Positions 1 through 64,000 of a stretch of 64,000 bases of DNA are shown one piece after another. Where the stretch lies: assembly GCF_029531655.1 (NCBI RefSeq), contig NZ_JANRMI010000001.1, forward strand, positions 806,001-870,000, written 5' to 3'. Both the position numbers and the translations under genes were made by a program. The number at the start of each line of letters is the position of its first letter. The first letter of the stretch is position 1. The notes beneath the pieces were generated by a model. It saw only the letters and a list, made by a program, of their open reading frames with translations. It had not been told where the DNA came from and searched no databases. Source of the stretch: Bdellovibrio svalbardensis. GTDB lineage: Bacteria; Bdellovibrionota; Bdellovibrionia; Bdellovibrionales; Bdellovibrionaceae.

Positions 1-3000
1 CTATATGTAGATCCAGCGAAGCTGGTATCTAAAAGGTGAACTTTTGAAATTGGCGAAGTTGTTCCGACTCCCAAGTAACCACTGCTAAGCATAGTGACCT
101 TGGGGTTGGCACCTCCGCCAGGCCAAAACTGAATTGGAGCGCCAGTATTTGTTAATAAGGTCAGGCCATTTGTGGAAGCAGAGCCTGCCGCCAAAATAGT
201 TGTTGAAGGTTGAAGTGCGCCAGCGGCGGTATAGTTGGCGCTTAAGTATTGAAGGGATGCAGTTGTTGCGCTGGAGGACCCAATGATGATTCCAGAGCGG
301 GCGGCCGTGTCGGATGTTTCGTTGGTAATATAAGCGAAGGTGGCAGCATTTTGGTCTTTTGAAATGTGTAGAATATTAGTTGGATTACTTGTGCCAATAC
401 CGACAGTGCCTCCACTTGGTGCAAGCAGAATGCTTCCTTTAGTCGCATGTGATGTAGAATCCAACGTCAAAGTTCCACTGGCTGCGGAACTACCATATAT
501 AATTGGAGTGTACATGCTGGTCGTTGCGGAAACACTGCCTGCGGAGCTGATGCTGCCTCCGGCGTTGATAGCACCACTGACTCCGACGCCACCACTAACA
601 ACAAGAGCTCCATTGTTTGAGGCGGTTGAGGCGGTTGCGTTCGTGATGGTCACAATACTGGGAGATGTTACAACTCCGGTGCCCGAAGATTGCAAAGTCA
701 CATTTTGATTTGTTCCACCTGCAGCAATCGTAACGGCACCAGAAGAGTTGGTGGTTACATTCGAGCCACCGGCAGAAGTGGTTAGACTGACCCAGGCACC
801 GTTTTGATAAACTTCCGCAAAGTTTGTTGTTGTATTGTAGCGAAGCATTCCATTACCGGGTGATGCAGGTTGTTGCGCGGTCGTTCCATTCGGCATACGA
901 AGAGCGTCAGTTTTTGAACCGATATCCAATGAGACTGCTGGAGTGGTCGTGCCTATGCCAATATTTCCCTTAAAGTAAGACTTACCATTTGTATTTGCAT
1001 AAATGGCATATCCAGAGTTAAAGCCTGATGCGATGTCGATGGCCTTCGAAGCCTTTGATGTTCCCGTGTCGGCAAAAAGTCTTAGACCTGATCCAGCAAC
1101 TAAACTGTCATTGATGCCCACATCAATGCCCCGAACATAGGACCCGCCAGCATTGTTAACGGAGGCATAGACATCCACGCCCACGGAGGCTCCATTTGAT
1201 TCTGTTTCAACTAAAACACCCGTCGAGTAATTGGAACCATTTGCATAAGTGTCGAGGCCCGTCGCATTGGCTGCAGTGCTGGAAATATTGGATTTGAATC
1301 CAGTGTAAGAAGCAGTTCCTGATTTGACAATGTCTACAGATGCGTTCGGAAGTCCTGTACCAATACCAACGTTCCCGTTGGTATCGACAGTGACTTGAGT
1401 GATGTTGTTAGTCTTAATCGCAAAACTATTATTGTCGTTAGTTCCAATCGTAGCTGCAGCTCCGAAAGAGTTGCCGCCATTAAGGAAAAATCCCGCAGAG
1501 TCAAAGGTCGAACAACCTGCAACACCTGAAGCATTAAATGTAATCGTTTGCCCCACGCCGCAGGCGAATGAAGTGTAAGCAGTCCCTGTGCCATTCGCAG
1601 CGACAAGCCCGTTGGCTGTGATAGACGAAGCTCCTGTGCCGCCTTTAGAAACCGGCACAACAGAAGGGAAGTTGGCAGGATCGGCAGAGATAGTTCCAGA
1701 ACTAACAGCGATACCGGCACCTGCTTGCACGACTCCTTTAGTGGAAGTGGTCGCATCATTCACAGAAATCACAGGCGTTGTCGTACCGGTAGCGACGACG
1801 ACTGGAAGTGTTCCGGTCACACTTGTGACAGTCCCATTCGTCGGCGTCACCCATTTCAAGCCACCGGCTTGAGCCGAATCGGCAGAAAGGACCTGTCCGT
1901 CTGTGCCGACAGCAAGGCGAATATTATTGGTGCCATCACGGGTAAGCAGATCACCTTTGGTGGTCAGGGGAGACAGAAGATTGAAGGCCCCCAAAGCTGT
2001 AGTCGCACCTGTACCGCCATTTGCAATCGGAAGTGTTCCAGTCACGTCTGAAGCCAAGTTCACACTTGTACCATTGGTGGCACTGGTCACGCGACCTTGA
2101 GCATCCACGGTGATGTTCGCGCGGGTATAAGATCCTGGAGTCACCGCGGTGTTCGCAAGATTTAAAGTCACAGTGCCCGTTGTACCTCCACCACTTAATC
2201 CAGTACCTGCAGTCACACCAGTGATGGTGCCGCCAGAACCAGAAGACGAAGCGATTGAAATCCAAGAGCCTGAGTTGTATTGATAAATCACTTTAGAATC
2301 GGTCGCGAAGTAAATCGCTCCGGCAGAAGGAGAGCCTGGTTTGCTTGCATCCAAACCTGTTTGAATGCTTGGAGTGCCTCCCGCATTTGTAACCAAAGAA
2401 TCGGTGATGCCATAACCAGTAAGAGTTGTTGGCTTACCGGTTGTGATCTTAGCCCAATCTAAAGCGGGAATATCTGCAGCGACCAACGAAGCCGCGCCAG
2501 AAGTGACACGTCCTTTTGAGTCCGTTGTAACTTTATAATAGGTGCCTGCAGTTCCTGCGTCGGCAAGAGTTAAAGTCGTAGAGCCTGCGGAAGAAGTCAC
2601 ATCACCAGAAAAAGAAGGCAAGTTCGCAGCAGGGATTGCTCCACTCAAATCACTGGCAAGCAATGGGGAGTTCACGAATGCGGAACCATTGTATTTCAAA
2701 TAGTCTTTATTCGCAGGAGTCGTGATCGTAAGTGTATTTCCTTGAAGCTTTGCAACCGTGGCTGCCGCAGAGCCAGCCCCACTGGCCGTCACATCGCCAG
2801 TCAGTGCAGTGATATAGTTGCCTGCTGCCTGTTTATTATTGAAGGTGTTCCAATCTGCAGAAGACAAATAACCACTTGTCGAAGTGGTCGCTTGAGAAAT
2901 CGAAATTGCTGGTGTGGTGGATCCATTGGTCACACTGAGAGGGGCACTGGCACTGACATTTGTGACAGTTCCACCACCATCATTGTCAGAACCAGGGGCC

Positions 3001-4178
3001 CATTTAGTGCCATCGTATTTTAAGACCTGACCCGTCGTTGGAGCGGCCGTTCCGACTGGAACTCCTTTGATTCTATCAACAGTCACAGCACCAATGCTGC
3101 CACTTGCATCGCCGGCAAGAGAGACATTGATGGCCTGACAAAGAAACTTACCAGCAACGGAGTTCCAGTAAGGAGTTTCATAAGTTGTACAGTTCGCACT
3201 GCCGACGGCAGTGTTGAATGCCGCGACAGTTTGATAACCGCTAAGAGTCGTAGAAAGATTTGTGACATCAGAAATAGCAATGGCCGAATTAATCCAATTC
3301 GTTCCATCGTATTTTAAAACCTGACCAGAGGTCAGTGCGGACGTTGATAAAGTGGTCCCGTTGAGTTTCGCAACGGACGGATTAGGATAAGTTCCGCCAA
3401 GATCTCCACCGGCAGTTGTTCCTGGCTGAAGAGCATTGACGATGCGGGAGTCATTTCCGGCAGCTACTGTATTCGCTGTTGTCCCCACATTCACAGTCAA
3501 AGCGGGAGTCGATGTATTATTGACTATGGTAAGGTAAGAATTGTTAGAGGTTACGGCTGTGACGGTACCACCTGAAGCTCCCGAAACGGCAGCACACGAA
3601 AGACTTGTCCCATCGTAACTTAAAAACGTTCCGGCAGCACAAGTTGGTAAACCCGTTTTAAGAACAAAGTCATCTGCGGTTTTTGATCCAAGAGTCTGTG
3701 CGGATTGAGCGAAAGCCGAATAAGGGACTGAGCGAATTTCACTATCAGGGTTGATGACTTTCCAGCCTGCGCCGTCGTGAAATTGCACGCGCAAAATTCG
3801 CGAATGACCTTGAGCCGGAGAGTAGGTGCTTGCAACATTATTGTTCGCATCGCCGCAATCCAAATTTGAAGAGTTATCGAAAACACTTAAAAGAGTTTTA
3901 GTTGGCGAGGGAGGAAAAAGTTTGGTTCCGGTACCGATCGGGACATCAAAAACCCCACCGGAATTCGTCATGTTCACAGCATTTTTTTGCTCACGATAGA
4001 TAACACAGGTTCCTGCGGGATTTGTAATTTCAAATAAAAAGCTAACATTGTTGTATTCTAGAGGAGTGCCATCGGATTTAAGAATACGCCCTTGATAGGT
4101 TAACGAATTTGGTGAGGCTTTCGCATGGAAAGCTCCAAATATAGAGAATAGAATGATCAAGCACGTACCAGTTCTCAT
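1..4178 (-). CDS. Secreted fibre/adhesin, mosaic stalk protein (3' end beyond window)
   Basis: About 1,392 codons are visible and the frame stays open to base 1, so the C-terminal tip lies outside the window. The start ATG at 4178 is fixed by alignment with the two paralogues downstream on the same strand: all begin MRT(G/C)TC and have a Sec signal peptide ending AKA/VQA/AEA before SPNSLTYQGRIL. After a conserved head of about 130 residues come low-complexity Ser/Thr/Gly/Ala modules (GGDLGGTYPNPSVAK, LTGDVTASG, IANGGTGATTA) and then NVGIGTTTP-type repeats, the pattern of phage tail-fibre-like trimeric stalks. Established knowledge, as I recall it: Bdellovibrio makes a family of mosaic adhesive trimer (MAT) fibres that act in prey recognition and invasion. 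Assignment to that family is inference from architecture. The first ~3 kb are about 95% identical by eye to the next gene. There is no Shine-Dalgarno; a sigma-28-like box ends 7 nt before the ATG. Confidence 0.8.
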   Translation of the reverse strand, partial: MRTGTCLIILFSIFGAFHAKASPNSLTYQGRILKSDGTPLEYNNVSFLFEITNPAGTCVIYREQKNAVNMTNSGGVFDVPIGTGTKLFPPSPTKTLLSVFDNSSNLDCGDANNNVASTYSPAQGHSRILRVQFHDGAGWKVINPDSEIRSVPYSAFAQSAQTLGSKTADDFVLKTGLPTCAAGTFLSYDGTSLSCAAVSGASGGTVTAVTSNNSYLTIVNNTSTPALTVNVGTTANTVAAGNDSRIVNALQPGTTAGGDLGGTYPNPSVAKLNGTTLSTSALTSGQVLKYDGTNWINSAIAISDVTNLSTTLSGYQTVAAFNTAVGSANCTTYETPYWNSVAGKFLCQAINVSLAGDASGSIGAVTVDRIKGVPVGTAAPTTGQVLKYDGTKWAPGSDNDGGGTVTNVSASAPLSVTNGSTTPAISISQATTSTSGYLSSADWNTFNNKQAAGNYITALTGDVTASGAGSAAATVAKLQGNTLTITTPANKDYLKYNGSAFVNSPLLASDLSGAIPAANLPSFSGDVTSSAGSTTLTLADAGTAGTYYKVTTDSKGRVTSGAASLVAADIPALDWAKITTGKPTTLTGYGITDSLVTNAGGTPSIQTGLDASKPGSPSAGAIYFATDSKVIYQYNSGSWISIASSSGSGGTITGVTAGTGLSGGGTTGTVTLNLANTAVTPGSYTRANITVDAQGRVTSATNGTSVNLASDVTGTLPIANGGTGATTALGAFNLLSPLTTKGDLLTRDGTNNIRLAVGTDGQVLSADSAQAGGLKWVTPTNGTVTSVTGTLPVVVATGTTTPVISVNDATTSTKGVVQAGAGIAVSSGTISADPANFPSVVPVSKGGTGASSITANGLVAANGTGTAYTSFACGVGQTITFNASGVAGCSTFDSAGFFLNGGNSFGAAATIGTNDNNSFAIKTNNITQVTVDTNGNVGIGTGLPNASVDIVKSGTASYTGFKSNISSTAANATGLDTYANGSNYSTGVLVETESNGASVGVDVYASVNNAGGSYVRGIDVGINDSLVAGSGLRLFADTGTSKASKAIDIASGFNSGYAIYANTNGKSYFKGNIGIGTTTPAVSLDIGSKTDALRMPNGTTAQQPASPGNGMLRYNTTTNFAEVYQNGAWVSLTTSAGGSNVTTNSSGAVTIAAGGTNQNVTLQSSGTGVVTSPSIVTITNATASTASNNGALVVSGGVGVSGAINAGGSISSAGSVSATTSMYTPIIYGSSAASGTLTLDSTSHATKGSILLAPSGGTVGIGTSNPTNILHISKDQNAATFAYITNETSDTAARSGIIIGSSSATTASLQYLSANYTAAGALQPSTTILAAGSASTNGLTLLTNTGAPIQFWPGGGANPKVTMLSSGYLGVGTTSPISKVHLLDTSFAGSTY

Positions 4179-4185
4179 ACTGATC

Positions 4186-4212
4186 TTATCGGCTTTTTAA
4201 CAAAAATTATGA
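4186..4212 (-). promoter_or_regulatory. Sigma-28-like promoter of fibre gene 1
   Basis: On the minus strand: TCAT (4212-4209), 15-nt spacer, then GCCGATAA (4193-4186), which is the exact FliA -10 consensus. Seven bases later comes the ATG. The -35 is a poor match to TAAA. The geometry recurs at the two other fibre genes and both propeller lipoproteins, and predicts a leaderless or almost leaderless mRNA. Confidence 0.5.
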
Positions 4213-4290
4213 GACCCCATGGGACTGTTTATTAAATGAGGGATGCTAGTGTTCCTAAAATGAGACTTCCATTTGGCGTGGTATTGAGGC

Positions 4291-4361
4291 CTATTTCTTT
4301 CTGCAGATCTTAGACTTTGGATTGACCTCACAGATAGCCTCACGCAGTTCGCTGTTTTCCT
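4291..4361 (-). pseudogene. Fossil 3' end of an S74-chaperone fibre gene
   Basis: These 71 bases are identical to 8495-8565, the last ~23 codons plus stop of the third fibre gene (coiled coil after the S74 chaperone domain). Here they are non-coding: they lie immediately after the TAG stop of the second fibre gene and out of its frame. The simplest reading is that fibre gene 2 once ended in the same chaperone/coil and its tip was replaced by recombination, leaving this scar. Confidence 0.75.
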
Positions 4362-7300
4362 CTACTTGATCTTCACTCTTACGGCAGCGGTATGCCAAAA
4401 GCCCGAGCTATAGCTTCCAGTGCAGATATAAATATATCTTCGGCCTTGTGTTTTGAGTGCATACTTACCAAATTGAATATTTCTGAATTCGCCGTTAAAC
4501 GCGATTGTATTAAACTGTATTCCTGTTGTCGAATCTGTCTTCGAATCGATGATAGTAGAAGTTGCGGTATATGTGACATCTGCAGGAGTGATGTAGTTGT
4601 AAATATCATTTTGAAAAGTGACTAAGTTAGACGAAACGCCGATTGAGATAGATTTCGCACTTCCATAGATATAGTTTGCATCCCAAACCAATGCGACATC
4701 GGTGTGTGTGATGCCGTCGGTATCCAGGATAATGCATCCTCCGATCCAGTTAGCTCCGGAGGAGCCAGCAACGGCAGAGTGAAGATACACCTTTTGATTC
4801 AGGAACCCTCCTTCTGGTTCCATTGATAGCGCATCCGAAGTGTTGTTAAAGTTCTTGCCGACAGTGAGTCGACCTGTCGGTAATGACATCCAACCGCCTT
4901 GACTCATGTGGCACCAGACATCCAGCTGTGGAATTGGGCCGGCGCCATCAGGGTCTATAGTGTAAACACCATCCCCGACATCCCCCGCATAAGATTTCAA
5001 TCCGGCCCCGGCTAGATAAGCTGCACAGCTAGTGGCATAAGTACCATCATAGTATCGTCGACCCGAATTATAGCGAACAATTCCAGATGTGGCACCACTT
5101 GCAGAAGCGGCCGTTGTTTGAGTGGTACCATCCGGAAATTTAATACCACCGCTCGTGGATTCGATGGTTCCGGCGACGCTTAACTTTTGCCCCGGACTGG
5201 CCGTGCCGATTCCAACTCTGCCAGAAGAATCAATTCTCATTCGTTCAGTGAGTGCAGCAGTGTCATTGCCATCATTCACTTTGAAGAGCAATGCCGCCGG
5301 TGTGACGCCTGCTGACCAATCTGATTCCGCGATGTAACTTATTGCCCCCGCAGTAACTTGGGTTCCCACTGTATCTATAACCCCAGCAGCACCAAGAGTG
5401 GAAAGATAGTCATTGGCCAATACGGGAGCGTAGACCGCTTCTGATGTGCCCCGATTTTTTACGCTCCAGAATGCGGCGCCTGAGCTGTGGTTGCCATAGC
5501 GAGTGGCATAAACCGAGCTATCTGTGAAGCCAGTTCCTACCACACTTAATCTTGCCGCTGGAGTTGTTGTACCAATCCCGACATTGCCAGATGTATCCAC
5601 AGTCAAACGTGTTGTATTATTGGTTTCAATCGCAAAAGTATTATTGTCATTTGTTCCAATCGTTGCTGCGGCAGCGAATGAGTTTCCGCCATTTAGGAAA
5701 AGTCCAGCGGAAGTATAGGTGCTACAGGCAGCAACACCTGACGCATTAAAAGTAATTGTTTGTCCCACGCCGCAAGCGAACGAAGTGTAAGCGGTGCCCG
5801 TGCCATTTGCAGCGACAAGCCCATTGGCCGTGATGGAGGAAGCTCCCGTGCCACCTTTAGAAACCGGCACAACAGAAGGGAAGTTGGCAGGATCTGCAGA
5901 GATGGTTCCAGAACTGACAGCGATACCTGCACCCACTTGCACGATACCTTTTGTCGAAGTGGTCGCATCATTCACAGAAACTACCGGAGTCGTCGTGCCA
6001 GTGGCAACGACGACTGGAAGAGTTCCACTCACGCTCGTAACGGTCCCATTCGTCGGTGTCACCCATTTCAATCCACTGGCTTGCGTCGAATCAGCCGAAA
6101 GAAATTGTCCGTCGGTGCCGGCAGGAAGACGAATGTTGTTGGTGCCATCGCGCGTAAGAAGGTCACCTTTTGTGGTGAGGGGAGATAGAAGATTGAAGGC
6201 CCCTAAGGCCGTTGTCGCGCCTGTGCCACCATTTGCAATCGGAAGTGTTCCTGTGATTTCTGAAGCCAGGTTCACACTGGCGCCATTGCTCGAACTGGTC
6301 ACACGACCTTGAGCATCCACGGTGATGTTCGCACGGGTATAGGAACCTGGAGTTACAGCAGTATTTGTAAGATTTAAAGTCACAGTGCCCGTTGTGCCGC
6401 CACCACTTAATCCAGTACCTGCAGTCACACCTGTGATGGTGCCACCGGAACCAGATGACGAAGCAATGGAAATCCAAGAACCAGAGTTGTACTGATAAAT
6501 AACTTTTGAATCAGTTGCGAAATAAATTGCCCCAGCAGAAGGAGAACCCGGCTTACTTGCATCCAAACCTGTTTGAATGCTCGGAGTGCCTCCGGCATTT
6601 GTAATCAAAGAATCCGTGATCCCATATCCAGAAAGCGTTGTTGGTTTTCCGGTGGTGATTTTAGTCCAATCCAAAGAGGGAATATCCGTAGCTATTAAAG
6701 AAGCAACCCCCGAGTTAACGCGACCCTTGGCGTCTGTTGTTACTTTATAATAAGTGCCTGCAGTTCCTACGTCGGCAAGAGTCAAGGTCGTAGATCCAGC
6801 CGAGGAAGTTACATCGCCAGAAAAAGCAGGCAAGTTCGCCGCAGGAATTGCTCCATTTAAATCACTGGCAAGCAATGGGGAGTTCACGAATGAGGAGCCG
6901 TTGTATTTCAAATAGTCTTTATTTGCAGGAGTCGTGATCGTAAGTGTACTCCCTTGAAGTTTCGCCACGGAAGCATTTGCGGAGCCAGCGCCACTGGCCG
7001 TCACATCACCAGTCAGTGCAGTGATATAGTTGCCTGCTGCTTGTTTACTATTGAAGGTGTTCCAATCTGCAGAAGACAAATAACCACTTGTCGAAGTGGT
7101 CGCCTGGGAAATTGAAATTGCTGGCGTCGTGGAACCATTGGTTACGCTCAAGGGAGCGCTCACACTGACATTCGTGACCGTGCCGCCACCATCATTGTCA
7201 GAACCAGGGGCCCATTTAGTGCCATCGTATTTTAAAACCTGACCCGTCGTAGGAGCGGCCGTTCCGACAGGAACTCCTTTGATTCTATCGACGGTCACGG

Positions 7301-8390
7301 CACCAATGCTCCCGCTGGCGTCGCCAGCAAGAGAGACATTGATGGCCTGACAAAGAAGCTTGCCAGCAACGGAGTTCCAGTAAGGAGTTTCATAAGTTGT
7401 ACAGTTAGCGCTGCCGACGGCAGTGTTGAATGCCGCGACAGTTTGATAACCGCTAAGAGTCGTAGAAAGATTTGTGACATCAGAAATAGCAATGGCCGAA
7501 TTAATCCAATTCGCTCCGTCGTATTTTAAAACCTGACCCGAGGTCAGCGCATTTAAAGACAAAGCGGTGCCATTAATTTTCGCAACAGAAGGATTTGGAT
7601 AGCTTCCACCAAGATCTCCACCGGCAGCTCCTGTTGGTACACGAGCATCGGTGAAACGGGGGTCATTGCCTGCCGCAACTGTATTTGAAGCTGTTCCTAC
7701 GTTCAAAGTCAGCGTAGGAGTCGATGTGTTATTGACGATAGTCAGATAAGAATTGCCGGAGGTTACAGTTGTGACCGTGCCTCCCGCCGCCCCGGAAACG
7801 GCAGCACACGAAAGACTTGTCCCATCGTAACTTAAGAACGTTCCGGCAGCACAAGTTGGCAAGCCTGTTTTAAGAACAAAGTCATCTGCGGTTTTTGATC
7901 CAAGAGTCTGCGCGGATTGTGCGAAAGCCGAATAAGGGACTGAGCGAATTTCACTATCGGGACTGATCAATTTCCAGCCTGTGCCGTCGTGAAATTGCAC
8001 GCGCAAAATTCGCGAATGACCTTGAGCCGGAGAGTAGGTGCTTGCGACATTATTGTTCGCATCGCCGCAATCCAAATTTGAAGAGTTATCGAAAACACTT
8101 AAAAGAGTTTTAGTGGGCGAGAGAGGAAAAAGTTTGCTTCCGGTACCTATCGGTACATCAAAAACCCCACCGGAATTCGCCATATTTACAGCATTTTTTT
8201 GCTCGCGATAGATAACACAGGTTCCGGCGGGATTTGTAATTTCAAATAGAAAGCTAACATTGTTGTATTCTAGAGGAGTGCCATCAGATTTAAGAATACG
8301 CCCTTGATAGGTTAACGAATTTGGTGAGGCTTGCACATGGAGAAGCCCAAATATAGAGAATAGAATGATCAAGTACGTACAAGTTCTCAT
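4362..8390 (-). CDS. Secreted fibre/adhesin with fibrinogen-like C-terminal tip
   Basis: 1,342 residues from the ATG at 8390. An upstream ATG at 8432 would add 14 residues, but paralogue alignment favours 8390. Order: signal peptide (about 1-20, ending VQA), conserved head (about 20-150), long Ser/Thr/Gly-rich stalk modules (about 180-950), NVGIGTTTP/RVGIGTASP stalk repeats (about 950-1080), then a distinct ~245-residue tip. The tip begins near 1098 with spaced signatures SCAAYL, GVYTIDPDG, VWCHMSQGGW, matching the start of fibrinogen C-terminal-like (FReD/intelectin-type) lectin domains. This suggests glycan binding, which is inference. It lacks the S74 chaperone of its downstream-strand neighbour; a 71-bp remnant of that module sits directly behind the stop codon. 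Probably exported and trimeric. The family assignment is good; the ligand is unknown. Confidence 0.85.
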   Translation of the reverse strand: MRTCTYLIILFSIFGLLHVQASPNSLTYQGRILKSDGTPLEYNNVSFLFEITNPAGTCVIYREQKNAVNMANSGGVFDVPIGTGSKLFPLSPTKTLLSVFDNSSNLDCGDANNNVASTYSPAQGHSRILRVQFHDGTGWKLISPDSEIRSVPYSAFAQSAQTLGSKTADDFVLKTGLPTCAAGTFLSYDGTSLSCAAVSGAAGGTVTTVTSGNSYLTIVNNTSTPTLTLNVGTASNTVAAGNDPRFTDARVPTGAAGGDLGGSYPNPSVAKINGTALSLNALTSGQVLKYDGANWINSAIAISDVTNLSTTLSGYQTVAAFNTAVGSANCTTYETPYWNSVAGKLLCQAINVSLAGDASGSIGAVTVDRIKGVPVGTAAPTTGQVLKYDGTKWAPGSDNDGGGTVTNVSVSAPLSVTNGSTTPAISISQATTSTSGYLSSADWNTFNSKQAAGNYITALTGDVTASGAGSANASVAKLQGSTLTITTPANKDYLKYNGSSFVNSPLLASDLNGAIPAANLPAFSGDVTSSAGSTTLTLADVGTAGTYYKVTTDAKGRVNSGVASLIATDIPSLDWTKITTGKPTTLSGYGITDSLITNAGGTPSIQTGLDASKPGSPSAGAIYFATDSKVIYQYNSGSWISIASSSGSGGTITGVTAGTGLSGGGTTGTVTLNLTNTAVTPGSYTRANITVDAQGRVTSSSNGASVNLASEITGTLPIANGGTGATTALGAFNLLSPLTTKGDLLTRDGTNNIRLPAGTDGQFLSADSTQASGLKWVTPTNGTVTSVSGTLPVVVATGTTTPVVSVNDATTSTKGIVQVGAGIAVSSGTISADPANFPSVVPVSKGGTGASSITANGLVAANGTGTAYTSFACGVGQTITFNASGVAACSTYTSAGLFLNGGNSFAAAATIGTNDNNTFAIETNNTTRLTVDTSGNVGIGTTTPAARLSVVGTGFTDSSVYATRYGNHSSGAAFWSVKNRGTSEAVYAPVLANDYLSTLGAAGVIDTVGTQVTAGAISYIAESDWSAGVTPAALLFKVNDGNDTAALTERMRIDSSGRVGIGTASPGQKLSVAGTIESTSGGIKFPDGTTQTTAASASGATSGIVRYNSGRRYYDGTYATSCAAYLAGAGLKSYAGDVGDGVYTIDPDGAGPIPQLDVWCHMSQGGWMSLPTGRLTVGKNFNNTSDALSMEPEGGFLNQKVYLHSAVAGSSGANWIGGCIILDTDGITHTDVALVWDANYIYGSAKSISIGVSSNLVTFQNDIYNYITPADVTYTATSTIIDSKTDSTTGIQFNTIAFNGEFRNIQFGKYALKTQGRRYIYICTGSYSSGFWHTAAVRVKIK

Positions 8391-8397
8391 GCTTGTT

Positions 8398-8425
8398 GTA
8401 TCGGTCATTTTTCTGGTTTTCATGA
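8398..8425 (-). promoter_or_regulatory. Sigma-28-like promoter of fibre gene 2
   Basis: Minus strand: TCAT (8425-8422), 16-nt spacer, ACCGATAC (8405-8398), then 7 nt to the ATG at 8390. This is a degenerate form of the exact GCCGATAA boxes of fibre genes 1 and 3. No Shine-Dalgarno is present. Confidence 0.4.
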
Positions 8426-8494
8426 GATCCAAAGGGTCAGCTTCTTAACAGACACGAGGGATCATTCTATTCTCAATAGGAGACGACAATGAGG

Positions 8495-11400
8495 CTATTT
8501 CTTTCTGCAGATCTTAGACTTTGGATTGACCTCACAGATAGCCTCACGCAGTTCGCTGTTTTCCTGTTTCAGAGAAGCAATTTCACGACTTTGCTTCTCG
8601 ACAATAGATTGAAGTTTCGCCAGTTGTGACTCGTTCATTTTGCAAAGACCTGCGAGTTCTTTAGTCGACTCAACCAAAGGTCCAATGAGCTTTGTATAGC
8701 CCACAGATTTATAGCCTTCGGTGTCTGTATCGACGGCTTCTGGGAAGACTTTTTCCACGTCTTGTGCGATGACCCCCATGTCCCGTTTTTCCGGGTATTT
8801 TAGATTTGGTCGCACATCGTGCCGCCAATCGAAGGTGACGCCGCGAAGTTGAAGAATTTTTTCCAACGAACTTGGAATTGTTTCGATATTTTTCTTAAGG
8901 CGTTCGTCCGAAGCATTCACATAGGCACTGGTTCCACCTGCGGTACCATTTACATAAAAGTTGTAACTGCCATTGACGGCACCATTAACTCCAATCAAGC
9001 CACCGGCACTGATAGTTAGCGCATTAGCACTTGCAGTTGTTGGCCCCGGGCGAATCCAAAATTGACCGCCGTCAACGCCCTGGAAGAATTTTTGATTCAT
9101 ATCCGCTTCTTCGAAAGCCATATAGGCCGCACTTGGGTTGTAGATGCTAAATGGTGCGATCGACGCGGCCGCGCCACCTTTATTGAGAGTCATCCATCCA
9201 TTGGTGTCGATGGTCATTCGAACACTGGAGCTCGGAGAGTCATAAATGAAGAAATTTTTGGTGCCGTTGATCTGAGAGTCTTGGCCAACCTCCCAACCAC
9301 CCATAATCATCGAAGCCCGCTGATCACCAGCAAGTCCACTTGATTGAATATTCAAGAGTCTGCTGCCACTGGTGGCTGCCAGATGTAACAAGCTTCCCGG
9401 CGTTTGAGTACCGATTCCGACATAACCTGAGTTGGTGATACGCATTCTTTCAGTTGAAGTGGTTGTTCCATTTGGAGTTGTGCGGAAAGTGATGTAATCC
9501 CCCTGTGCCGATGCTGTTTGGTCCTCTGATGCCCAGATCACCATGCCAGGGCTGGTTGTTCCAACGATTCCATTTTTTCCCAAGAACTGAGATATGAGGT
9601 CTCCTGAAAGAGGGTGAGTGGGGGCTGCAATTGTACCGCGAGCGCGTGTTCCGATAAATGTTCCTCCACTACTGACGGAGGCAGAGGTGACAGATTTTGC
9701 ATAGACGACAGCATCATTATCCTGAGTTTGCGTGATGATGTTGCCACCGACGAGTAACTTTAGATTTTGCGACGCACTCCAATTCCCAAGTTGATCAGAG
9801 GTATTGCCAATGCGAATGGTGTTGTCGCTTGCGGAAGTCGCAGGACCAATACCCCAATATCCAGAGTTCACCCAGTTTCCATTGTACTGTGCTTGTCCCG
9901 CAGAACTGAGATATGAACCAACATAAACTCCGTAAAGGTTTGTTTGCGAACCACTAGGTCCAACTTGCAAAAGATTTTTCGGATCACTCGCACCAATGCC
10001 GACATTTCCGGTCTCAGCGATGCGCATTCGCTCAGATGTTGAGGTGCTGCCAGTCGCCGTCGTATTAAAAAGTAATTGCGTGCCAGCGGTTCCCGCCGCC
10101 CAATCTTCTGAAGTCTGCGCGTAGATCTGCGCACCGGTCGCATAAGTCGAACCATTTTTTAAACCTTGAAACAGAACTTGTCCTAACTTGTCGCCACTTT
10201 TAACTGAAGTCGCTGCTGCGTAAGTTCCCCGAGCTGATTGAAGCAACAAGGAAGCATTACCTGAGGCGGATCCAGAGTAGTTATAAACATTGAATCCAGG
10301 AGATCGCGCGCTGGACGAAGATGTATTAATAATCGAAACCCCATTGGAGCTATCCGCGCTGGATAAAGTCAGAAGATCGCTTGGTGTTGCCGTTCCGATT
10401 CCCACTTTACCAGCGGTATCAATCGTCATTGCCACAGAGTTGTTCGTTTTGAAACCAAGAGTATAAGCATCATTAGTTCCCAATGTTGCAGCTGCACCAA
10501 AAGAGTTTCCTCCATTGATGAAGAAGCCCGCCGCAGTGAAAGACTGACAGCCTGGAATACCACTGGCATTGAATGTGATGGTCTGGCCAACAGCACAATT
10601 GAAAGGAATGTAGGAAGAACCCGTACCATCTGAAGCAACCAAGCGATTCGCCGTGATGGATGAAGCCCCGGTTCCACCTTTGGAAACAGGAACAACAGAA
10701 GGGAAGTTCGCGGGATCAGCAGAAATGGTTCCTGAAGCCACGGCAATACCGGCTCCGACTTGCACGACACCTTGAGCGGATGTTGTCGCGGCATTCACTG
10801 AAATTGCCGGAGTCGTTGTTCCAGTTGCGACAACAACAGGTAAAGTCCCAGTGACGCTGGTCACAGTTCCATTTGTTGGCGTGACCCACTTCAATCCACT
10901 CGATTGAGCTGAGTCTGCAGACAGCACCTGTCCGTTTGTACCAACTGCTAAACTGACATCGTTTGTGCCATCATTGGTGATCAAAGCACCTTTGGTTGAG
11001 ATCGGAGAAAGCGCATTGAAAGCGGTGATCGCTGTTGAAGCTCCCGTACCACCATTGGCAATTGGTAGGACACCTGAAACTTCCGAGGCTAAATTGATAG
11101 CGGAACCATTTGCCGCAGTCGTAATTCTTCCTTGCGCATCCACCGTGATGTTTGCTCTGGTATAAGAACCTGCCGTGACGGTTGTATTGGCAAGATTCAA
11201 AGTCACAGAACCAGAAGCACCACCACCACTCAGCCCAGTACCTGCAGTCACTCCCGTGATGGTTCCTCCAGAACCCGCAGCAGAAGCAATCGAAACCCAA
11301 GAGCCAGAGTTGTACTGATAGATAACTTTGGAATCTGTCGCAAAGTAAATGGCGCCCGCAGTGGGAGATGCGGGTTTACTTGCATCAAGTCCCGTTTGAA

Positions 11401-13936
11401 TGCTTGGAGTCCCACCGGCATTTGATACGAGTGAGTCGGTGATGCCATAACCAGAAAGAGTCGTGGGTTTTCCCGATATGATCTTCGACCAATCAAGACC
11501 TGGAATATCGGCAGCCACCAAAGAGGCAGAGCCCGAAGTCACACGTCCTTTAGAATCAGTCGTCACTTTATAATAAGTTCCCGCAGTTCCTACGGCAGCC
11601 AGATTTAGCACCACAGAGCCGGCCGAGGAAGTCACATCGCCACCCGTAAAGGCTGGAAGATTTGCCGCAGGGATGGCTCCACTTAAATCACTTGCCAACA
11701 AAGGCGAATTCACGAAGGCCGTGCCATTGAATTTCAGATAGTCTTTATTTGCAGGCGTCGTAATCGTTAAGGTACTACCTTGAAGTTTAGCCACTGTCGC
11801 AGCTGCAGAGTTTGGCCCGGTTGCCGTCACATCTCCGGTCAGCGCAGTGATATAACTGCCCGCTGCTTGTTTTCCATTAAATGTATTCCAATCCGCCGAA
11901 CTTAAATAGCCATTCGTAGATGTAGTGGCTTGAGAAATTGAAACCACCGGAGTCGTTGTTCCGGAACTCACACTGATCGGAGCCGTGCCAGTGACATTGG
12001 TCACTGTACCGGTGGTTGGAGTGATCCACTTTAAACCACCAGACTGTGCTGAATCCGCTGAAAGAACTTGTCCATTTGTACCAACGGTCAAACTGACATC
12101 GTTCGTTCCATCATTGGTGATCAATGCACCTTTGGTTGTGATAGGCGAAAGCGCATTGAAAGCCGTGATAGCTGTTGAGGCTCCCGTACCACCATTGGCG
12201 ATGGGTAGAACTCCTGAAACTTCTGAAGCTAAATTTATAGCCGATCCATTGGCAGCGGAGGTGATTCGGCCTTTTGAGTCTACTGTGATATTAGCTCTTG
12301 TGTAAGAGCCAGCAGTCACGGCGGTGTTGGCAAGAGTCAAGACCACAGAACCTGCGGAGGAAGTGACATCACCGCCGGTAAAAGCGGGAAGGTTTGCAGC
12401 GGGAATGGCTCCACTTAAATCACTTGCAAGTAGAGGTGAATTCACGAAGGCCGTGCCATTGAACTTCAGATAGTCTTTATTTGCAGGCGTCGTAATCGTT
12501 AAGGTACTACCTTGAAGTTTAGCCACTGTCGCAGCAGCAGAGTTTGGCCCGGTTGCCGTTACATCCCCAGTCAGCGCAGTGATATAACTGCCCGCTGCTT
12601 GTTTGCCATTAAAGGTATTCCAATCTGCAGAACTCAAGTAACCATTCGTAGAAGTAGTCGCTTGAGAAATCGAAACCACTGGAGTTGTAGTTCCGGAACT
12701 CACACTGATCGGAGCCGTGCCAGTGACATTGGTCACAGTACCGCCACCATTATTATCCGCTGCTGGCGCCCACTTAGTGCCGTCATATTTTAGAACCTGA
12801 CCGGTCAGGGGAGCTGTCGCATCTACAGAGACGCCTTTGATCTTATTCACAGTGATCGCGCCAATTGCACCGCTCACATCACCCGCGACAGAGACGTTAA
12901 TAGGCTGGCAAAGAAACTTGGAGGCCACTGAATTCCAGTAAGGAGTTTCATAGTCAGCGCAGTTCGCGCTGCCAACAGCGGTGTTAAATGCGGCCGTGGT
13001 GTGGTAACCAGAAAGATTGGTCGATAAGTTAGTAACATCGGCAATCGCAATAGCTGAGTTCACCCACTGACCGCTGGAATATTTCAAATACTGTCCAGAA
13101 GCAGGAGCCGCGACGCTAACATCGACCCCCTGAATTTTCGCAACAGAAGGATTTGGGTAGGTTCCACCTAAATCTCCACCGGCAGTTCCGATCGGAGTGC
13201 GCGCATCCGTAAAGCGCGAGTCATTACCAGCAGCCACTGTATTAGCAGCAGTGCCGACATTCAGTGTAAGGGCCGGCGTGGACGTATTATTGATAATAGT
13301 TAAATAAGAATTGCTGGATGTGACGGAGGTGACTGTTCCGCCGCTGGCTCCACTCACACTATTGCAGGCAAAAGCAGAGCCGTCCCAAGCAAGGAAAGTT
13401 CCAGCACTACAAGTCGGAAGAAGAGTCTTCGCAACAAAGTCATTTTCAGTTTTGCTGCCCAGTTTTTCGGCCGCCAAAGCAAACCCTGCATAAGGAACGG
13501 AGCGAATTTCACTAGACGGAGAAATCGACTTCCAACCAACGCCATCGTGAAACTTCACTTTCAATAAGCGAATATCACCTTGTGCAGGAGTATAGGTCGC
13601 ACCACCATCACAGTTTTGAAGTTTGGCATTATTGAAAGAATCTAAAAGAGTATAGAGCGGATCTGAAGGGAAGAGTTGAGTTCCCGAACCAATCGGCACG
13701 TCAAACACACCACCCGAGCTCATCATATTTACTGTGTTACGTTGCTCGCGATAAAGAACGCAATTGCCGCTGGGATTTGTAATTTCAAAAAGAAAGCTGA
13801 CATTATTATATTCAAGGGGAGTGCCGTCGGATTTGAGAATGCGTCCCTGGTAGGTTAAAGAATTGGGCGAAGCCTCTGCCCATAGCGAGCAGAATAGTGA
13901 GAAGACTAGAAGTGCAGTTAACGTACAGGTTCTCAT
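8495..13936 (-). CDS. Secreted fibre with C-terminal peptidase S74 chaperone domain
   Basis: 1,813 residues. Signal peptide (about 1-23, ending AEA), the same head as its two paralogues, a stalk of Ser/Thr/Gly-rich modules, several VGIGTxTP repeats (about 1,150-1,600), then at about 1,674-1,765 a phage-type S74 intramolecular chaperone beginning NASDERLKKNIETI with DMGVIAQDVEKVFPEAV, and a terminal coiled coil (about 1,766-1,804). S74 domains are known from phage tail spikes and fibres, where they trimerise the fibre and then cut themselves off before the Ser-Asp motif; that Ser-Asp pair and the following Arg and Lys are present (S1676 area). The stalk carries a 400-bp module twice, 732 bp apart. 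It is more diverged from fibres 1 and 2 than they are from each other. Start chosen by paralogue alignment; no Shine-Dalgarno. Confidence 0.88.
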   Translation of the reverse strand: MRTCTLTALLVFSLFCSLWAEASPNSLTYQGRILKSDGTPLEYNNVSFLFEITNPSGNCVLYREQRNTVNMMSSGGVFDVPIGSGTQLFPSDPLYTLLDSFNNAKLQNCDGGATYTPAQGDIRLLKVKFHDGVGWKSISPSSEIRSVPYAGFALAAEKLGSKTENDFVAKTLLPTCSAGTFLAWDGSAFACNSVSGASGGTVTSVTSSNSYLTIINNTSTPALTLNVGTAANTVAAGNDSRFTDARTPIGTAGGDLGGTYPNPSVAKIQGVDVSVAAPASGQYLKYSSGQWVNSAIAIADVTNLSTNLSGYHTTAAFNTAVGSANCADYETPYWNSVASKFLCQPINVSVAGDVSGAIGAITVNKIKGVSVDATAPLTGQVLKYDGTKWAPAADNNGGGTVTNVTGTAPISVSSGTTTPVVSISQATTSTNGYLSSADWNTFNGKQAAGSYITALTGDVTATGPNSAAATVAKLQGSTLTITTPANKDYLKFNGTAFVNSPLLASDLSGAIPAANLPAFTGGDVTSSAGSVVLTLANTAVTAGSYTRANITVDSKGRITSAANGSAINLASEVSGVLPIANGGTGASTAITAFNALSPITTKGALITNDGTNDVSLTVGTNGQVLSADSAQSGGLKWITPTTGTVTNVTGTAPISVSSGTTTPVVSISQATTSTNGYLSSADWNTFNGKQAAGSYITALTGDVTATGPNSAAATVAKLQGSTLTITTPANKDYLKFNGTAFVNSPLLASDLSGAIPAANLPAFTGGDVTSSAGSVVLNLAAVGTAGTYYKVTTDSKGRVTSGSASLVAADIPGLDWSKIISGKPTTLSGYGITDSLVSNAGGTPSIQTGLDASKPASPTAGAIYFATDSKVIYQYNSGSWVSIASAAGSGGTITGVTAGTGLSGGGASGSVTLNLANTTVTAGSYTRANITVDAQGRITTAANGSAINLASEVSGVLPIANGGTGASTAITAFNALSPISTKGALITNDGTNDVSLAVGTNGQVLSADSAQSSGLKWVTPTNGTVTSVTGTLPVVVATGTTTPAISVNAATTSAQGVVQVGAGIAVASGTISADPANFPSVVPVSKGGTGASSITANRLVASDGTGSSYIPFNCAVGQTITFNASGIPGCQSFTAAGFFINGGNSFGAAATLGTNDAYTLGFKTNNSVAMTIDTAGKVGIGTATPSDLLTLSSADSSNGVSIINTSSSSARSPGFNVYNYSGSASGNASLLLQSARGTYAAATSVKSGDKLGQVLFQGLKNGSTYATGAQIYAQTSEDWAAGTAGTQLLFNTTATGSTSTSERMRIAETGNVGIGASDPKNLLQVGPSGSQTNLYGVYVGSYLSSAGQAQYNGNWVNSGYWGIGPATSASDNTIRIGNTSDQLGNWSASQNLKLLVGGNIITQTQDNDAVVYAKSVTSASVSSGGTFIGTRARGTIAAPTHPLSGDLISQFLGKNGIVGTTSPGMVIWASEDQTASAQGDYITFRTTPNGTTTSTERMRITNSGYVGIGTQTPGSLLHLAATSGSRLLNIQSSGLAGDQRASMIMGGWEVGQDSQINGTKNFFIYDSPSSSVRMTIDTNGWMTLNKGGAAASIAPFSIYNPSAAYMAFEEADMNQKFFQGVDGGQFWIRPGPTTASANALTISAGGLIGVNGAVNGSYNFYVNGTAGGTSAYVNASDERLKKNIETIPSSLEKILQLRGVTFDWRHDVRPNLKYPEKRDMGVIAQDVEKVFPEAVDTDTEGYKSVGYTKLIGPLVESTKELAGLCKMNESQLAKLQSIVEKQSREIASLKQENSELREAICEVNPKSKICRKK
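11611..12010 (-). repeat. Intragenic stalk module, copy 2
   Basis: This ~400-bp block encodes essentially the same residues as 12343-12742 but with many synonymous differences. The offset is 732 bp, exactly 244 codons, so the frame is kept. Fibres 1 and 2 have the module once. Confidence 0.8.
12343..12742 (-). repeat. Intragenic stalk module, copy 1
   Basis: Partner of 11611-12010. The two copies encode the stretch from the TVTNVTGTAPISV motif to TSSAGSVVL. Protein identity with synonymous DNA drift suggests an older in-frame duplication kept under selection. Confidence 0.8.
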
Positions 13937-13944
13937 TACAGAAC

Positions 13945-13971
13945 TTATCGGCTTTTTGACAAAAAAAATGA
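13945..13971 (-). promoter_or_regulatory. Sigma-28-like promoter of fibre gene 3
   Basis: Minus strand: TCAT (13971-13968), 15-nt A/T-rich spacer, exact GCCGATAA (13952-13945), 8 nt to the ATG at 13936. Spacing and sequence match fibre gene 1. Confidence 0.5.
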
Positions 13972-14066
13972 GGGGCCTGAGTCTAGAATGAGATTATATA
14001 TTGGGATTGAAACTCAATAATTAGTGAATATGACTCAGGAAAGCCGTGGAAACTGGTGTAACAGTC

Positions 14067-14954
14067 TTATTCCGGCTGAGGCTTTTTCGCGAGTGTGTTA
14101 GCAACCAAGGCCATCGCAATTATGAGGGCTCCACATAGTTGTCGTAAGCTTAAAGTTTCATGGAAATACCAGGTACCTAAGAGAGCTGCCGTGATGGGTT
14201 CGATCATCATCAACAAAGCAACCTCAGAACTTTTCAATTTCTGCAAAGCGGCCAATTCCATAGTTAATGGAATGATGGTGCTGATCACCGCGATGCCCAG
14301 AATGCTGGTCGCTTGGGTCGTTGTCAGTTTAAGCAGATCTGAAAAGTGCGGCTGGTGAAACGCCGACAGTGCCAAGGCTCCAAAGGTAATAACATAGAGA
14401 CTGGAAGTGATGGGGCGAACAGTTTTCTGCAAGCGTCCTGACAGAAGAACATAGATCGCGTAACTGATTGCTGCCCCTAAGCCAGCGGCCACCGCCCAGA
14501 AATTGTTCACTTCAAGATGGCCCCATAACAACATCAAAAGTCCGACAGAAGCGGCTATCAAACACAGAGCCTCTTTGCGCGAAATTTTATCGTGAGTGAA
14601 GAAGTGCGAAAAGATATTCACCCAAAATGGATAAGTATAAAGCAGGAGCGCCGCGAGAGTGACACTGACGCCTTCGACGGCTTTGAAATACAGGGTCGAG
14701 AAAAAGGCATAGCCAAAGATTCCCAACATGGCAGCGACAAAGATTTGTTTTTTCGAAAGACGAATCCAGTCAGGCTTGAACAGCAGAAGGAAGATCCAGA
14801 TCAGAAGGGCTGCAAGAGTGAAGCGGTAGGAAAGAAACTCTCCGACAGAAAGACCGCTTTGAAAGGCGATCTTTCCGAAGATGCCCAAGAAACCAAAACC
14901 CACGCTGCCAATCGAAATTTCAATAATTCCGCGAAGTCGTGGGCTGATTTTCAT
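14067..14954 (-). CDS. DMT-family transporter (EamA type)
   Basis: 295 residues with about ten hydrophobic segments in two halves, the layout of EamA/RhaT-type drug/metabolite transporters of the inner membrane. The N half has GFLGIFGKIAFQSG and the C half ends with LGTWYFHETLSLRQLCGA, the typical second EamA repeat (tip glutamate followed by a new helix). The protein ends in a short basic tail. Its start lies 3 nt behind the rluB stop, so it is probably translated from the same mRNA as rluB. The substrate cannot be told from sequence. The 130 bp between its stop and fibre gene 3 hold the fibre promoter region and no terminator hairpin that I can see. Confidence 0.85.
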   Translation of the reverse strand: MKISPRLRGIIEISIGSVGFGFLGIFGKIAFQSGLSVGEFLSYRFTLAALLIWIFLLLFKPDWIRLSKKQIFVAAMLGIFGYAFFSTLYFKAVEGVSVTLAALLLYTYPFWVNIFSHFFTHDKISRKEALCLIAASVGLLMLLWGHLEVNNFWAVAAGLGAAISYAIYVLLSGRLQKTVRPITSSLYVITFGALALSAFHQPHFSDLLKLTTTQATSILGIAVISTIIPLTMELAALQKLKSSEVALLMMIEPITAALLGTWYFHETLSLRQLCGALIIAMALVANTLAKKPQPE

Positions 14955-14957
14955 AAG

Positions 14958-15875
14958 CTATTTTTTTGAACCTTTAGAAGCTACTTTCACGCCACCAGAA
15001 TACCCGGTTTTGCCGCCTTCTTTTTTAAGGCGAATGCGTGATGCTGGTTTTGCGGTCTTCTTTGCAGAAGGAGCGCGACCTGCATAAGGCGAAGCTTTTT
15101 TCATTTTCAGCTCTTCTGGATCATCCGCCAAGAAGACGCGTTCAGCGGCAGCCTCATTGATATAAACCAAAGCTCCAGTTTTAAGAGCCCCCAAACGCAA
15201 GCGACCGATCGCCACACGTTGAAGCTTGATAACGTCAAAACCGATTTTCGCGAACATCTGACGGATCTGACGGTTTTTACCCTCTGTGATCACGATTTTG
15301 AACCATTCGTATTTATCAGATTTTTTGTCGCCGGCTTTTTTGATCTTTTCGATATGACGAGCGGATACTTTACCGCCGATGATTGAAACCCCTTGGCGAA
15401 GTTTTTCCAATTGGTGCGGTTGCGGTTGGCCATCCAATTTCACAAGATAAGTTTTTGTTACTTCTGCTTTTGGATGCATGACTTTGTTGGCATAGTCGCC
15501 ATCGTTGGTCAAAAGGATCATGCCTTCGGAGTCCCAGTCCAGACGTCCCACTGGGAATACGCGAGAAGGAACTCCACCAAGGTATTCAGCCACAGTTGGA
15601 CGACCCTCAGGATCTTCCATCGTAGTCAGAACGCCAGCAGGTTTATTGAAAACTAGATAAAGCTTTTGAGCGAGAGGTTTTCTTAGAACCTTACCGTTTA
15701 CTTTGATGCTGTCTAGAGTGGGATCTACCTTAACACCAAGCTCGTAAACGCGCTTGCCGTTTACAGTCACTTGGCCTTCTTCGATCATGCGGTCCGCATG
15801 ACGGCGAGAAGCTAGGCCGCTATCAGCGATTAATTTGTTAAGTCGAACTCTTTGAGTGGAGCTATCTTCAGACAT
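14958..15875 (-). CDS. rluB: 23S rRNA pseudouridine synthase, RluB family
   Basis: 305 residues. An N-terminal S4 RNA-binding domain (RLNKLIADSGLASRRHADRM, about 11-60) is followed by the RsuA/RluB catalytic domain: YLVFNKPAGVLTT, then FPVGRLDWDSEGMILLTNDG, where the Asp of GRLDWDSEG is the catalytic nucleophile of the family, and KNRQIRQMF. RluB modifies U2605 of 23S rRNA in E. coli; RsuA/RluE are alternatives, but the DSEGMILLTNDG form and the basic C-terminal tail (about 255-305, Lys/Ala/Gly rich) favour RluB. Its first 46 bp overlap the end of the upstream gene in another frame, so the two are probably co-translated. Confidence 0.85.
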   Translation of the reverse strand: MSEDSSTQRVRLNKLIADSGLASRRHADRMIEEGQVTVNGKRVYELGVKVDPTLDSIKVNGKVLRKPLAQKLYLVFNKPAGVLTTMEDPEGRPTVAEYLGGVPSRVFPVGRLDWDSEGMILLTNDGDYANKVMHPKAEVTKTYLVKLDGQPQPHQLEKLRQGVSIIGGKVSARHIEKIKKAGDKKSDKYEWFKIVITEGKNRQIRQMFAKIGFDVIKLQRVAIGRLRLGALKTGALVYINEAAAERVFLADDPEELKMKKASPYAGRAPSAKKTAKPASRIRLKKEGGKTGYSGGVKVASKGSKK

Positions 15876-16882
15876 TCTTCATCAGCCTCGGGTAATTGTT
15901 GAGCGATCAATATATCACTACTGAGGGCTGATGAGGAGGAGATATTCTTGCGATTGTGTTCTCCGAGGGCGTGACGGACATCACGAGCCAAAAGAGTCAT
16001 CAATTTATCGCCTAAGAAGATGTTTTCAAGAGCGGTATCAGCCTTGCCCAGGATGATATTAGCCCATTTCAAGGCCTCAGCGTCGCCCTGTTGGATTAGA
16101 GCGGCGGTTCTTTCTAGCTGGCTGATAAGATCCTGATAGTAAGGATCTGTGCGACGATCGAGAAAAAATTGCTCAAGTCGCTTGATCGGGAACAAAACGC
16201 GAGTCTGATCCTGCAAAGGCTCGTTCTTCATTTCCAAGAGTTTTTGGAAAACATAGCCGCGCAGAAGGACGCCCGTGATCTTGTCTTTTACCACGCGGAA
16301 CTGTGCTGTGATGTAAGGAGCGACCTCTATTTTATGAGTATTGTGGGCGCTCAATTCCAGTTCAGGAGTGTAGTAAAGAACCAAGTCACTGCGCAAAGGT
16401 TCCAGGGCGCCATGACGGATGGTGAATTTTTTGTCGAAAGTGCGAACTTCCAAAGACTTGTCTGCGCGCAAAAGGATCGCAACGACACGTTTGTTTTGAT
16501 CCGGTAGAACGCGGAACTTATCGCCTTCTTTGCTGATTGTCTTGATGTATGAACTCACCGCGTCAATCAAATCCGAAGCTTGTTCGATTTCAACGATCTG
16601 CGTGTGCTGCGGAAAACGAATCGGAGCCAGATCAAATTTCTGCTGATAAAATGCATTGAAGTTTTCCAGCAAGAACTGAACTTCGTGACCCAATTGCTGT
16701 TTATTCGAAGCCCAGTGCGGATAATCCATGCAATAAGCAAAGAATGTTTCGATCAATTCCGGAGTCAAAACGTCGTCTGCGTGAGGGAAACCCTTAAGGA
16801 AGTTATAGAATGACAGACGCGTCGGCGTATTCTGCGGATTGAGATCACTGACGAATTTTAGCAGCTGTCCAACTTTTAGCAT
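15830..16882 (-). CDS. Conserved hypothetical protein upstream of rluB
   Basis: 350 residues, no signal peptide and no membrane segment. I do not recognise a domain. It is rich in charged and aromatic residues, with a helical C-terminal half (RLEQFFLDRRTDPYYQDL, then a helix-rich region to about 320). It overlaps rluB by 46 bp and reads in the same direction, so the order hypothetical-rluB-DMT transporter is probably one transcript. A role in cytoplasmic RNA or ribosome work would fit the neighbourhood, but nothing in the sequence shows it. No clear Shine-Dalgarno was found upstream of the ATG at 16882; the upstream 170 bp hold a long hairpin repeat. Confidence 0.75.
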   Translation of the reverse strand: MLKVGQLLKFVSDLNPQNTPTRLSFYNFLKGFPHADDVLTPELIETFFAYCMDYPHWASNKQQLGHEVQFLLENFNAFYQQKFDLAPIRFPQHTQIVEIEQASDLIDAVSSYIKTISKEGDKFRVLPDQNKRVVAILLRADKSLEVRTFDKKFTIRHGALEPLRSDLVLYYTPELELSAHNTHKIEVAPYITAQFRVVKDKITGVLLRGYVFQKLLEMKNEPLQDQTRVLFPIKRLEQFFLDRRTDPYYQDLISQLERTAALIQQGDAEALKWANIILGKADTALENIFLGDKLMTLLARDVRHALGEHNRKNISSSSALSSDILIAQQLPEADEECLKIAPLKEFDLTN

Positions 16883-16949
16883 TTTTGCGTGTTTCCCTTG
16901 GGCCCTAACGTATGAACATTTGAATTTTTAGTCCAGAAAAAATATACTC

Positions 16950-17026
16950 AGGTACGGACATTTTTTTGGTAGAGATTGTGCGGCACAAAGTGACGCGCAA
17001 TCTCTACCAAAAGTATGTCCGTACCT
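16950..17026. repeat. Long hairpin element with GGTACGGACA ends
   Basis: Inverted repeat with 33-nt arms (16950-16982 and 16994-17026), 30 of 33 positions matching, and an 11-nt loop. The outer ends AGGTACGGACA are the same as those of the hairpin at 39238-39291, while the inner stems differ. It lies between divergent genes, with the coiled-coil gene starting 30 bp away. Confidence 0.8.
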
Positions 17027-17055
17027 AAGAATGATGTCCTACGGAGGGGCGCAGA

Positions 17056-17583
17056 ATGCATAAAGAATTGAATCCCGAACTTTTTGGCGAAAAGAAAATT
17101 GCAAAGTCCTCTAGTTTGACTCCTTCCATGGACAGAAGCATGGAAAGCACGTCCAGTATGGCTTCCAACGGCACGAACTATCTCAATACAGATCGCCAAA
17201 TCTTCGAATTGAAGACTCAAAATCAAGCCATGGCAGAGCAGATGAACAAAATCGTCGGCACTGTGAACGAGTTGATCAAAAGCACCAACGCCAAGTTTGA
17301 GCGCAATCAGCATTTGTTAACTCGTTTGGAGCAAAGTCACAACGGCCTTGCGACTGAGGCAGGACAGAAGATCACTCAGCTTACTCAGCGTGTGAACGAG
17401 CGCAGAAGTCTGGATTTGAAAGTTCAAGAAATGGTGGACCGCCACAACAACGTGATCAAAAGCTTTGAAGTCCGCATGAATCACCTGCAAAAGCTTTTGG
17501 CAGAGAAAGAAGCGCAAATGATTTCCTGTCAGGCCGCTTTGAACGAGTCGAAAATGGAAATCGCCCGCTTAAAAAGGCTCTAA
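17056..17583 (+). CDS. Hypothetical coiled-coil protein
   Basis: 175 residues. After a Ser-rich N-terminus (about 1-50) the protein is almost entirely predicted helix with heptad-like hydrophobic spacing (about 55-172: FELKTQNQAMAEQMNKIV, LTQRVNERRSLDLKVQEMV, LQKLLAEKEAQM). No signal peptide, membrane segment or known domain. The start has a strong GGAGGGG Shine-Dalgarno. Its TAA is followed at once by the ATG of the next membrane protein, so the two are coupled. It may be a cytoplasmic partner of the two membrane proteins behind it (inference). Confidence 0.8.
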   Translation: MHKELNPELFGEKKIAKSSSLTPSMDRSMESTSSMASNGTNYLNTDRQIFELKTQNQAMAEQMNKIVGTVNELIKSTNAKFERNQHLLTRLEQSHNGLATEAGQKITQLTQRVNERRSLDLKVQEMVDRHNNVIKSFEVRMNHLQKLLAEKEAQMISCQAALNESKMEIARLKRL

Positions 17584-18192
17584 ATGAGCAAAAACAGCCC
17601 AGAGACTCACAGAAGTGGGGAATCTGAAAAGGTGGTCCTTCCATGGTGGACCTGGGTTGTTCCGTTTTTTGTGCAAATTGGCGGACGTTTTTTAAGTACA
17701 ATTGTCACCATTTCCCCAGGGATCTATCTTTTTTATTTTCCATATCTGATCGGCGTTCCCATGGCCTTGTGGTGGGGCCCTCGAGTTTTTATTGCGGCAT
17801 TTGTCGCCAGTGCAATGGGAGCTCACCTCGCTGGAATTGCTGGTTTTTCTATATTTCTTCTAGCTACCGCCGAACTGTCGAAAATAGCGATGGGCTGGGC
17901 CGCTTGGACGGTTTTCAAAATGGGTCAGCGCGATCTCATTAAAACTAAAAATCTTTTTTGTTGTTGGTTGGCTTGTTTTGCTCTGCCCAATATTTTTGGA
18001 AGTTATGCCGTGATGGCTGTTTTGGCCCTCAATCAGGCCTATCCGGCAAATATGTTCTTTTATCACTATGTAAAAGTGACTTTAATCGATACCCTGATGG
18101 GGCTTTTGGTTAGTTTTCCGCTGTTTATATTTCTTAGTAACAGTTTTTCGCACCGGGGTTGGGCGCAATGGAAAAAGTCACCGTTCCGATAA
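17584..18192 (+). CDS. Integral membrane protein, MASE1-like (copy 1)
   Basis: 202 residues with about five or six membrane helices. The phrases PWWTWVVPFFVQIGG, GIYLFYFPYLIGVPMALWWG and AELSKIAMGWAAW resemble the MASE1 sensor domain found at the N-terminus of some cyclic-di-GMP and kinase proteins, but no output domain follows, so it would be a stand-alone membrane module. It directly follows the coiled-coil gene without a gap and overlaps the next gene, a homologue. Function unknown; the MASE1 resemblance is by eye. Confidence 0.75.
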   Translation: MSKNSPETHRSGESEKVVLPWWTWVVPFFVQIGGRFLSTIVTISPGIYLFYFPYLIGVPMALWWGPRVFIAAFVASAMGAHLAGIAGFSIFLLATAELSKIAMGWAAWTVFKMGQRDLIKTKNLFCCWLACFALPNIFGSYAVMAVLALNQAYPANMFFYHYVKVTLIDTLMGLLVSFPLFIFLSNSFSHRGWAQWKKSPFR

Positions 18193-18776
18193 AGGAAAGT
18201 GCTCTGCCTCGTTGGACGTGGTGGGCACCCTTTTTAATTATCACGATGGCGAAAGTGATTTCGTTGCGCTATTTCATGTCGGATCATGTAGCGTGGATCT
18301 ATTTGCCTTATCTGGTTTCATTGCCCCTCTATTTTTGGTGGGGCGCACGAGTTTACCCACAACACATCGTTGCTGAGATGATGACAGCAAATCTTTATGG
18401 TATTGGCGATGGCATGGTGATTATTTTCTACGGCCTCGCAAATGCCACCAAGGTTTTTATGGGCTATTTGCTTTACAGGCAGATGTGCGCGACACAAGCT
18501 CTGAGATCGAAAAAGGGAATGTGGAATTTCTTTTTCTGGGTGTTATTAATCCAGAATCTTATTGGCAATTTTTTGTTTTTGTCTTCCTACGTGCAAACCG
18601 GCGCATATGGTTCCGAGCTGTTTTGGCGGTTGTACATGATTAATACTTTTAAGGATATTCTCGAAGCCGCGATTCTGATTTACCCATTGTTGATCTTGGC
18701 GACACCGCACTTGCGTCTGCTGGGTTTGGCGCGAAATGACTTTTTGATTGAAGAAGAAATAAAAACAGTCCGCTAA
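18168..18776 (+). CDS. Integral membrane protein, MASE1-like (copy 2)
   Basis: 202 residues from the ATG at 18168, which lies inside the end of copy 1 (25-bp overlap); a TTG nine bases earlier is also possible. It repeats the copy 1 plan: LPRWTWWAPFLIITMAK, WIYLPYLVSLPLYFWWGAR, then a helix pair around ANATKVFMGYLLY, and has no output domain. It is clearly a diverged tandem duplicate. It ends by overlapping the convergent AHSA1 gene by 4 bp. Function unknown. Confidence 0.75.
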   Translation: MEKVTVPIKESALPRWTWWAPFLIITMAKVISLRYFMSDHVAWIYLPYLVSLPLYFWWGARVYPQHIVAEMMTANLYGIGDGMVIIFYGLANATKVFMGYLLYRQMCATQALRSKKGMWNFFFWVLLIQNLIGNFLFLSSYVQTGAYGSELFWRLYMINTFKDILEAAILIYPLLILATPHLRLLGLARNDFLIEEEIKTVR

Positions 18777-19216
18777 AGTTTAGAAATGCGTCTTTCCAAT
18801 TGTTCTAATACTTTCGGCCACGCCTCTTTGTGCTGAAGCATGGATTCCTCATTGGGGAAGCCTGCGTGAGTCAGCAGAACATGGGTGCGTGATTCTTGAG
18901 GAGTCAGCGCCACGGTCACCCAGGTTTCGGCCCCGAGAGTTCCCGTTGTGAGCCAGGTCAGCTCAATCAATTTATTCTTTTCCAATTTAAGAAATCGCCC
19001 ATAGTGAGGGTGCTGTTGGTCTTCATGGCTGACTAAAAAGAAGAAGGGCTCGTTGATTTCAGGCCTCATTAAAGCCGTCTCGGGAGTGGCAAACCAGGCG
19101 TCGATTTGTTGAGTCCAGGCGCGATAGATCGCATCGGGACTTAAATTCATAGTGCGCTCTGTCTGGCAGAACGCGGGTCTTCTTGTGAGATCGGGTTTTG
19201 CAAAGACATGCGCCAT
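18773..19216 (-). CDS. AHSA1/SRPBCC-domain protein
   Basis: 147 residues, a single START-like fold of the activator-of-Hsp90-ATPase homologue (AHSA1) family: TERTMNLSPDAIYRAWT near the start, then GRFLKLEKNKLIELTWLT, TWVTVALTPQ and THVLLTHAGFPNEE, ending in WPKVLEQLERRI. These small cytoplasmic proteins have a ligand-binding cavity, and their ligands are mostly unknown. The first ATG (19216) is kept because relatives carry the same RRPAF-ERT lead. It converges on and overlaps copy 2 of the MASE1-like pair by 4 bp. Confidence 0.8.
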   Translation of the reverse strand: MAHVFAKPDLTRRPAFCQTERTMNLSPDAIYRAWTQQIDAWFATPETALMRPEINEPFFFLVSHEDQQHPHYGRFLKLEKNKLIELTWLTTGTLGAETWVTVALTPQESRTHVLLTHAGFPNEESMLQHKEAWPKVLEQLERRISKL

Positions 19217-19284
19217 ACAACAGAGGCTAAGACTTTGAGTGTTGTATGGTCAATGTCGCCCGAAAACTAACACAGATTTCCTAG

Positions 19285-19908
19285 TTAGTTTTTTTGTAAT
19301 AATAAATAATTGCCGCGATCTTCGTACTTCTTCATAAAAAAGTAGCGTTTGTTGGGATCTTTCATTTTTCTTTCAGCCTGTTTAACAGATAAAGTTACCA
19401 GGCACTTAAGATCCAAACGTTTTTCTTGTTCGCAGGCACTTAATGCCTCGGCATCGTAGCCTGAAAATTCAAGCAGATTTAAAGTGAAATAGGTGCGGCC
19501 GAGTGGCTGAATCACAGAAGGAATATAGGAATTTTTCTCGAGCTCTTGCGCTTCTTCAGGTTTTACTTTCACCCAACACAATTTGCCGCAGTCTTGCAGA
19601 TGCATTTTGTCTGCGGCACGGTGAATGGGTTGTCCCAATAGCTTTTCGGCTTCGATGGCAATTTGTTCGGCGAGCACTTGCAGACGGGAATCCTCTTCGG
19701 GAACTCCGACGATGATCATGTCATGGCTTTGAAAGTCGGGAAAAAGACGGTAGGCCACAGCGTGACTGACGTTGGTGTCGTTGGTGCTGATCTCTGAGGG
19801 TTTGATCAAGGTGTCGGCGCGAAGGCTGACACCTTTCTTAACCAGATAAATCATGGCTCCCATAATGATCAGACTTGCCAGTGATAGCATCGCGATGATT
19901 TTTTTCAC
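19285..19908 (-). CDS. Hypothetical membrane-anchored protein downstream of dsbD
   Basis: 207 residues from a GTG start that follows the dsbD stop after 1 nt. One N-terminal hydrophobic helix (about 4-24, LSLASLIIMGAMIYLV) anchors a periplasmic part. That part holds four cysteines: a close pair in LQDCGKLCWVKVK, then two more in SACEQEKRLDLKCLV, which could be DsbD-dependent disulfides (inference). I do not recognise the family. Tight coupling to dsbD is the only functional hint. Confidence 0.75.
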   Translation of the reverse strand: MKKIIAMLSLASLIIMGAMIYLVKKGVSLRADTLIKPSEISTNDTNVSHAVAYRLFPDFQSHDMIIVGVPEEDSRLQVLAEQIAIEAEKLLGQPIHRAADKMHLQDCGKLCWVKVKPEEAQELEKNSYIPSVIQPLGRTYFTLNLLEFSGYDAEALSACEQEKRLDLKCLVTLSVKQAERKMKDPNKRYFFMKKYEDRGNYLLLQKN

Positions 19909-19909
19909 G

Positions 19910-21718
19910 TTATTTCGCGCCTTTTTCCATCCGAGTTAAAAACGCGTCCGCCTTTTCAAATTGAGTCAGCGTCAAAGCGTCAATCCAAATGCCATTGGAA
20001 TTAATGAAGATCACAGTTGGCAAGCCTTGGATGTTATATTTTTTCTTCAAGGCACGAAGTTGTTCGCTGTCTTTGGTCGCGTCGAACTTCAGCAAAGTGT
20101 AGTTGCCGGCCATGGCGCGAACGCGCACATCAGTGAAGGTTTTCTCTGCAAGTTCATGGCATGCGGCACACCACTCAGCCCAGAAGTCGATGATGACGGG
20201 CTTACGTTCCTTGGTGGCTTGGGCGAGGGCTTCATCGGAGTAGTCCTTCCAATTCAGCATTTGCACCTGATTCAAAGAGTTGTCAGCCATGATGCTGCCG
20301 CGAATATAGGGACGCAAATCAAAGACGGACAAACAAATATATCCGATACCGACGATCAATGTCGCCTGCATCATACCCTTTTGAATGAGGCTGGCAGGAC
20401 CGCGATTTTTAATGTTCATGAAGGCACCATAAACACTCGCAATAATGATCAGGCCGATGCCTAACAAGCCATCGAAAGGACGATCCGGAAGCAGCAGATT
20501 CAAATAGTAATAGAATGCAGAAAGCATCAAGGAGCCGAGCACAAACTTAAAGCCATTCATCCAAGCGCCAGATCGTGGCAGGGCTTTGACCATTTGATTG
20601 GAAAGTCCGAGGACAATGAAAATCAAACCTAAACCCATGGCATAAGTAAAGAGGAAGAAGAAGCCGATGAGCTTATTCTGAGTCGAAGCAACGTAAGTCA
20701 GAATGGCCACTAAGACTGGTCCCACGCAAGGACTTGCAACGATACCAGCGAACAAACCAGTTAGATAAACTCCACCTAAACCTTTGCCGTAAGAACCGTT
20801 GCTGAGTTTGTTGCGTAGAAACGCTGGGACTTGCAAGTCGAACAGGCCGTACATGCTGAGTGCCATCGCCAGGAAGATCAAACAAACAACACCAAGGACA
20901 TAAGGATTGCCCAGGCTAGCTCCAAAGACACCACCGCCAGAGGCTGCGGCGAGACCCAATAACGAGTAGGTCGTCGCAATACCGTGGACATAGACCAAGC
21001 TGGTGATGAAATTCTGCAAACGAGTTTTTTGTTCTGAATGGTTTCCCAAGACGGCGAGGGTGATTGGAATCATCGGGAAGATACAAGGAGTGAAGCTTGT
21101 GAAAACTCCCGCCAGGAAAACGAAGATCAGTCCTGCAAAAATGCTGGAGCCCAGATATTTTTTAAAGTTATGAGTATCAAAGAAACTGCCTTCAGGTGCA
21201 GGAGCACTCTCAGGAGAAGGCGTGGTCAATTGAGATTCACCTTCCACCATCGGAGTAACAATGGGAACGCTCAGAGCTTTGGTCGTCGGGAACAAGCAGA
21301 ATTGATCAGAGCACGCTTGATAAACCAGCTCCAACTTCATCTTGTCATGTTTTTTTAAGAATCGAGTCGGGGCTTCAATGTGTGCCGTTAAGGTCGCTTC
21401 GTGTTGCATGCCACGGCGTTCTCTCTTTGAGAACTTATCAAACCAAGTGGCAATGGGTTCCACTTTTGATGGAGCCACTTTGAAGCCATCCGGTTCAAGA
21501 ATGACCACGCTGAATTTGTCTTCATAGGCATGATATTCCGGAGGAAGTTTCATCTTAATGGTAAGAGTTCCACTTTGACCTGGACTCCACTCATAAGGAA
21601 CAACCTGTGCGGAAGCAATCATGGGATCTGTGTCATTGGGATTTGCTTGCGCCCAAGACGTAAGACTGGAGAAAGTAATAAGCAGGGCCAACAAAAGGTA
21701 ATTTAACGCTGATCTCAT
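19910..21718 (-). CDS. dsbD: Thiol:disulfide interchange protein DsbD
   Basis: 602 residues, the full three-part DsbD layout. A signal peptide (to about 25) is followed by the periplasmic DsbD-alpha domain with the Cys pair in YQACSDQFCLFP (about 134-142), then an eight-helix membrane domain with the two redox cysteines in FTPCIFPMIP and ASPCVGPVL, and finally a thioredoxin-like gamma domain with WAEWCAACHEL. DsbD carries electrons from cytoplasmic thioredoxin through the inner membrane to periplasmic isomerases and cytochrome c maturation. It is transcribed away from motA, with 102 bp between the starts. All expected cysteines are present, so it should be active. Confidence 0.95.
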   Translation of the reverse strand: MRSALNYLLLALLITFSSLTSWAQANPNDTDPMIASAQVVPYEWSPGQSGTLTIKMKLPPEYHAYEDKFSVVILEPDGFKVAPSKVEPIATWFDKFSKRERRGMQHEATLTAHIEAPTRFLKKHDKMKLELVYQACSDQFCLFPTTKALSVPIVTPMVEGESQLTTPSPESAPAPEGSFFDTHNFKKYLGSSIFAGLIFVFLAGVFTSFTPCIFPMIPITLAVLGNHSEQKTRLQNFITSLVYVHGIATTYSLLGLAAASGGGVFGASLGNPYVLGVVCLIFLAMALSMYGLFDLQVPAFLRNKLSNGSYGKGLGGVYLTGLFAGIVASPCVGPVLVAILTYVASTQNKLIGFFFLFTYAMGLGLIFIVLGLSNQMVKALPRSGAWMNGFKFVLGSLMLSAFYYYLNLLLPDRPFDGLLGIGLIIIASVYGAFMNIKNRGPASLIQKGMMQATLIVGIGYICLSVFDLRPYIRGSIMADNSLNQVQMLNWKDYSDEALAQATKERKPVIIDFWAEWCAACHELAEKTFTDVRVRAMAGNYTLLKFDATKDSEQLRALKKKYNIQGLPTVIFINSNGIWIDALTLTQFEKADAFLTRMEKGAK

Positions 21719-21770
21719 ATCCTTTTTCTATTCCCTCTCTCGACTATGGGCAAGATTATTTGCATATGAC

Positions 21771-21798
21771 TCAATACTAGCACGTATCAATCCGATAG
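21771..21798 (+). promoter_or_regulatory. Sigma-28-like promoter upstream of motA
   Basis: TCAA (21771-21774), 16-nt spacer, TCCGATAG (21791-21798), then a 22-nt leader with an AAGAGGT Shine-Dalgarno before the motA ATG at 21821. The CCGATA core matches the boxes ahead of the fibre genes. In many bacteria motAB belongs to the FliA regulon. Confidence 0.45.
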
Positions 21799-21820
21799 AG
21801 ACTCTAAGAGGTCATATCTT

Positions 21821-22690
21821 ATGGGTTTTGTAGGTATATTGATTGTATTTGCGACAGTATTCGGGGGCTATATTGCCGGTCACGGTAAGATGGGCGTCAT
21901 TCTTGAAGCTGCGGTGCTAGAGATGGTGATCATCGGTGGTGCCGCTTTCGGTGCCTATGTGATTGCCAACCCAATGAAGATCGTAAAAATGGGGATTAAG
22001 CTCTCTATTAAGGCGATGACTTCAAAAGGTCCTCAGAAAAAAGACTATGTGGAATTGATGCAGATGCTGTTCCAACTCTTTCAGGTTTTCAGAAAAGAAG
22101 GACCTCAGGGAATTGAGAAGCATATCGAGGAGCCGGAAAAGTCTGACATCTTTAAAGCTTACCCAAGCTTTATGCACAACCATCACGCGGTGGATTTTTT
22201 GTGCGATACGATGAAGGTGACTTTGTCTGCGGAACTTTCTCCTTATGATGTGGATGATTTGTTGGATGCGGATATCAAAGGTATTCATGCCGAGGAACAT
22301 TTGGCGCAACATGCTGTTGCAGCAGTTGCCGGTGGTTTCCCGGGACTAGGGATCGTTGCCGCCGTACTTGGTATCGTTAAAACCATGGGTGTTTTGACGG
22401 CCGGTACAGAAGTGATCGGGGAATACGTAGCCCATGCCCTTGTTGGTACGATGTTAGGGGTATTTTGCGCCTACGGTTTGATTGAACCGACGGCGACAAA
22501 AATGGCTGCGGATATTGAAGCCGAAGGTCGTTACTTACAATGTATTAAAGCAGCCTTGGTGGCATTGCAACGTGGCGCTCCTCCGATAGTTTGTGTGGAG
22601 TACGCACGTCGCTCGATCATGCCTGAAGAGCGCCCGACATTTGCTGAAGTAGATAAGGCAACTAAAGAGATTAAGAAGGCAGCAGCCTAA
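21821..22690 (+). CDS. motA: Flagellar motor stator protein MotA
   Basis: 289 residues with the four-helix MotA plan: two N-terminal helices (GFVGILIVFATVFGGYIAG; AVLEMVIIGGAAFGAYVIA), a cytoplasmic charged loop of about 110 residues that contacts FliG, then two helices (AVAAVAGGFPGLGIVAAVLG; EYVAHALVGTMLGVFCAYG) holding the conserved Pro/Gly residues of the proton channel. It forms the stator with MotB, whose gene follows after 152 bp. Established knowledge: B. bacteriovorus has three motAB pairs; which one this is cannot be told here. Two near-identical small hairpins sit in the gap before motB. Confidence 0.95.
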   Translation: MGFVGILIVFATVFGGYIAGHGKMGVILEAAVLEMVIIGGAAFGAYVIANPMKIVKMGIKLSIKAMTSKGPQKKDYVELMQMLFQLFQVFRKEGPQGIEKHIEEPEKSDIFKAYPSFMHNHHAVDFLCDTMKVTLSAELSPYDVDDLLDADIKGIHAEEHLAQHAVAAVAGGFPGLGIVAAVLGIVKTMGVLTAGTEVIGEYVAHALVGTMLGVFCAYGLIEPTATKMAADIEAEGRYLQCIKAALVALQRGAPPIVCVEYARRSIMPEERPTFAEVDKATKEIKKAAA

Positions 22691-22701
22691 TTTCAGCTTG
22701 C

Positions 22702-22726
22702 CTACACTCCGACTTCGTCGGAGTAG
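22702..22726. repeat. Small palindrome in motA-motB gap, copy 1
   Basis: CTCCGAC-TTCG-TCGGAG stem-loop framed by CTACA and TAGG. Near-identical to 22781-22805. The UUCG-type loop makes a stable RNA hairpin on the motAB transcript. Confidence 0.75.
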
Positions 22727-22780
22727 GGAAGTCTGTACGGGGTAAAAAGCTACGACTGAGTAATAAGAAAAAGTGCTGGT

Positions 22781-22805
22781 CTACACTCCAGCTTCGCTGG
22801 AGTAG
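22781..22805. repeat. Small palindrome in motA-motB gap, copy 2
   Basis: Stem CTCCAGC/GCTGGAG with the same CTACA and TAGG frame as copy 1 but with compensating stem changes, so pairing is kept while sequence differs. It lies 38 bp before the motB start. Confidence 0.75.
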
Positions 22806-22842
22806 GTAGCTTTAACAGAACTGAACGAACGGATTGTGAAGT

Positions 22843-23802
22843 ATGGCAGAGAAAAAACAGACGATCGTAATCAAGAAGATCATCGTCCAAGGCGGTGGTG
22901 GTCACGGGGGCTCCTGGAAAGTGGCTCTTGCAGACTTCATGACGGCCTTGATGGCCTTCTTCCTCGTTATGTGGATCGTAGGACAATCTGATCAGACTAA
23001 AAAAGCGGTCTCAGACTATTTCTCTACGCCGTCCGTAATTGAATATAATTTCCAAAACTTCGGTGCTGAAATCACTCTGGAAAAACTTTTCCTCGACTTG
23101 TTGAACGAGCCGATGAAAGCCTTCCAAAGTTTTATGGAGCCGATTGATAAAACTCCAAATCTTTTAGATATGGGTTCTACCAAAGTGGTTGCGGCCTTTC
23201 TTGCCGATCAGATGAATGATGTGGCAAAGAATGTGGTCGTAACTCCAGAAGGTTTCGACTTCGATATTCCTGATTATATGTTGTTTGAAAGAGGTTCTTC
23301 GCAACCGAACGCGAACTTCGTCAATGTCATGGATCGTATCAAAGGAATCACCACGGGTTTGAAAGATGCGGAAATCAAAGTGACATCTGGTTTGTTTGTG
23401 CAAGCCGTTCCTGATGCCAGTTTGATGACGGCAAATCGCGTCGCTTCTCAACGTTATGATGTGGTTCGCAATAAGATCCTGGCTTCGCTTGAAAGCAGCA
23501 CCGTGAATGTCTCGGGCGGCATCAATGTGAAGGAAAAACGTGGCGAAGTGGATCCAAAGAAGTTGATTGGTTTTATCAGAGTTAAAATTGCGCAAAAAGA
23601 ACTGACTTCGGATGGACGTAAACCTCGTAAGTTGCAAAACTTATTCGGTGAGGCCCGTGTCGACATGTCAGTTTATGATAACTTTGTTCAGCAGATCAGC
23701 ACTCGTCGTAAAGCAGAAGAGCATTCAAAGAAGCCTCTTAGACAGCAAGTGGACGACGAGCTCAAGGAAGAAACTAAAATTCCGTCTTCGCTGACAGAAT
23801 AA
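22843..23802 (+). CDS. motB: Flagellar motor stator protein MotB
   Basis: 319 residues. A short cytoplasmic tail with a Gly-rich stretch leads into one helix, [20 protein letters not shown] (about 25-46), whose Asp is the conserved proton-carrying residue of MotB. The periplasmic half holds an OmpA-type peptidoglycan-binding domain (about 150-260), quite diverged: the usual TDxxG is hard to find, but [15 protein letters not shown] matches the SxxRA-helix region. A charged C-terminal tail follows. The last 29 bp overlap the convergent outer-membrane gene. Only a weak Shine-Dalgarno is seen. Confidence 0.93.
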
Positions 23803-24454
23803 AGAAAACATCTCCGGCTCCGTTTAGATTTGAACTTGCAGAAGTTCCAGTCACGGAGCCCTCAAAAAAGATCACGCCCCATTTTGTTCCCAAGCCGGTT
23901 TTTAAATCAAAATAAGGATCTAAGGTCGTAACATCGGGAGTATTGTATCCCGCTTCGTTATTCCATTCCCAGCCATTAAAGACATGCGAAAGCAGTCCGA
24001 AAGCATATCGGGACGAAGCATGCTTTGTCCCCTCCCAATTGCTCATGTGATCGTAAAGAACTTTGAAATCTCCAAAGTTCAAATGCAGACCGACAATATT
24101 GCCGTTGCGGTCACCAGCTTTGAAGTACTGACTTTCGCTGTAGGCGATAATGGCATTGGTTGTTGGTGAGAAATTGATTTTCACATCTGCATTGATGCGC
24201 AGGTTGAAGTGGTCATCACTGTTATGGAAGTTGGTGTTGGAACCCCACAAACCCAAACGAAACTGGGGTCCAAAATTAAACCAAAACGATCCCTGCAGGG
24301 CCGGTGATTTGTCGGATTGTGAAAGGCCGTTCTCCACATAATGTGAAAGAAGGCTTACATCGCCCGTCATTTTGAAAGTGGGTGAAGAATTCTCTGCAGC
24401 ATGAGCGCCACAAAGACCGAATAAAATAATGATAAAACCAATGTATCTTCGCAT
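23774..24454 (-). CDS. Outer-membrane beta-barrel, TorF-like putative porin
   Basis: 226 residues. A signal peptide (about 1-20, ending AHA) is followed by alternating aromatic strands: [20 protein letters not shown] near the start, [16 protein letters not shown], and [20 protein letters not shown], ending in a terminal Phe (SAKTEF), the outer-membrane insertion signal. The early [20 protein letters not shown] motif is characteristic of the TorF family (TIGR02001), which has no firm function. It overlaps the end of motB by 29 bp tail to tail. Confidence 0.8.
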
Positions 24455-24563
24455 AGATAGTGCTTTTCATTGTGGACCATAGGGTGGGGAAAAACAAAGA
24501 AATCACGAGAAGCCTGTCCGAGGAACTGGACCAAGAGCGGTGGGCAGGGTACTCTGGCGCACT

Positions 24564-25388
24564 ATGAATTTAGATCTGCCACTTAGCGAGTACACATTTA
24601 TTGCATTTGATACCGAAACCAGCGGTGCTTACCCCGTGGGCCATGACATCGTCGAATTTGGAGCGGTGAAATACTTTAAGGGTGAAGAAATCGGTCGGAT
24701 GCAGTTCTTGCTCAAACCTCGTGAGGCGATGACAGATTTTATTATTGGTATTCATGGCATCACCAATGAGATGGTTGCCGATGCTCCTAACATGGGGGCG
24801 AAGGTGGTTGAGATTCATGATTTCTTCAAGGGATGTATTGTGATGGCTCATCACTGTCCTTTTGATTTGGGCTTCTTAACCTTGGAATTTGAGAAAGCGG
24901 GATTGGCGCTTCCTCCGGAGCCTGCGTTATGCACCAGTCTTCTTTCTCGCAAACTGATTCATGGTGTGGATAATCACAAGCTTCAAACTTTGGTGAAACA
25001 TTTGGGCATTGATGGCGGACAAGCGCATCGTGCTTATGATGATGCGAAAGCCTGTTTGATGGTGGGACTTGAGTGCTTCAAGAAGCTAGGCGAAGAAGCT
25101 ACGTTGGCCAAAGCAATCAAAAGCCAGGGCAAGCAATTGTGGTGGAAAGATTATTCACTGTCCGGCAGAAATCCCGTGATCATCACTTTGATTGATGCGA
25201 TTAACACCAAGAAAGATATCGACTTGGTTTATGACGGTGGGTCGACCAAAGGGGAAACGCGCCGTTTGACTCCGATTGGAATTGTGCGAAATCCTGATGG
25301 CGATTATCTTCAAGCCTTTTGTCACAAAGATAAAACGAACAAGCGTTATTATATGTCACGTATCAAAGATGTGGCCGTTGTATTTTAG
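24564..25388 (+). CDS. DEDDh 3'-5' exonuclease with C-terminal WYL-like domain
   Basis: 274 residues from the ATG at 24564 (a GTG at 24540 would add eight). Residues about 8-175 are a DnaQ-type exonuclease with all catalytic positions: FDTETSG (D16, E18), HHCPFDLGFL (Asp of Exo II) and HRAYDDAKAC (His and Asp of Exo III), so the DEDDh class. A linker then leads to a segment of about 70 residues (IDLVYDGGSTKGETRRLTPI, then DYLQAFCHKDKTNKRYYMSRI) resembling a WYL domain, a module that senses nucleic acid or nucleotides in transcription and defence regulators. The fusion suggests a nuclease regulated by or tethered to nucleic acid (inference). It stands alone, 221 bp before lon. Confidence 0.85.
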   Translation: MNLDLPLSEYTFIAFDTETSGAYPVGHDIVEFGAVKYFKGEEIGRMQFLLKPREAMTDFIIGIHGITNEMVADAPNMGAKVVEIHDFFKGCIVMAHHCPFDLGFLTLEFEKAGLALPPEPALCTSLLSRKLIHGVDNHKLQTLVKHLGIDGGQAHRAYDDAKACLMVGLECFKKLGEEATLAKAIKSQGKQLWWKDYSLSGRNPVIITLIDAINTKKDIDLVYDGGSTKGETRRLTPIGIVRNPDGDYLQAFCHKDKTNKRYYMSRIKDVAVVF

Positions 25389-25609
25389 ATTCTCTTAATC
25401 TCGTTGATGGCGCGTCATGCGCCCTCTCTATAATATAGATATCAGATAGAATAGTTAATAGTGAGGTGGCTTCCATTTTTTGAAGTCCCTTGACGAAATG
25501 TTATTCAGCTACATGTTTTACTTGAAGCGATCTCCTGCGTATTTACGCTAGATGCAGCTCTCATGAGATCACTTCTTAATCTCCATAATGGTGGAGGAAA
25601 GGTGTAATC

Positions 25610-27991
25610 ATGTCCTTTGTATCTGGTTTTATCCCAGTCATTCCCTTAAGAAATTCCGTCTTGTTTCCCGGCATTAGCATGCCTCTTCGTGTCGGAAGAG
25701 AAAAGAGTGTCGAGTCGCTTCAGAAAGCTTTGAGTGATCAGAAGTGGATTATTTTGCTAACGCAGAAGAATTCCGAGAATCCCAATGTGGAAAAAGCAGA
25801 GGATCTGCCTTCTGTGGGAACGCTTTGTAAAATTGAGTCTTTCAAGAAGGAAGACGATGGGAGTTACAGCATTTTTGTAAATGCTCACCAGCGTGTTCGA
25901 ATCGTGCAGATGCATGCCGCGGGGGGCGCTTTTGAAGCGTTGACCGAAACCATGGATGATGTCAGCAATATTGATGCAAAAACTCAAGAAGCTTTGCTGA
26001 CTAGCCTGAAACAAATTTCATACGAGACTTTGGATCTTTTAGGCCGTCATATGCGCCGGGTGAAAGAGTGGATTGCGGATATTGAGGATCTCAGTCTGCT
26101 TACCAATGTCTGCGCGGCCCATGCGGATTTTGATTTAAAAGTGAAACAAGAGCTTTTGGAAACGGTGGATCTCAAAGAGCGATCTCTAAAGATTTTGGAT
26201 CTTTTGCAAGAGCAGAAGGAACGCCTCAAAATTCAAATCGGTATTCGTGACAAGCTGAGCGAAAACATCAACCAAAGTCAGCGTGAAAGTATTTTGCGCG
26301 AACAAATGCGCGTAATTCGCGAACAGTTGGGTGACGAGGATTCCAAGGGCGCACTTTCGTTGTACGAGGAAAAAATCAAAGCTGCGGGGATGCCGCCAGA
26401 AGCTTTGGAATTGGCAACCAGCCAACTGCGCCGGCTTGAAAGTATGAACTCCGCCTCACCAGAGTACCAAATTATTCGCACGCATTTGGACCTCATGGTC
26501 AGTTTGCCGTGGAATAAGTCTTCAGAAGAACATGAAATTGATCTTGAAGCGGCAGAAAGAATTCTGAATGAAGACCATTTTGGAATGGATAAAATCAAGA
26601 AAAGAATTCTGCAGCATTTGGCGGTGATGAAACTTCGCAAGTCGCATCAAGGGTCTATTTTGCTTTTTGTCGGACCTCCAGGGGTGGGTAAAACTTCCTT
26701 AGGCAAAAGCATCGCCAGGGCTTTGGGTAAAAAATATGTGCGCGCAGCCTTAGGCGGCGTGCGCGATGATGCGGAAATTCGCGGCCATCGTCGGACTTAT
26801 ATCGGAGCTTTACCAGGGCGAATTATTTCCAGCATTAAGAAAGCCGGTGAGAATGATCCGGTCTTTATCCTCGACGAAATTGATAAGCTTTCCAGAGGAT
26901 ATGGCGGGGATCCCGCCGCGGCTCTTTTGGAGACTTTGGATCCAGAACAAAATAATTCTTTCCAAGATCACTATTTGGATACGCCCTTTGACCTTTCGAA
27001 AGTTTTGTTTATCGCAACGGCGAATACTTTGGAAACCATTCCCGGTCCGTTGTTGGATCGCATGGAAGTGATAGAACTGACTGGTTATACGGTCGAAGAG
27101 AAAAAACAAATCGCCAAACGCTACCTCTGGCCTAAGCAATTGAAAGAGCATGGTATCGATGAAAATCAACTTGAAATCACGGATCGCGCTTTGACGAAAA
27201 TGCTCACGGACTATACGCGAGAAGCCGGGGTGCGTGAACTGCAGCGTAAGGTGGCAACGATCTGCAAGTTCATGAGTCTGAGAATTGTCAAAGCCGGTGG
27301 TGAGAAGATCACTGTGGATGTCGGTGACTTGGATGAAATATTTGGTGCAGAAAGATTCTCTGCAGACATGATTGAAAGTGTTTTGCCTCCAGGAGTGGTG
27401 ACGGGACTTGCGTGGACTCCGGTGGGTGGGGATATTCTTTTCATAGAAACAGAGGAAATGGCGGGCACCGGTCAACTGCAGCTGACAGGGCAGTTGGGGG
27501 ATGTGATGAAAGAATCGGCAAAGATTGCATTAAGTCTTCTTCGAGCGCGGTTGCCTTTGTTGGATCCAACTATTGATTTCTCGAAGAAAGAGATCCATGT
27601 GCATGTTCCCGCGGGTGCCATTCCGAAGGATGGTCCTTCTGCTGGGGTGACGATGCTGACTTCGATTGCTTCGAAGCTTCTGAAAAAACCAATCAGTCCG
27701 AAGCTGGCGATGACTGGGGAGATTTCTTTAAGAGGCAGTGTGCTTCCTGTCGGAGGAATTAAAGAGAAGATTATTGCCGCTCACAGGGCGGGGGTCACAG
27801 AAGTGATTTTATGCAAAAAGAACCAAAAAGATCTGCGCGAGGTTCCTGCGGAGATCAAGAAGGATATAGAATTTCATTTTGTGGAAAATGTTAATGAAGT
27901 TTTGAAAATTGCTCTTGATGTCGAGCTTCCAGATTTCGTTAAAAGAAACATTGGAGATTCGACCCCGTTTTCACCAGATGTTGTAAGCTAA
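25610..27991 (+). CDS. lon: ATP-dependent protease Lon
   Basis: 793 residues, normal length for LonA. The N-terminal substrate-binding (LAN) domain begins PVIPLRNSVLFPG; the AAA+ module has Walker A GPPGVGKTS and Walker B DEIDKL; the C-terminal protease has the catalytic Ser in PKDGPSAGVTM and Lys in GGIKEKIIAAHRAG. It degrades misfolded and regulatory proteins in the cytoplasm. A strong GGAGGAAAGG Shine-Dalgarno precedes the ATG. A perfect 9-bp stem with a U-run ends the gene at 28002-28038. I could not identify a heat-shock promoter in the 221 bp upstream. Confidence 0.97.
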   Translation: MSFVSGFIPVIPLRNSVLFPGISMPLRVGREKSVESLQKALSDQKWIILLTQKNSENPNVEKAEDLPSVGTLCKIESFKKEDDGSYSIFVNAHQRVRIVQMHAAGGAFEALTETMDDVSNIDAKTQEALLTSLKQISYETLDLLGRHMRRVKEWIADIEDLSLLTNVCAAHADFDLKVKQELLETVDLKERSLKILDLLQEQKERLKIQIGIRDKLSENINQSQRESILREQMRVIREQLGDEDSKGALSLYEEKIKAAGMPPEALELATSQLRRLESMNSASPEYQIIRTHLDLMVSLPWNKSSEEHEIDLEAAERILNEDHFGMDKIKKRILQHLAVMKLRKSHQGSILLFVGPPGVGKTSLGKSIARALGKKYVRAALGGVRDDAEIRGHRRTYIGALPGRIISSIKKAGENDPVFILDEIDKLSRGYGGDPAAALLETLDPEQNNSFQDHYLDTPFDLSKVLFIATANTLETIPGPLLDRMEVIELTGYTVEEKKQIAKRYLWPKQLKEHGIDENQLEITDRALTKMLTDYTREAGVRELQRKVATICKFMSLRIVKAGGEKITVDVGDLDEIFGAERFSADMIESVLPPGVVTGLAWTPVGGDILFIETEEMAGTGQLQLTGQLGDVMKESAKIALSLLRARLPLLDPTIDFSKKEIHVHVPAGAIPKDGPSAGVTMLTSIASKLLKKPISPKLAMTGEISLRGSVLPVGGIKEKIIAAHRAGVTEVILCKKNQKDLREVPAEIKKDIEFHFVENVNEVLKIALDVELPDFVKRNIGDSTPFSPDVVS

Positions 27992-28001
27992 GTTAGACAA
28001 T

Positions 28002-28038
28002 AAAAAAGGCCGAGCAGATGATGCTCGGCCTTTTTTTT
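28002..28038. terminator. Bidirectional terminator of lon and the facing small gene
   Basis: Stem GGCCGAGCA/TGCTCGGCC with a 5-nt loop, A-run before and T-run after, so it works in both directions: it ends lon (+) and the secreted-protein gene (-). Confidence 0.92.
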
Positions 28039-28055
28039 CAAATTCAAACGAAAAT

Positions 28056-28505
28056 CTATCGAGCTCGTTCCGCGATGCTTTGAAGAGTGTCATAATTTTC
28101 CACTTCAGCACCATTCATTGAAGAAAGAGCGGCTCTTAAAAGGCTTAGATCCATGTTATAGGACTTCGCATTACAGATAGCTCCGCCTAAAGATGCGCGT
28201 CCCTGAGATGGGCACGCCAATGGATAGCAGAAGAGCTGGTCAGCAGCACTAGAAACAAAGCTCAAAACGTCGTAGCTGCGAAGGTCATACTTTAAAGCAT
28301 ACTTCGCCAGCGACTGAACTCCCTGTTCGCTGAGCTGTTGGCAATAAAGTTTTTTGCCATCCGCAGCTCTTTCCTTGTTGATAACAACAAGTTGCTCATT
28401 TACGGATTTTACGAGTTTATCCAGAAACTCCTGATTGGATACTCTGGCCATTGCTGGAGCAGCCATTAAAATAGTTACCAGTACGCCCAAGAACTTTTTC
28501 ATCAT
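28056..28505 (-). CDS. Small secreted hypothetical protein
   Basis: 149 residues from the ATG at 28505, which has GGAGGA at a good distance. A clear Sec signal peptide (MKKFLGVLVTILMAAPAMA) precedes a helical mature part with three cysteines (KLYCQQL, LFCYPLAC; a fourth in GAICN). The family is not recognised. It faces lon across a shared terminator. Periplasmic location is inferred from the signal peptide. Confidence 0.75.
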   Translation of the reverse strand: MMKKFLGVLVTILMAAPAMARVSNQEFLDKLVKSVNEQLVVINKERAADGKKLYCQQLSEQGVQSLAKYALKYDLRSYDVLSFVSSAADQLFCYPLACPSQGRASLGGAICNAKSYNMDLSLLRAALSSMNGAEVENYDTLQSIAERAR

Positions 28506-28665
28506 AATTTCCTCCAAGATTAAGTTCGCTAATGCATAAGACCTGCCAGTGTTAAAACCGATAGGACTGAGAATGGCGGCAGATTAGCTGTCTAAAGGAA
28601 GAACAGTGACAAAAATTATCTTAAAGGGCGGTTAAACATGCGTAATCTAAGGTGGAAACGGAATT

Positions 28666-31600
28666 TTATGGAACAAGCCATTTCATGATATTAAGAGCCA
28701 AACGCCAATGAGAGGGAATGCCGCCATCGCCGTATTGTCCGTAGTTATTGTTGCCCCAGCATTTGGTAGCTCCCGAAGTTGTGATGCCGCAAGTATGATT
28801 GTAACCCAAAGCCAGTTCTGTGTAAGACACACCAGAGTCTATAATTTGTGGGCTGACTTGATAGACAAACGAGTTGTTTCCAACTTGAGCTGAGTCATTC
28901 CAGCCCCAACATTTTGCGGTTCCCGCTGTCGTGATTCCGCACGCGTGATAGTGTCCCAAGGCGATCCGAGTATAGGAAACACCGCTATCGATAGTTGTCG
29001 GATAGAGAGCATTGCTGGTCGTGCCGTCACCGATTTGGCCGAAGACGTTAAAACCGAAACAACGCAATTGGCCGGTGGTGGTGATCGCGCATGTTGAATC
29101 ATAGCCCGTTGCAACCATCAAATAGGACACGCCATTATCAACAATAGTGGGTGTGAGTTTGCTCCCCGATGTGATGCCATTACCTTGCTTTCCATAGGAC
29201 TGGTCGCCCCAGCATTTTAAAACTCCCGAGGTGGTAATACCGCAGGTGTGAGAATCGTGGGCGGAGATTGTCGAGTACGAGACACCCGAATCAATGCTTA
29301 TTGGATTGGGAGACGTGGTGGTCGTATTGTCACCCAATTGACCCGTGTCGTTTTTGCCCCAACATTTTAGAGATCCAGCGGTCGTGATCGCACAAGTATG
29401 ATAAGTGCCGACCGCGACCTTTGCGTAGCTTGTATTTGAATCAATCAAGGTTGGACTTACTCGGTTGATGGTTGTGCCATCTCCGATCTGTCCTTTGTCA
29501 TTTCTTCCCCAACATTTGAGTTTGCTGTCATTCGTGATAGCGCAGGTGTGATAGAAGTTCGCCGCGAGCTGACCGTAACTTGTGACTGCATCAACTTTTG
29601 TTGCCAGAACCCGGTTGTTGAGAGTGTCGTCACCAACTTGTCCATAGCCATTGAAGCCCGAGCATGAAATTGATCCGGAGTTACTTAAAAAGCAAGTGTG
29701 CCCAAACCCGGCAGCAATTTTTGAGAATGTTCCTGGAATCCCTGTCGAACTAGGAGTTCTCTTATGTGTGATCGTACTGTCGCCAACTTGCCCGGAAGAG
29801 TTGCTGCCGCCGCATTTAAGATTGTTAGTGGCCGTGATTCCACAGGTGGCATTGAATCCCGCCGCAACAGTCGCGTAATTTTCAGTGGAGTCAGTGATAG
29901 CGGGACTGCTGAGGGTCTGAGTATGCCCTCTTAGCAATTGTCCTTCAGAATTCAACCCCCAACACCACATTTTCCCCGCGGCACTGAGTGCACAGGTGTG
30001 TGCACTGCCAGCCCAAACTCGAACAAATGAAGTTCCTGAAGCGACAATGGTTGGAGAAAGCCTTGACGTCGTGTCCCCTTGGCCCAATTGGCCATAGTTG
30101 TTTAGACCCCAGCATTTAAGGACGCCCGTAGTCTGTACTATTCCACAAGTATGATTGGGGCCTACGGTGACATCACTGTACTTTGTTGAAATATCCGTGG
30201 TTCCGGGAGAGATGCGCGCGACAGTGGTGCCATCTCCCATCTGTCCGTTGTCGTTGGATCCCCAACATTTCAGGGTCCCATCTGTCAGAAGTCCACAGGC
30301 GTGGTTCAAGCCCAAGGAAACCCAAGAGTACCCGGAGCCAATGTTTGTTGGAGGATAAATACCTAAACTTGCCAGACCGATGCGGTTTCCAGAGTTGCTG
30401 CCCCAACATCTTAACAAGTTGGAGGTGGTGATGCCACAAGAGGCTTGGGAGCCAGCGCTGACTTGAATGTAGGAAGTTCCAGAATCCACAAGATAAGGAG
30501 TCATTTCATTGGGACCGGAATGACCTAACTCATTGGAAGAGTTGGAGCCCCAGCACATGAGTTGGTTCGAAGTTTTGATGGCGCAAGTGTGGGAGCTGCC
30601 CGCAGAAACATATTGATAGTTCGTGGCCGGATCAACGGCAGTGGGACTTGATTTTTGTACAGAGGTTCCATCACCCAATTGTCCAAAGCTGTTATCGCCC
30701 CAACATTTCAATTTTCCATTGTTTAAAACCGAACAAGTATGTTGTGAGCCTATTGAGACCATGGATGGCGCGGGCAATGCCCCGGCATATTTGATATACA
30801 TTGAAGATTGATACAGATTGTCCGGAATCACCAAGGGCATAGAGATTTGATTGATGCGCACCTTGAGAGTGGAATAGCCCGAAGCCACGCCGCCGTTGTT
30901 CAAGATATTAAAAGTCAGGGGCTTTGTTAATTGGCCCGCGGGAATAATGATGGAGCTGTTGTTGGCAAGAGTGTGGTCGATGCCAAAAACAGAATCGCCT
31001 TCCACTGTGAAATAAACCTGCACGGGATAGAGTTTGGTCTGACTTAATTCCAAAGAAAACTGTTGAGCGCCGCTACCTGTGTCAACGGTGCGTTCGCGCT
31101 CGACGATTTTCAAATAAGCGACAGTCGTATCTTTAATCCAAGACGCCGTTGTTGCTGATCCTTGGATATTTCCGGCGGTGTCAATTCCCAGAACACAAAG
31201 TTGTAAGTATCCATCTGGAAAGGTACTGAGAGCCGCCGTGATGGGTGTGGATTTAGTAATGGCGGCGCTGTAGTCAAAAACAACTCCACAATCTGTGGAA
31301 CCCTGGGGACCTAATTTATATTTGTAGGTTGCTAGATCGACAGGGCCAAAAACCGTCACGGACAATTGCTCTCCGCCACTGGTGTTGGCGGGTGGGCCTG
31401 CCAACGAAACAATGGGCGAAGTCGCGTCTTTAATGTAAGTGGCAGTGACACCCGTTGAAATATTTCCCGCCGGATCAATTTGGAAAAAATTAAAATCATA
31501 AGAAGCGTCGTTCAGGCTGTTCAGGTCTAAGACTTTGCTAAAGGTATTGCTTGAGCAAGGCAGATCGACAACTCCCGAGATGTATGAAATTCTCACCATG

Positions 31601-32952
31601 TTTCCAGAGGTGCAGGAGCCATTGATCGCAAAGTTGATTTGATTTGCTTGATTGATGTAAGTTCCAGCAAGAGTCGCAAGAGTTAAAGGCGCCGGCGCAG
31701 CAATGTCTTTGTTAATTGTGACAGATGTGCTCGCGCTGACATTTCCCGCAGTGTCTCTTTGGCTGAAGCTGAGCACGACAGTGCCATCAGAAGAACTCGA
31801 CAAGTTGGTCGTCGCGGCCCAAGTTCCAGTTGGGCACGGAAACTCATGAGCATCGAATAAAACTGTTGCACCGATCTCGCAGGTTCCGTTTACGGGGAAG
31901 TTCAGATAGTTCGATGCATTGGCATAGCTCCCTGGTCCTGGTGAAGTAAAGGTTCCTACTGCGGGAGCGATGGTGTCCTTGAAGTAATTGGCAACAGTAA
32001 CTGGAGATTGATTTCCAGCAACATCAACGGCTTTGAATTGAAGCGAATTGTTTCCTTCCATGAAACTTGAGAACGGAATGACAAGAGACGCATGGCCATC
32101 AGGTTGACAGTTAATATTCTGAGAGAAGGCTCCTGAAATTTGAATGGAAGAGTTGATTTCGCAGCTCAACGAGAATGCCAGAGAACTGCTGATACTCGCA
32201 TTTAATATGGAATTGGGAACTGGCGAGTCCACCGTCACCATGGAAGGTCCTATGCCATCATGTGTGATTTGCTGTGAAAGACAAGAAGTTTGGTTCAAGG
32301 CGGCGTCTCTGAATTTCACGTAGATTTGATTTAATGAATTTGCCGTCTGCAAAGTCCAACTTTTTGTAGGACTAAAACTTTCCCAGGTTCCCCCTGCATT
32401 GCAAGAAGGGTCTTGAGTGATAAACATTTGTGTCGCGCCACTGCTGGTCAGCTGCAAGTTCACAGGAAGAGTTGTCGTGTATGTTGCATTGGAGTTGATT
32501 GTGAAACTGCTTGTTTGTGGAGCCAAGGTGTCGATTTCCAAGATGGCCGAACTGACTGCCTGAGATGCCAGTTGCCAGCTTCCCGTGGCTGCCACTTTTC
32601 CGATAGCACAGAAGACGTAAGCACCATCGGCTGTGGGAATGAATGAGCCTTTGCCGGAAGCTGTCTCTACGACTGAGGTGAAGTCGACGCTGCTGCAGCT
32701 TTGAACCGATGGAATGACAGTCACCTTGTAAGCTGAATAACCAGTTCCCGAGGCTGTCGCAAATTTTTCAGAATAATCATTGGCTGGATTTTGGCTTGGA
32801 ATGAATGGAGCAAATAAAATTTTATTGGAGTTATCAAGCTGACCACGCAGAAGGGAAACTTTCGGCACCACATCGGTACAACCGATGAGTCCGCTGGCAA
32901 CGATCATCATGATCATCGCTAAAAACGTGCTGCTCTTCTTCCCCTTAAACAT
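28666..32952 (-). CDS. Giant lipoprotein with Ig-like repeats and 14 RCC1 repeats
   Basis: 1,428 residues from the ATG at 32952. A signal with lipobox LIGC marks it as a lipoprotein. Next come about five Ig-like (Bap/big-type) units (about 75-560), recognisable by GTFTSPGPGSYAN, GSCxxG and DPAGNIS phrases, then a Calx-beta-like unit (about 570-690), then 14 RCC1 repeats (about 700-1,420), each with a CWGxNxxGQLG core. Fourteen repeats would make exactly two seven-bladed propellers. Most repeats also carry a second Cys in an HTCAI motif, suggesting a disulfide in each blade. Surface location and a binding role are inference; the partner is unknown. It lacks a Shine-Dalgarno and has a sigma-28-like box 7 nt before the ATG. 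Confidence 0.85.
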   Translation of the reverse strand: MFKGKKSSTFLAMIMMIVASGLIGCTDVVPKVSLLRGQLDNSNKILFAPFIPSQNPANDYSEKFATASGTGYSAYKVTVIPSVQSCSSVDFTSVVETASGKGSFIPTADGAYVFCAIGKVAATGSWQLASQAVSSAILEIDTLAPQTSSFTINSNATYTTTLPVNLQLTSSGATQMFITQDPSCNAGGTWESFSPTKSWTLQTANSLNQIYVKFRDAALNQTSCLSQQITHDGIGPSMVTVDSPVPNSILNASISSSLAFSLSCEINSSIQISGAFSQNINCQPDGHASLVIPFSSFMEGNNSLQFKAVDVAGNQSPVTVANYFKDTIAPAVGTFTSPGPGSYANASNYLNFPVNGTCEIGATVLFDAHEFPCPTGTWAATTNLSSSSDGTVVLSFSQRDTAGNVSASTSVTINKDIAAPAPLTLATLAGTYINQANQINFAINGSCTSGNMVRISYISGVVDLPCSSNTFSKVLDLNSLNDASYDFNFFQIDPAGNISTGVTATYIKDATSPIVSLAGPPANTSGGEQLSVTVFGPVDLATYKYKLGPQGSTDCGVVFDYSAAITKSTPITAALSTFPDGYLQLCVLGIDTAGNIQGSATTASWIKDTTVAYLKIVERERTVDTGSGAQQFSLELSQTKLYPVQVYFTVEGDSVFGIDHTLANNSSIIIPAGQLTKPLTFNILNNGGVASGYSTLKVRINQISMPLVIPDNLYQSSMYIKYAGALPAPSMVSIGSQHTCSVLNNGKLKCWGDNSFGQLGDGTSVQKSSPTAVDPATNYQYVSAGSSHTCAIKTSNQLMCWGSNSSNELGHSGPNEMTPYLVDSGTSYIQVSAGSQASCGITTSNLLRCWGSNSGNRIGLASLGIYPPTNIGSGYSWVSLGLNHACGLLTDGTLKCWGSNDNGQMGDGTTVARISPGTTDISTKYSDVTVGPNHTCGIVQTTGVLKCWGLNNYGQLGQGDTTSRLSPTIVASGTSFVRVWAGSAHTCALSAAGKMWCWGLNSEGQLLRGHTQTLSSPAITDSTENYATVAAGFNATCGITATNNLKCGGSNSSGQVGDSTITHKRTPSSTGIPGTFSKIAAGFGHTCFLSNSGSISCSGFNGYGQVGDDTLNNRVLATKVDAVTSYGQLAANFYHTCAITNDSKLKCWGRNDKGQIGDGTTINRVSPTLIDSNTSYAKVAVGTYHTCAITTAGSLKCWGKNDTGQLGDNTTTTSPNPISIDSGVSYSTISAHDSHTCGITTSGVLKCWGDQSYGKQGNGITSGSKLTPTIVDNGVSYLMVATGYDSTCAITTTGQLRCFGFNVFGQIGDGTTSNALYPTTIDSGVSYTRIALGHYHACGITTAGTAKCWGWNDSAQVGNNSFVYQVSPQIIDSGVSYTELALGYNHTCGITTSGATKCWGNNNYGQYGDGGIPSHWRLALNIMKWLVP

Positions 32953-32959
32953 AAACAAC

Positions 32960-32987
32960 TATTCGGTTTTTTTCGAATCAGGCTGTA
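32960..32987 (-). promoter_or_regulatory. Sigma-28-like promoter of the RCC1 lipoprotein
   Basis: Minus strand: TACA (32987-32984), 16-nt spacer, ACCGAATA (32967-32960), 7 nt to the ATG at 32952. It departs from GCCGATAA at two or three positions, so it is weaker evidence than the fibre boxes, but the spacing to the start codon is the same. Confidence 0.3.
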
Positions 32988-33041
32988 TATCTGAGAGGGT
33001 GGTTTTATGAGATTTCAGGAGTCTAATTAAGGAGAGTCTCA

Positions 33042-33067
33042 GTCTGAGCCTATTTGCTTGCTCAGAC
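33042..33067. repeat. Hairpin between lspA-HAMP and the RCC1 gene
   Basis: Perfect 8-bp arms GTCTGAGC/GCTCAGAC with a 10-nt loop, extended by TCTC/GAGA across one bulged base. It follows the stop of the lspA-HAMP gene by about 40 bp and has no U-run, so it may be an mRNA 3' end structure rather than an intrinsic terminator. Confidence 0.5.
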
Positions 33068-33108
33068 GAGATGGTTTGACAGGTTTTTAATCGGTTCTTG
33101 TTGCGGTT

Positions 33109-34065
33109 TTACTCGACAGGATCTTTTTTCTTCTCAGTTTCGCTCTCTGAGAACTCGATAACGTTGACGGTGCGTTCACGTTTTATCGCTTGAAGACGGG
33201 CATTGATTTGGTCCGCAAGTTCTTCAAGATGCTTGAATTCATCACCGTTGCGCAGCTTTAAAGGCCTTGCCGTTCCAGCCAGCGCTTCGGATAAAAATCT
33301 TTCGAAAGCATAGAGCGGGCCTGCGATGCGGTGGGAAATCAGGCGACCCACAGCAAATAAAATTGCGCAGAATGCGACACAAATAATCATGAACGTGATC
33401 ACGTAGGGTACTAAAAATTTATTCATCAGGAACATGTTGTTACCAACGAGCTCCTGGATTGTGACACGCAAATATGTGTAAGAGAATACCAGGCTGATCA
33501 AGGTCAAACTCAAACCAACACCCATTAAGACAAAACAGTATTTGAGCTGAAAAGGCATGTTGACCCAATACTGCTTGCGCACGTTATTTTCAGGCCAAAG
33601 CAATTCGCCTTCGCGAATGATCGCATAAACAATCAGTCCATAGCCCACCCATTGCAAGGCATCAGCTAAGTTGAACGCCGGGCTTGAAAGGGAGGGAGTT
33701 CCGACGACGATGAAGTCGACGACATAGCCCCACAAAATACGATCTGTCACATTGCCGATGATGCCGCCTATTAGAATGGATAGGCCCGAGCGCAAGGTGA
33801 GTGATTTGATCGGAAGCAAATATTGAATCAAAGCATAGGTGCAAAGCAGAAAGGCGCCACCCGTCGACAAAGACACAATTCTAAGTACCGATGGCAAATC
33901 TGAAAATAGGCCTAGCATTGCTCCGTGATTGTGGTGCAATACGAAATGAAGAGGACCAAAAGATAGAATCTGTTTGAGATCAGCTGCCCACATTTTGGTG
34001 ACGCGGTCCACGAACCAGGTTGCCAGAAGAGGAAGAATCACGATGAGCCATTCGCGTTTTTTCAT
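33109..34065 (-). CDS. lspA: Signal peptidase II fused to a membrane-HAMP module
   Basis: 318 residues, about twice the usual LspA length. Residues about 1-165 are a complete lipoprotein signal peptidase: GGIIGNVTDRILWG and VVDFI followed by FNLADALQW, which include both catalytic aspartates of the family. It cuts prolipoproteins before the lipidated Cys. Residues about 175-265 hold two further helices separated by a short periplasmic loop, followed by a HAMP-like linker (RLISHRIAGPLYAFERFL, then a second amphipathic helix around HLEELADQINARL) and a charged tail. HAMP domains pass signals across membranes in receptors. An LspA tied to one is unusual and might regulate lipoprotein processing (inference). 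It precedes a giant lipoprotein on the same strand and diverges from dacB. Confidence 0.88.
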   Translation of the reverse strand: MKKREWLIVILPLLATWFVDRVTKMWAADLKQILSFGPLHFVLHHNHGAMLGLFSDLPSVLRIVSLSTGGAFLLCTYALIQYLLPIKSLTLRSGLSILIGGIIGNVTDRILWGYVVDFIVVGTPSLSSPAFNLADALQWVGYGLIVYAIIREGELLWPENNVRKQYWVNMPFQLKYCFVLMGVGLSLTLISLVFSYTYLRVTIQELVGNNMFLMNKFLVPYVITFMIICVAFCAILFAVGRLISHRIAGPLYAFERFLSEALAGTARPLKLRNGDEFKHLEELADQINARLQAIKRERTVNVIEFSESETEKKKDPVE

Positions 34066-34181
34066 GTTCTAAAGTCTATCAAGGGCCTGCTCCTCTTGCG
34101 AACTGAATTTTTGATCGCTACTATTGTCCAGCGGGCGTCTGGCTGGTATTGGCGAGAGCTTAGTGAAAGGATTATTTGCCG

Positions 34182-35603
34182 ATGAAGTTCTTTATTCTTA
34201 CGACAGCTGTGATGTGGATGCTCAATGCACAAGCCAATGTGGAAGCCAAAGGTGTGCAGAGCGAACTGGAGAGTCTCGCAAAAAAGCAAGGGGTCCAGTT
34301 AAAAGACCTTTCAGTTTACGCCACGACAGGTGAGGGCGAGGGTCTGAAGACCGTTATTGATATAAACTCAAAGCAAATAATGATTCCAGCCTCCATCAGT
34401 AAGGTTGTGACGGCTTCTGCAGTCTTGGCGAATTTTCCTCCGGGGCATAAATTCAAAACGCAGCTTCTTTCCAGCGCTGACGTGAAGAACGGTGTTCTTA
34501 AAGGTTCATTGTATCTGAAAGGGGGAGGAGATCCTTCTTTTGTTTCTGAGAACATGTGGTTCCTGGTGAACGCATTCTTGCGCAGTCAGATTAAAAAAAT
34601 CGAAGGCGATATTATCGTGGATGACTCGCTATTTGATAAAATGCGTTACGACGTTAGTCGCCAAAAAGAACGCGTGGATCGAGCTTACGATGCTCCGGTG
34701 GGGGCGATGTCCTTCAATTGGAATTCTGCCAACATCTTTGTCCGCCCAGGTCAGCCAGGACAAGAGGCAAAAGTTTATGCAGATCCAGAAAACGACTACA
34801 TCCGTCTGGTCTCGAAAGCGAAAACCACCTCTGGCAGCGACAACAAGTTGGTGGCAGATCGAAAAGAAGACTCGAAGTTTGATGGTGATGTGATTCACGT
34901 GGGTGGCAGCATCGGTAAGGGCTACAAGGAAATTGCGATCTTTAAAAACATCACACAACCGGACCTTTGGTCTGGATACAATTTGAAGGCCTTCTTGGAG
35001 CAAAGAGGAATTCAAGTAACCGGCGGCATCAAAACTGGTGTCACACCAGAGAAGGCGGATGTTCTCGCGGAATCAGAAAGCAAAGCGATTGAGCAAATTT
35101 TGGCCGACATGAATAAGTTTTCGAATAACTATGTCGCAGAAATGCTCACTAAAAATTTGGGAACTTTGCGCAAGTCCAAAGGTGCAACTCTGGCAGATGG
35201 TGTGGTTTTGATTAATGAACATCTGAAAAGCTTGAACCTTCCTGAAGAGCAATATCACATCGAAAGTCCTTCGGGCTTAACACGTGAAAATAAGATGTCC
35301 TCATATGTGATGTGGAAAGTACTTCAGCATTTAAGAAATGACTTTAGAGTCCAGCCAGAGTTTCTCACCTCTTTACCAATTGCAGGCATTGATGGGACAC
35401 TCAAAAAGAGAATGAATAATTCTGCTGCCGAACGATGGGTGCGCGCCAAAACGGGATACATCAACAATGTTGTAACTCTAGCTGGATACGCGGGACTTGA
35501 GGACGGACGAGTTGTGACTTTTAGTTTCATTTATAACGGTTCTACAGATGAAACAAAGGTTCGCCAATTTTTTGATAAATTGCTTATCTTCTTAGTAAAA
35601 TAA
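34182..35603 (+). CDS. dacB: D-alanyl-D-alanine carboxypeptidase/endopeptidase, PBP4 family
   Basis: 473 residues from the ATG at 34182 (AAAGGA Shine-Dalgarno upstream). The signal peptide (about 1-22, ending VEA) leads into a class C penicillin-binding protein with all three motifs: SISK (S71-K74), SNN in KFSNNYVAEML, and KTG in RAKTGYINNVVTLAGY. Length and the large insert between the first two motifs are typical of PBP4. PBP4 enzymes cut D-Ala and peptide cross-links in the periplasm. Established knowledge: two Bdellovibrio DacB proteins are sent into prey to relax its wall and round the cell; whether this is one of them cannot be told. A lytic transglycosylase gene follows after 32 bp, giving a peptide-plus-glycan cutting pair. 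Confidence 0.92.
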   Translation: MKFFILTTAVMWMLNAQANVEAKGVQSELESLAKKQGVQLKDLSVYATTGEGEGLKTVIDINSKQIMIPASISKVVTASAVLANFPPGHKFKTQLLSSADVKNGVLKGSLYLKGGGDPSFVSENMWFLVNAFLRSQIKKIEGDIIVDDSLFDKMRYDVSRQKERVDRAYDAPVGAMSFNWNSANIFVRPGQPGQEAKVYADPENDYIRLVSKAKTTSGSDNKLVADRKEDSKFDGDVIHVGGSIGKGYKEIAIFKNITQPDLWSGYNLKAFLEQRGIQVTGGIKTGVTPEKADVLAESESKAIEQILADMNKFSNNYVAEMLTKNLGTLRKSKGATLADGVVLINEHLKSLNLPEEQYHIESPSGLTRENKMSSYVMWKVLQHLRNDFRVQPEFLTSLPIAGIDGTLKKRMNNSAAERWVRAKTGYINNVVTLAGYAGLEDGRVVTFSFIYNGSTDETKVRQFFDKLLIFLVK

Positions 35604-35635
35604 GCCGAATTAGATCCATGACAGGAGCACGTTCG

Positions 35636-36829
35636 ATGAAACTAATGAGTGTCTCAGTATTAAGCGTTTTCTTGCTCAGCTCTACAGCTGCCTATTCGGC
35701 AGATGATATTGCTGCGCAGGTGGTGCCGCAGGTCGCGGCGCCTTTAAACGCAGACAGCCGTATTTGGCGTGCTCCCGATTTTAAGAATCAAAAGGATTTC
35801 CTTGGTTATTCTGACACGGCTTTTGCTGTTCCTAAAGGAATGGAAAAGCAGGTTCAGTTCTGGGTGGATATCTATTCTAAATATACAACATCGCAAGGTG
35901 TGATCCACGATATGGACAACGTAGAGACCATCTATGAAGTTGTGGATTTCAAAGACTTGAAAACTGATCGTGAAAAACAAAAGAAGATCGACACGGTTAA
36001 AAAAGAAATCGCAATTCGCCTGAAGATGGATAAGCCGACGGCAGAGCGCATGCGCTTTCAGTTGGGCCAGAAAGATCGTATGCAAGCTGCGATCTTCTAT
36101 TCCGGTCGTTATATTGAGGACATGGAGAAAATCTTCCGCGAAGCAAAAGTTCCAACGGAGTTGACCCGCCTGGCGTTTGTGGAAAGTTCGTTCAATATCA
36201 TGGCCCGATCCAAGGTGGGTGCGAGTGGTATCTGGCAAATCATGCCTTACACAGCTCGTCCTTATAAGATGATTTCAGCAAGTGTCGACAAGCGCAATCA
36301 TCCGCTGGAGGCAACGAAGCTGGCGGCAAAACTTTTGCGCCAGAACTACAGCATGTTGGAGTCTTGGCCCCTGGCAGTGACTGGTTACAATCACGGACCG
36401 ACGGGCGTGAAAAAGATGACTTCAGAATATAAAACCAAGGATCTTGCTCACTTGATTGAGAATGTTGATTCTCGTCGCAGTTTTGGTTTTGCATCGAGAA
36501 ATTTCTACGCATGCTTTATGGCTGTATTAGAAGTTGAGAAGAATGCCAGTGCTTATTTTGGTTCCGTAGTTTGGTCAAAACCTTTGGACTCTCAAGACTT
36601 GAAGCTGCCGACGGCGGTAAAGTACAAAGATTTGGTGAAATGGTTTGATGGCGATTTGGAGAAAGCACAAGTTTTCAATCCCCATTTGACGGCGCTTGTA
36701 ACGAAACGTGGTTACGCTATTCCGAAATACACAGTGGTTTCGGTGCCAAAGGATAAATACAACATCGCTTTGATTTCTTTGGCTCATAGAGAGCGTTCAA
36801 TTGCTGCTGATGAGAAAAGAACCCGATAG
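35636..36829 (+). CDS. Lytic murein transglycosylase, SLT/MltD-like
   Basis: 397 residues from the ATG at 35636, preceded by AGGAG. Signal peptide (about 1-22, ending YSA). The SLT domain (about 165-310) shows the catalytic Glu in LAFVESSFN, then SKVGASGIWQIMP, and the later VTGYNHGPTGV, the MltD-type signature; it cleaves the glycan strand with formation of a 1,6-anhydro end. The C-terminal region (about 325-397) is about the size of a LysM-like wall-binding module but is not clearly one. It shares direction and probably mRNA with dacB. A strong terminator follows. Confidence 0.9.
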   Translation: MKLMSVSVLSVFLLSSTAAYSADDIAAQVVPQVAAPLNADSRIWRAPDFKNQKDFLGYSDTAFAVPKGMEKQVQFWVDIYSKYTTSQGVIHDMDNVETIYEVVDFKDLKTDREKQKKIDTVKKEIAIRLKMDKPTAERMRFQLGQKDRMQAAIFYSGRYIEDMEKIFREAKVPTELTRLAFVESSFNIMARSKVGASGIWQIMPYTARPYKMISASVDKRNHPLEATKLAAKLLRQNYSMLESWPLAVTGYNHGPTGVKKMTSEYKTKDLAHLIENVDSRRSFGFASRNFYACFMAVLEVEKNASAYFGSVVWSKPLDSQDLKLPTAVKYKDLVKWFDGDLEKAQVFNPHLTALVTKRGYAIPKYTVVSVPKDKYNIALISLAHRERSIAADEKRTR

Positions 36830-36854
36830 AAGCCTGATTCAAGCAGCGCTAAAT

Positions 36855-36883
36855 AAAAAACCCGCTTCATCAGCGGGTTTTTT
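36855..36883. terminator. Bidirectional terminator
   Basis: Stem AAAAAACCCGCT/AGCGGGTTTTTT with a 5-nt loop. It ends the dacB-transglycosylase unit and, read on the other strand, the TetR gene. Confidence 0.93.
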
Positions 36884-36911
36884 ATTTTAAAGATATGTGG
36901 TGCTTCAGTTC

Positions 36912-37592
36912 TTAAATGAAGTCGCCTTTTCCTGCTGAAAGGCTTTTGGTGCTTTCGGCTGGGGTTCCAATATCCAAATACTTAAAGAACATTTGAGAGA
37001 TCTCGTTCAGCAATGATTGGTCATTGATATAGTTAGGATTATCAATCGCCATAGTGTTTACAAGGCCGATGAACGCATTCACCAACAGGTAGGAAACTTT
37101 ATCCATATCCTTGCCGGGAATTTGTGGAAGATTGTAGCGAACAACTTCCTGGAAGAAGCGGATGAATTCAGAAACATACGAAGCTTCTGCAACGTAGTAC
37201 TGAATCGTCGTTAGCTTCGCACGCAATTCATAATTGCGGCGGCAAATCTCGAACGAAAGTTCGATCATTGCTTTCACGCGCTGTTCTGGAGGTAGAGGTG
37301 AGATCGCGCGCATTCTTTCGGTCATGATGCGCTTGTCTTCTTCCATCAAGCTTTTTACAACGGCTTGAACCACAGACTCTTTATTGCCAAAGAATTGATA
37401 GAGGGAGCCAATGCTGACGCCAGCCTCTTTTGCAATTTTGTCTGTTGTAATGGAGTAAAAACCTTCTGAAACCAAGAGTCGTGAGCAGGCATCGAGTATA
37501 GTTGCTACTGTTTGGCGTGAACGTTCTTGAGTTGGAGCTTTTACGATAATCTTAGTTTTCTTCGCTTTTTCTTTTTCCATAGACTGAATCAT
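36912..37592 (-). CDS. TetR/AcrR-family transcriptional regulator
   Basis: 226 residues. After a Lys-rich lead, residues about 20-70 form the TetR helix-turn-helix: QERSRQTVATILDACSRLL, FYSITTDKIAKEAGVSIGSLYQFFGNKESVV. The remaining all-helical part is a ligand-binding domain of unrecognised specificity. The first ATG (37592) is preferred because AGGGAG lies 12 nt before it; a second ATG at 37580 is possible. A palindrome typical of TetR operators lies 96-113 bp upstream. The controlled genes are unknown; the divergent neighbour is not close enough to be sure. Confidence 0.9.
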   Translation of the reverse strand: MIQSMEKEKAKKTKIIVKAPTQERSRQTVATILDACSRLLVSEGFYSITTDKIAKEAGVSIGSLYQFFGNKESVVQAVVKSLMEEDKRIMTERMRAISPLPPEQRVKAMIELSFEICRRNYELRAKLTTIQYYVAEASYVSEFIRFFQEVVRYNLPQIPGKDMDKVSYLLVNAFIGLVNTMAIDNPNYINDQSLLNEISQMFFKYLDIGTPAESTKSLSAGKGDFI

Positions 37593-37687
37593 GTTGAAGT
37601 GATTCTCCCTTTCCCGAGGGGATACGAGTCCCCTGAGGACAGATTAGGCCTCCAAGGACATGTACGCAAGTCTGGATTTTTACAAAC

Positions 37688-37705
37688 CTGTAATGTTCAT
37701 TACAG
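37688..37705. promoter_or_regulatory. Candidate TetR-family operator
   Basis: Perfect 8-bp arms CTGTAATG-TT-CATTACAG in the 140 bp upstream of the TetR gene. Autoregulation by such palindromes is common in the family. No other palindrome of this quality was seen nearby except a 6-bp GC hairpin at 37617-37634. Confidence 0.45.
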
Positions 37706-37733
37706 CTGGACCTAGGTCTGGGTTCAACAAAAT

Positions 37734-38201
37734 CTACTGAAGCTCCTGGCTGCAGTAAACCTCTGCTCGTTGAGCGTTGGCAGGATAGCTCATGCTTTTT
37801 GCGAAAATGCGGCACTGTTTTGTTGAAAGGGACTTGTTGTATCGGCGAATGCACTCCCAGCGAGCCTCGTCTCCAGAATCAGGGTACTCCATAGCTCTAG
37901 TGACGGTGAGGCATTCTTTCGGGGTCAATTTTTGACGAAGATCATAAAGACAAACCATGCGGGCATCTTCTGCATTGGTTGAATATTCCATAGAGTTCGC
38001 AATGCCCAAACATTGCGTCACATTGAGTTCAGATTTTTTTTGCTTCAAGCAGGCTAAGCGCACGCCATCGCGTTGATCGCGAGCGAGCTTTGCACCCTTA
38101 GGGACAGGGCAGAGCGCCGCAGAGGAGCCCTGAGCCGAAGCATTCAGAACTGTCATCATCGTCAATACTACTAATATGAAACTCAACCAACGTGTTTGCA
38201 T
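37734..38201 (-). CDS. Secreted Cys-repeat protein
   Basis: 155 residues from the ATG at 38201, which has an AGGGGAA Shine-Dalgarno. A signal peptide (about 1-25, ending ASA) is followed by three or four units of about 33 residues with the pattern Cys-x3-A-x2-M-x-Y-x7-A-x3-Cys, for example CLTVTRAMEYPDSGDEARWEC. Each unit has two cysteines and would form a small disulfide-linked helical hairpin in the periplasm or outside. Family not recognised. A terminator-like long-range stem lies 20 bases before the start. Confidence 0.8.
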   Translation of the reverse strand: MQTRWLSFILVVLTMMTVLNASAQGSSAALCPVPKGAKLARDQRDGVRLACLKQKKSELNVTQCLGIANSMEYSTNAEDARMVCLYDLRQKLTPKECLTVTRAMEYPDSGDEARWECIRRYNKSLSTKQCRIFAKSMSYPANAQRAEVYCSQELQ

Positions 38202-38223
38202 CGATTCCCCTATGTGCAAAGAA

Positions 38224-38307
38224 AAAGCCCCGCAAAACTACCCTAATTTCATTTTGAGACCAAGTTGGTTGTCGACCTTTTTGACAAGGAACAAATTGCG
38301 GGGCTTT
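38224..38307 (-). ncRNA. Possible leader attenuator or small RNA
   Basis: Perfect 12-bp arms AAAGCCCCGCAA/TTGCGGGGCTTT are separated by 60 nt that include a smaller ACCAA-G-TTGGT hairpin. On the minus strand the closing arm is followed by a T-run, as in an intrinsic terminator, and the Cys-repeat gene starts 20 nt further on. It could be a transcription attenuator or a small RNA ending just before the gene. No known riboswitch core was recognised. Confidence 0.35.
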
Positions 38308-38454
38308 AAAGTGCTATGGACGCCATTTTAAATGGCCTCTTGTTGTTCAGACTTTGCGTCGTATTTGTCAGGATTTCGTTCGCACCTATTTAGTTCTTCT
38401 CGGGCGCACCGAAAACGTCGCCACCTGAAACTTATCAACTAGGAGTTCGCAACA

Positions 38455-39216
38455 ATGATCACAATAAAGAAATTATTTTTGGCAGCTTTGACCCTTTCTT
38501 CACTCGCGGCCTGTTCGGAAAATGGAGTGCAAATTATTAAAGGGGCCGATCTAAAAGCCGAAGTTCAGCAGGGCGATATCTATGTCGATCTGACAACGCA
38601 TTTGGATTCCAACAACGTGCAAATCTTGGCAGTGCAATTGCCTATCTACAATCCCGAAAATCCCCTGGAGCAATTGGGTTTGGTATCTATCGCGACGCCC
38701 TCTCAAGGTGTGACGGATATTTCCTTGGAGCTGAATCTTTCCAAAGTGGCAAAGCTTCAATCTTTGACTCCCGAAAAAGGTCTTCCCAATGGAACAGCTT
38801 TCCCAGTCTGGGGAGTGAATGCCAACAACTGGTACTCGCTGCCGTTGAATAACAGCAAGACATCGAAGTTGTATGTGAATATTGAAGGGACTTTGCAAAA
38901 AGCCGTGGTTGGTTATGCCTTGGTATCTGACAGCCTAAGCGCAGGAGTAACAGCAAATATCTTCGCGCCATTTAATGCGCAAGGAGTGAGTGGTTACGGT
39001 GGCATTTTCAGTGGTGTGACTCCTGGTACGAGCGGTGTGGCGGTTTTTGCGGATATCAGCAGTGTGTTCAAGGCCATCAATCCAACATTCGTACAGGCAA
39101 AATCTTCTTCACAGTCCGTCTACTTCCTGGATCGCACAAGTGATGCGCGTAAGAAGCCTTTGTTCAAACGTCTGATCGACTTGAATCTCAAAAAGGCAAA
39201 AGTGAAAATCAAATAA
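38455..39216 (+). CDS. Lipoprotein of unknown function
   Basis: 253 residues with a lipoprotein signal: MITIKKLFLAALTLSSLAAC, lipobox LAAC with the modified Cys at 20 and Ser next to it, which in E. coli rules predicts outer-membrane sorting. The mature part is beta-rich with Ser/Thr/Asn and no further cysteine (VVGYALVSDSLSAGVTANIF). No domain recognised. The start has AGGAG at a good distance. It converges on murB, with a 54-bp hairpin element filling the gap. Confidence 0.8.
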   Translation: MITIKKLFLAALTLSSLAACSENGVQIIKGADLKAEVQQGDIYVDLTTHLDSNNVQILAVQLPIYNPENPLEQLGLVSIATPSQGVTDISLELNLSKVAKLQSLTPEKGLPNGTAFPVWGVNANNWYSLPLNNSKTSKLYVNIEGTLQKAVVGYALVSDSLSAGVTANIFAPFNAQGVSGYGGIFSGVTPGTSGVAVFADISSVFKAINPTFVQAKSSSQSVYFLDRTSDARKKPLFKRLIDLNLKKAKVKIK

Positions 39217-39237
39217 TCAAAAAAAGGAATCAAAAAA

Positions 39238-39291
39238 GGTACGGACACACTTATGGTGACGCAAGTGCGACACCATAAGTGTGTCCGTACC
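39238..39291. repeat. Perfect 21-bp hairpin element ending in the murB stop codon
   Basis: Arms GGTACGGACACACTTATGG(TG) match perfectly (39238-39258 and 39271-39291) with a 12-nt loop that can pair further. The right arm runs into the first base of the murB stop codon region. The ends are the same as in 16950-17026, so this is a repeated element family. It may serve as terminator or mRNA stabiliser for both convergent genes. Confidence 0.85.
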
Positions 39292-40304
39292 TACCAGCGA
39301 ATGGGTTCGGGTTCGATTTCTACTCCAAATCGAGCTTTGACATCTGCGCAGACTTTGGCGGCGAGCTTCCAGACGTCATCAGCAGAAGCTCCGCCGTGAT
39401 TTACTAGCACTAACGCTTGTTTTTCAAACATGCCGACGGGGCCTAACTTTTGGCCCTTCCATCCAGCTTGATCAATCAACCAGCCCGCAGCCAATTTGAA
39501 TTTACCTTCACCAGCGGGGAAGCTTACCAGCTGCGGATATTTTTTTAGCAAATCCTCTTTTTGTGAGGCGGAAACAATCGGATTTTTAAAGAAGCTTCCT
39601 GCATTGCCAATCACTTTGGGATCGGGGAGCTTGCTGGAGCGGATCGCGATCACGGCTTTCGAGACATTGACAGGATTTTCTTCAAGCCCCTGACGTTCCA
39701 GTTCCTTGCGAACATCGCCATAGTCCAAATTCAATTTTACTTTTTTAGGAAGACGGAAAGTCACATCCCAAATGAGGTATTTTCCGGCGCCTTCCTGCTT
39801 GAAGAAACTATCGCGATAAGAAAAACGGCATTCTTCATTAGAGAAGGTTTTAAGTGCACCCGTCTTAAGATCGACTCCCGTTACTTCCCATATTGTGTCT
39901 TTAACTTCGACACCGTAGGCGCCGATGTTTTGAATAGGGGCGGCCCCCACGGTGCCAGGAATGAGCGAAAGATTCTCAAGTCCATGATAGCCGTGTTGTA
40001 AGGTCCATTGAACAAAGTCATTCCAATTTTCGCCAGCATGAGCTTTGACGAACCAGTGATCGGCCTCTTCATGAAGCAGCTCGCGGCCGGTGTTGGCCAC
40101 TTTGATCACCAATCCCTGCACCACAGAAGGGAGCACCAAGTTGCTGCCGCCACCAAGGATATGCCATTTTTCATTTTTAAGACTGGGATCTTGGATCAGA
40201 GCATGCAGATCAATAATACTGTGCAATTCCGTGTAAAGACCTGCTTGAGAGCGAAGGCCTAAGGTATTTTGCGTACTCAAATCAACTTGTGGATGGATCT
40301 GCAT
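39291..40304 (-). CDS. murB: UDP-N-acetylenolpyruvoylglucosamine reductase MurB
   Basis: 337 residues, type I MurB. The FAD-binding part shows ILGGGSNLVLP and SLIPGTVGAAPIQNIGAYG; the substrate part has SYRDSFFK, the proton-donor Ser in NAGSFFKNP, and the C-terminal Glu in IEPEPIRW. It reduces UDP-GlcNAc-enolpyruvate to UDP-MurNAc with NADPH in the cytoplasm, an early peptidoglycan precursor step. It stands apart from the mur genes of the dcw cluster further right. Its stop codon abuts a hairpin repeat. Confidence 0.96.
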   Translation of the reverse strand: MQIHPQVDLSTQNTLGLRSQAGLYTELHSIIDLHALIQDPSLKNEKWHILGGGSNLVLPSVVQGLVIKVANTGRELLHEEADHWFVKAHAGENWNDFVQWTLQHGYHGLENLSLIPGTVGAAPIQNIGAYGVEVKDTIWEVTGVDLKTGALKTFSNEECRFSYRDSFFKQEGAGKYLIWDVTFRLPKKVKLNLDYGDVRKELERQGLEENPVNVSKAVIAIRSSKLPDPKVIGNAGSFFKNPIVSASQKEDLLKKYPQLVSFPAGEGKFKLAAGWLIDQAGWKGQKLGPVGMFEKQALVLVNHGGASADDVWKLAAKVCADVKARFGVEIEPEPIRW

Positions 40305-40318
40305 GGATCGAGAGCATA

Positions 40319-40630
40319 TTAGAAACCGAGAGCTTTGGCCATCATTCTTTCAAGCACTTCGTCTTTGTTAATAAAGCAAATGCCAAGTCCCATTCCTTCA
40401 GTCCAAACAACTTCAGCTGAAACATTGTGGGTTTTCTTGATGGTCTCTAACTGGACTGTAAGGTTCAGAAGGTCGCCTTTTTGAGGCACATAGTCCCCAT
40501 GGGATACTTCCAAAAAGGCCCCGGTTTCTGACAGGTTTCGAAGGTTGGCTCCGAGGACGCCGACGTGTCCATAGACCTCAATAACGGCCTTTTCTTTCGT
40601 TTCAAATCTCTTGGCAATGGTTTCAGTCAT
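40319..40630 (-). CDS. PilZ-domain protein with degenerate cyclic-di-GMP motif
   Basis: 103 residues, a single PilZ barrel: KRFETKEKAVIEVYG, then ANLRNLSETGAFLEV, with EVVWTEGMGLGICF near the end. The NxSxxG half of the cyclic-di-GMP site is present, but the RxxxR half is not: Arg is followed four positions on by Lys. It may therefore bind weakly or serve as a partner protein. It starts 93 bp from the folA end and ends 14 bp before murB, both on the same strand. Confidence 0.85.
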   Translation of the reverse strand: MTETIAKRFETKEKAVIEVYGHVGVLGANLRNLSETGAFLEVSHGDYVPQKGDLLNLTVQLETIKKTHNVSAEVVWTEGMGLGICFINKDEVLERMMAKALGF

Positions 40631-40723
40631 TCAAAACTCCGCGACACTTCTATTCTCGGAAGAAAAATCGTGTTCTCTGAGTTAAATAATGCCTGATCTC
40701 AAATTGGGACTAAATTCTGGACC

Positions 40724-41242
40724 TTACTTGCGGATGTAGGTCAGAAACGAAAAAGGAATAGGCGTTTCGACGTCACGGCGATTTGTCAGCGTGAAAACTT
40801 TTTCGTCGATTTGTGGGTAATAAGTGTCGCCATGGAATTCGCGATGCACAAGTGTTAGATAAATCTTATCAGTGAGGTTCTTGTCGAGGGCCTGCTTGTA
40901 GATCTCTCCACCGCCGATGATAAACACCTCGTCGCCCCATTGAGCGGTCAAGGGCTTCGCCAATTCGATAGCCTCTTCCAGACTCGAAACAAAAACCACG
41001 GGACTTTTTTCGGTCGACTCAAATTTTTGTTTCGCAGGTTCGCGCGTGATCACAATGTGGTAGCGATTGGGCAACGCTTTTCCTTTGAAAGATTCAAAAG
41101 TTTTGCGGCCCATGATCATGATATGACCCTTGGTAGTGTCTCTGAAAAACTTCATGTCTTCGGCCAAGTTCCAAGGAGGAATATCTCCTTGGGCGCCGAT
41201 CACGCGATTTTCAGAGCAGGCTACAACATGGGTTAAAATCAT
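40724..41242 (-). CDS. folA: Dihydrofolate reductase
   Basis: 172 residues, standard chromosomal [24 protein letters not shown], the catalytic acid in [22 protein letters not shown], and [13 protein letters not shown] (nucleotide-binding glycine loop) are all in order. It regenerates tetrahydrofolate used up by ThyA. Its ATG overlaps the thyA stop by 4 bp, so the two are translationally coupled, which is a common arrangement. Confidence 0.96.
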
Positions 41243-42033
41243 ACGGCCACCGGTGCCTTGATCGCAGGATGTGGATCGTAGCCAACGATTTCGATATCCT
41301 CATAGGTAAAATCGAAAAGGTCTTTTTTGGCTGGATTCAATTTCAACTGTGGCAACGGGCGGAAGTCGCGAGTCAACTGCAGCTGAGCTTGCTCCAAATG
41401 GTTTGAATACAAGTGCGCATCACCCAGCGTGTGAACAAAATCGCCCACTTCAAGATTACAAACTTGCGCAATCATATGAGTGAGTAGTGCATAGCTCGCA
41501 ATATTGAAAGGAACGCCGAGGAAAATATCCGCGCTTCTTTGATAAAGCTGGCAAGAAAGCTTTCCGTTGGCGACGTAAAACTGGAAAAAGGCATGGCAAG
41601 GTGGCAACGCCATCTTATCCACGTCACCAGGATTGAAGGCCACAACCAGTAAGCGGCGAGAATCTGGATTCTTCTTGATCTGATCTACGACATTGCTAAT
41701 TTGATCGATAGTGCGACCGTCGGCAGTTTCCCAAGAGCGCCATTGTTTTCCGTAAACGGGTCCCAAGTTGCCGTTTTCATCAGCCCACTCGTCCCAGATA
41801 GAAACTTTATTGTCTTTCAAATATTGAATATTTGTTTCGCCTTTGAGGAACCACAAAAGCTCATGAAAGATTGAACGTGTGTGAAGTTTCTTGGTCGTTA
41901 AAAGAGGAAAACCTTCTTGAAGGTTGTAACGCATTTGATATCCAAAAACAGAAATCGTTCCAGTGCCAGTGCGGTCTTCTTTTTTATTTCCATTCTCTAA
42001 AACAAATTTTATCAAATCGTGATACTGCTTCAT
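41239..42033 (-). CDS. thyA: Thymidylate synthase
   Basis: 264 residues from the ATG at 42033, equal to E. coli ThyA; the longer reading frame upstream has no family match. Motifs: [17 protein letters not shown], the catalytic Cys in [13 protein letters not shown], and [18 protein letters not shown]. It makes dTMP from dUMP using methylene-tetrahydrofolate. Upstream of folA on one mRNA. A predator could also take dTMP from prey DNA, but the enzyme looks intact. Confidence 0.96.
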
Positions 42034-42141
42034 TGAAAACTCCGTGTGGGCGGGTGAGGTACGTCGGTCCCACCAAAGGTGGGCATCAAACAGTTTTTGA
42101 GCCTCAGCGCGCAATGGTGGGTGCGGAGGCTTGTTGTTAGT

Positions 42142-43014
42142 TTATTGGGTCGGTTTTTTTTGTCTATTCGAAAAATAGTCCCAGATGAATTTACCGCAGG
42201 GACCCAAATCTTTTGCGGAGTGCCGAGCTATGTTCAGGGTCTCTTTGATGGGTTTTGCCTCGAGCGGCACAAGTGATTTTTGCTTGATTTCTTCTTTGAC
42301 CAGATGATCAGGCATCAACCCCCAACCTAAACCTGCTTCGAGGAAGCATTTCTTGGTCAGGAAATCTTGAACACTGATCACCTTGTGCGGATTCAGGATT
42401 CCTTGGGAGCGATTGGAGTTTTTCACCGTGCTCCTCAGGATGATCTGCGGATATTCGCTGAGCTGCTCTGGTTTGGGCTTCTTAATTTTAGCCAGAGGGT
42501 GTTTTGCTGAGCACACCGGCACCATGTTCACTTTGAAAAGCTCCTCGGTAACCAAAAGGCCTTTCTCGTTGAAGATCGCACCCAGCGCAATATCCGCGTG
42601 GTCTTCCAGCAACTGTTCGTCATTACTGAGGACATCGTTGATGATTTTGATTTCCGTCTGCGGAAATTTTTGAGTGAACTCCTTGAGCATGCTTGTGAGT
42701 TTAGGGAGGGGCCACAGCAGGCTCACGGCGAGACGGATTTCAGGTTCATATCCTCTTTTTAAAAATTCTGCGGTTTCTTTCACTTCATCAAATTGAAAAA
42801 TCAGATCATCGGTTTTCTTGAGGAAGGCACGTCCTTGAGGAGTCAGTTCGGGGCGATATTGGTCGCGATTGAAGATTTTGAATCCCAACTCATCTTCCAG
42901 GGTGCGCATCGCATAGCTCACCGCGCTTTGGGCGCGATGCAGTTCCTGGGATGCGGCTCTGAAGCTTCCGGATTTGACGATGGTTTGAAGAACTTGCAAC
43001 TGATCTAATGTCAT
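42142..43014 (-). CDS. LysR-family transcriptional regulator
   Basis: 290 residues from the ATG at 43014, where GGAGGTGA, a full anti-16S match, runs right up to the start codon. The N-terminal winged helix is typical: LDQLQVLQTIVKSGSFRAAS then AQSAVSYAMRTLEDELG. The C-terminal co-inducer domain starts at about 95. It diverges from a DoxX-pirin pair, an arrangement in which the LysR protein usually regulates the pair. Two 11-bp direct repeats lie in the shared intergenic region. Confidence 0.92.
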   Translation of the reverse strand: MTLDQLQVLQTIVKSGSFRAASQELHRAQSAVSYAMRTLEDELGFKIFNRDQYRPELTPQGRAFLKKTDDLIFQFDEVKETAEFLKRGYEPEIRLAVSLLWPLPKLTSMLKEFTQKFPQTEIKIINDVLSNDEQLLEDHADIALGAIFNEKGLLVTEELFKVNMVPVCSAKHPLAKIKKPKPEQLSEYPQIILRSTVKNSNRSQGILNPHKVISVQDFLTKKCFLEAGLGWGLMPDHLVKEEIKQKSLVPLEAKPIKETLNIARHSAKDLGPCGKFIWDYFSNRQKKPTQ

Positions 43015-43034
43015 CACCTCCAACTATATCAGAA

Positions 43035-43078
43035 TTTTAGATCATGTTAATCAAAATATTATATTTTTTTTAGATCAT
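43035..43078. promoter_or_regulatory. Candidate LysR operator: direct repeats
   Basis: TTTTAGATCAT occurs at 43035-43045 and 43068-43078, 33 bp apart (about three helical turns) in an A/T-rich region. The second copy overlaps where a -35 would be for a TATATT -10 about 15 bp on, ahead of the DoxX gene. This fits a LysR-type activator/repressor site. Confidence 0.45.
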
Positions 43079-43131
43079 TTAGTGGGCTATATTGTTCAAG
43101 TTCGATTAAACATACTTTAAGGAGTATCCCT

Positions 43132-43509
43132 ATGAAAAAAGCAGCAGTTGGCGCACGTTTGATTTTCGGTCTTTTGTGGTTGGTATTTGGTTTGAATTTC
43201 TTCTTCCATTTCTTGCCACAACCTCCTCCATCAGAAGCAGGTCTTAAATTCTTGAGTGGCTTGATGGCGGCTCCTTATTTCTTCATGCTTTTGAAGGTGA
43301 CGGAGATCGCAGTCGGTGTGATGTTGCTGGCTAACATCGCCGTGCCTTTGGCTTTGGTGGTGATTTCGCCGATCGTGATTCAGATTCTTCTGTATCACAC
43401 AGTTTTGGATACCTCAGGAGCCGGCATCGCCTTGGTGATGACAGCTTTCAATTTGTTCCTCGGCATCGCATACTTCCAGAGCTTCAAACCGCTCTTTAAA
43501 AAGGTTTAA
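43132..43509 (+). CDS. DoxX-family membrane protein
   Basis: 125 residues with four membrane helices in the DoxX order: ARLIFGLLWLVFGLNFFFHF, a loop with PPPSEAG, then LLKVTEIAVGVMLLAN and two more. DoxX-like proteins sit in the inner membrane and are linked to oxidative or thiol stress; the exact role is unclear. It is followed by a pirin gene after 65 bp and is probably controlled by the divergent LysR. Good Shine-Dalgarno (AAGGAG). Confidence 0.88.
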   Translation: MKKAAVGARLIFGLLWLVFGLNFFFHFLPQPPPSEAGLKFLSGLMAAPYFFMLLKVTEIAVGVMLLANIAVPLALVVISPIVIQILLYHTVLDTSGAGIALVMTAFNLFLGIAYFQSFKPLFKKV

Positions 43510-43574
43510 ACTTAGTAGCTATAGCGTGTTTGCGCTTCGGCCACGAGCCGGGGCGCATGAGAAAGGATGATTTT

Positions 43575-44276
43575 ATGATGTTACTTAGAGCATCTCATGA
43601 ACGAGGGTTTGCAGAGTTTGGTGGTTGGTTAAGATCTTTCCATACCTTCTCGTTCAGTGACTATTACGATCCAAAATTTATGGGCTTTCGCGATCTTCGA
43701 GTTATTAACCAAGATTGGATCGCCAAGGACTCAGGATTCCCAACTCATCCGCACCGAGACATGGAAATTATCACTTATGTTCTTAAGGGTGCCGTCGAGC
43801 ATCGTGACAGCCTGGGAAGTGTTGGCCAAATCAAGGCTGGTGAAATCCAGGTTATGCATGCAGGAACTGGAATTCGGCATTCTGAAAGCAATCCTTCCAA
43901 AACGGATGAGCTTCAACTTTTTCAAATTTGGATCCAACCGGATACAGTGGGTGTTGCCCCAGGCTACACTCAGCAATCTTTCCGCAAGGAAGAGAAGCTG
44001 AACGTATTGCGCCTGTTGGTTTCTAAGGATGGACGCGAAGACAGTCAAAAGATCCATCAAGACGTGGACCTTTATGCGTCAGTTCTTGAAGCCGGCAAAA
44101 CCCTGGAATTTAAACTGCGCCCTGAGCGCGGCGTTTGGGTTCAGCTTGCTGAAGGACAAATCGAAGTGAATGGAGAAGTCTTGAATGCGGGAGACGGTTT
44201 GGCGATTCAAGATGAGGATTTGGTAAAAATTAAAGCGAACAAGGAAACTGAGTTCCTGCTTTTCGATTTGCGCTAA
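43575..44276 (+). CDS. Pirin-family protein (YhaK-like)
   Basis: 233 residues from the ATG at 43575 (AAAGGA upstream); the first in-frame ATG at 43530 has no such support. The N-terminal cupin has FHTFSFSDYYDPKFMGF, the metal-binding HPHRDMEI, EHRDSLG and HAGTGIRHSE (three His and one Glu as in pirins), and the second cupin is shorter. Pirins bind a metal and may have quercetinase activity or act in stress. A terminator hairpin follows. Confidence 0.93.
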   Translation: MMLLRASHERGFAEFGGWLRSFHTFSFSDYYDPKFMGFRDLRVINQDWIAKDSGFPTHPHRDMEIITYVLKGAVEHRDSLGSVGQIKAGEIQVMHAGTGIRHSESNPSKTDELQLFQIWIQPDTVGVAPGYTQQSFRKEEKLNVLRLLVSKDGREDSQKIHQDVDLYASVLEAGKTLEFKLRPERGVWVQLAEGQIEVNGEVLNAGDGLAIQDEDLVKIKANKETEFLLFDLR

Positions 44277-44311
44277 AGCCTCTGTTTTCAAAGATTCCAC
44301 GGACCTAAATA

Positions 44312-44340
44312 GAAAAGGAGAGCCAAAAGCTCTCCTTTTC
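44312..44340. terminator. Terminator of the DoxX-pirin unit
   Basis: Stem GAAAAGGAGAGC/GCTCTCCTTTTC with a 5-nt loop, followed by TATTTTTT. Confidence 0.9.
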
Positions 44341-44626
44341 TATTTTTTCTGACGCTAGATGAGGTTTTAAGAGGACCGTAGAGTGAAATTTTTGGCCTCG
44401 GTGGATGGAGGCGCGATATCACAGATGTCCTTGAGATTGTTAGGTATTTCCTAGGCCCTCGTCCTAAATTCGTCGCCATCGGCGGTCTAAGGTAGGAACT
44501 TTGGATATGATTTGTCATTGTCCTTTGATACCTGCGGCCTTTGTGTTAACTAAGAGCCTCATTATTGCTTCGACAAAGTTGAAGTGCTGGCAAATTACTC
44601 CGCTAAGTCGGAACGAGAGGATCGCC
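44341..44626. other. Gene-poor stretch before the Gly/Arg-rich gene
   Basis: 286 bp with no convincing ORF, RNA gene or repeat. It must contain the promoter of the next gene; a TTGATA about 90 bp before the ATG is only a weak -35 candidate. A frame that runs into the next gene from 44501 has no Shine-Dalgarno and no family-like sequence. Confidence 0.4.
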
Positions 44627-45088
44627 ATGAAATCAGTAACTGAATTCCCAACATTTACATTGAACAAAGGTCTTGCTGCTAAAGCGGCGCTTACAACTGA
44701 AGGCAAAAACGCTGAAGAAATCTCAGCAAGCCTTGGTGAAACTTTTAAGTTCGAAGGCGATAAATTGAAGCACTTCGTAAACGCTTTGGAAGTTGCTGGT
44801 CAAAACAAAGACGCTCTAAAACGCGTTGTTGTTATGAGCTTGAACGAAGGCGAAAAAGCTCCTGCAAAAGCAGTTCAAGTTGAAGAATTCCACTACGTAC
44901 CAGAATTCCTTATCACTGCAAAACCAGTTGTTGCTGAAAAAGCTGACGGCAAAGGTGGACGCGGCGGTAAAGGTCGTGGTCAAGGTGGCCGTGGCGGCGG
45001 TGGCGACAAAAAAGGTTCTCCTTGGGGCATGTCTCCTGAAGAACTAGCTGCTAAAAAAGGTAAAGGCGCTGCAACAGCAAAAGCCTAG
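44627..45088 (+). CDS. Hypothetical protein with Gly/Arg-rich tail
   Basis: 153 residues from the ATG at 44627, with GAGAGG six bases ahead. A mixed N-terminal domain (about 1-98) with LKHFVNALEVAGQNKDALKR is followed by a basic, flexible tail of about 50 residues with GGRGGKGRGQGGRGGGG and then SPWGMSPEELAAKKGKG. Gly-Arg tails bind RNA in many proteins, so it may act on nucleic acid (inference). Codons look like those of strongly expressed genes (many AAA, GAA, GCT and GGT). It is a single gene ending in a clear terminator. Confidence 0.8.
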   Translation: MKSVTEFPTFTLNKGLAAKAALTTEGKNAEEISASLGETFKFEGDKLKHFVNALEVAGQNKDALKRVVVMSLNEGEKAPAKAVQVEEFHYVPEFLITAKPVVAEKADGKGGRGGKGRGQGGRGGGGDKKGSPWGMSPEELAAKKGKGAATAKA

Positions 45089-45120
45089 TTTTTACCTGAA
45101 TTGAGTTAAAAACATTAAGA

Positions 45121-45148
45121 CCCCAGGGTGCAAACTCTGGGGTTTTTT
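45121..45148 (+). terminator. Terminator of the Gly/Arg-rich gene
   Basis: Stem CCCCAGGGT/ACTCTGGGG with one G-T pair and a short loop, followed by TTTTTT. Confidence 0.9.
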
Positions 45149-45303
45149 ATTTGTGCGCACGGCGGGGCGCCCTTCTAAGGGGTGCAAGGGACTGGACGTA
45201 CTTACTGAATTGGAGAACAGCGGTCGGTTTAGGAGTGGGGTTTGCGACTGAAATGATAGGATTAAAGTTATCTGTAAAACTTAAAATCCTATCGAAGGAC
45301 GTT

Positions 45304-45780
45304 ATGAAATATCTAGTTCTTGTTCTGCTTGGTCTTGGATTGAACTCTCACGCTGATGAAGCAAAGTTGAAAATGAATGAATGCAAAACGACTTCAGAAA
45401 AACGAGCCCTTCTTTTTAATAAAGAAATCTGCGCACTGGAGGCCACATGCATGCGCATGGGTTTTGAAAGTGGCCCTGTAGAGGTTAAAGAGAATGCCTA
45501 TTGTCGTCCCGACATGTCCAACAGTTGCCCAACGGCAAGCGTGTGCATGGAGGATAAATCAATCACTAAGGCTGATATCCCAATGATCATTCCAAAATTT
45601 GGCGGCGACAATGTGGCGCCGATCAAAAGCACCGGGGATGCAGCGAAAACCTGCGCATGCGAGGCTGACAAGTCAAAACGAACTGACGGTTCCAAGCGTG
45701 CAGACGGCCCAGCGAAGACGGGTGCAGATGGCGCGGTTATCAAGCGCACAGAAAGCACAAGCGGCCGGGGAGTAAACTAA
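45304..45780 (+). CDS. Secreted Cys-rich hypothetical protein
   Basis: 158 residues from the ATG at 45304, preceded by GAAGGACG. A signal peptide (about 1-17, ending SHA) leads into a domain with about nine cysteines (MNECKTT, EICALEATCMRMG, NAYCRPDMSNSCPTASVCMED) and then a Lys/Asp/Gly-rich low-complexity tail (KRTDGSKRADGPAKTGADG). Likely disulfide-rich in the periplasm or outside. Not recognised. Its stop overlaps the next start by one base (TAATG), so the two are coupled. Confidence 0.8.
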   Translation: MKYLVLVLLGLGLNSHADEAKLKMNECKTTSEKRALLFNKEICALEATCMRMGFESGPVEVKENAYCRPDMSNSCPTASVCMEDKSITKADIPMIIPKFGGDNVAPIKSTGDAAKTCACEADKSKRTDGSKRADGPAKTGADGAVIKRTESTSGRGVN

Positions 45781-46034
45781 TGAAAGCTCTTTTCTCTTTC
45801 ATAACTCTGATGGTGATGAGCGCTTCTGCTTTGGCGGTAACGGCGGACACCGTGGCGATCACAGGAAAGATTGTTTCCTTAGAGGAGAAAACTCTGACTT
45901 TGAAAGTTGAAGACAGCAAAGTTCAGGTTTCAAAAAAATACCTTAAAAACAAACACTCCGTGGGTGAGGTTGTGACCGTCGCCATCCCTAAAGCTGAGTT
46001 CGATCAACTCGCCGTCAGCAAAGCAAAGAAATAA
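45780..46034 (+). CDS. Small secreted hypothetical protein
   Basis: 84 residues: signal peptide (about 1-19, MKALFSFITLMVMSASALA) and a mature part of about 65 residues made of short strands (TVAITGKIVSLEEKTLTLKV), like a small barrel of OB or SH3 type. Its start overlaps the stop of the Cys-rich gene, so they form a two-gene unit. Function unknown. Confidence 0.75.
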   Translation: MKALFSFITLMVMSASALAVTADTVAITGKIVSLEEKTLTLKVEDSKVQVSKKYLKNKHSVGEVVTVAIPKAEFDQLAVSKAKK

Positions 46035-46035
46035 G

Positions 46036-46060
46036 CAAAAGGTGCCAGGCACCTTTTGCT
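46036..46060. repeat. Perfect palindrome GGTGCC-A-GGCACC
   Basis: Twelve-base arms with a one-base centre, directly after a stop codon and before the terminator at 46077. The GGTGCCAGGCACC core is seen as a dispersed extragenic palindrome in many bacterial genomes (general knowledge). Confidence 0.7.
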
Positions 46061-46076
46061 TCGCTCGGCGCATAAA

Positions 46077-46105
46077 AAAAAGGAGAGCTTGTGGCTCTCC
46101 TTTTT
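46077..46105. terminator. Bidirectional terminator
   Basis: Stem AAAAAGGAGAGC/GCTCTCCTTTTT with a 5-nt loop. It ends the two secreted-protein genes and, on the other strand, hpt. Confidence 0.92.
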
Positions 46106-46128
46106 CATTTTAAATTACAGAAAATTTC

Positions 46129-46659
46129 TTACTGGAAGTTTTGAACTTGCGCGATGTATGGAAGATTGCGGTAGTAACCTTGGTAATCCAAACCATAGCC
46201 CACAACGAAGTCGTTCGGGATCTTGAATCCGACGTGATCCAATTGGCATTCCACTTTCAATGCATCTGGCTTTTCAAGTAAAGCCACTGTCGTAAGGCTT
46301 TTCGGTTTGCGAGAAAGAATCGCACCTTTGAGATAGTTCATTGTAAGACCAGTATCGACGATGTCTTCAACCAGAATCACATGAACGCCTTCAACGGGGC
46401 TCGCAAGGTCCAGAGTCACTTTCACTTCACCTGAAGAAGAAGTGCCGCCGTGGTAGCTAGCAACGCCGAAGAATTCGCAAGTGATGTCAGTTTCCATGCT
46501 GCGAATCAAATCAGAGTAGAACATAAAAGAGCCTTTAAGCACGCAAACTGCGACAACTTTTTCGCCCTTGAATTTCTTAGTCAGAGCTGCACCCAACTCT
46601 TTAACTTTTGCTTGGAGCTTTTCTTCAGTGATGTAGGGTTTAAGAGTCAAGTTTGTCAT
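46129..46659 (-). CDS. hpt: Hypoxanthine phosphoribosyltransferase
   Basis: 176 residues, normal length. Motifs: VVAVCVLKGSFMFYSDLIR, then the PRPP-binding VILVEDIVDTGLTMNYL, and KIPNDFVVGYGLDYQGYYRNLPYI. It turns hypoxanthine/guanine plus PRPP into IMP/GMP in the cytoplasm. It follows the UPRTase-like gene after 14 bp on the same mRNA, so purine and pyrimidine salvage are together, fitting a predator that lives on prey nucleobases. Confidence 0.95.
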   Translation of the reverse strand: MTNLTLKPYITEEKLQAKVKELGAALTKKFKGEKVVAVCVLKGSFMFYSDLIRSMETDITCEFFGVASYHGGTSSSGEVKVTLDLASPVEGVHVILVEDIVDTGLTMNYLKGAILSRKPKSLTTVALLEKPDALKVECQLDHVGFKIPNDFVVGYGLDYQGYYRNLPYIAQVQNFQ

Positions 46660-46673
46660 TGTGAAGGCCTTTC

Positions 46674-47465
46674 TTACACGAACGAGTTATTCATGATTTC
46701 GCCAAAACCGCCGCCACCGGGAACAATATACTGCTTATCATTTAAGCCGCGTTCCTGATCCCAATATTGGCCTGGAGTTGCATCTAAAACTGCCTGAGGA
46801 CTGAGCCCTCGGTCAAGTCTTAAGGCATAGATTACGACCTCTGGATGTGCCTTAAGAACATTCTTCAAGTACTCTGGCGTCACAATCAAATTAAGGCAGA
46901 TAAACTTCTTAGCTGGCCCTTCAATGTGTTTCTTATAATGCTCGATCGCAGTCACCATGGTGTTGCCCGTGGCCCCCATGGGGTCTGGGAAGATCACGTG
47001 GGCTTCCTTGACGTCTCCGCCGATCTTCATGCCGCCTAAGTTCGCTCCGGTGACATGTTCCTTGCTGTCTGTCATGCGTGCCGCAAAGATGTGGTCTTGG
47101 CGCACGTTTTGAGCCGGAAGCGCAAAGTGCAGGAAGTTGTAACAAATATGGCTTGGATATGTTCCCGCTCGAGCCAAGTTGACGCTGACCGCTTTTTGCT
47201 GCGGTGACAGGCGATGGCTTTTGAGTAATTGCTCGGGATGAGCTTCGGTCATGCGCGTGACTTGAGTGAAGTGCTCTTGATCAAACTCATTATTCATCGT
47301 CAAAGAGATCAGATGTGTGTAGAGCACCTCTACAATGCGATTGATTTCCGGTTGAACACAGTCGGGGTGGCAGGCTTTTGCCAGCAGGCCATTTAAAAAA
47401 GGACTGTCGATGATATGAACTTGAGGCCCGTAGTGGTGACCCAGCTCCTGTTGAAACTTTGCCAT
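46674..47465 (-). CDS. Uracil phosphoribosyltransferase-like protein
   Basis: 263 residues, about 50 longer than bacterial UPRTase because of an N-terminal extension (about 1-65). The PRPP loop DPMGATGNTMVTAI and the C-terminal uracil-loop-like KQYIVPGGGGFGEIM are present and in order. The uracil loop is not the usual GLGDAGDR form, so activity and substrate are uncertain. In a bicistronic unit ahead of hpt, which supports a salvage role. A divergent upp or a related phosphoribosyltransferase are the options. Confidence 0.75.
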   Translation of the reverse strand: MAKFQQELGHHYGPQVHIIDSPFLNGLLAKACHPDCVQPEINRIVEVLYTHLISLTMNNEFDQEHFTQVTRMTEAHPEQLLKSHRLSPQQKAVSVNLARAGTYPSHICYNFLHFALPAQNVRQDHIFAARMTDSKEHVTGANLGGMKIGGDVKEAHVIFPDPMGATGNTMVTAIEHYKKHIEGPAKKFICLNLIVTPEYLKNVLKAHPEVVIYALRLDRGLSPQAVLDATPGQYWDQERGLNDKQYIVPGGGGFGEIMNNSFV

Positions 47466-47497
47466 GGTGTATTCCCAGCTGTCTGGTTAGTTGTCTG

Positions 47498-48532
47498 TCA
47501 GTTGCCCTTGGCGAACTCAATGAAGATCACAAAATCGCTGTCGCCGGCTCTAAAGCGCGGGGAGTGTAGGATTTTGTAAACATCAATTGCTGTGAGTTCG
47601 TCGTCGTTTTCCAGATTAGAAAGAGTGGGCATCACGCCCGACATGAAGAAGCCCGTTCCTGTGCCAATTTCAAAAATGGCGGGGAAGGACTTTCTTTGGA
47701 TTTCATAACCACCTTGGCCGCCTCCTGCAGAGCTGGCCTCGCGCCAAGTTCTTTGAATCTCCAGGTTTCCGCGAAGATTGTTTGAATCCATCTCGTTCAA
47801 TTCAAAAAAGGTTGTTAAGCCGATTTCCACCGAAGGATTGCGGCGATCCTTAAGGCCATAGAACCACTGCAGGGTTTTCGACGAATCCAGCGCGCGATCT
47901 TCTTTGTGCAGGATCTTGATATTCGGGGCTGTTAAGCGCTTTTCAATATTCGGTAAAATTCCCGCCGTGTAGTCTTTGAAGCTCATAAACTGCCCTGTGT
48001 TCTGGCTTGCTTCAAAGATTCCATTCAAAGTGCCGCGACCGACTTCGGCGTAATAGACGACTAAATGCGCTCCCGAAGTTTTTGCCAAGCCGCGCGCGTC
48101 TTTGTTGTCTTTTGCGCCGGCGCCTTCTTTATTTGCTGCCAAAGCGGCTTTCGCTCCAGGCATTTCGCTTGAAGCTGCTTCTGTTTGTTGGGAAGCCAGT
48201 TCTTCAGCAGTGGGAGCCGGAGCAAAATCAGAGGCAACCTCTGCCGTCGGTGGTGGTGGCGGAGGAGGATTCAACTCTGAGGAATTGATTTGTACAGAGG
48301 ACTTAAGATAGGTGACTCGTTGTTGAAGATTGTCTTGGCCTTTTTGATAAATGTAAGTGCCAACGCTTCCAGCGGTGACTAACAACAAACTCAATTGCAC
48401 CAGGGGATTGCCAAATATTTTTTTGAATAGCGGAGCCGCAGGCGGCTTAAAGCTCTCGATATCGACGCCACATTGAGCGCAATATTTATCAATAGGTTGT
48501 TGAAAACCACAACGTGGGCATTTAATGAGCAT
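47498..48532 (-). CDS. Zinc-ribbon membrane protein of unknown function
   Basis: 344 residues. The N-terminus is a zinc ribbon with two CxxC knuckles (CPRCGFQQPIDKYCAQCG). A membrane helix follows (about 42-62, LVQLSLLLVTAGSVGTYIY), then a Pro/Ala-rich linker (PPPPPPTAEVA) and a C-terminal domain (about 155-340) with LVVYYAEVGRGTLNGIF and SFPAIFEIGTGTGFF. Probably inner-membrane with its bulk in the periplasm. Not recognised. It diverges from rsmH. Confidence 0.75.
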   Translation of the reverse strand: MLIKCPRCGFQQPIDKYCAQCGVDIESFKPPAAPLFKKIFGNPLVQLSLLLVTAGSVGTYIYQKGQDNLQQRVTYLKSSVQINSSELNPPPPPPPTAEVASDFAPAPTAEELASQQTEAASSEMPGAKAALAANKEGAGAKDNKDARGLAKTSGAHLVVYYAEVGRGTLNGIFEASQNTGQFMSFKDYTAGILPNIEKRLTAPNIKILHKEDRALDSSKTLQWFYGLKDRRNPSVEIGLTTFFELNEMDSNNLRGNLEIQRTWREASSAGGGQGGYEIQRKSFPAIFEIGTGTGFFMSGVMPTLSNLENDDELTAIDVYKILHSPRFRAGDSDFVIFIEFAKGN

Positions 48533-48685
48533 CGATATTCAAGTCCTTTTAAATATTCGAAGAAGCCTTATATACAAGAGTAGGTTAAAGCGACTTGACG
48601 CTCAATAGAATTATTCATACCTTGAAAGTCTTACGTCTCTCTGGTTTCAACAGACTTTGACCTGTTACTAACGAAAGTTTCGCAC

Positions 48686-49672
48686 ATGAAAAAATATAAG
48701 CCGGGAACTGGTGAAAAAATTGAAATCCGCGAAGAGATAATCCCGCCAAAGGTCGAGCTTCCTGTTGAGTTTTCGAAAGAACACAACCCGGTGATGGTTC
48801 AGGAAGTGCTTGCCGCATTTTATCCCTATCGCAACCAAGCGGATGTTAAATACTTCGATGGCACCTTCGGAAGAGGTGGTCACTACATGGCCGTGAAGCA
48901 CACCATTCCGCAGATGAAGGCCGTGGTTATGGACCAAGATCTAGCCGCGATTAATTACGCGAAAACTCGTTTCCAGACGGAAGTCGAGAAAGGTGATCTT
49001 CAGGTAATCCATGGAAATTTCTCGAAATTTTCAGAACATAATCTAAATAACTTTGATATGATGCTCTTAGATCTAGGAGTGAGCTCACCGCAGTTAGACC
49101 AGGCCGACCGAGGCTTTAGTTTTTACCACGATGGTCCCCTAGATATGCGAATGAATCAGCAGCAAGGATTGACGGCTGAGGTGCTTGTGAATACGGCAAC
49201 AGAGGACGATCTCATTCGGATCTTCAAAGAGTACGGCGAAGTTTATCGTCCGTCTCGTGTTGTGCGTGCGATCGTGAACGATCGTAAAACCAAGGCATTC
49301 CAGTCGACAAATCAACTTGCAGGCTTGATCGAGCGTGTGGATGGTTGGCAAGTTAAAGGCCATCATCCTGCGACGAAATACTTTATGGCTTTGCGTTTAG
49401 CAGTGAACTCAGAGCTTGAAGTCGTCGGTGAAGCTTTACCAGCGATGATGAAGGCGTTAAAGCCCGGTGGTCGTTTGGCAGTCATCACTTTCCATTCGTT
49501 AGAAGATCGTATTGTGAAGAATATCTTCCGAGATGCAGAAGCGCTTGGCAGACCGGTGTACAAAAAAGTAGTCGTACCATCTCAGGAAGAGTTGGACATG
49601 AACTCTCGCTCGCGATCCGCGAAGTTGAGAGTCTTCGAGAGGAGTGCTCAGGATGAGCTCGGAAAACTTTAG
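48686..49672 (+). CDS. rsmH: 16S rRNA m4C1402 methyltransferase RsmH (MraW)
   Basis: 328 residues. SAM-binding motif DGTFGRGGHYM, then LLDLGVSSPQLDQADRGFSF, KYFMALRLAVNSEL and VITFHSLEDRIVK are diagnostic. Relatives usually start near PVM; this one has a longer N-terminal lead of about 35 residues. It methylates C1402 of 16S rRNA and is usually the second gene of the dcw cluster; mraZ is not next to it here. No Shine-Dalgarno is obvious at the ATG. ftsL overlaps its end by 20 bp. Confidence 0.95.
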   Translation: MKKYKPGTGEKIEIREEIIPPKVELPVEFSKEHNPVMVQEVLAAFYPYRNQADVKYFDGTFGRGGHYMAVKHTIPQMKAVVMDQDLAAINYAKTRFQTEVEKGDLQVIHGNFSKFSEHNLNNFDMMLLDLGVSSPQLDQADRGFSFYHDGPLDMRMNQQQGLTAEVLVNTATEDDLIRIFKEYGEVYRPSRVVRAIVNDRKTKAFQSTNQLAGLIERVDGWQVKGHHPATKYFMALRLAVNSELEVVGEALPAMMKALKPGGRLAVITFHSLEDRIVKNIFRDAEALGRPVYKKVVVPSQEELDMNSRSRSAKLRVFERSAQDELGKL

Positions 49673-49973
49673 GCAACTTAAACCGTTCTTTAGTATTTTA
49701 CTTATCATTTCTACTTTGTTCGCGATCGTCTTCCTGCAAATGGAAGAGCGCCGCATGGGTTACAGCGTGCTGAAGCTGACTCGCGAACACAAAAAAGTTT
49801 CCGAAGAAAAACGAGTGAAGGAAATCGCATTGGCGAAAATCACTCGTCCGCAATTGTTGGACCACATGGCCCAACAGAAATTCACACTTAAAAAAATCCA
49901 GGCCAATCAGATCATTCATTTGAGTGGAGTTGTGGAAGCACCTGTTAATAAAGTGGCGAAAAAGGATCTTTAG
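49653..49973 (+). CDS. ftsL: Cell division protein FtsL-like
   Basis: 106 residues from the ATG at 49653, inside the end of rsmH. One membrane helix (about 10-28, FFSILLIISTLFAIVFL) is followed by a charged coiled-coil stretch (about 35-70, REHKKVSEEKRVKEIALAKI) and a short end, which is the FtsL plan. The sequence is poorly conserved in all bacteria, so position between rsmH and ftsI is the main evidence. FtsL with FtsB and FtsQ activates septal wall synthesis. Confidence 0.85.
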   Translation: MSSENFRQLKPFFSILLIISTLFAIVFLQMEERRMGYSVLKLTREHKKVSEEKRVKEIALAKITRPQLLDHMAQQKFTLKKIQANQIIHLSGVVEAPVNKVAKKDL

Positions 49974-51995
49974 TTGAAATCACGTATTGTCTTCATCTTT
50001 GTTGGTATCGTCGCTCTGTGGTCCATGCTGATTATGCGTGCTGCTTACTTGCAGTTTTTGCCGAACGATCGTTTGAACGCACTTCAAAACCGTCAGTTTC
50101 AGACGAAAGTGACTTTGCAGGCCCGCCGTGGGGCGATTGTGGATCGCAACGGAAGAGATCTTGCCATGTCCGCGACGGCTTACTCTTTGTATGCGGATCC
50201 GAAGCTTTTGGAAAACCGCAAAGTCGTGGCAAAGAAGATTGCTAAAGTTTTGAATCAGAATCCTGAAGCGGTATTTGCGAAGATCAAAGATGGTTCCCGT
50301 CGTTTTGTGTGGATCCAGCGCATGATTGAGCAAGACAAAGCCGATGAAATTAAATCCTGGGACATTCGCGGACTTTCCTTCGTAGAAGAGTGGCGCCGGG
50401 TTTATCCAAATGAAACTTTGCTGGCGCAAACCCTGGGATTCTTGGGAATCGAAGGACAGGGGCTTGAAGGCCTGGAGTTGGGTTACGATCAGGCTCTTCG
50501 CGGCAATCAGAAAAAAGTGATGGTCAAACGCGATGCGCGCGGACGACCTTTGATCAATGATGGATTGATGTTCACTGAAAATCCCGATGGGAATGAGCTG
50601 CGCCTGACGGTCGACTCCGACCTTCAGTACACTCTTGAAAGTGAGCTCCAGAATGTGGTTTCCACGTTCGAAGCGGATCACGCGGTGGGAGTGGTTCTTG
50701 ATGCGAAAACATCTGCGATTTTGGCGGTGTCTTCTGCTCCTTCATTTGATGTGAACAAAGCAATGACCACAGCGCAAAACTACCGTCGTAATAAGGTCAT
50801 CACCGACAGCTTTGAACCGGGCTCCACGATGAAGACCCTGGTTATCGCATCGGCTCTTCGCAACGGCACAATTCAGCCAAACACCAAGTTCTTCTGCGAA
50901 AATGGAAGTTTCAAAGTTGGTGATAAGATTATTCGTGAAGCAGAAGCGAGAGAAAAATTTGCTGACCTCACCGTCGCTGAGATTCTTGCGGTTTCTTCCA
51001 ATATCGGAACGACAAAGATTTCATTTAAAATGGGTGCGGATCAACTTCGCCAAGGTCTGCTTGATTTCGGCTTGGGACAAAAAATTGGTGTCGACTTCCC
51101 TGGTGAAGCTCGCGGTATGGTGCAAGCCTTGCCTTGGCGTCCACATTTGCTAAGTAATATTTCTTTTGGTCATGGTATCTCGGTGACTCCGTTGCAAATG
51201 GCGAATGCTTACGCAGCGATTGCCAATGGGGGAGTATTGAATACTCCATTCATCGTTCAGGCTGTGCGTGATTCTGAAACAGGGGCCTTGACCGAAACCA
51301 AAGTAAAACCGATCCGCCGCGTTTTGACTCCAGAGCAAGCTGCCCAAATGCGGGCGATGCTGGTGGGGGTGACGACCTTGCCTATCGGAAGCGGTAAGAA
51401 TGCACGTGTTGATGGTTTCATGGTTGCTGGTAAAACAGGAACTGCGCAAAAAGTGAATCCCAATGGACGTGGTTACTTGAAGGGCGCCTATGTTTCAAGT
51501 TTCGCGGGTTTCATTCCGGCAAATGATCCCAAGTTTGTGATTTATGTGGCGGTGGATTCTCCGCGCAAGGCTTATTATGGAGCGACAGTGGCTGCTCCAT
51601 TGTTCTCACGGGTTGCTTCTTATGCGGTTCGTAAAGAAGGTATCGCACCTTTGATGTTGGGTGATGAAAGAACTGTGAATCCTAATACGAAAAAAGCTAT
51701 TGCAGCAGCAAACAAAGCCGCGAAGATCGAGGCGGCGGCCGCAGCCGCTGCCGCAGCGAAAGCGCCTGTTGCAAAGCCAATTATTACTGCTCAAGAGTTG
51801 GATCAGGTCACAGTTGTCAAGACAGGCGAAAGTGTTCCTAACCTGATGAATCTTTCCACGCGCGAAGTACTTCGCAGAGTGAGTGGCCAGGATCTTAAAG
51901 TGAAATTTGTCGGTCAGGGATTGGTTTCGGAAGTGATTCCTTCCACAGGATCCCCGGTTCCTGAAGATAAAAATATCACAGTTATTTTGCGTTAA
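49974..51995 (+). CDS. ftsI: Septal transpeptidase FtsI (PBP3 class) with PASTA domain
   Basis: 673 residues from a TTG start directly behind the ftsL stop, with AAAAGGA upstream. One N-terminal helix anchors a dimerisation domain (RRGAIVDRNGRDLAMSA) and the transpeptidase with SxxK in EPGSTMKTLV, SSN in AVSSNIGTTK, and KTG in VAGKTGTAQK. After an Ala-rich linker (about 575-600) the C-terminus is a PASTA domain (VPNLMNLSTREVLRRVSG to the end), absent from E. coli FtsI. It cross-links septal peptidoglycan. The next cell-wall gene, murE, is 9.2 kb away. Confidence 0.95.
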   Translation: MKSRIVFIFVGIVALWSMLIMRAAYLQFLPNDRLNALQNRQFQTKVTLQARRGAIVDRNGRDLAMSATAYSLYADPKLLENRKVVAKKIAKVLNQNPEAVFAKIKDGSRRFVWIQRMIEQDKADEIKSWDIRGLSFVEEWRRVYPNETLLAQTLGFLGIEGQGLEGLELGYDQALRGNQKKVMVKRDARGRPLINDGLMFTENPDGNELRLTVDSDLQYTLESELQNVVSTFEADHAVGVVLDAKTSAILAVSSAPSFDVNKAMTTAQNYRRNKVITDSFEPGSTMKTLVIASALRNGTIQPNTKFFCENGSFKVGDKIIREAEAREKFADLTVAEILAVSSNIGTTKISFKMGADQLRQGLLDFGLGQKIGVDFPGEARGMVQALPWRPHLLSNISFGHGISVTPLQMANAYAAIANGGVLNTPFIVQAVRDSETGALTETKVKPIRRVLTPEQAAQMRAMLVGVTTLPIGSGKNARVDGFMVAGKTGTAQKVNPNGRGYLKGAYVSSFAGFIPANDPKFVIYVAVDSPRKAYYGATVAAPLFSRVASYAVRKEGIAPLMLGDERTVNPNTKKAIAAANKAAKIEAAAAAAAAAKAPVAKPIITAQELDQVTVVKTGESVPNLMNLSTREVLRRVSGQDLKVKFVGQGLVSEVIPSTGSPVPEDKNITVILR

Positions 51996-52188
51996 TTTAT
52001 ATATCTCAGGGATGTGTCTGGCAGAGGAGTCTAAAATGAAAGACTTCCTTTGCCGCTTGTGAACCCACAGAAGAATTCCTTCAATAGCTTGAAAAACAAC
52101 TGATCTCCCACAAAATAGAATATTCGCTTCGCAGGTCAATTTGACCTTGCCGCGCTCTTCGTTCAGCCTTTTGTAAAGAGGGGGACTT

Positions 52189-53655
52189 ATGGCCTTGGTA
52201 CCAGTGAAGATTGTCCCGGCTATTATTGCATTTCTTGTGACTATGCTCTTCTGGGTTGTTCTCGCACCACCTCAAGGGGTTGATATAAATGCCTGGCGAC
52301 TTTTGGGTATTTTCATTGGGACCATTGTTGCGATCATTGGCAAAGCTCTGCCCATTGGTGGCGCAGCTATCATCGGCATTCTTGTCGTTGGCGTCACACA
52401 AGTCACAAATCCGGGGAATCCAGGAAAAGCCATGGGGGATGCTCTTAGTGGATTTTCAAATACTCTGATATGGCTAATTGGAATAGCTTTCTTCATCTCT
52501 CGTGGGTTTATCAAAACGGGTCTTGGCGCTCGCATCGCATATTACTTTGTAAGACTTTTCGGAAAGCACACGCTGGGTATCAGCTACGGTCTGACATTTG
52601 CGGAAGTTGTTCTTGCGCCCGTTATGCCTAGTAACACCGCTCGCGGAGGTGGAGTTCTGTTTCCTATCAATCGATCCATTTCTGAGTCGATGAGTTCACA
52701 TCCTAGTGAGGACTCACGGCTTAAAATCGGAGCTTTTTTGACTCTGGTTGCATATCAAGTCAATATCATCACCTCCGCCATGTTTGTTACGGCGACGGCT
52801 CCGAATCCCCTCATCACGGCGGGCATCCTGGATGTGGCAAAAATAAATGTTTCTTGGGCGCAATGGGCCCTCAGTGCCTGCGTGCCGGGGATCCTTTCTT
52901 TGCTGTTGATACCTTTGTTCCTTTACTTTGTTTTTCCGCCACAAATCAAATCAACCCCAAATGCGGCGGAACTGGCGAATCAAAAACTTGCAGAAATGGG
53001 CTCGATCAAGCTGGCCGAATGGATCATGATTTTTGTTTTCTTCCTGTTGTTGTTCATTTGGGCGGGAGGCCCCAGTCTTATTTCTGACAGTCCATATTTT
53101 GATATAGATCCAACCGCGGGGGCATTTATAGGGTTGGGTGTTCTTCTGTTTTCAGGAGTGCTTACTTGGGATGATTTGCTGAAAGAAAAAGGTGCCTGGG
53201 ACACGGTGACCTGGTTCTCATCTCTGGTGATGATGGCAACTTTTCTGAATAAGCTCGGAGTCATTGCCTGGTTCGCGCAGTATATCCAAAATCTGGCGAC
53301 TCATTTGGGATTTGGCTGGCTGGAGGCTTCACTATTTTTGGTGCTGGTTTATTTCTTCATTCACTATTTCTTCGCCAGTACGACAGCGCATATCTCTGCA
53401 TTGTTTGCTTCTTTTCTCGCCGTGGGTGTTGGAATGGGAGCACCGCCTTTAATGTTGGGGCTGCTTTTGGGTTTTGCTTCTTCTCTCTGTGCTTCACTCA
53501 CGCACTATGGCACTGGTTCCGCTCCTATTTTGTTTGGCTCTGGCTATGTAACAATGGGCGAGTGGTGGAAGTGGGGGCTGGTCGTCGGCATTCTCAATTT
53601 AATTATTTGGGGAGTGAGTGGCGCTGTTTGGTGGAAAATTTTAGGGTATTGGTAG
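52189..53655 (+). CDS. Dicarboxylate/anion transporter, DASS (SLC13) family
   Basis: 488 residues with about 11-12 membrane helices. Characteristic phrases: MPSNTARGGGVLFPI (first SNT motif of DASS) and ALFASFLAVGVGMGAPP, with HYGTGSAPILFGSGY near the end (second motif region). These carry malate, 2-oxoglutarate, citrate or similar across the inner membrane. Relatives include CitT and plastid 2-oxoglutarate/malate carriers; substrate not determined. It is the first of the genes sitting between ftsI and murE. Confidence 0.9.
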   Translation: MALVPVKIVPAIIAFLVTMLFWVVLAPPQGVDINAWRLLGIFIGTIVAIIGKALPIGGAAIIGILVVGVTQVTNPGNPGKAMGDALSGFSNTLIWLIGIAFFISRGFIKTGLGARIAYYFVRLFGKHTLGISYGLTFAEVVLAPVMPSNTARGGGVLFPINRSISESMSSHPSEDSRLKIGAFLTLVAYQVNIITSAMFVTATAPNPLITAGILDVAKINVSWAQWALSACVPGILSLLLIPLFLYFVFPPQIKSTPNAAELANQKLAEMGSIKLAEWIMIFVFFLLLFIWAGGPSLISDSPYFDIDPTAGAFIGLGVLLFSGVLTWDDLLKEKGAWDTVTWFSSLVMMATFLNKLGVIAWFAQYIQNLATHLGFGWLEASLFLVLVYFFIHYFFASTTAHISALFASFLAVGVGMGAPPLMLGLLLGFASSLCASLTHYGTGSAPILFGSGYVTMGEWWKWGLVVGILNLIIWGVSGAVWWKILGYW

Positions 53656-53909
53656 ACCGCCTTTCACGGCACCTGTAAAATACTTAAGCATCCATTTTTT
53701 GATGAACTCGAATTAAACCGGTTTTTAGCGCTGGCGTGAATGTCGCATCACAAATTACCCGAAACGTCGTTGTCATTGGAATAGAGGGAAGCTAATCCCA
53801 CCAAGTTTGCAACGGTATCCTGTATATACCGCCTGGTTTCATCCTAATTTATTTAACCTTAATAGTTCGTTGAGATCTGTTAATGGCAAAGATTATTCAT
53901 GGAGTTGCT

Positions 53910-54863
53910 ATGTTGAAGGCTTTGGCAATACTGGTGTTAAGTTTCACGGGTTCAATGGCCCTGGCAAATGGGGACATGAACCCAGGCACTCAAGCTTGTG
54001 TCGAGCAATTTCAAGCCCGCGTTCAGAAGAAGATAGAGCTGGGTGTGCCAAGTAAACATTTGCCTCGTCTCTATTTGCCCTCATCCAATCCAAAAAATAC
54101 GGTGGTTATATTTACGCACGGGATTTTTGAATCGCCTTACTTTTTTAAAGGTATTAACAACATCTTCGCCGAACAAGGATTTATTACTTTGAGCGTATTG
54201 CTTCCCGGGCATTGGGAAGGCAATTGGGGCAGCATGAGAAATGTCAGCTATCGGGACTGGATTTCCGAGCTGAACGAAAATGTGCGCATTGCACAGTGCT
54301 TTGGAAATAAGATTATCTTTGCGGGACATTCTTTAGGTGGACTTCTCTCAATGAACGCAGCCTTGCAGCACCCCGATCTCACTGCTGGAGTCATGTTGTG
54401 GACGCCCGCTTTGGCGATGAGGATGTTACCTGCAATTGGTGGTGTTCTCGGCGGGCTTTTGCATATTGATGGCAATATCGTTTATAAGTCGCCTGATTTG
54501 GATGAACAGGCGCTGTATGCACCCAACGCTGCCAAGCAAGTAGGTAAAATGATTTCCCACGTCCGCGATACCTATGGTGGCGGTGCTATGAGTAAAGTCT
54601 ATCCACGCTTGGATACCCCCACCTTTTTGGCTTATGCAGCCCGCGATCCGGCCGTTGATGTGGATGAATTGACTAGAGCTGCGCACCAAATTAGGGGACT
54701 CAAACCGTTGGATGTTATGTTCTTCCCAACCAAAACCGGCGTGTGGCACGGCAATATAGTGAAATCAAAAGTGGATTCCTATAAAAGAAAAAAATTGGAC
54801 TACAACCCCAGATGGAATTCGATGAAAGAGCATATCGAGTTGTTTTTGAGAGAGAACTTTTGA
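53910..54863 (+). CDS. Secreted alpha/beta hydrolase
   Basis: 317 residues from the ATG at 53910, which has GGAG five bases ahead (an ATG at 53883 adds nine). A signal peptide (MLKALAILVLSFTGSMALA) precedes the hydrolase: oxyanion region VVIFTHGIFESPYFF, nucleophile elbow FAGHSLGGLLSM, the acid in YAARDPAVDVDEL, and His in GVWHGN. A lipase- or esterase-type activity in the periplasm or outside is likely; substrate unknown. It stands alone. Confidence 0.85.
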   Translation: MLKALAILVLSFTGSMALANGDMNPGTQACVEQFQARVQKKIELGVPSKHLPRLYLPSSNPKNTVVIFTHGIFESPYFFKGINNIFAEQGFITLSVLLPGHWEGNWGSMRNVSYRDWISELNENVRIAQCFGNKIIFAGHSLGGLLSMNAALQHPDLTAGVMLWTPALAMRMLPAIGGVLGGLLHIDGNIVYKSPDLDEQALYAPNAAKQVGKMISHVRDTYGGGAMSKVYPRLDTPTFLAYAARDPAVDVDELTRAAHQIRGLKPLDVMFFPTKTGVWHGNIVKSKVDSYKRKKLDYNPRWNSMKEHIELFLRENF

Positions 54864-54901
54864 GATTAAAGTTCTCGGGGCCGTCGATGCCGGAAGGAAA
54901 T

Positions 54902-55360
54902 TTACCTCTGAAGTTTATCGGCGTTCAGAATCAGCAAACATCCTAAAAACATCATGATGGCTCCAGTCGCCAGAGGCCACGTTAGTGGCTTTCCCTGCAA
55001 GGTCACATCAATAAGCATTCCTAAAATCAATTGTGTGGCAATTACAATACTGAATGTTAAGGCGGCCCCCAAGTGCATCAATGCCAGGGGTGTTGCCACG
55101 ACAATCACAACTCCACATAATCCAGGGATGATATTTTTCCAGCCCAAATTTTCAAGAGGCTGTGCTCCCAAAGAACCGCTCAAGGGAATAAGGCCTGCTT
55201 TCACTAAGAGCCAAAATAAAGTGCAGGCTGCAAAGAAAACAATTCCATTAATAAACACAGTCGACGTTAAACCCAATGTGGCAGATGCGGCGCGATTGAG
55301 CATGGCCTGAGAAACAATGGTAATGCCGGTCAGAACTGGAAGGATGAGGTACATATTCAT
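54902..55360 (-). CDS. YdcZ/DUF606-family membrane protein
   Basis: 152 residues from the ATG at 55360; the frame continues upstream but the family begins here (LILPVLTGITIVSQAMLNRA). Five membrane helices, with WKNIIPGLCGVVIVVATPLAL and LILGMLIDVTLQGKPLT. Distant relatives of DMT transporters that often work as small pairs; only one half is found here. Transport substrate unknown. It diverges from the papain-like gene. Confidence 0.85.
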   Translation of the reverse strand: MNMYLILPVLTGITIVSQAMLNRAASATLGLTSTVFINGIVFFAACTLFWLLVKAGLIPLSGSLGAQPLENLGWKNIIPGLCGVVIVVATPLALMHLGAALTFSIVIATQLILGMLIDVTLQGKPLTWPLATGAIMMFLGCLLILNADKLQR

Positions 55361-55465
55361 AGGGCGGGACTTTAAAGTAAAAAAGGAAGACGTACAAGCC
55401 GATTGTTTCTCTTGGAAACTTCTCGGAATTTTGAGCTGGGCATGCACATTGCTTTACTTGTCTGT

Positions 55466-56626
55466 ATGATTAAAGAAATCAATTCGACATTGAAAGTTCT
55501 GATTCTCAAGACAATGCTATTGGTTTTTGCCATTTCTGTGTTTCATTTTGAAACACAGGCGGCACAAAAATGCTCTAATGCTTTGTTTGACGCTGTCCCA
55601 ATCGGGGCGCTTCGTCCAGAGTTTGATCACACAGTTCGGTATACCAAAGAGATACCGCAGTCCCGCATAACCAACCAGTGCAACCTGGGAACCTGTCACC
55701 TATATTCTTGGAGCAATCACTTAGAGGCAAACTACCTGCGCCGAACCGGGAAAGAGATTCGTCTTTCTGCTGATTATCTTTCATATATACATTTCTTCGC
55801 GAGCTCAATAGCGGCTTTGTCTCGAACCAATAAAGATGTGAAGTTAAGTCTCGGTGCGAGCTCGATTAAATCATTTGAATTGATAAAACAATATGGCCTG
55901 CGCCCCGAATCCTCCTTTAACATCGGACCGGAATTCAAGGCGGGTGTCCCGAGTGCTCGCGCCAACGCGATGATCGAAAACTATATTGCCAGAGTGCAGC
56001 TGGAACTCTCCAAAATTCAGGATCCGACCAAAAAGCAAAAGGCCTTTGTTCGCAGAGTTCAAGAATTGGATTCGCTGTTTAAAGAAATGTTCGGGGACCT
56101 TCCAAATAATTTTCAAGTGGAGGGCAAGACCTATAATGCCAGAACTTTCACTCAGGAGTTCTTTCCTGAATTAAAAGAGAAAATCGCGGTCTATCAAGTT
56201 CAGCATCGTGCCAAAGAGAAATATCAAAAGGTGCAGGAGACCAACACTCAAGAGGTCTATGATATTGATCGAAGGGCCATGGACGAGCTTATCATTAGCC
56301 AAATTGATCAAGGGAAGAACGTCTATCTTTCTTACGAGCACAAGCATGAGCTCGTGGATAAGCCCACAGGAATTATGTCTATTGAGGCTTTCAATATTCC
56401 GATCAAAATGCTTCCCCTTCCTCTGAATCGTCGCCAGCAGTTCAAGTTGGATGACGGAGGACATGCTGTTCAGATCGTCGGCTATGAGCTGAATCCCTTC
56501 ACAAAAGAACTCGTGAAGGTTAAAATTAAAAATAGCTGGGGTGAAAAAAACGGGGATGCCGGATACTTCCATATGTACAGAGACTATCTGCACACATTTG
56601 TGAAGAGCGTGGTTACACTCCCTTAG
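55466..56626 (+). CDS. Secreted papain-like (C1 family) cysteine protease
   Basis: 386 residues from the ATG at 55466; one at 55514 would still leave a signal peptide (LLVFAISVFHFETQA). The C1 triad is recognisable but unusual: Cys in NQCNLGTCHLYSW (about C77, preceded by the oxyanion Gln), His in DDGGHAVQIVGYE, and Asn in KNSWGEKNGDAGYFHM. A long helical insertion (about 120-290) separates the Cys and His parts. Most papains have CWAF where this has CHLYS. Probably exported and proteolytic; target unknown. Confidence 0.85.
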   Translation: MIKEINSTLKVLILKTMLLVFAISVFHFETQAAQKCSNALFDAVPIGALRPEFDHTVRYTKEIPQSRITNQCNLGTCHLYSWSNHLEANYLRRTGKEIRLSADYLSYIHFFASSIAALSRTNKDVKLSLGASSIKSFELIKQYGLRPESSFNIGPEFKAGVPSARANAMIENYIARVQLELSKIQDPTKKQKAFVRRVQELDSLFKEMFGDLPNNFQVEGKTYNARTFTQEFFPELKEKIAVYQVQHRAKEKYQKVQETNTQEVYDIDRRAMDELIISQIDQGKNVYLSYEHKHELVDKPTGIMSIEAFNIPIKMLPLPLNRRQQFKLDDGGHAVQIVGYELNPFTKELVKVKIKNSWGEKNGDAGYFHMYRDYLHTFVKSVVTLP

Positions 56627-56725
56627 TTCACGAGCGAAAACTCATGTTCTTACGAATCATATGTGAGATAGGCTTAAAATAGTAAGATTGCTTTGTTCCA
56701 TGCAGGGATGAATGAAATAAAAGTA

Positions 56726-56753
56726 TCAAGATGGGGACCCGGCGTGCCGAAAC
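56726..56753 (+). promoter_or_regulatory. Sigma-28-like promoter of the PD40 lipoprotein
   Basis: TCAA (56726-56729), 16-nt spacer, GCCGAAAC (56746-56753), 7 nt to the ATG at 56761. The box has the same position relative to the start codon as those of the fibre genes but a weaker -10. Confidence 0.35.
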
Positions 56754-56760
56754 GTTCTCT

Positions 56761-59700
56761 ATGCATAGGATGCACTTGTACGTCATTTTTCCTATTTTAT
56801 TTTTAATCATGGGTTGCACCATGGATGCCTCTTTTTCTGATTTCAATAGTAAGAACCAACTGTTTTTGAATTTTGATGAAAGTAACGCGAAAGTTTCTGC
56901 GGCAAATTATCGTTCTTATGAAGTGAAAGGCAGCTGTGCCCACATCGATGAAACGGTGACCATCCGTTTGGGGTCATTTCCTGAGCAAACAACTGTATGT
57001 CAGGCTGATGGAACTTTTGCGGTGACCTTCGATCTTGATGGAATTCAGGAAGGCACCATTGACCTCAGTGCTAACCAAGCAGAAACTCAGCCTAAGAAAA
57101 TCTCGTCCGATTTAAAAAACATTGTGGTGGATATCACGCCACCCACTGTGACTGTGGAAACGCCAGACAATGCGGATAACTATTCCCACTCATCTTTGCG
57201 AGCTCGCTATCCTTTGACGGGGACCTGTTCGGATGCTTTCAATCTTGTGAAAGTTTCCAGTTCGCTCTTACAAGATTATTTTGCCGTGTGTTCTGTGAAT
57301 CTTCGCTGGGAGCTCGTTCTGGATCTTTCAAACGAGACGGCACCTTCAATTGACTACTATATTCAGCATTTTGATGGAGCAGGGAATATTTCACTTTCTA
57401 CAAATGTAGCTATCGCTTTTCCGCAATGGCATAAGATCAGTCCTGACATTACTGCGACCGGTGTGGCCTCGATTCGTCTGATCACACAGTATGGCGAAAC
57501 AGGGCGTCTTCTTCTTGCGGCTCCGCTGCGAAATGATGACCTCGTGGATCTGGGAATTCTAAATTACAACAACACCGGTCTAACGCGACTTAATCCTATT
57601 CAGGGGCAATGGGGAGTCGATACGGCTCGTCCGATCATTGCGGTTCCTAAGTACGGTCGTGCCCTGTACACCCATTTTGCCATGAATCGGGCGCAATTGC
57701 GTGAGCTTCATTCAGTCAAAGTCGATGGCACCGATGATAAGGTCCTTATGGGGCCGACGTCCATCAATCCGGTGGGTGGTGTTTCATCTTATATTCTGAC
57801 TCCGAATCAGGAGACGATCATTGCGATGGGTGATAATGAAGCCATTGACAATGAATTTCATCTGTATGCCATTCAAGTGTCCACCGGCACAATTAAAAAG
57901 CTCAGTGGTGATTTTGTGAGTGGCGGAGATGTGCGGGATTATTTGCTAACTCCCGATGGCAGCAAAGTTATTTTCAGAGCCGATAAAGACACGGATGAAG
58001 GAATTGATCTTTACGTCGTGAATATTGATGGCACAGGCCTTCGTCGTTTAGGAACCGCAATGGCGACGAGTAAAAGTGTGCTGTCTGGATACCGCATCAG
58101 TTCTGATAGCAAATGGGTTGTTTACAGAGAAACACAGAGCTTTCTTTCTGGATCCAACGCCGGAAGTTCTGTTGTAAATATTGAAACCGGTGAGCAAATC
58201 AGTTTTGCCACTTCGTCGACGGGCTTTATTGAAGCAGGTCTTTTCAGTCCAAACTCTAAGTATATTGCCTACCGAGTGGATCGTACAACCGCTGGTTGTT
58301 ATGCTCTTGAGGTTTATGATTTGCAACTTCGAACTGAGACGGAAGTGTCGCCTCCCTGTCCGAACGCAAGTACAGATTTATATACATTCACATGGTCTCC
58401 GAATTCCAGTCAGATTGCTTTTGGCATGGCAACCACTGCCAGCATTGCGGATCTTTATGTGAATTCACCCACAGGAGGCAATCTTGTGAAACTGACGGGT
58501 GCGACAGCTTTACGTAACGGCCTCTATCAGGGATTCCGTGATGAAAGTATTCTGTTTAACTCCCAAAGTGACCAGATTGTTTTTCAAGCCGATTTGTCGG
58601 GTGTAGTCAATGCAACGACTGCGGCGATGAAGTTTGATCTTTACAGTGTGAAGGTCGACGGATCTGAGGGGCCGATAAAACTCACCAGTAATGCCAATGC
58701 GGGGGTTGTGAAAGACTATCCGCTAATTGAACTCAGTCCCAGCGGAGATCGCGTGGCTTTTGTGGCTGATTTGGAAGTCGATGCAAAGTATGAGATGTAT
58801 CTCGCGGCTTTGGATGGCAGCTCCATTCGCAAACTCAATCCGGTCATTGCAAATGCACAAGGGGATGTACTGACGGCAGCTCAAACATTCTTTTTCGACT
58901 GGCCTCGAAATCTTGTCGCGATGACCCTGGATCGAACTATCGATCTGGTTTATGAACTTCACTTTGCAGATTTGTCTGCGACAGCAAGTCCGTCCCGACA
59001 TCTACCACTTCCCAATATTCTTTCGGGGGATGTGGCCACGGTTTTGGTTTCGGAAAATAAAACAAAGATTTTGTTCCGAGCCAACCCCAGCGTCGATGGT
59101 GAAATGCATCTTTTTGTCGCGGATGCCGATGGCAGCAATGTGCATCGCGTGACCAAAGACTATCCATCGGGAGGAGGGACGTTACGCAGTTTCATAATCA
59201 CCGCTGATGGGGCAAAGGTGATTTACATCGCAGACCAGGACACCGCGGGTGTTGAAGAACTTTATGTGGTGAATACATCAGGGGGAGCGCCTGTGAAAGT
59301 CAGTGGCGCTATCACAGATCCTGAAGGGGATGTGACTGCTTTTAGTTATAATGAAGCTACGGGCAAAATTTTTTATTCCGGTGATTTTGTAACCGATACG
59401 ATACTGGATATTTATGTTGTTAAAACAGATGGAAGTGCTCATCTGAAGCTCACTCCTGCCTACCCCCATGCTGTGAATATTTTAGGCTGGGAAGTGGCTC
59501 GTGACGGAAGCTTCGTGGGCTTGCGTTGGGATTATAATATCGATGAGAAGTATGAAGTCGCAAAAATCAGTGCGGCGGGGGGAGCTCCCGTAACTCTGAA
59601 TGCCAGTATTTCAAATTCCTTCGATCTGGCGGGATTTCGTCTTTCTCCGAATTCGGCATGGATTTGTTATTGGGGACCGCTGTCAGTTTCGGGCCGTGCG

Positions 59701-60477
59701 GATGCTAGAATTGCCAACACCAGCACACCAGCAACCAATTATCTGGTTGCTGTGGGAACTAATACGGTTCAAATGGTTCAAGACTGTGATTTTACCGAGG
59801 ACTCTAGTTATGTCATCGTGAAAGGGGATTGGCTCTCTGATACACGCAGCAGTTACAAGTCCTTCGCGATTGCGACTCAGACGCTTTATTCATTGAATCC
59901 GGGGCTTGCAGCGACAGCACACACAGCTTGGTGGTCGAGCTTGCAAGAGGGCGCGAATAAACGACTGATCACTTTGAGTGAATCATCCCCCGAAGTTTAT
60001 GAGATTTTCAGTATGAATTTTGATGGAACGGATCTGCGTAAGATTAATGCCAGTCCATATTCGGGGGGGCAGGTGAACGCCAACAATGGTCAAGCGGTGC
60101 GAATCCTGGATGACTCAGACAGGACAATTGTTTATTCAGGCCTGATTGACACTGTGGGCACCTGGGATCTTTATGCAGTGAAGTGGGACGGAACCCAAAA
60201 GCGAAAACTTGCGTCACTTATTCCAAAAGCAGACATTTATGACTTCCAAGTCTTCCCAGGTTCCACCCGTGTCTACTATCGAGCAGACAATACGAAGGAT
60301 GGCATCATGAGTCTTTATTCTGTCAATGCCGATGGAACGGGAACTAAGAATCACACGCCGGGACTGAGTGGGAACACGGGCGCCTGGGTCAACTATGGTG
60401 TTTCAAATTCCCATTTGTTTTTTACCAGTGACGCCTATGGCAGTCAGATTTTGGATCTTTTTGTGGACCCTTTGTAG
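56761..60477 (+). CDS. Giant lipoprotein with PD40/TolB-like propeller repeats
   Basis: 1,238 residues from the ATG at 56761; the ATG at 56731 adds ten residues before an otherwise normal lipoprotein signal (LYVIFPILFLIMGC, lipobox IMGC). Two Ig-like units (about 40-220) with paired cysteines (KGSCAHI, TVCQADG; GTCSDAF) are followed by a long series of beta-propeller repeats with DLYVVNIDGTGLRRL-type cores (about 300-1,230, more than ten), typical of PD40/TolB/WD40-like folds. The Ig-like part resembles that of the RCC1 lipoprotein. A surface-exposed binding role is likely; the partner is unknown. No Shine-Dalgarno. Confidence 0.85.
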   Translation: MHRMHLYVIFPILFLIMGCTMDASFSDFNSKNQLFLNFDESNAKVSAANYRSYEVKGSCAHIDETVTIRLGSFPEQTTVCQADGTFAVTFDLDGIQEGTIDLSANQAETQPKKISSDLKNIVVDITPPTVTVETPDNADNYSHSSLRARYPLTGTCSDAFNLVKVSSSLLQDYFAVCSVNLRWELVLDLSNETAPSIDYYIQHFDGAGNISLSTNVAIAFPQWHKISPDITATGVASIRLITQYGETGRLLLAAPLRNDDLVDLGILNYNNTGLTRLNPIQGQWGVDTARPIIAVPKYGRALYTHFAMNRAQLRELHSVKVDGTDDKVLMGPTSINPVGGVSSYILTPNQETIIAMGDNEAIDNEFHLYAIQVSTGTIKKLSGDFVSGGDVRDYLLTPDGSKVIFRADKDTDEGIDLYVVNIDGTGLRRLGTAMATSKSVLSGYRISSDSKWVVYRETQSFLSGSNAGSSVVNIETGEQISFATSSTGFIEAGLFSPNSKYIAYRVDRTTAGCYALEVYDLQLRTETEVSPPCPNASTDLYTFTWSPNSSQIAFGMATTASIADLYVNSPTGGNLVKLTGATALRNGLYQGFRDESILFNSQSDQIVFQADLSGVVNATTAAMKFDLYSVKVDGSEGPIKLTSNANAGVVKDYPLIELSPSGDRVAFVADLEVDAKYEMYLAALDGSSIRKLNPVIANAQGDVLTAAQTFFFDWPRNLVAMTLDRTIDLVYELHFADLSATASPSRHLPLPNILSGDVATVLVSENKTKILFRANPSVDGEMHLFVADADGSNVHRVTKDYPSGGGTLRSFIITADGAKVIYIADQDTAGVEELYVVNTSGGAPVKVSGAITDPEGDVTAFSYNEATGKIFYSGDFVTDTILDIYVVKTDGSAHLKLTPAYPHAVNILGWEVARDGSFVGLRWDYNIDEKYEVAKISAAGGAPVTLNASISNSFDLAGFRLSPNSAWICYWGPLSVSGRADARIANTSTPATNYLVAVGTNTVQMVQDCDFTEDSSYVIVKGDWLSDTRSSYKSFAIATQTLYSLNPGLAATAHTAWWSSLQEGANKRLITLSESSPEVYEIFSMNFDGTDLRKINASPYSGGQVNANNGQAVRILDDSDRTIVYSGLIDTVGTWDLYAVKWDGTQKRKLASLIPKADIYDFQVFPGSTRVYYRADNTKDGIMSLYSVNADGTGTKNHTPGLSGNTGAWVNYGVSNSHLFFTSDAYGSQILDLFVDPL

Positions 60478-60490
60478 CGTAGGCCCGGCA

Positions 60491-61171
60491 TTATCCCAAG
60501 TCGTTAATATATTGGCCGATCTTGGTGACAACCTGCTGAGGAATCTCATGGCCACCACGGAATCCCAGCAAAGAGCCCTTCATGCCATTTTGATTTAAAA
60601 GCGTTTCTAGTTTCTGTGCCTGTTTAAAGCCCAAAACTTGATCGGCTTCACCATGGCTTTGGAAAAACTTTTGACCTGCACGGGCCGGGATCAGTTGTTT
60701 CCATTGGTCTTGGCAAACCAAAGTTCCTGACATGATGACAAGACCCTTCGGAGTTTCAGGCGCACGCAAATAAAGTTCTGTGGCCAGCATGGCCCCTTGG
60801 CTAAAGCCGCCAAGAATAATTTGATTCCAAGGAACTTTCAGCTGACGAATCATTTCCATTGCAAGATCGCGAGACTTTTCAAATCCCTTCGGCGTGTCAT
60901 TGCTGAAGTCACGGTGAGTTCCCGTTTCCATTGCGCGTTGAATCTCCATCATGTCGATGTTCCACCAAGCGCGACCGGTCCAGCCTGGGCCAATGGGGAC
61001 TTCAAGGGGGCCATTAGGGAAAAGCCAGTTGTAGGTTTTCTTAGTGGGGATGACATCACCCAAAGATTTGAGGTCATTGGCATCGGCTCCATAACCATGG
61101 AAGAAGATGACCCAGGGCGCATTATCGTCGTGATTAATTTCTTGGCAATGTATTTTTCCGAGTTGTCTCAT
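60491..61171 (-). CDS. Cytoplasmic carboxylesterase/phospholipase-type hydrolase
   Basis: 226 residues, no signal peptide. Alpha/beta hydrolase of the YpfH/carboxylesterase 2 group: FFHGYGADANDL, nucleophile GFSQGAML, acid in SHGEADQVL, and His in RGGHEIP. It hydrolyses small esters; substrate unknown. It starts only 25 bp from murE in the opposite direction and ends 13 bp from the PD40 gene stop. Confidence 0.88.
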   Translation of the reverse strand: MRQLGKIHCQEINHDDNAPWVIFFHGYGADANDLKSLGDVIPTKKTYNWLFPNGPLEVPIGPGWTGRAWWNIDMMEIQRAMETGTHRDFSNDTPKGFEKSRDLAMEMIRQLKVPWNQIILGGFSQGAMLATELYLRAPETPKGLVIMSGTLVCQDQWKQLIPARAGQKFFQSHGEADQVLGFKQAQKLETLLNQNGMKGSLLGFRGGHEIPQQVVTKIGQYINDLG

Positions 61172-61190
61172 AGTCGCTTCATACTATACT
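61163..61190 (+). promoter_or_regulatory. Sigma-70-like promoter of murE
   Basis: TTGTCT (61163-61168), 16-nt spacer, TATACT (61185-61190). The transcription start expected 6-8 bases on falls on the murE ATG (61197), so the mRNA may be leaderless. The -35 lies inside the divergent esterase gene. Confidence 0.45.
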
Positions 61191-61196
61191 TAATTT

Positions 61197-62684
61197 ATGA
61201 ACCTACAGCATCTTTTTTCAGCCTTAGCAGGAGTCCCAGAGAACGTTTTCAATCACTTGGAAGTGAGTGGACTCTTTAATGATGCGCGCAAGGTGATTCC
61301 TGGCTCTGTTTTCGTGGCAATTCGCGGAGTGAAGGTCGATGGCCACAGTTTTATCCCCGATGCGATTTCCAAGGGGGTGCTGGCTTTGGTTGTGGAAGAC
61401 AAAAGCAAAGTCCCTGACTCCTTCAAAGGCGTTGTTTTTGCGGTTCCCAATACCCGTGAGGCTTTGGATATTTTAGCAGCTCGTTATTATGGTGATCCCG
61501 CTCAAGAGCTTTTCTGTGTGGGTGTTACAGGAACCAATGGAAAAACTTCGGTCACATATATGACGGAAGCCATTTTTAATTTCGGTAAAATTCCTACCGG
61601 AGTTATCGGAACAGTGAACCATCATCTTGGTGACAAGGTGTGGGCTTCCGACATGACAACCCCTGATCCTATTTTCTTGCAAAAGCGATTGCGTGAGTTC
61701 CGTGATGAAGGAGCTAAGGCCGTCGCCATGGAAGTTTCCTCTCATGCATTGGATCAGCATCGCGTCGACAGTATTCCCTTTAATTCGGTGATCTTTACAA
61801 ATTTGACTCGAGATCATTTGGACTATCATCAAACGATGGAAAACTATTTCGAGGCGAAGCAAAAGCTCTTCACCGATCTTTTGTGGAGAACAACGAAAGT
61901 TCCTTCCTTTGCGATCATTAATACGGACGATAAATTAGGCCGTCGTTTGAAAGTGGCAGATCCGGCTATTCTTTGGACCTATGGTTCGAAGGATGCGGAC
62001 TTCCGCTATAAAATGAAGCGCATGGATTTCGCCTTGTCGCATTTCCATGTCGACACCCCGTTGGGATCGGCAGAGATTCATTTGCCGATGTCTGGTGTTC
62101 ATAACGTGATGAACTCTTTGGCGGCTTTGGCGGCAGGGATGTCGGCGGGAATTCAGTTAGCGATGTGTTGTGAAGCTCTTTCAAGTTTCACTGGGGTGCC
62201 GGGGCGGTTGCAGTCGGTTCCTAACGCTAAAAATGTTTCTGTCTTTGTGGACTACGCTCATTCACCGGATGCTCTTGAAAATGTTCTGACGGCCTTGACG
62301 AAGGTTCGAGAGAATCTGAAGGCGCATTCGCGCATCTGGACAGTCTTTGGCTGCGGCGGCGATCGCGATAAGGGCAAACGCCCTTTGATGGCGCAAATGG
62401 CTTTAAAATATTCAGATGAAGTGGTGATCACCTCCGACAATCCTCGCACCGAAGATCCGCAGGCGATCATCAATGATATTTTGGCGGGTGTGAGTGATAA
62501 AAATAAGGCGCGCGTGATTCTGGATCGCAAAGATGCGATTCTGGAAACCTTGCACAAAGTGCGAGAAGGCGATGTTGTTCTGATTGCGGGTAAAGGTCAT
62601 GAAGACTACCAAATCATTGGAACCGAAAAAATTCCATTCAGTGACGTGAAGATTGCAGAACAAGCTTTGCAATCTCGAAAATAG
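61197..62684 (+). CDS. murE: UDP-MurNAc-tripeptide synthetase MurE
   Basis: 495 residues. GVTGTNGKTSVTYM is the ATP loop, TTPDPIFLQ and AMEVSSHALDQHR follow, and DNPRTEDPQ contains the DNPR motif that selects meso-diaminopimelate. It adds the third stem-peptide residue to UDP-MurNAc-L-Ala-D-Glu. No Shine-Dalgarno precedes the ATG. murF starts 27 bp behind it. With rsmH, ftsL and ftsI it belongs to the dcw set, which is split here. Confidence 0.96.
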   Translation: MNLQHLFSALAGVPENVFNHLEVSGLFNDARKVIPGSVFVAIRGVKVDGHSFIPDAISKGVLALVVEDKSKVPDSFKGVVFAVPNTREALDILAARYYGDPAQELFCVGVTGTNGKTSVTYMTEAIFNFGKIPTGVIGTVNHHLGDKVWASDMTTPDPIFLQKRLREFRDEGAKAVAMEVSSHALDQHRVDSIPFNSVIFTNLTRDHLDYHQTMENYFEAKQKLFTDLLWRTTKVPSFAIINTDDKLGRRLKVADPAILWTYGSKDADFRYKMKRMDFALSHFHVDTPLGSAEIHLPMSGVHNVMNSLAALAAGMSAGIQLAMCCEALSSFTGVPGRLQSVPNAKNVSVFVDYAHSPDALENVLTALTKVRENLKAHSRIWTVFGCGGDRDKGKRPLMAQMALKYSDEVVITSDNPRTEDPQAIINDILAGVSDKNKARVILDRKDAILETLHKVREGDVVLIAGKGHEDYQIIGTEKIPFSDVKIAEQALQSRK

Positions 62685-62710
62685 GGAGTGATTTAAATGA
62701 GAGGCAACAG

Positions 62711-64000
62711 ATGAGAGCCATCGATGTGCAAACAATTGAAAAAGTAACTGGGGCTCAAATCATCAGCTCTAAAGCTATCGACTTCAAAGGGATCGGCACA
62801 GATACTCGTGCGGATCTTTCAGGCCAGTTGTTTATCTCTCTTAAAGGCGAAGCTTTCGATGCTCATAGCTTTCTGGATAAAGCGGCCGCTCAAGGTGCGA
62901 CGGGATTGTTGGTTCATGAGGAAAATGAACAGACCAGAAAACTTGCTGGTCAAGTTACGATTCTCAAGGTTCCTGACACACTGAAGGCACTTCAGCAATT
63001 GGGTACTTGGGCTCGTCGTCAGTCGCACGGCAAGATCGTTGCGATTACGGGTTCCAACGGAAAAACGACGACCAAAGAATTCACTGCCGCGTTGATTGCT
63101 TCGGCAAAAACAGTTCATGTGAATAAAGGCAGCTTCAACAATCACTGGGGTGTTCCGTTTACTTTGCTGCAACTGGATCCAGCTAAAGAAGTAGCGGTCG
63201 TCGAGATGGGCATGAATCACGCGGGCGAACTGACCGAGCTGGTGCATATCGCTGAACCGGATGTTGTCGTTTGCACCATGGTGGGGCGTGCTCACGTGGA
63301 ATTCTTTGGCACGATCGAAAAGATCGCTGAAGCCAAAGAGGAAATCTATAATGCGGCTTCAGAAAAAACGGTTCGTATCTACAATTTGGACAATGAACAA
63401 ACTCACAACATGTATGTGCGCGGGAAAGAAAAGTTTCCGCATTCCAAAATCATGACTTTCTCATCGGAAGATCCGAAAGCAGACGTGCATCTGATGATCA
63501 GTTCAATGAACATGAATGAGATCTTCATCAAAGGCATGATCGGCGGGGTTGAAGGTCAGGCACGTGTGCAGGTTTTCGGGGCACAGAATTTGACGAATTT
63601 GATGGCTGCCGCAGCCTTGGGACTTTCTGTAGGCATGACGCCGAACCAAGTTTGGGCGGGATTGCCTGAATGCAAAACGAACTGGGGACGCAATCAATTG
63701 GTTCATCTCAAGTCGGGAGCACAGATGATCTTTGATGCTTATAACGCCAACCCTGACAGCATGAAGGCCTTGATTGATAATGTGAAACTTCTGTCAGTGC
63801 CAGGAAAGAAAGTCGGCGTTTTTGGACAGATGCGCGAAATGGGTTCTGCGTCGGCCAACTTACACCAGGAGCTTGGTGAAAGAGTCGGCGCTGCAGGATT
63901 TGATAAAGTTTATTTCATCGGTGACGATGCGGAGGCCTTTACTCAAGGCCTTAAAAAAGTAGGTTACGGAAAACCTGCGATGATACAGAAAGATTTCACC
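62711..64000 (+). CDS. murF: UDP-MurNAc-tripeptide--D-Ala-D-Ala ligase MurF (3' end beyond window)
   Basis: 430 codons visible from the ATG at 62711 (GAGAGG six bases ahead); the frame is open to the window edge. ATP loop ITGSNGKTTTKEF, then KGSFNNHWGVPFTLLQL, VEMGMNHAGEL and, late, DAYNANPDSMKA, all typical of MurF. It adds D-Ala-D-Ala to finish the cytoplasmic peptidoglycan precursor peptide. mraY should follow beyond the window if the cluster is canonical. Confidence 0.95.
   Translation, partial: MRAIDVQTIEKVTGAQIISSKAIDFKGIGTDTRADLSGQLFISLKGEAFDAHSFLDKAAAQGATGLLVHEENEQTRKLAGQVTILKVPDTLKALQQLGTWARRQSHGKIVAITGSNGKTTTKEFTAALIASAKTVHVNKGSFNNHWGVPFTLLQLDPAKEVAVVEMGMNHAGELTELVHIAEPDVVVCTMVGRAHVEFFGTIEKIAEAKEEIYNAASEKTVRIYNLDNEQTHNMYVRGKEKFPHSKIMTFSSEDPKADVHLMISSMNMNEIFIKGMIGGVEGQARVQVFGAQNLTNLMAAAALGLSVGMTPNQVWAGLPECKTNWGRNQLVHLKSGAQMIFDAYNANPDSMKALIDNVKLLSVPGKKVGVFGQMREMGSASANLHQELGERVGAAGFDKVYFIGDDAEAFTQGLKKVGYGKPAMIQKDFT

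Follow-up and report, generated by a model that had tools for sequence, protein, structure and literature searches.

A 71-bp direct repeat around a fibre gene of Bdellovibrio svalbardensis may mark the insertion of that gene between two neighbours

The middle one of three fibre genes on the minus strand of the Bdellovibrio svalbardensis genome is enclosed by a 71-bp direct repeat. One copy is the coding end of the preceding fibre gene and the other is a non-coding remnant. With moderate confidence, we read this repeat as the mark of an insertion, in which a B-type gene (gene 2) would have entered where fibre A adjoins fibre B and repeated the end of A. The window is the whole stretch of DNA that was analysed, 64,000 nucleotides in length, and coordinates are those of the window unless a contig is named.

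On the minus strand, along which all of the fibre genes run, the 71 bases at 4291-4361 are identical to those at 8495-8565 (71/71), a match far above chance. The likeness extends to 76 of 77 columns (98.7%), with one single-base indel immediately beyond the stop codon. A search of the whole home genome returned these two copies and no more (E 2.8e-35 and 2.3e-31). The copy at 8495-8565 belongs to gene 3, where it encodes the 22 C-terminal residues of the S74 tail, ending in ..ENSELREAICEVNPKSKICRKK*; this tail is A-type by tree. The downstream half of the repeat, here called the scar (4291-4361), starts without a gap after the TAG of gene 2 (4362-4364) and lies in no fibre reading frame. Among the array genes examined, gene 2 alone is flanked by a repeat of this kind. 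The first-pass annotation had reported the identity of the two copies, the non-coding position of the second straight after gene 2, and a gene 2 tip that is fibrinogen-like instead of S74; all three observations were confirmed.

Genes 2 and 3 carry the N-terminal domain of mosaic adhesive trimer (MAT) fibres, and the three fibre genes differ in type. Gene 3 (8495-13936, minus strand) is an A-type MAT fibre gene with an S74 chaperone end (NF053851, E 7.3e-72; PF13884, E 1.7e-18). Upstream of it lies an EamA transporter gene (14067-14954, minus strand; PF00892), a conserved flank of the fibre hotspot with synteny in the genus. Gene 2 (4362-8390, minus strand) combines a B-type 5′ module with a fibrinogen-like tip. 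The MAT N-terminal domain was found at residues 11-175 of its product, behind a signal peptide (NF053851, E 4e-68). No Peptidase_S74 match was obtained for gene 2, and its tip carries a fibrinogen-like GGGW motif instead (NF040941, E 6.3e-8; 4887-4997, minus strand, residues 35-71 of the last 245 amino acids). Judged by its sequence, with both the conserved N-terminal domain and a variable C-terminal tip present, gene 2 is a member of the MAT superfamily. Only the 5′ part of gene 1 falls in the window (3-4178, minus strand); the gene ends beyond it, at G000:C1:804440, in an S74-type tail. Its 5′ module is B-type and its tip is related to a fibre at another locus.

These types were assigned with two trees, one of about 330 N-terminal residues (5′ tree) and one of the last 170 residues (3′ tree). 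Gene 3 groups with fibre A of the nearest relative (G005) in the 5′ tree (100/98) and stands beside it within the A clade of the 3′ tree (99/95), as expected of an ortholog. Genes 1 and 2 are sisters in the 5′ tree (81/70) and both group with the last fibre of G005, fibre B (100/99), to which they are co-orthologous in this 5′ module. In the 3′ tree, gene 1 is not part of the B clade but joins a fibre of G002 from another locus (100/100). Given its B-type start and foreign tip, gene 1 is a chimera.

Each of the three genes has its own FliA-like promoter, of the form CTCAT-N16/17-CCGATA; the published consensus is TTAAG-N16-CCGATA (PMC3627812). The spacer between gene 3 and gene 2 (8391-8494, minus strand) holds CTCAT-N17-CCGATA at 8426-8399, and that between the scar and gene 1 (4179-4290, minus strand) holds CTCAT-N16-CCGATA at 4213-4187. 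Of 96 aligned bases, 67 are identical between the two spacers (z 4). Gene 3 likewise has such a promoter at 13972-13946 on the minus strand. All three promoters end about 8-11 bases before the ATG, and the predicted mRNAs would therefore be leaderless or nearly so.

Comparison of the locus between species of the genus identified a hotspot of fibre genes between EamA and PrmA/RsmE; most of the species compared have 0 to 4 of these genes there. In five of them (G005, G006, G002, G023, G016) a B gene comes immediately after an A gene; the order is X, A, B in G005 and A, B in the other four. A tails end like gene 3; among the endings of B tails is NEKAQRIPASADK. The scar, the spacer behind it and the start of gene 1 are colinear with the A end, spacer and B gene of G005. 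Remnant, spacer and gene 1 thus form the usual A|B border of the relatives, and either an insertion of gene 2 or a duplication at this border explains the scar. In G007 the hotspot is split, with EamA and three fibre matches (G007:C1, 535-547 kb) lying about 435 kb from RsmE and two more (981-991 kb); this split, with its short fibre frames, suggests rearrangement through fibre genes. In G018 a truncated fibre frame leads into microsatellite-like simple repeats, which may be foreign to the assembled genome.

Insertion is the one-step account of this arrangement, as the scar is an A tail, sits at the A|B border and lies behind a B-type gene. We infer its direction, donor and mechanism as follows. 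Gene 2, with its B-type 5′ module, fibrinogen-like tip and own promoter spacer, would have entered between gene 3 (A) and gene 1 (B). The likeliest route would combine one homologous crossover, placed at the end of A, with one illegitimate join just past the gene 2 stop, the latter landing 71 bp inside the end of A. Homology-facilitated illegitimate recombination of this kind would fit the anatomy of the scar, which abuts an unrelated tip upstream and stops at the end of A homology downstream. The single crossover of a circle could give the same product. By either route, the array would gain a fibre with a new tip and both neighbours would stay intact. As a counter-point, both 71-bp copies would have stayed identical only if the crossover fell at the very end of A.

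The tip that gene 2 would have brought with it has no evident source, which counts against the insertion. Its last 245 amino acids have no close relative in 24 genomes of the genus, no match was found in phages and none in Pfam, and the sole match among solved structures is at chance level. Weak relatives in the order cover mainly the GGGW motif region. A single-sequence fold of the tip alone was unusable (pLDDT 32).

The relative ages of the sequences also bear on the insertion. Genes 1 and 2 share a 2.9-kb block that begins at the 71 bp and is 86.6% identical at the nucleotide level, with a dS of 0.49 in its coding part (5628-8390 of gene 2, minus strand). The remainder of gene 2 (4362-5627, minus strand), a beta-helix and tip module starting at about an NVGIGT motif, has no counterpart in gene 1 in the alignment of the two. 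Four-fold sites of the common part are mostly 50-70% identical, with better patches toward the start, and reach about 85% in the first 180 codons. Had the non-coding 71 bp existed for as long as the spacers, many of its bases would have changed, and none has. Barring recent homogenisation, the copy therefore arose after genes 1 and 2 split. On this evidence, the copy is most likely recent, as would be expected if an already diverged gene had arrived. The gene 1 spacer also resembles the A-B spacers of relatives somewhat more than the gene 2 spacer does (z 2.2 versus 0.2 for G005; 3.3 versus 0.8 for G023), a difference to which promoter conservation contributes.

The first-pass annotation had interpreted the scar differently, as the trace of a tip replaced in place: gene 2 would once have ended in an A-type S74 tip, and the fibrinogen-like tip that replaced it would have left the last 71 bp. 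We regard this as unlikely, although parts of the interpretation stand. The scar is a trace of recombination, it appears to be recent, and replacement that leaves debris occurs behind gene 1 and in G020. The part that did not survive is an S74 tip of gene 2's own, since its 5′ part is of B type and the tails of B genes are B tails. Gene 2 would need first to have gained the tail of gene 3, so recently that the two are still identical, and then to have lost it, which amounts to two events.

Gene 1 provides the clearest example of such debris. Behind it, 53 bases at G000:C1:804302-804354 match the coding B tail of G005 at 48 positions (91%). This abandoned B tail sits about 85 bases past the gene 1 stop, and gene 1 itself has a tip of another type. 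The sequences support a replacement in which gene 1 exchanged its B tip for one of another type and its former tail was left as debris. A remnant of the gene's own tail together with a foreign tip is thus found at gene 1; at gene 2, the remnant is of A type behind a B-type gene. A search of the home genome for the donor locus of the gene 1 tip, made by way of the gene next to that locus, found no ortholog of this neighbour (best 33%). The small lipoprotein-like gene that follows has its FliA-like promoter, CTCAA-N16-CCGATA, within this B-tail scar, and this function may explain why the scar has survived. More generally, the 3′ ends of B-type fibre genes overlap a FliA-like promoter that belongs to the small lipoprotein-like gene following them, with the stop codon lying within CCGATAA in several species.

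In G020, a B-tail remnant (72 bp, 75%; ..SIKSQNETSQRAPASTR*) directly follows the stop of the last fibre gene, which has a different coiled-coil end. This remnant keeps its own stop codon and is separate from the promoter. The tail type in G020 is uncertain because of its long branch near the B clade, which makes this case weaker than that of gene 1.

To gauge the frequency of such remnants, the 400 bp behind the stop of each of 157 fibre genes were scanned for the tail of any other fibre. Three clear scars were found, behind gene 2, gene 1 and the G020 gene; the reverse-complement control gave one match, at E 0.006. Weaker matches (E 1e-4 or worse) were rejected as chance, as part of the following gene's coding sequence (G020 L098) or as promoter similarity (G012, G022). 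Replacement with debris left behind therefore does occur, but not often. In the home genome, the region from EamA to PrmA/RsmE contains, besides fibre genes, only a small lipoprotein-like ORF and another ORF with no family assignment, and no recombinase family (integrase, transposase or reverse transcriptase) was found among the nine flanking ORFs scanned. With only three clear scars in 157 genes and no recombinase in the interval that the conserved flanks enclose, the suggestion of the first-pass annotation that the array exchanges tips in cassette fashion is not supported if a regular programme is meant by it.

A duplication could also have produced the scar. In this account, an old tandem duplication of the end of A, the spacer and B was followed by recent gene conversion of the 71 bp with the tail of gene 3. 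The alignment of genes 2 and 1 from the 71 bp onward and the alignable spacers are in keeping with it. So is the mosaic identity of the two genes, which points to conversion between copies: the first 180 codons of gene 2 (7851-8390) are 94% alike to gene 1, above most of the common part, and this pattern suggests gene conversion between the 5′ ends. Given such patches of higher identity, conversion might have reached the 71 bp too. However, its target would be an isolated, non-coding and already diverged stretch of 71 bp, and it would have to halt at the stop codon; we consider the account quite unlikely.

Two further explanations are very improbable. The 71 bp might be taken for a conserved terminator or regulatory element, given that remnants can overlap promoters, as the B-tail scar behind gene 1 does; however, neither a terminator nor a FliA motif was found in the 71 bp, its RNA fold is ordinary (z -0.64), and among 60 genomes it otherwise occurs only as the coding 3′ end of the relatives of gene 3 (A genes). 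The same occurrence data, from the home genome and the 60 genomes, and the lack of a terminator or unusual fold exclude a general element behind many unrelated genes, the alternative that the first-pass annotation had itself raised. An assembly artefact might be suspected in a repetitive array, but it hardly accounts for a 71-bp repeat internal to a 1.16-Mb contig, which is a poor candidate for mis-assembly; the fibre genes differ clearly outside the perfect repeat, and an analogous scar is present in an independent assembly (G020).

In the preferred reading, insertion at the A|B border has left gene 2 flanked by direct repeats, and recombination between these could excise it cleanly. It is conceivable, if rather improbable, that gene 2 is a reversible module. 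Excision would then leave an intact A followed by gene 1, predators with and without this fibre would coexist in a population, and the array would act as a slow switch of the prey-binding repertoire.

The MAT fibres of Bdellovibrio were described by Caulton et al. (2024), who argue from protein structures (PMC10769870). The fibres described there resemble the products of genes 2 and 3 in their constant 5′ end, variable adhesive tip and MAT N-terminal domain. In its main text, as far as available, the words "fibrinogen", "tandem" and "operon" do not occur, and recombination is named only for the making of mutants (PMC10769870). Tip swapping was thus proposed earlier from structures; what the present sequence comparison adds is a DNA trace, a hotspot and a simple candidate mechanism.

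A comparable process is described for the type VI effector-immunity modules of Vibrio cholerae, which are displaced sequentially and for which homology-facilitated illegitimate recombination was invoked (Kirchberger et al. 2017, PMC5361080). The two systems are alike in their constant 5′ part, new 3′ part and displaced 3′ remnants downstream. They differ in that the type VI remnants are immunity genes whereas the fibre scars are short non-coding tails, and in that the remnant at gene 2 is the tail of a neighbour rather than its own. Likewise, compared with the orphan 3′ regions of Rhs loci discussed in the same paper, the fibre scars are only 50-80 bp long and no longer coding; the comparison concerns the way of working and claims no shared ancestry.

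The remnants can be viewed as DNA-level fossils of MAT tip swapping, and the hotspot between EamA and PrmA/RsmE as a place where the process can be watched. They suggest that tips are renewed by ordinary recombination in conserved 5′ modules combined with a sloppy downstream join, without dedicated machinery. The predator would thereby have a simple route to renew its prey-binding set.
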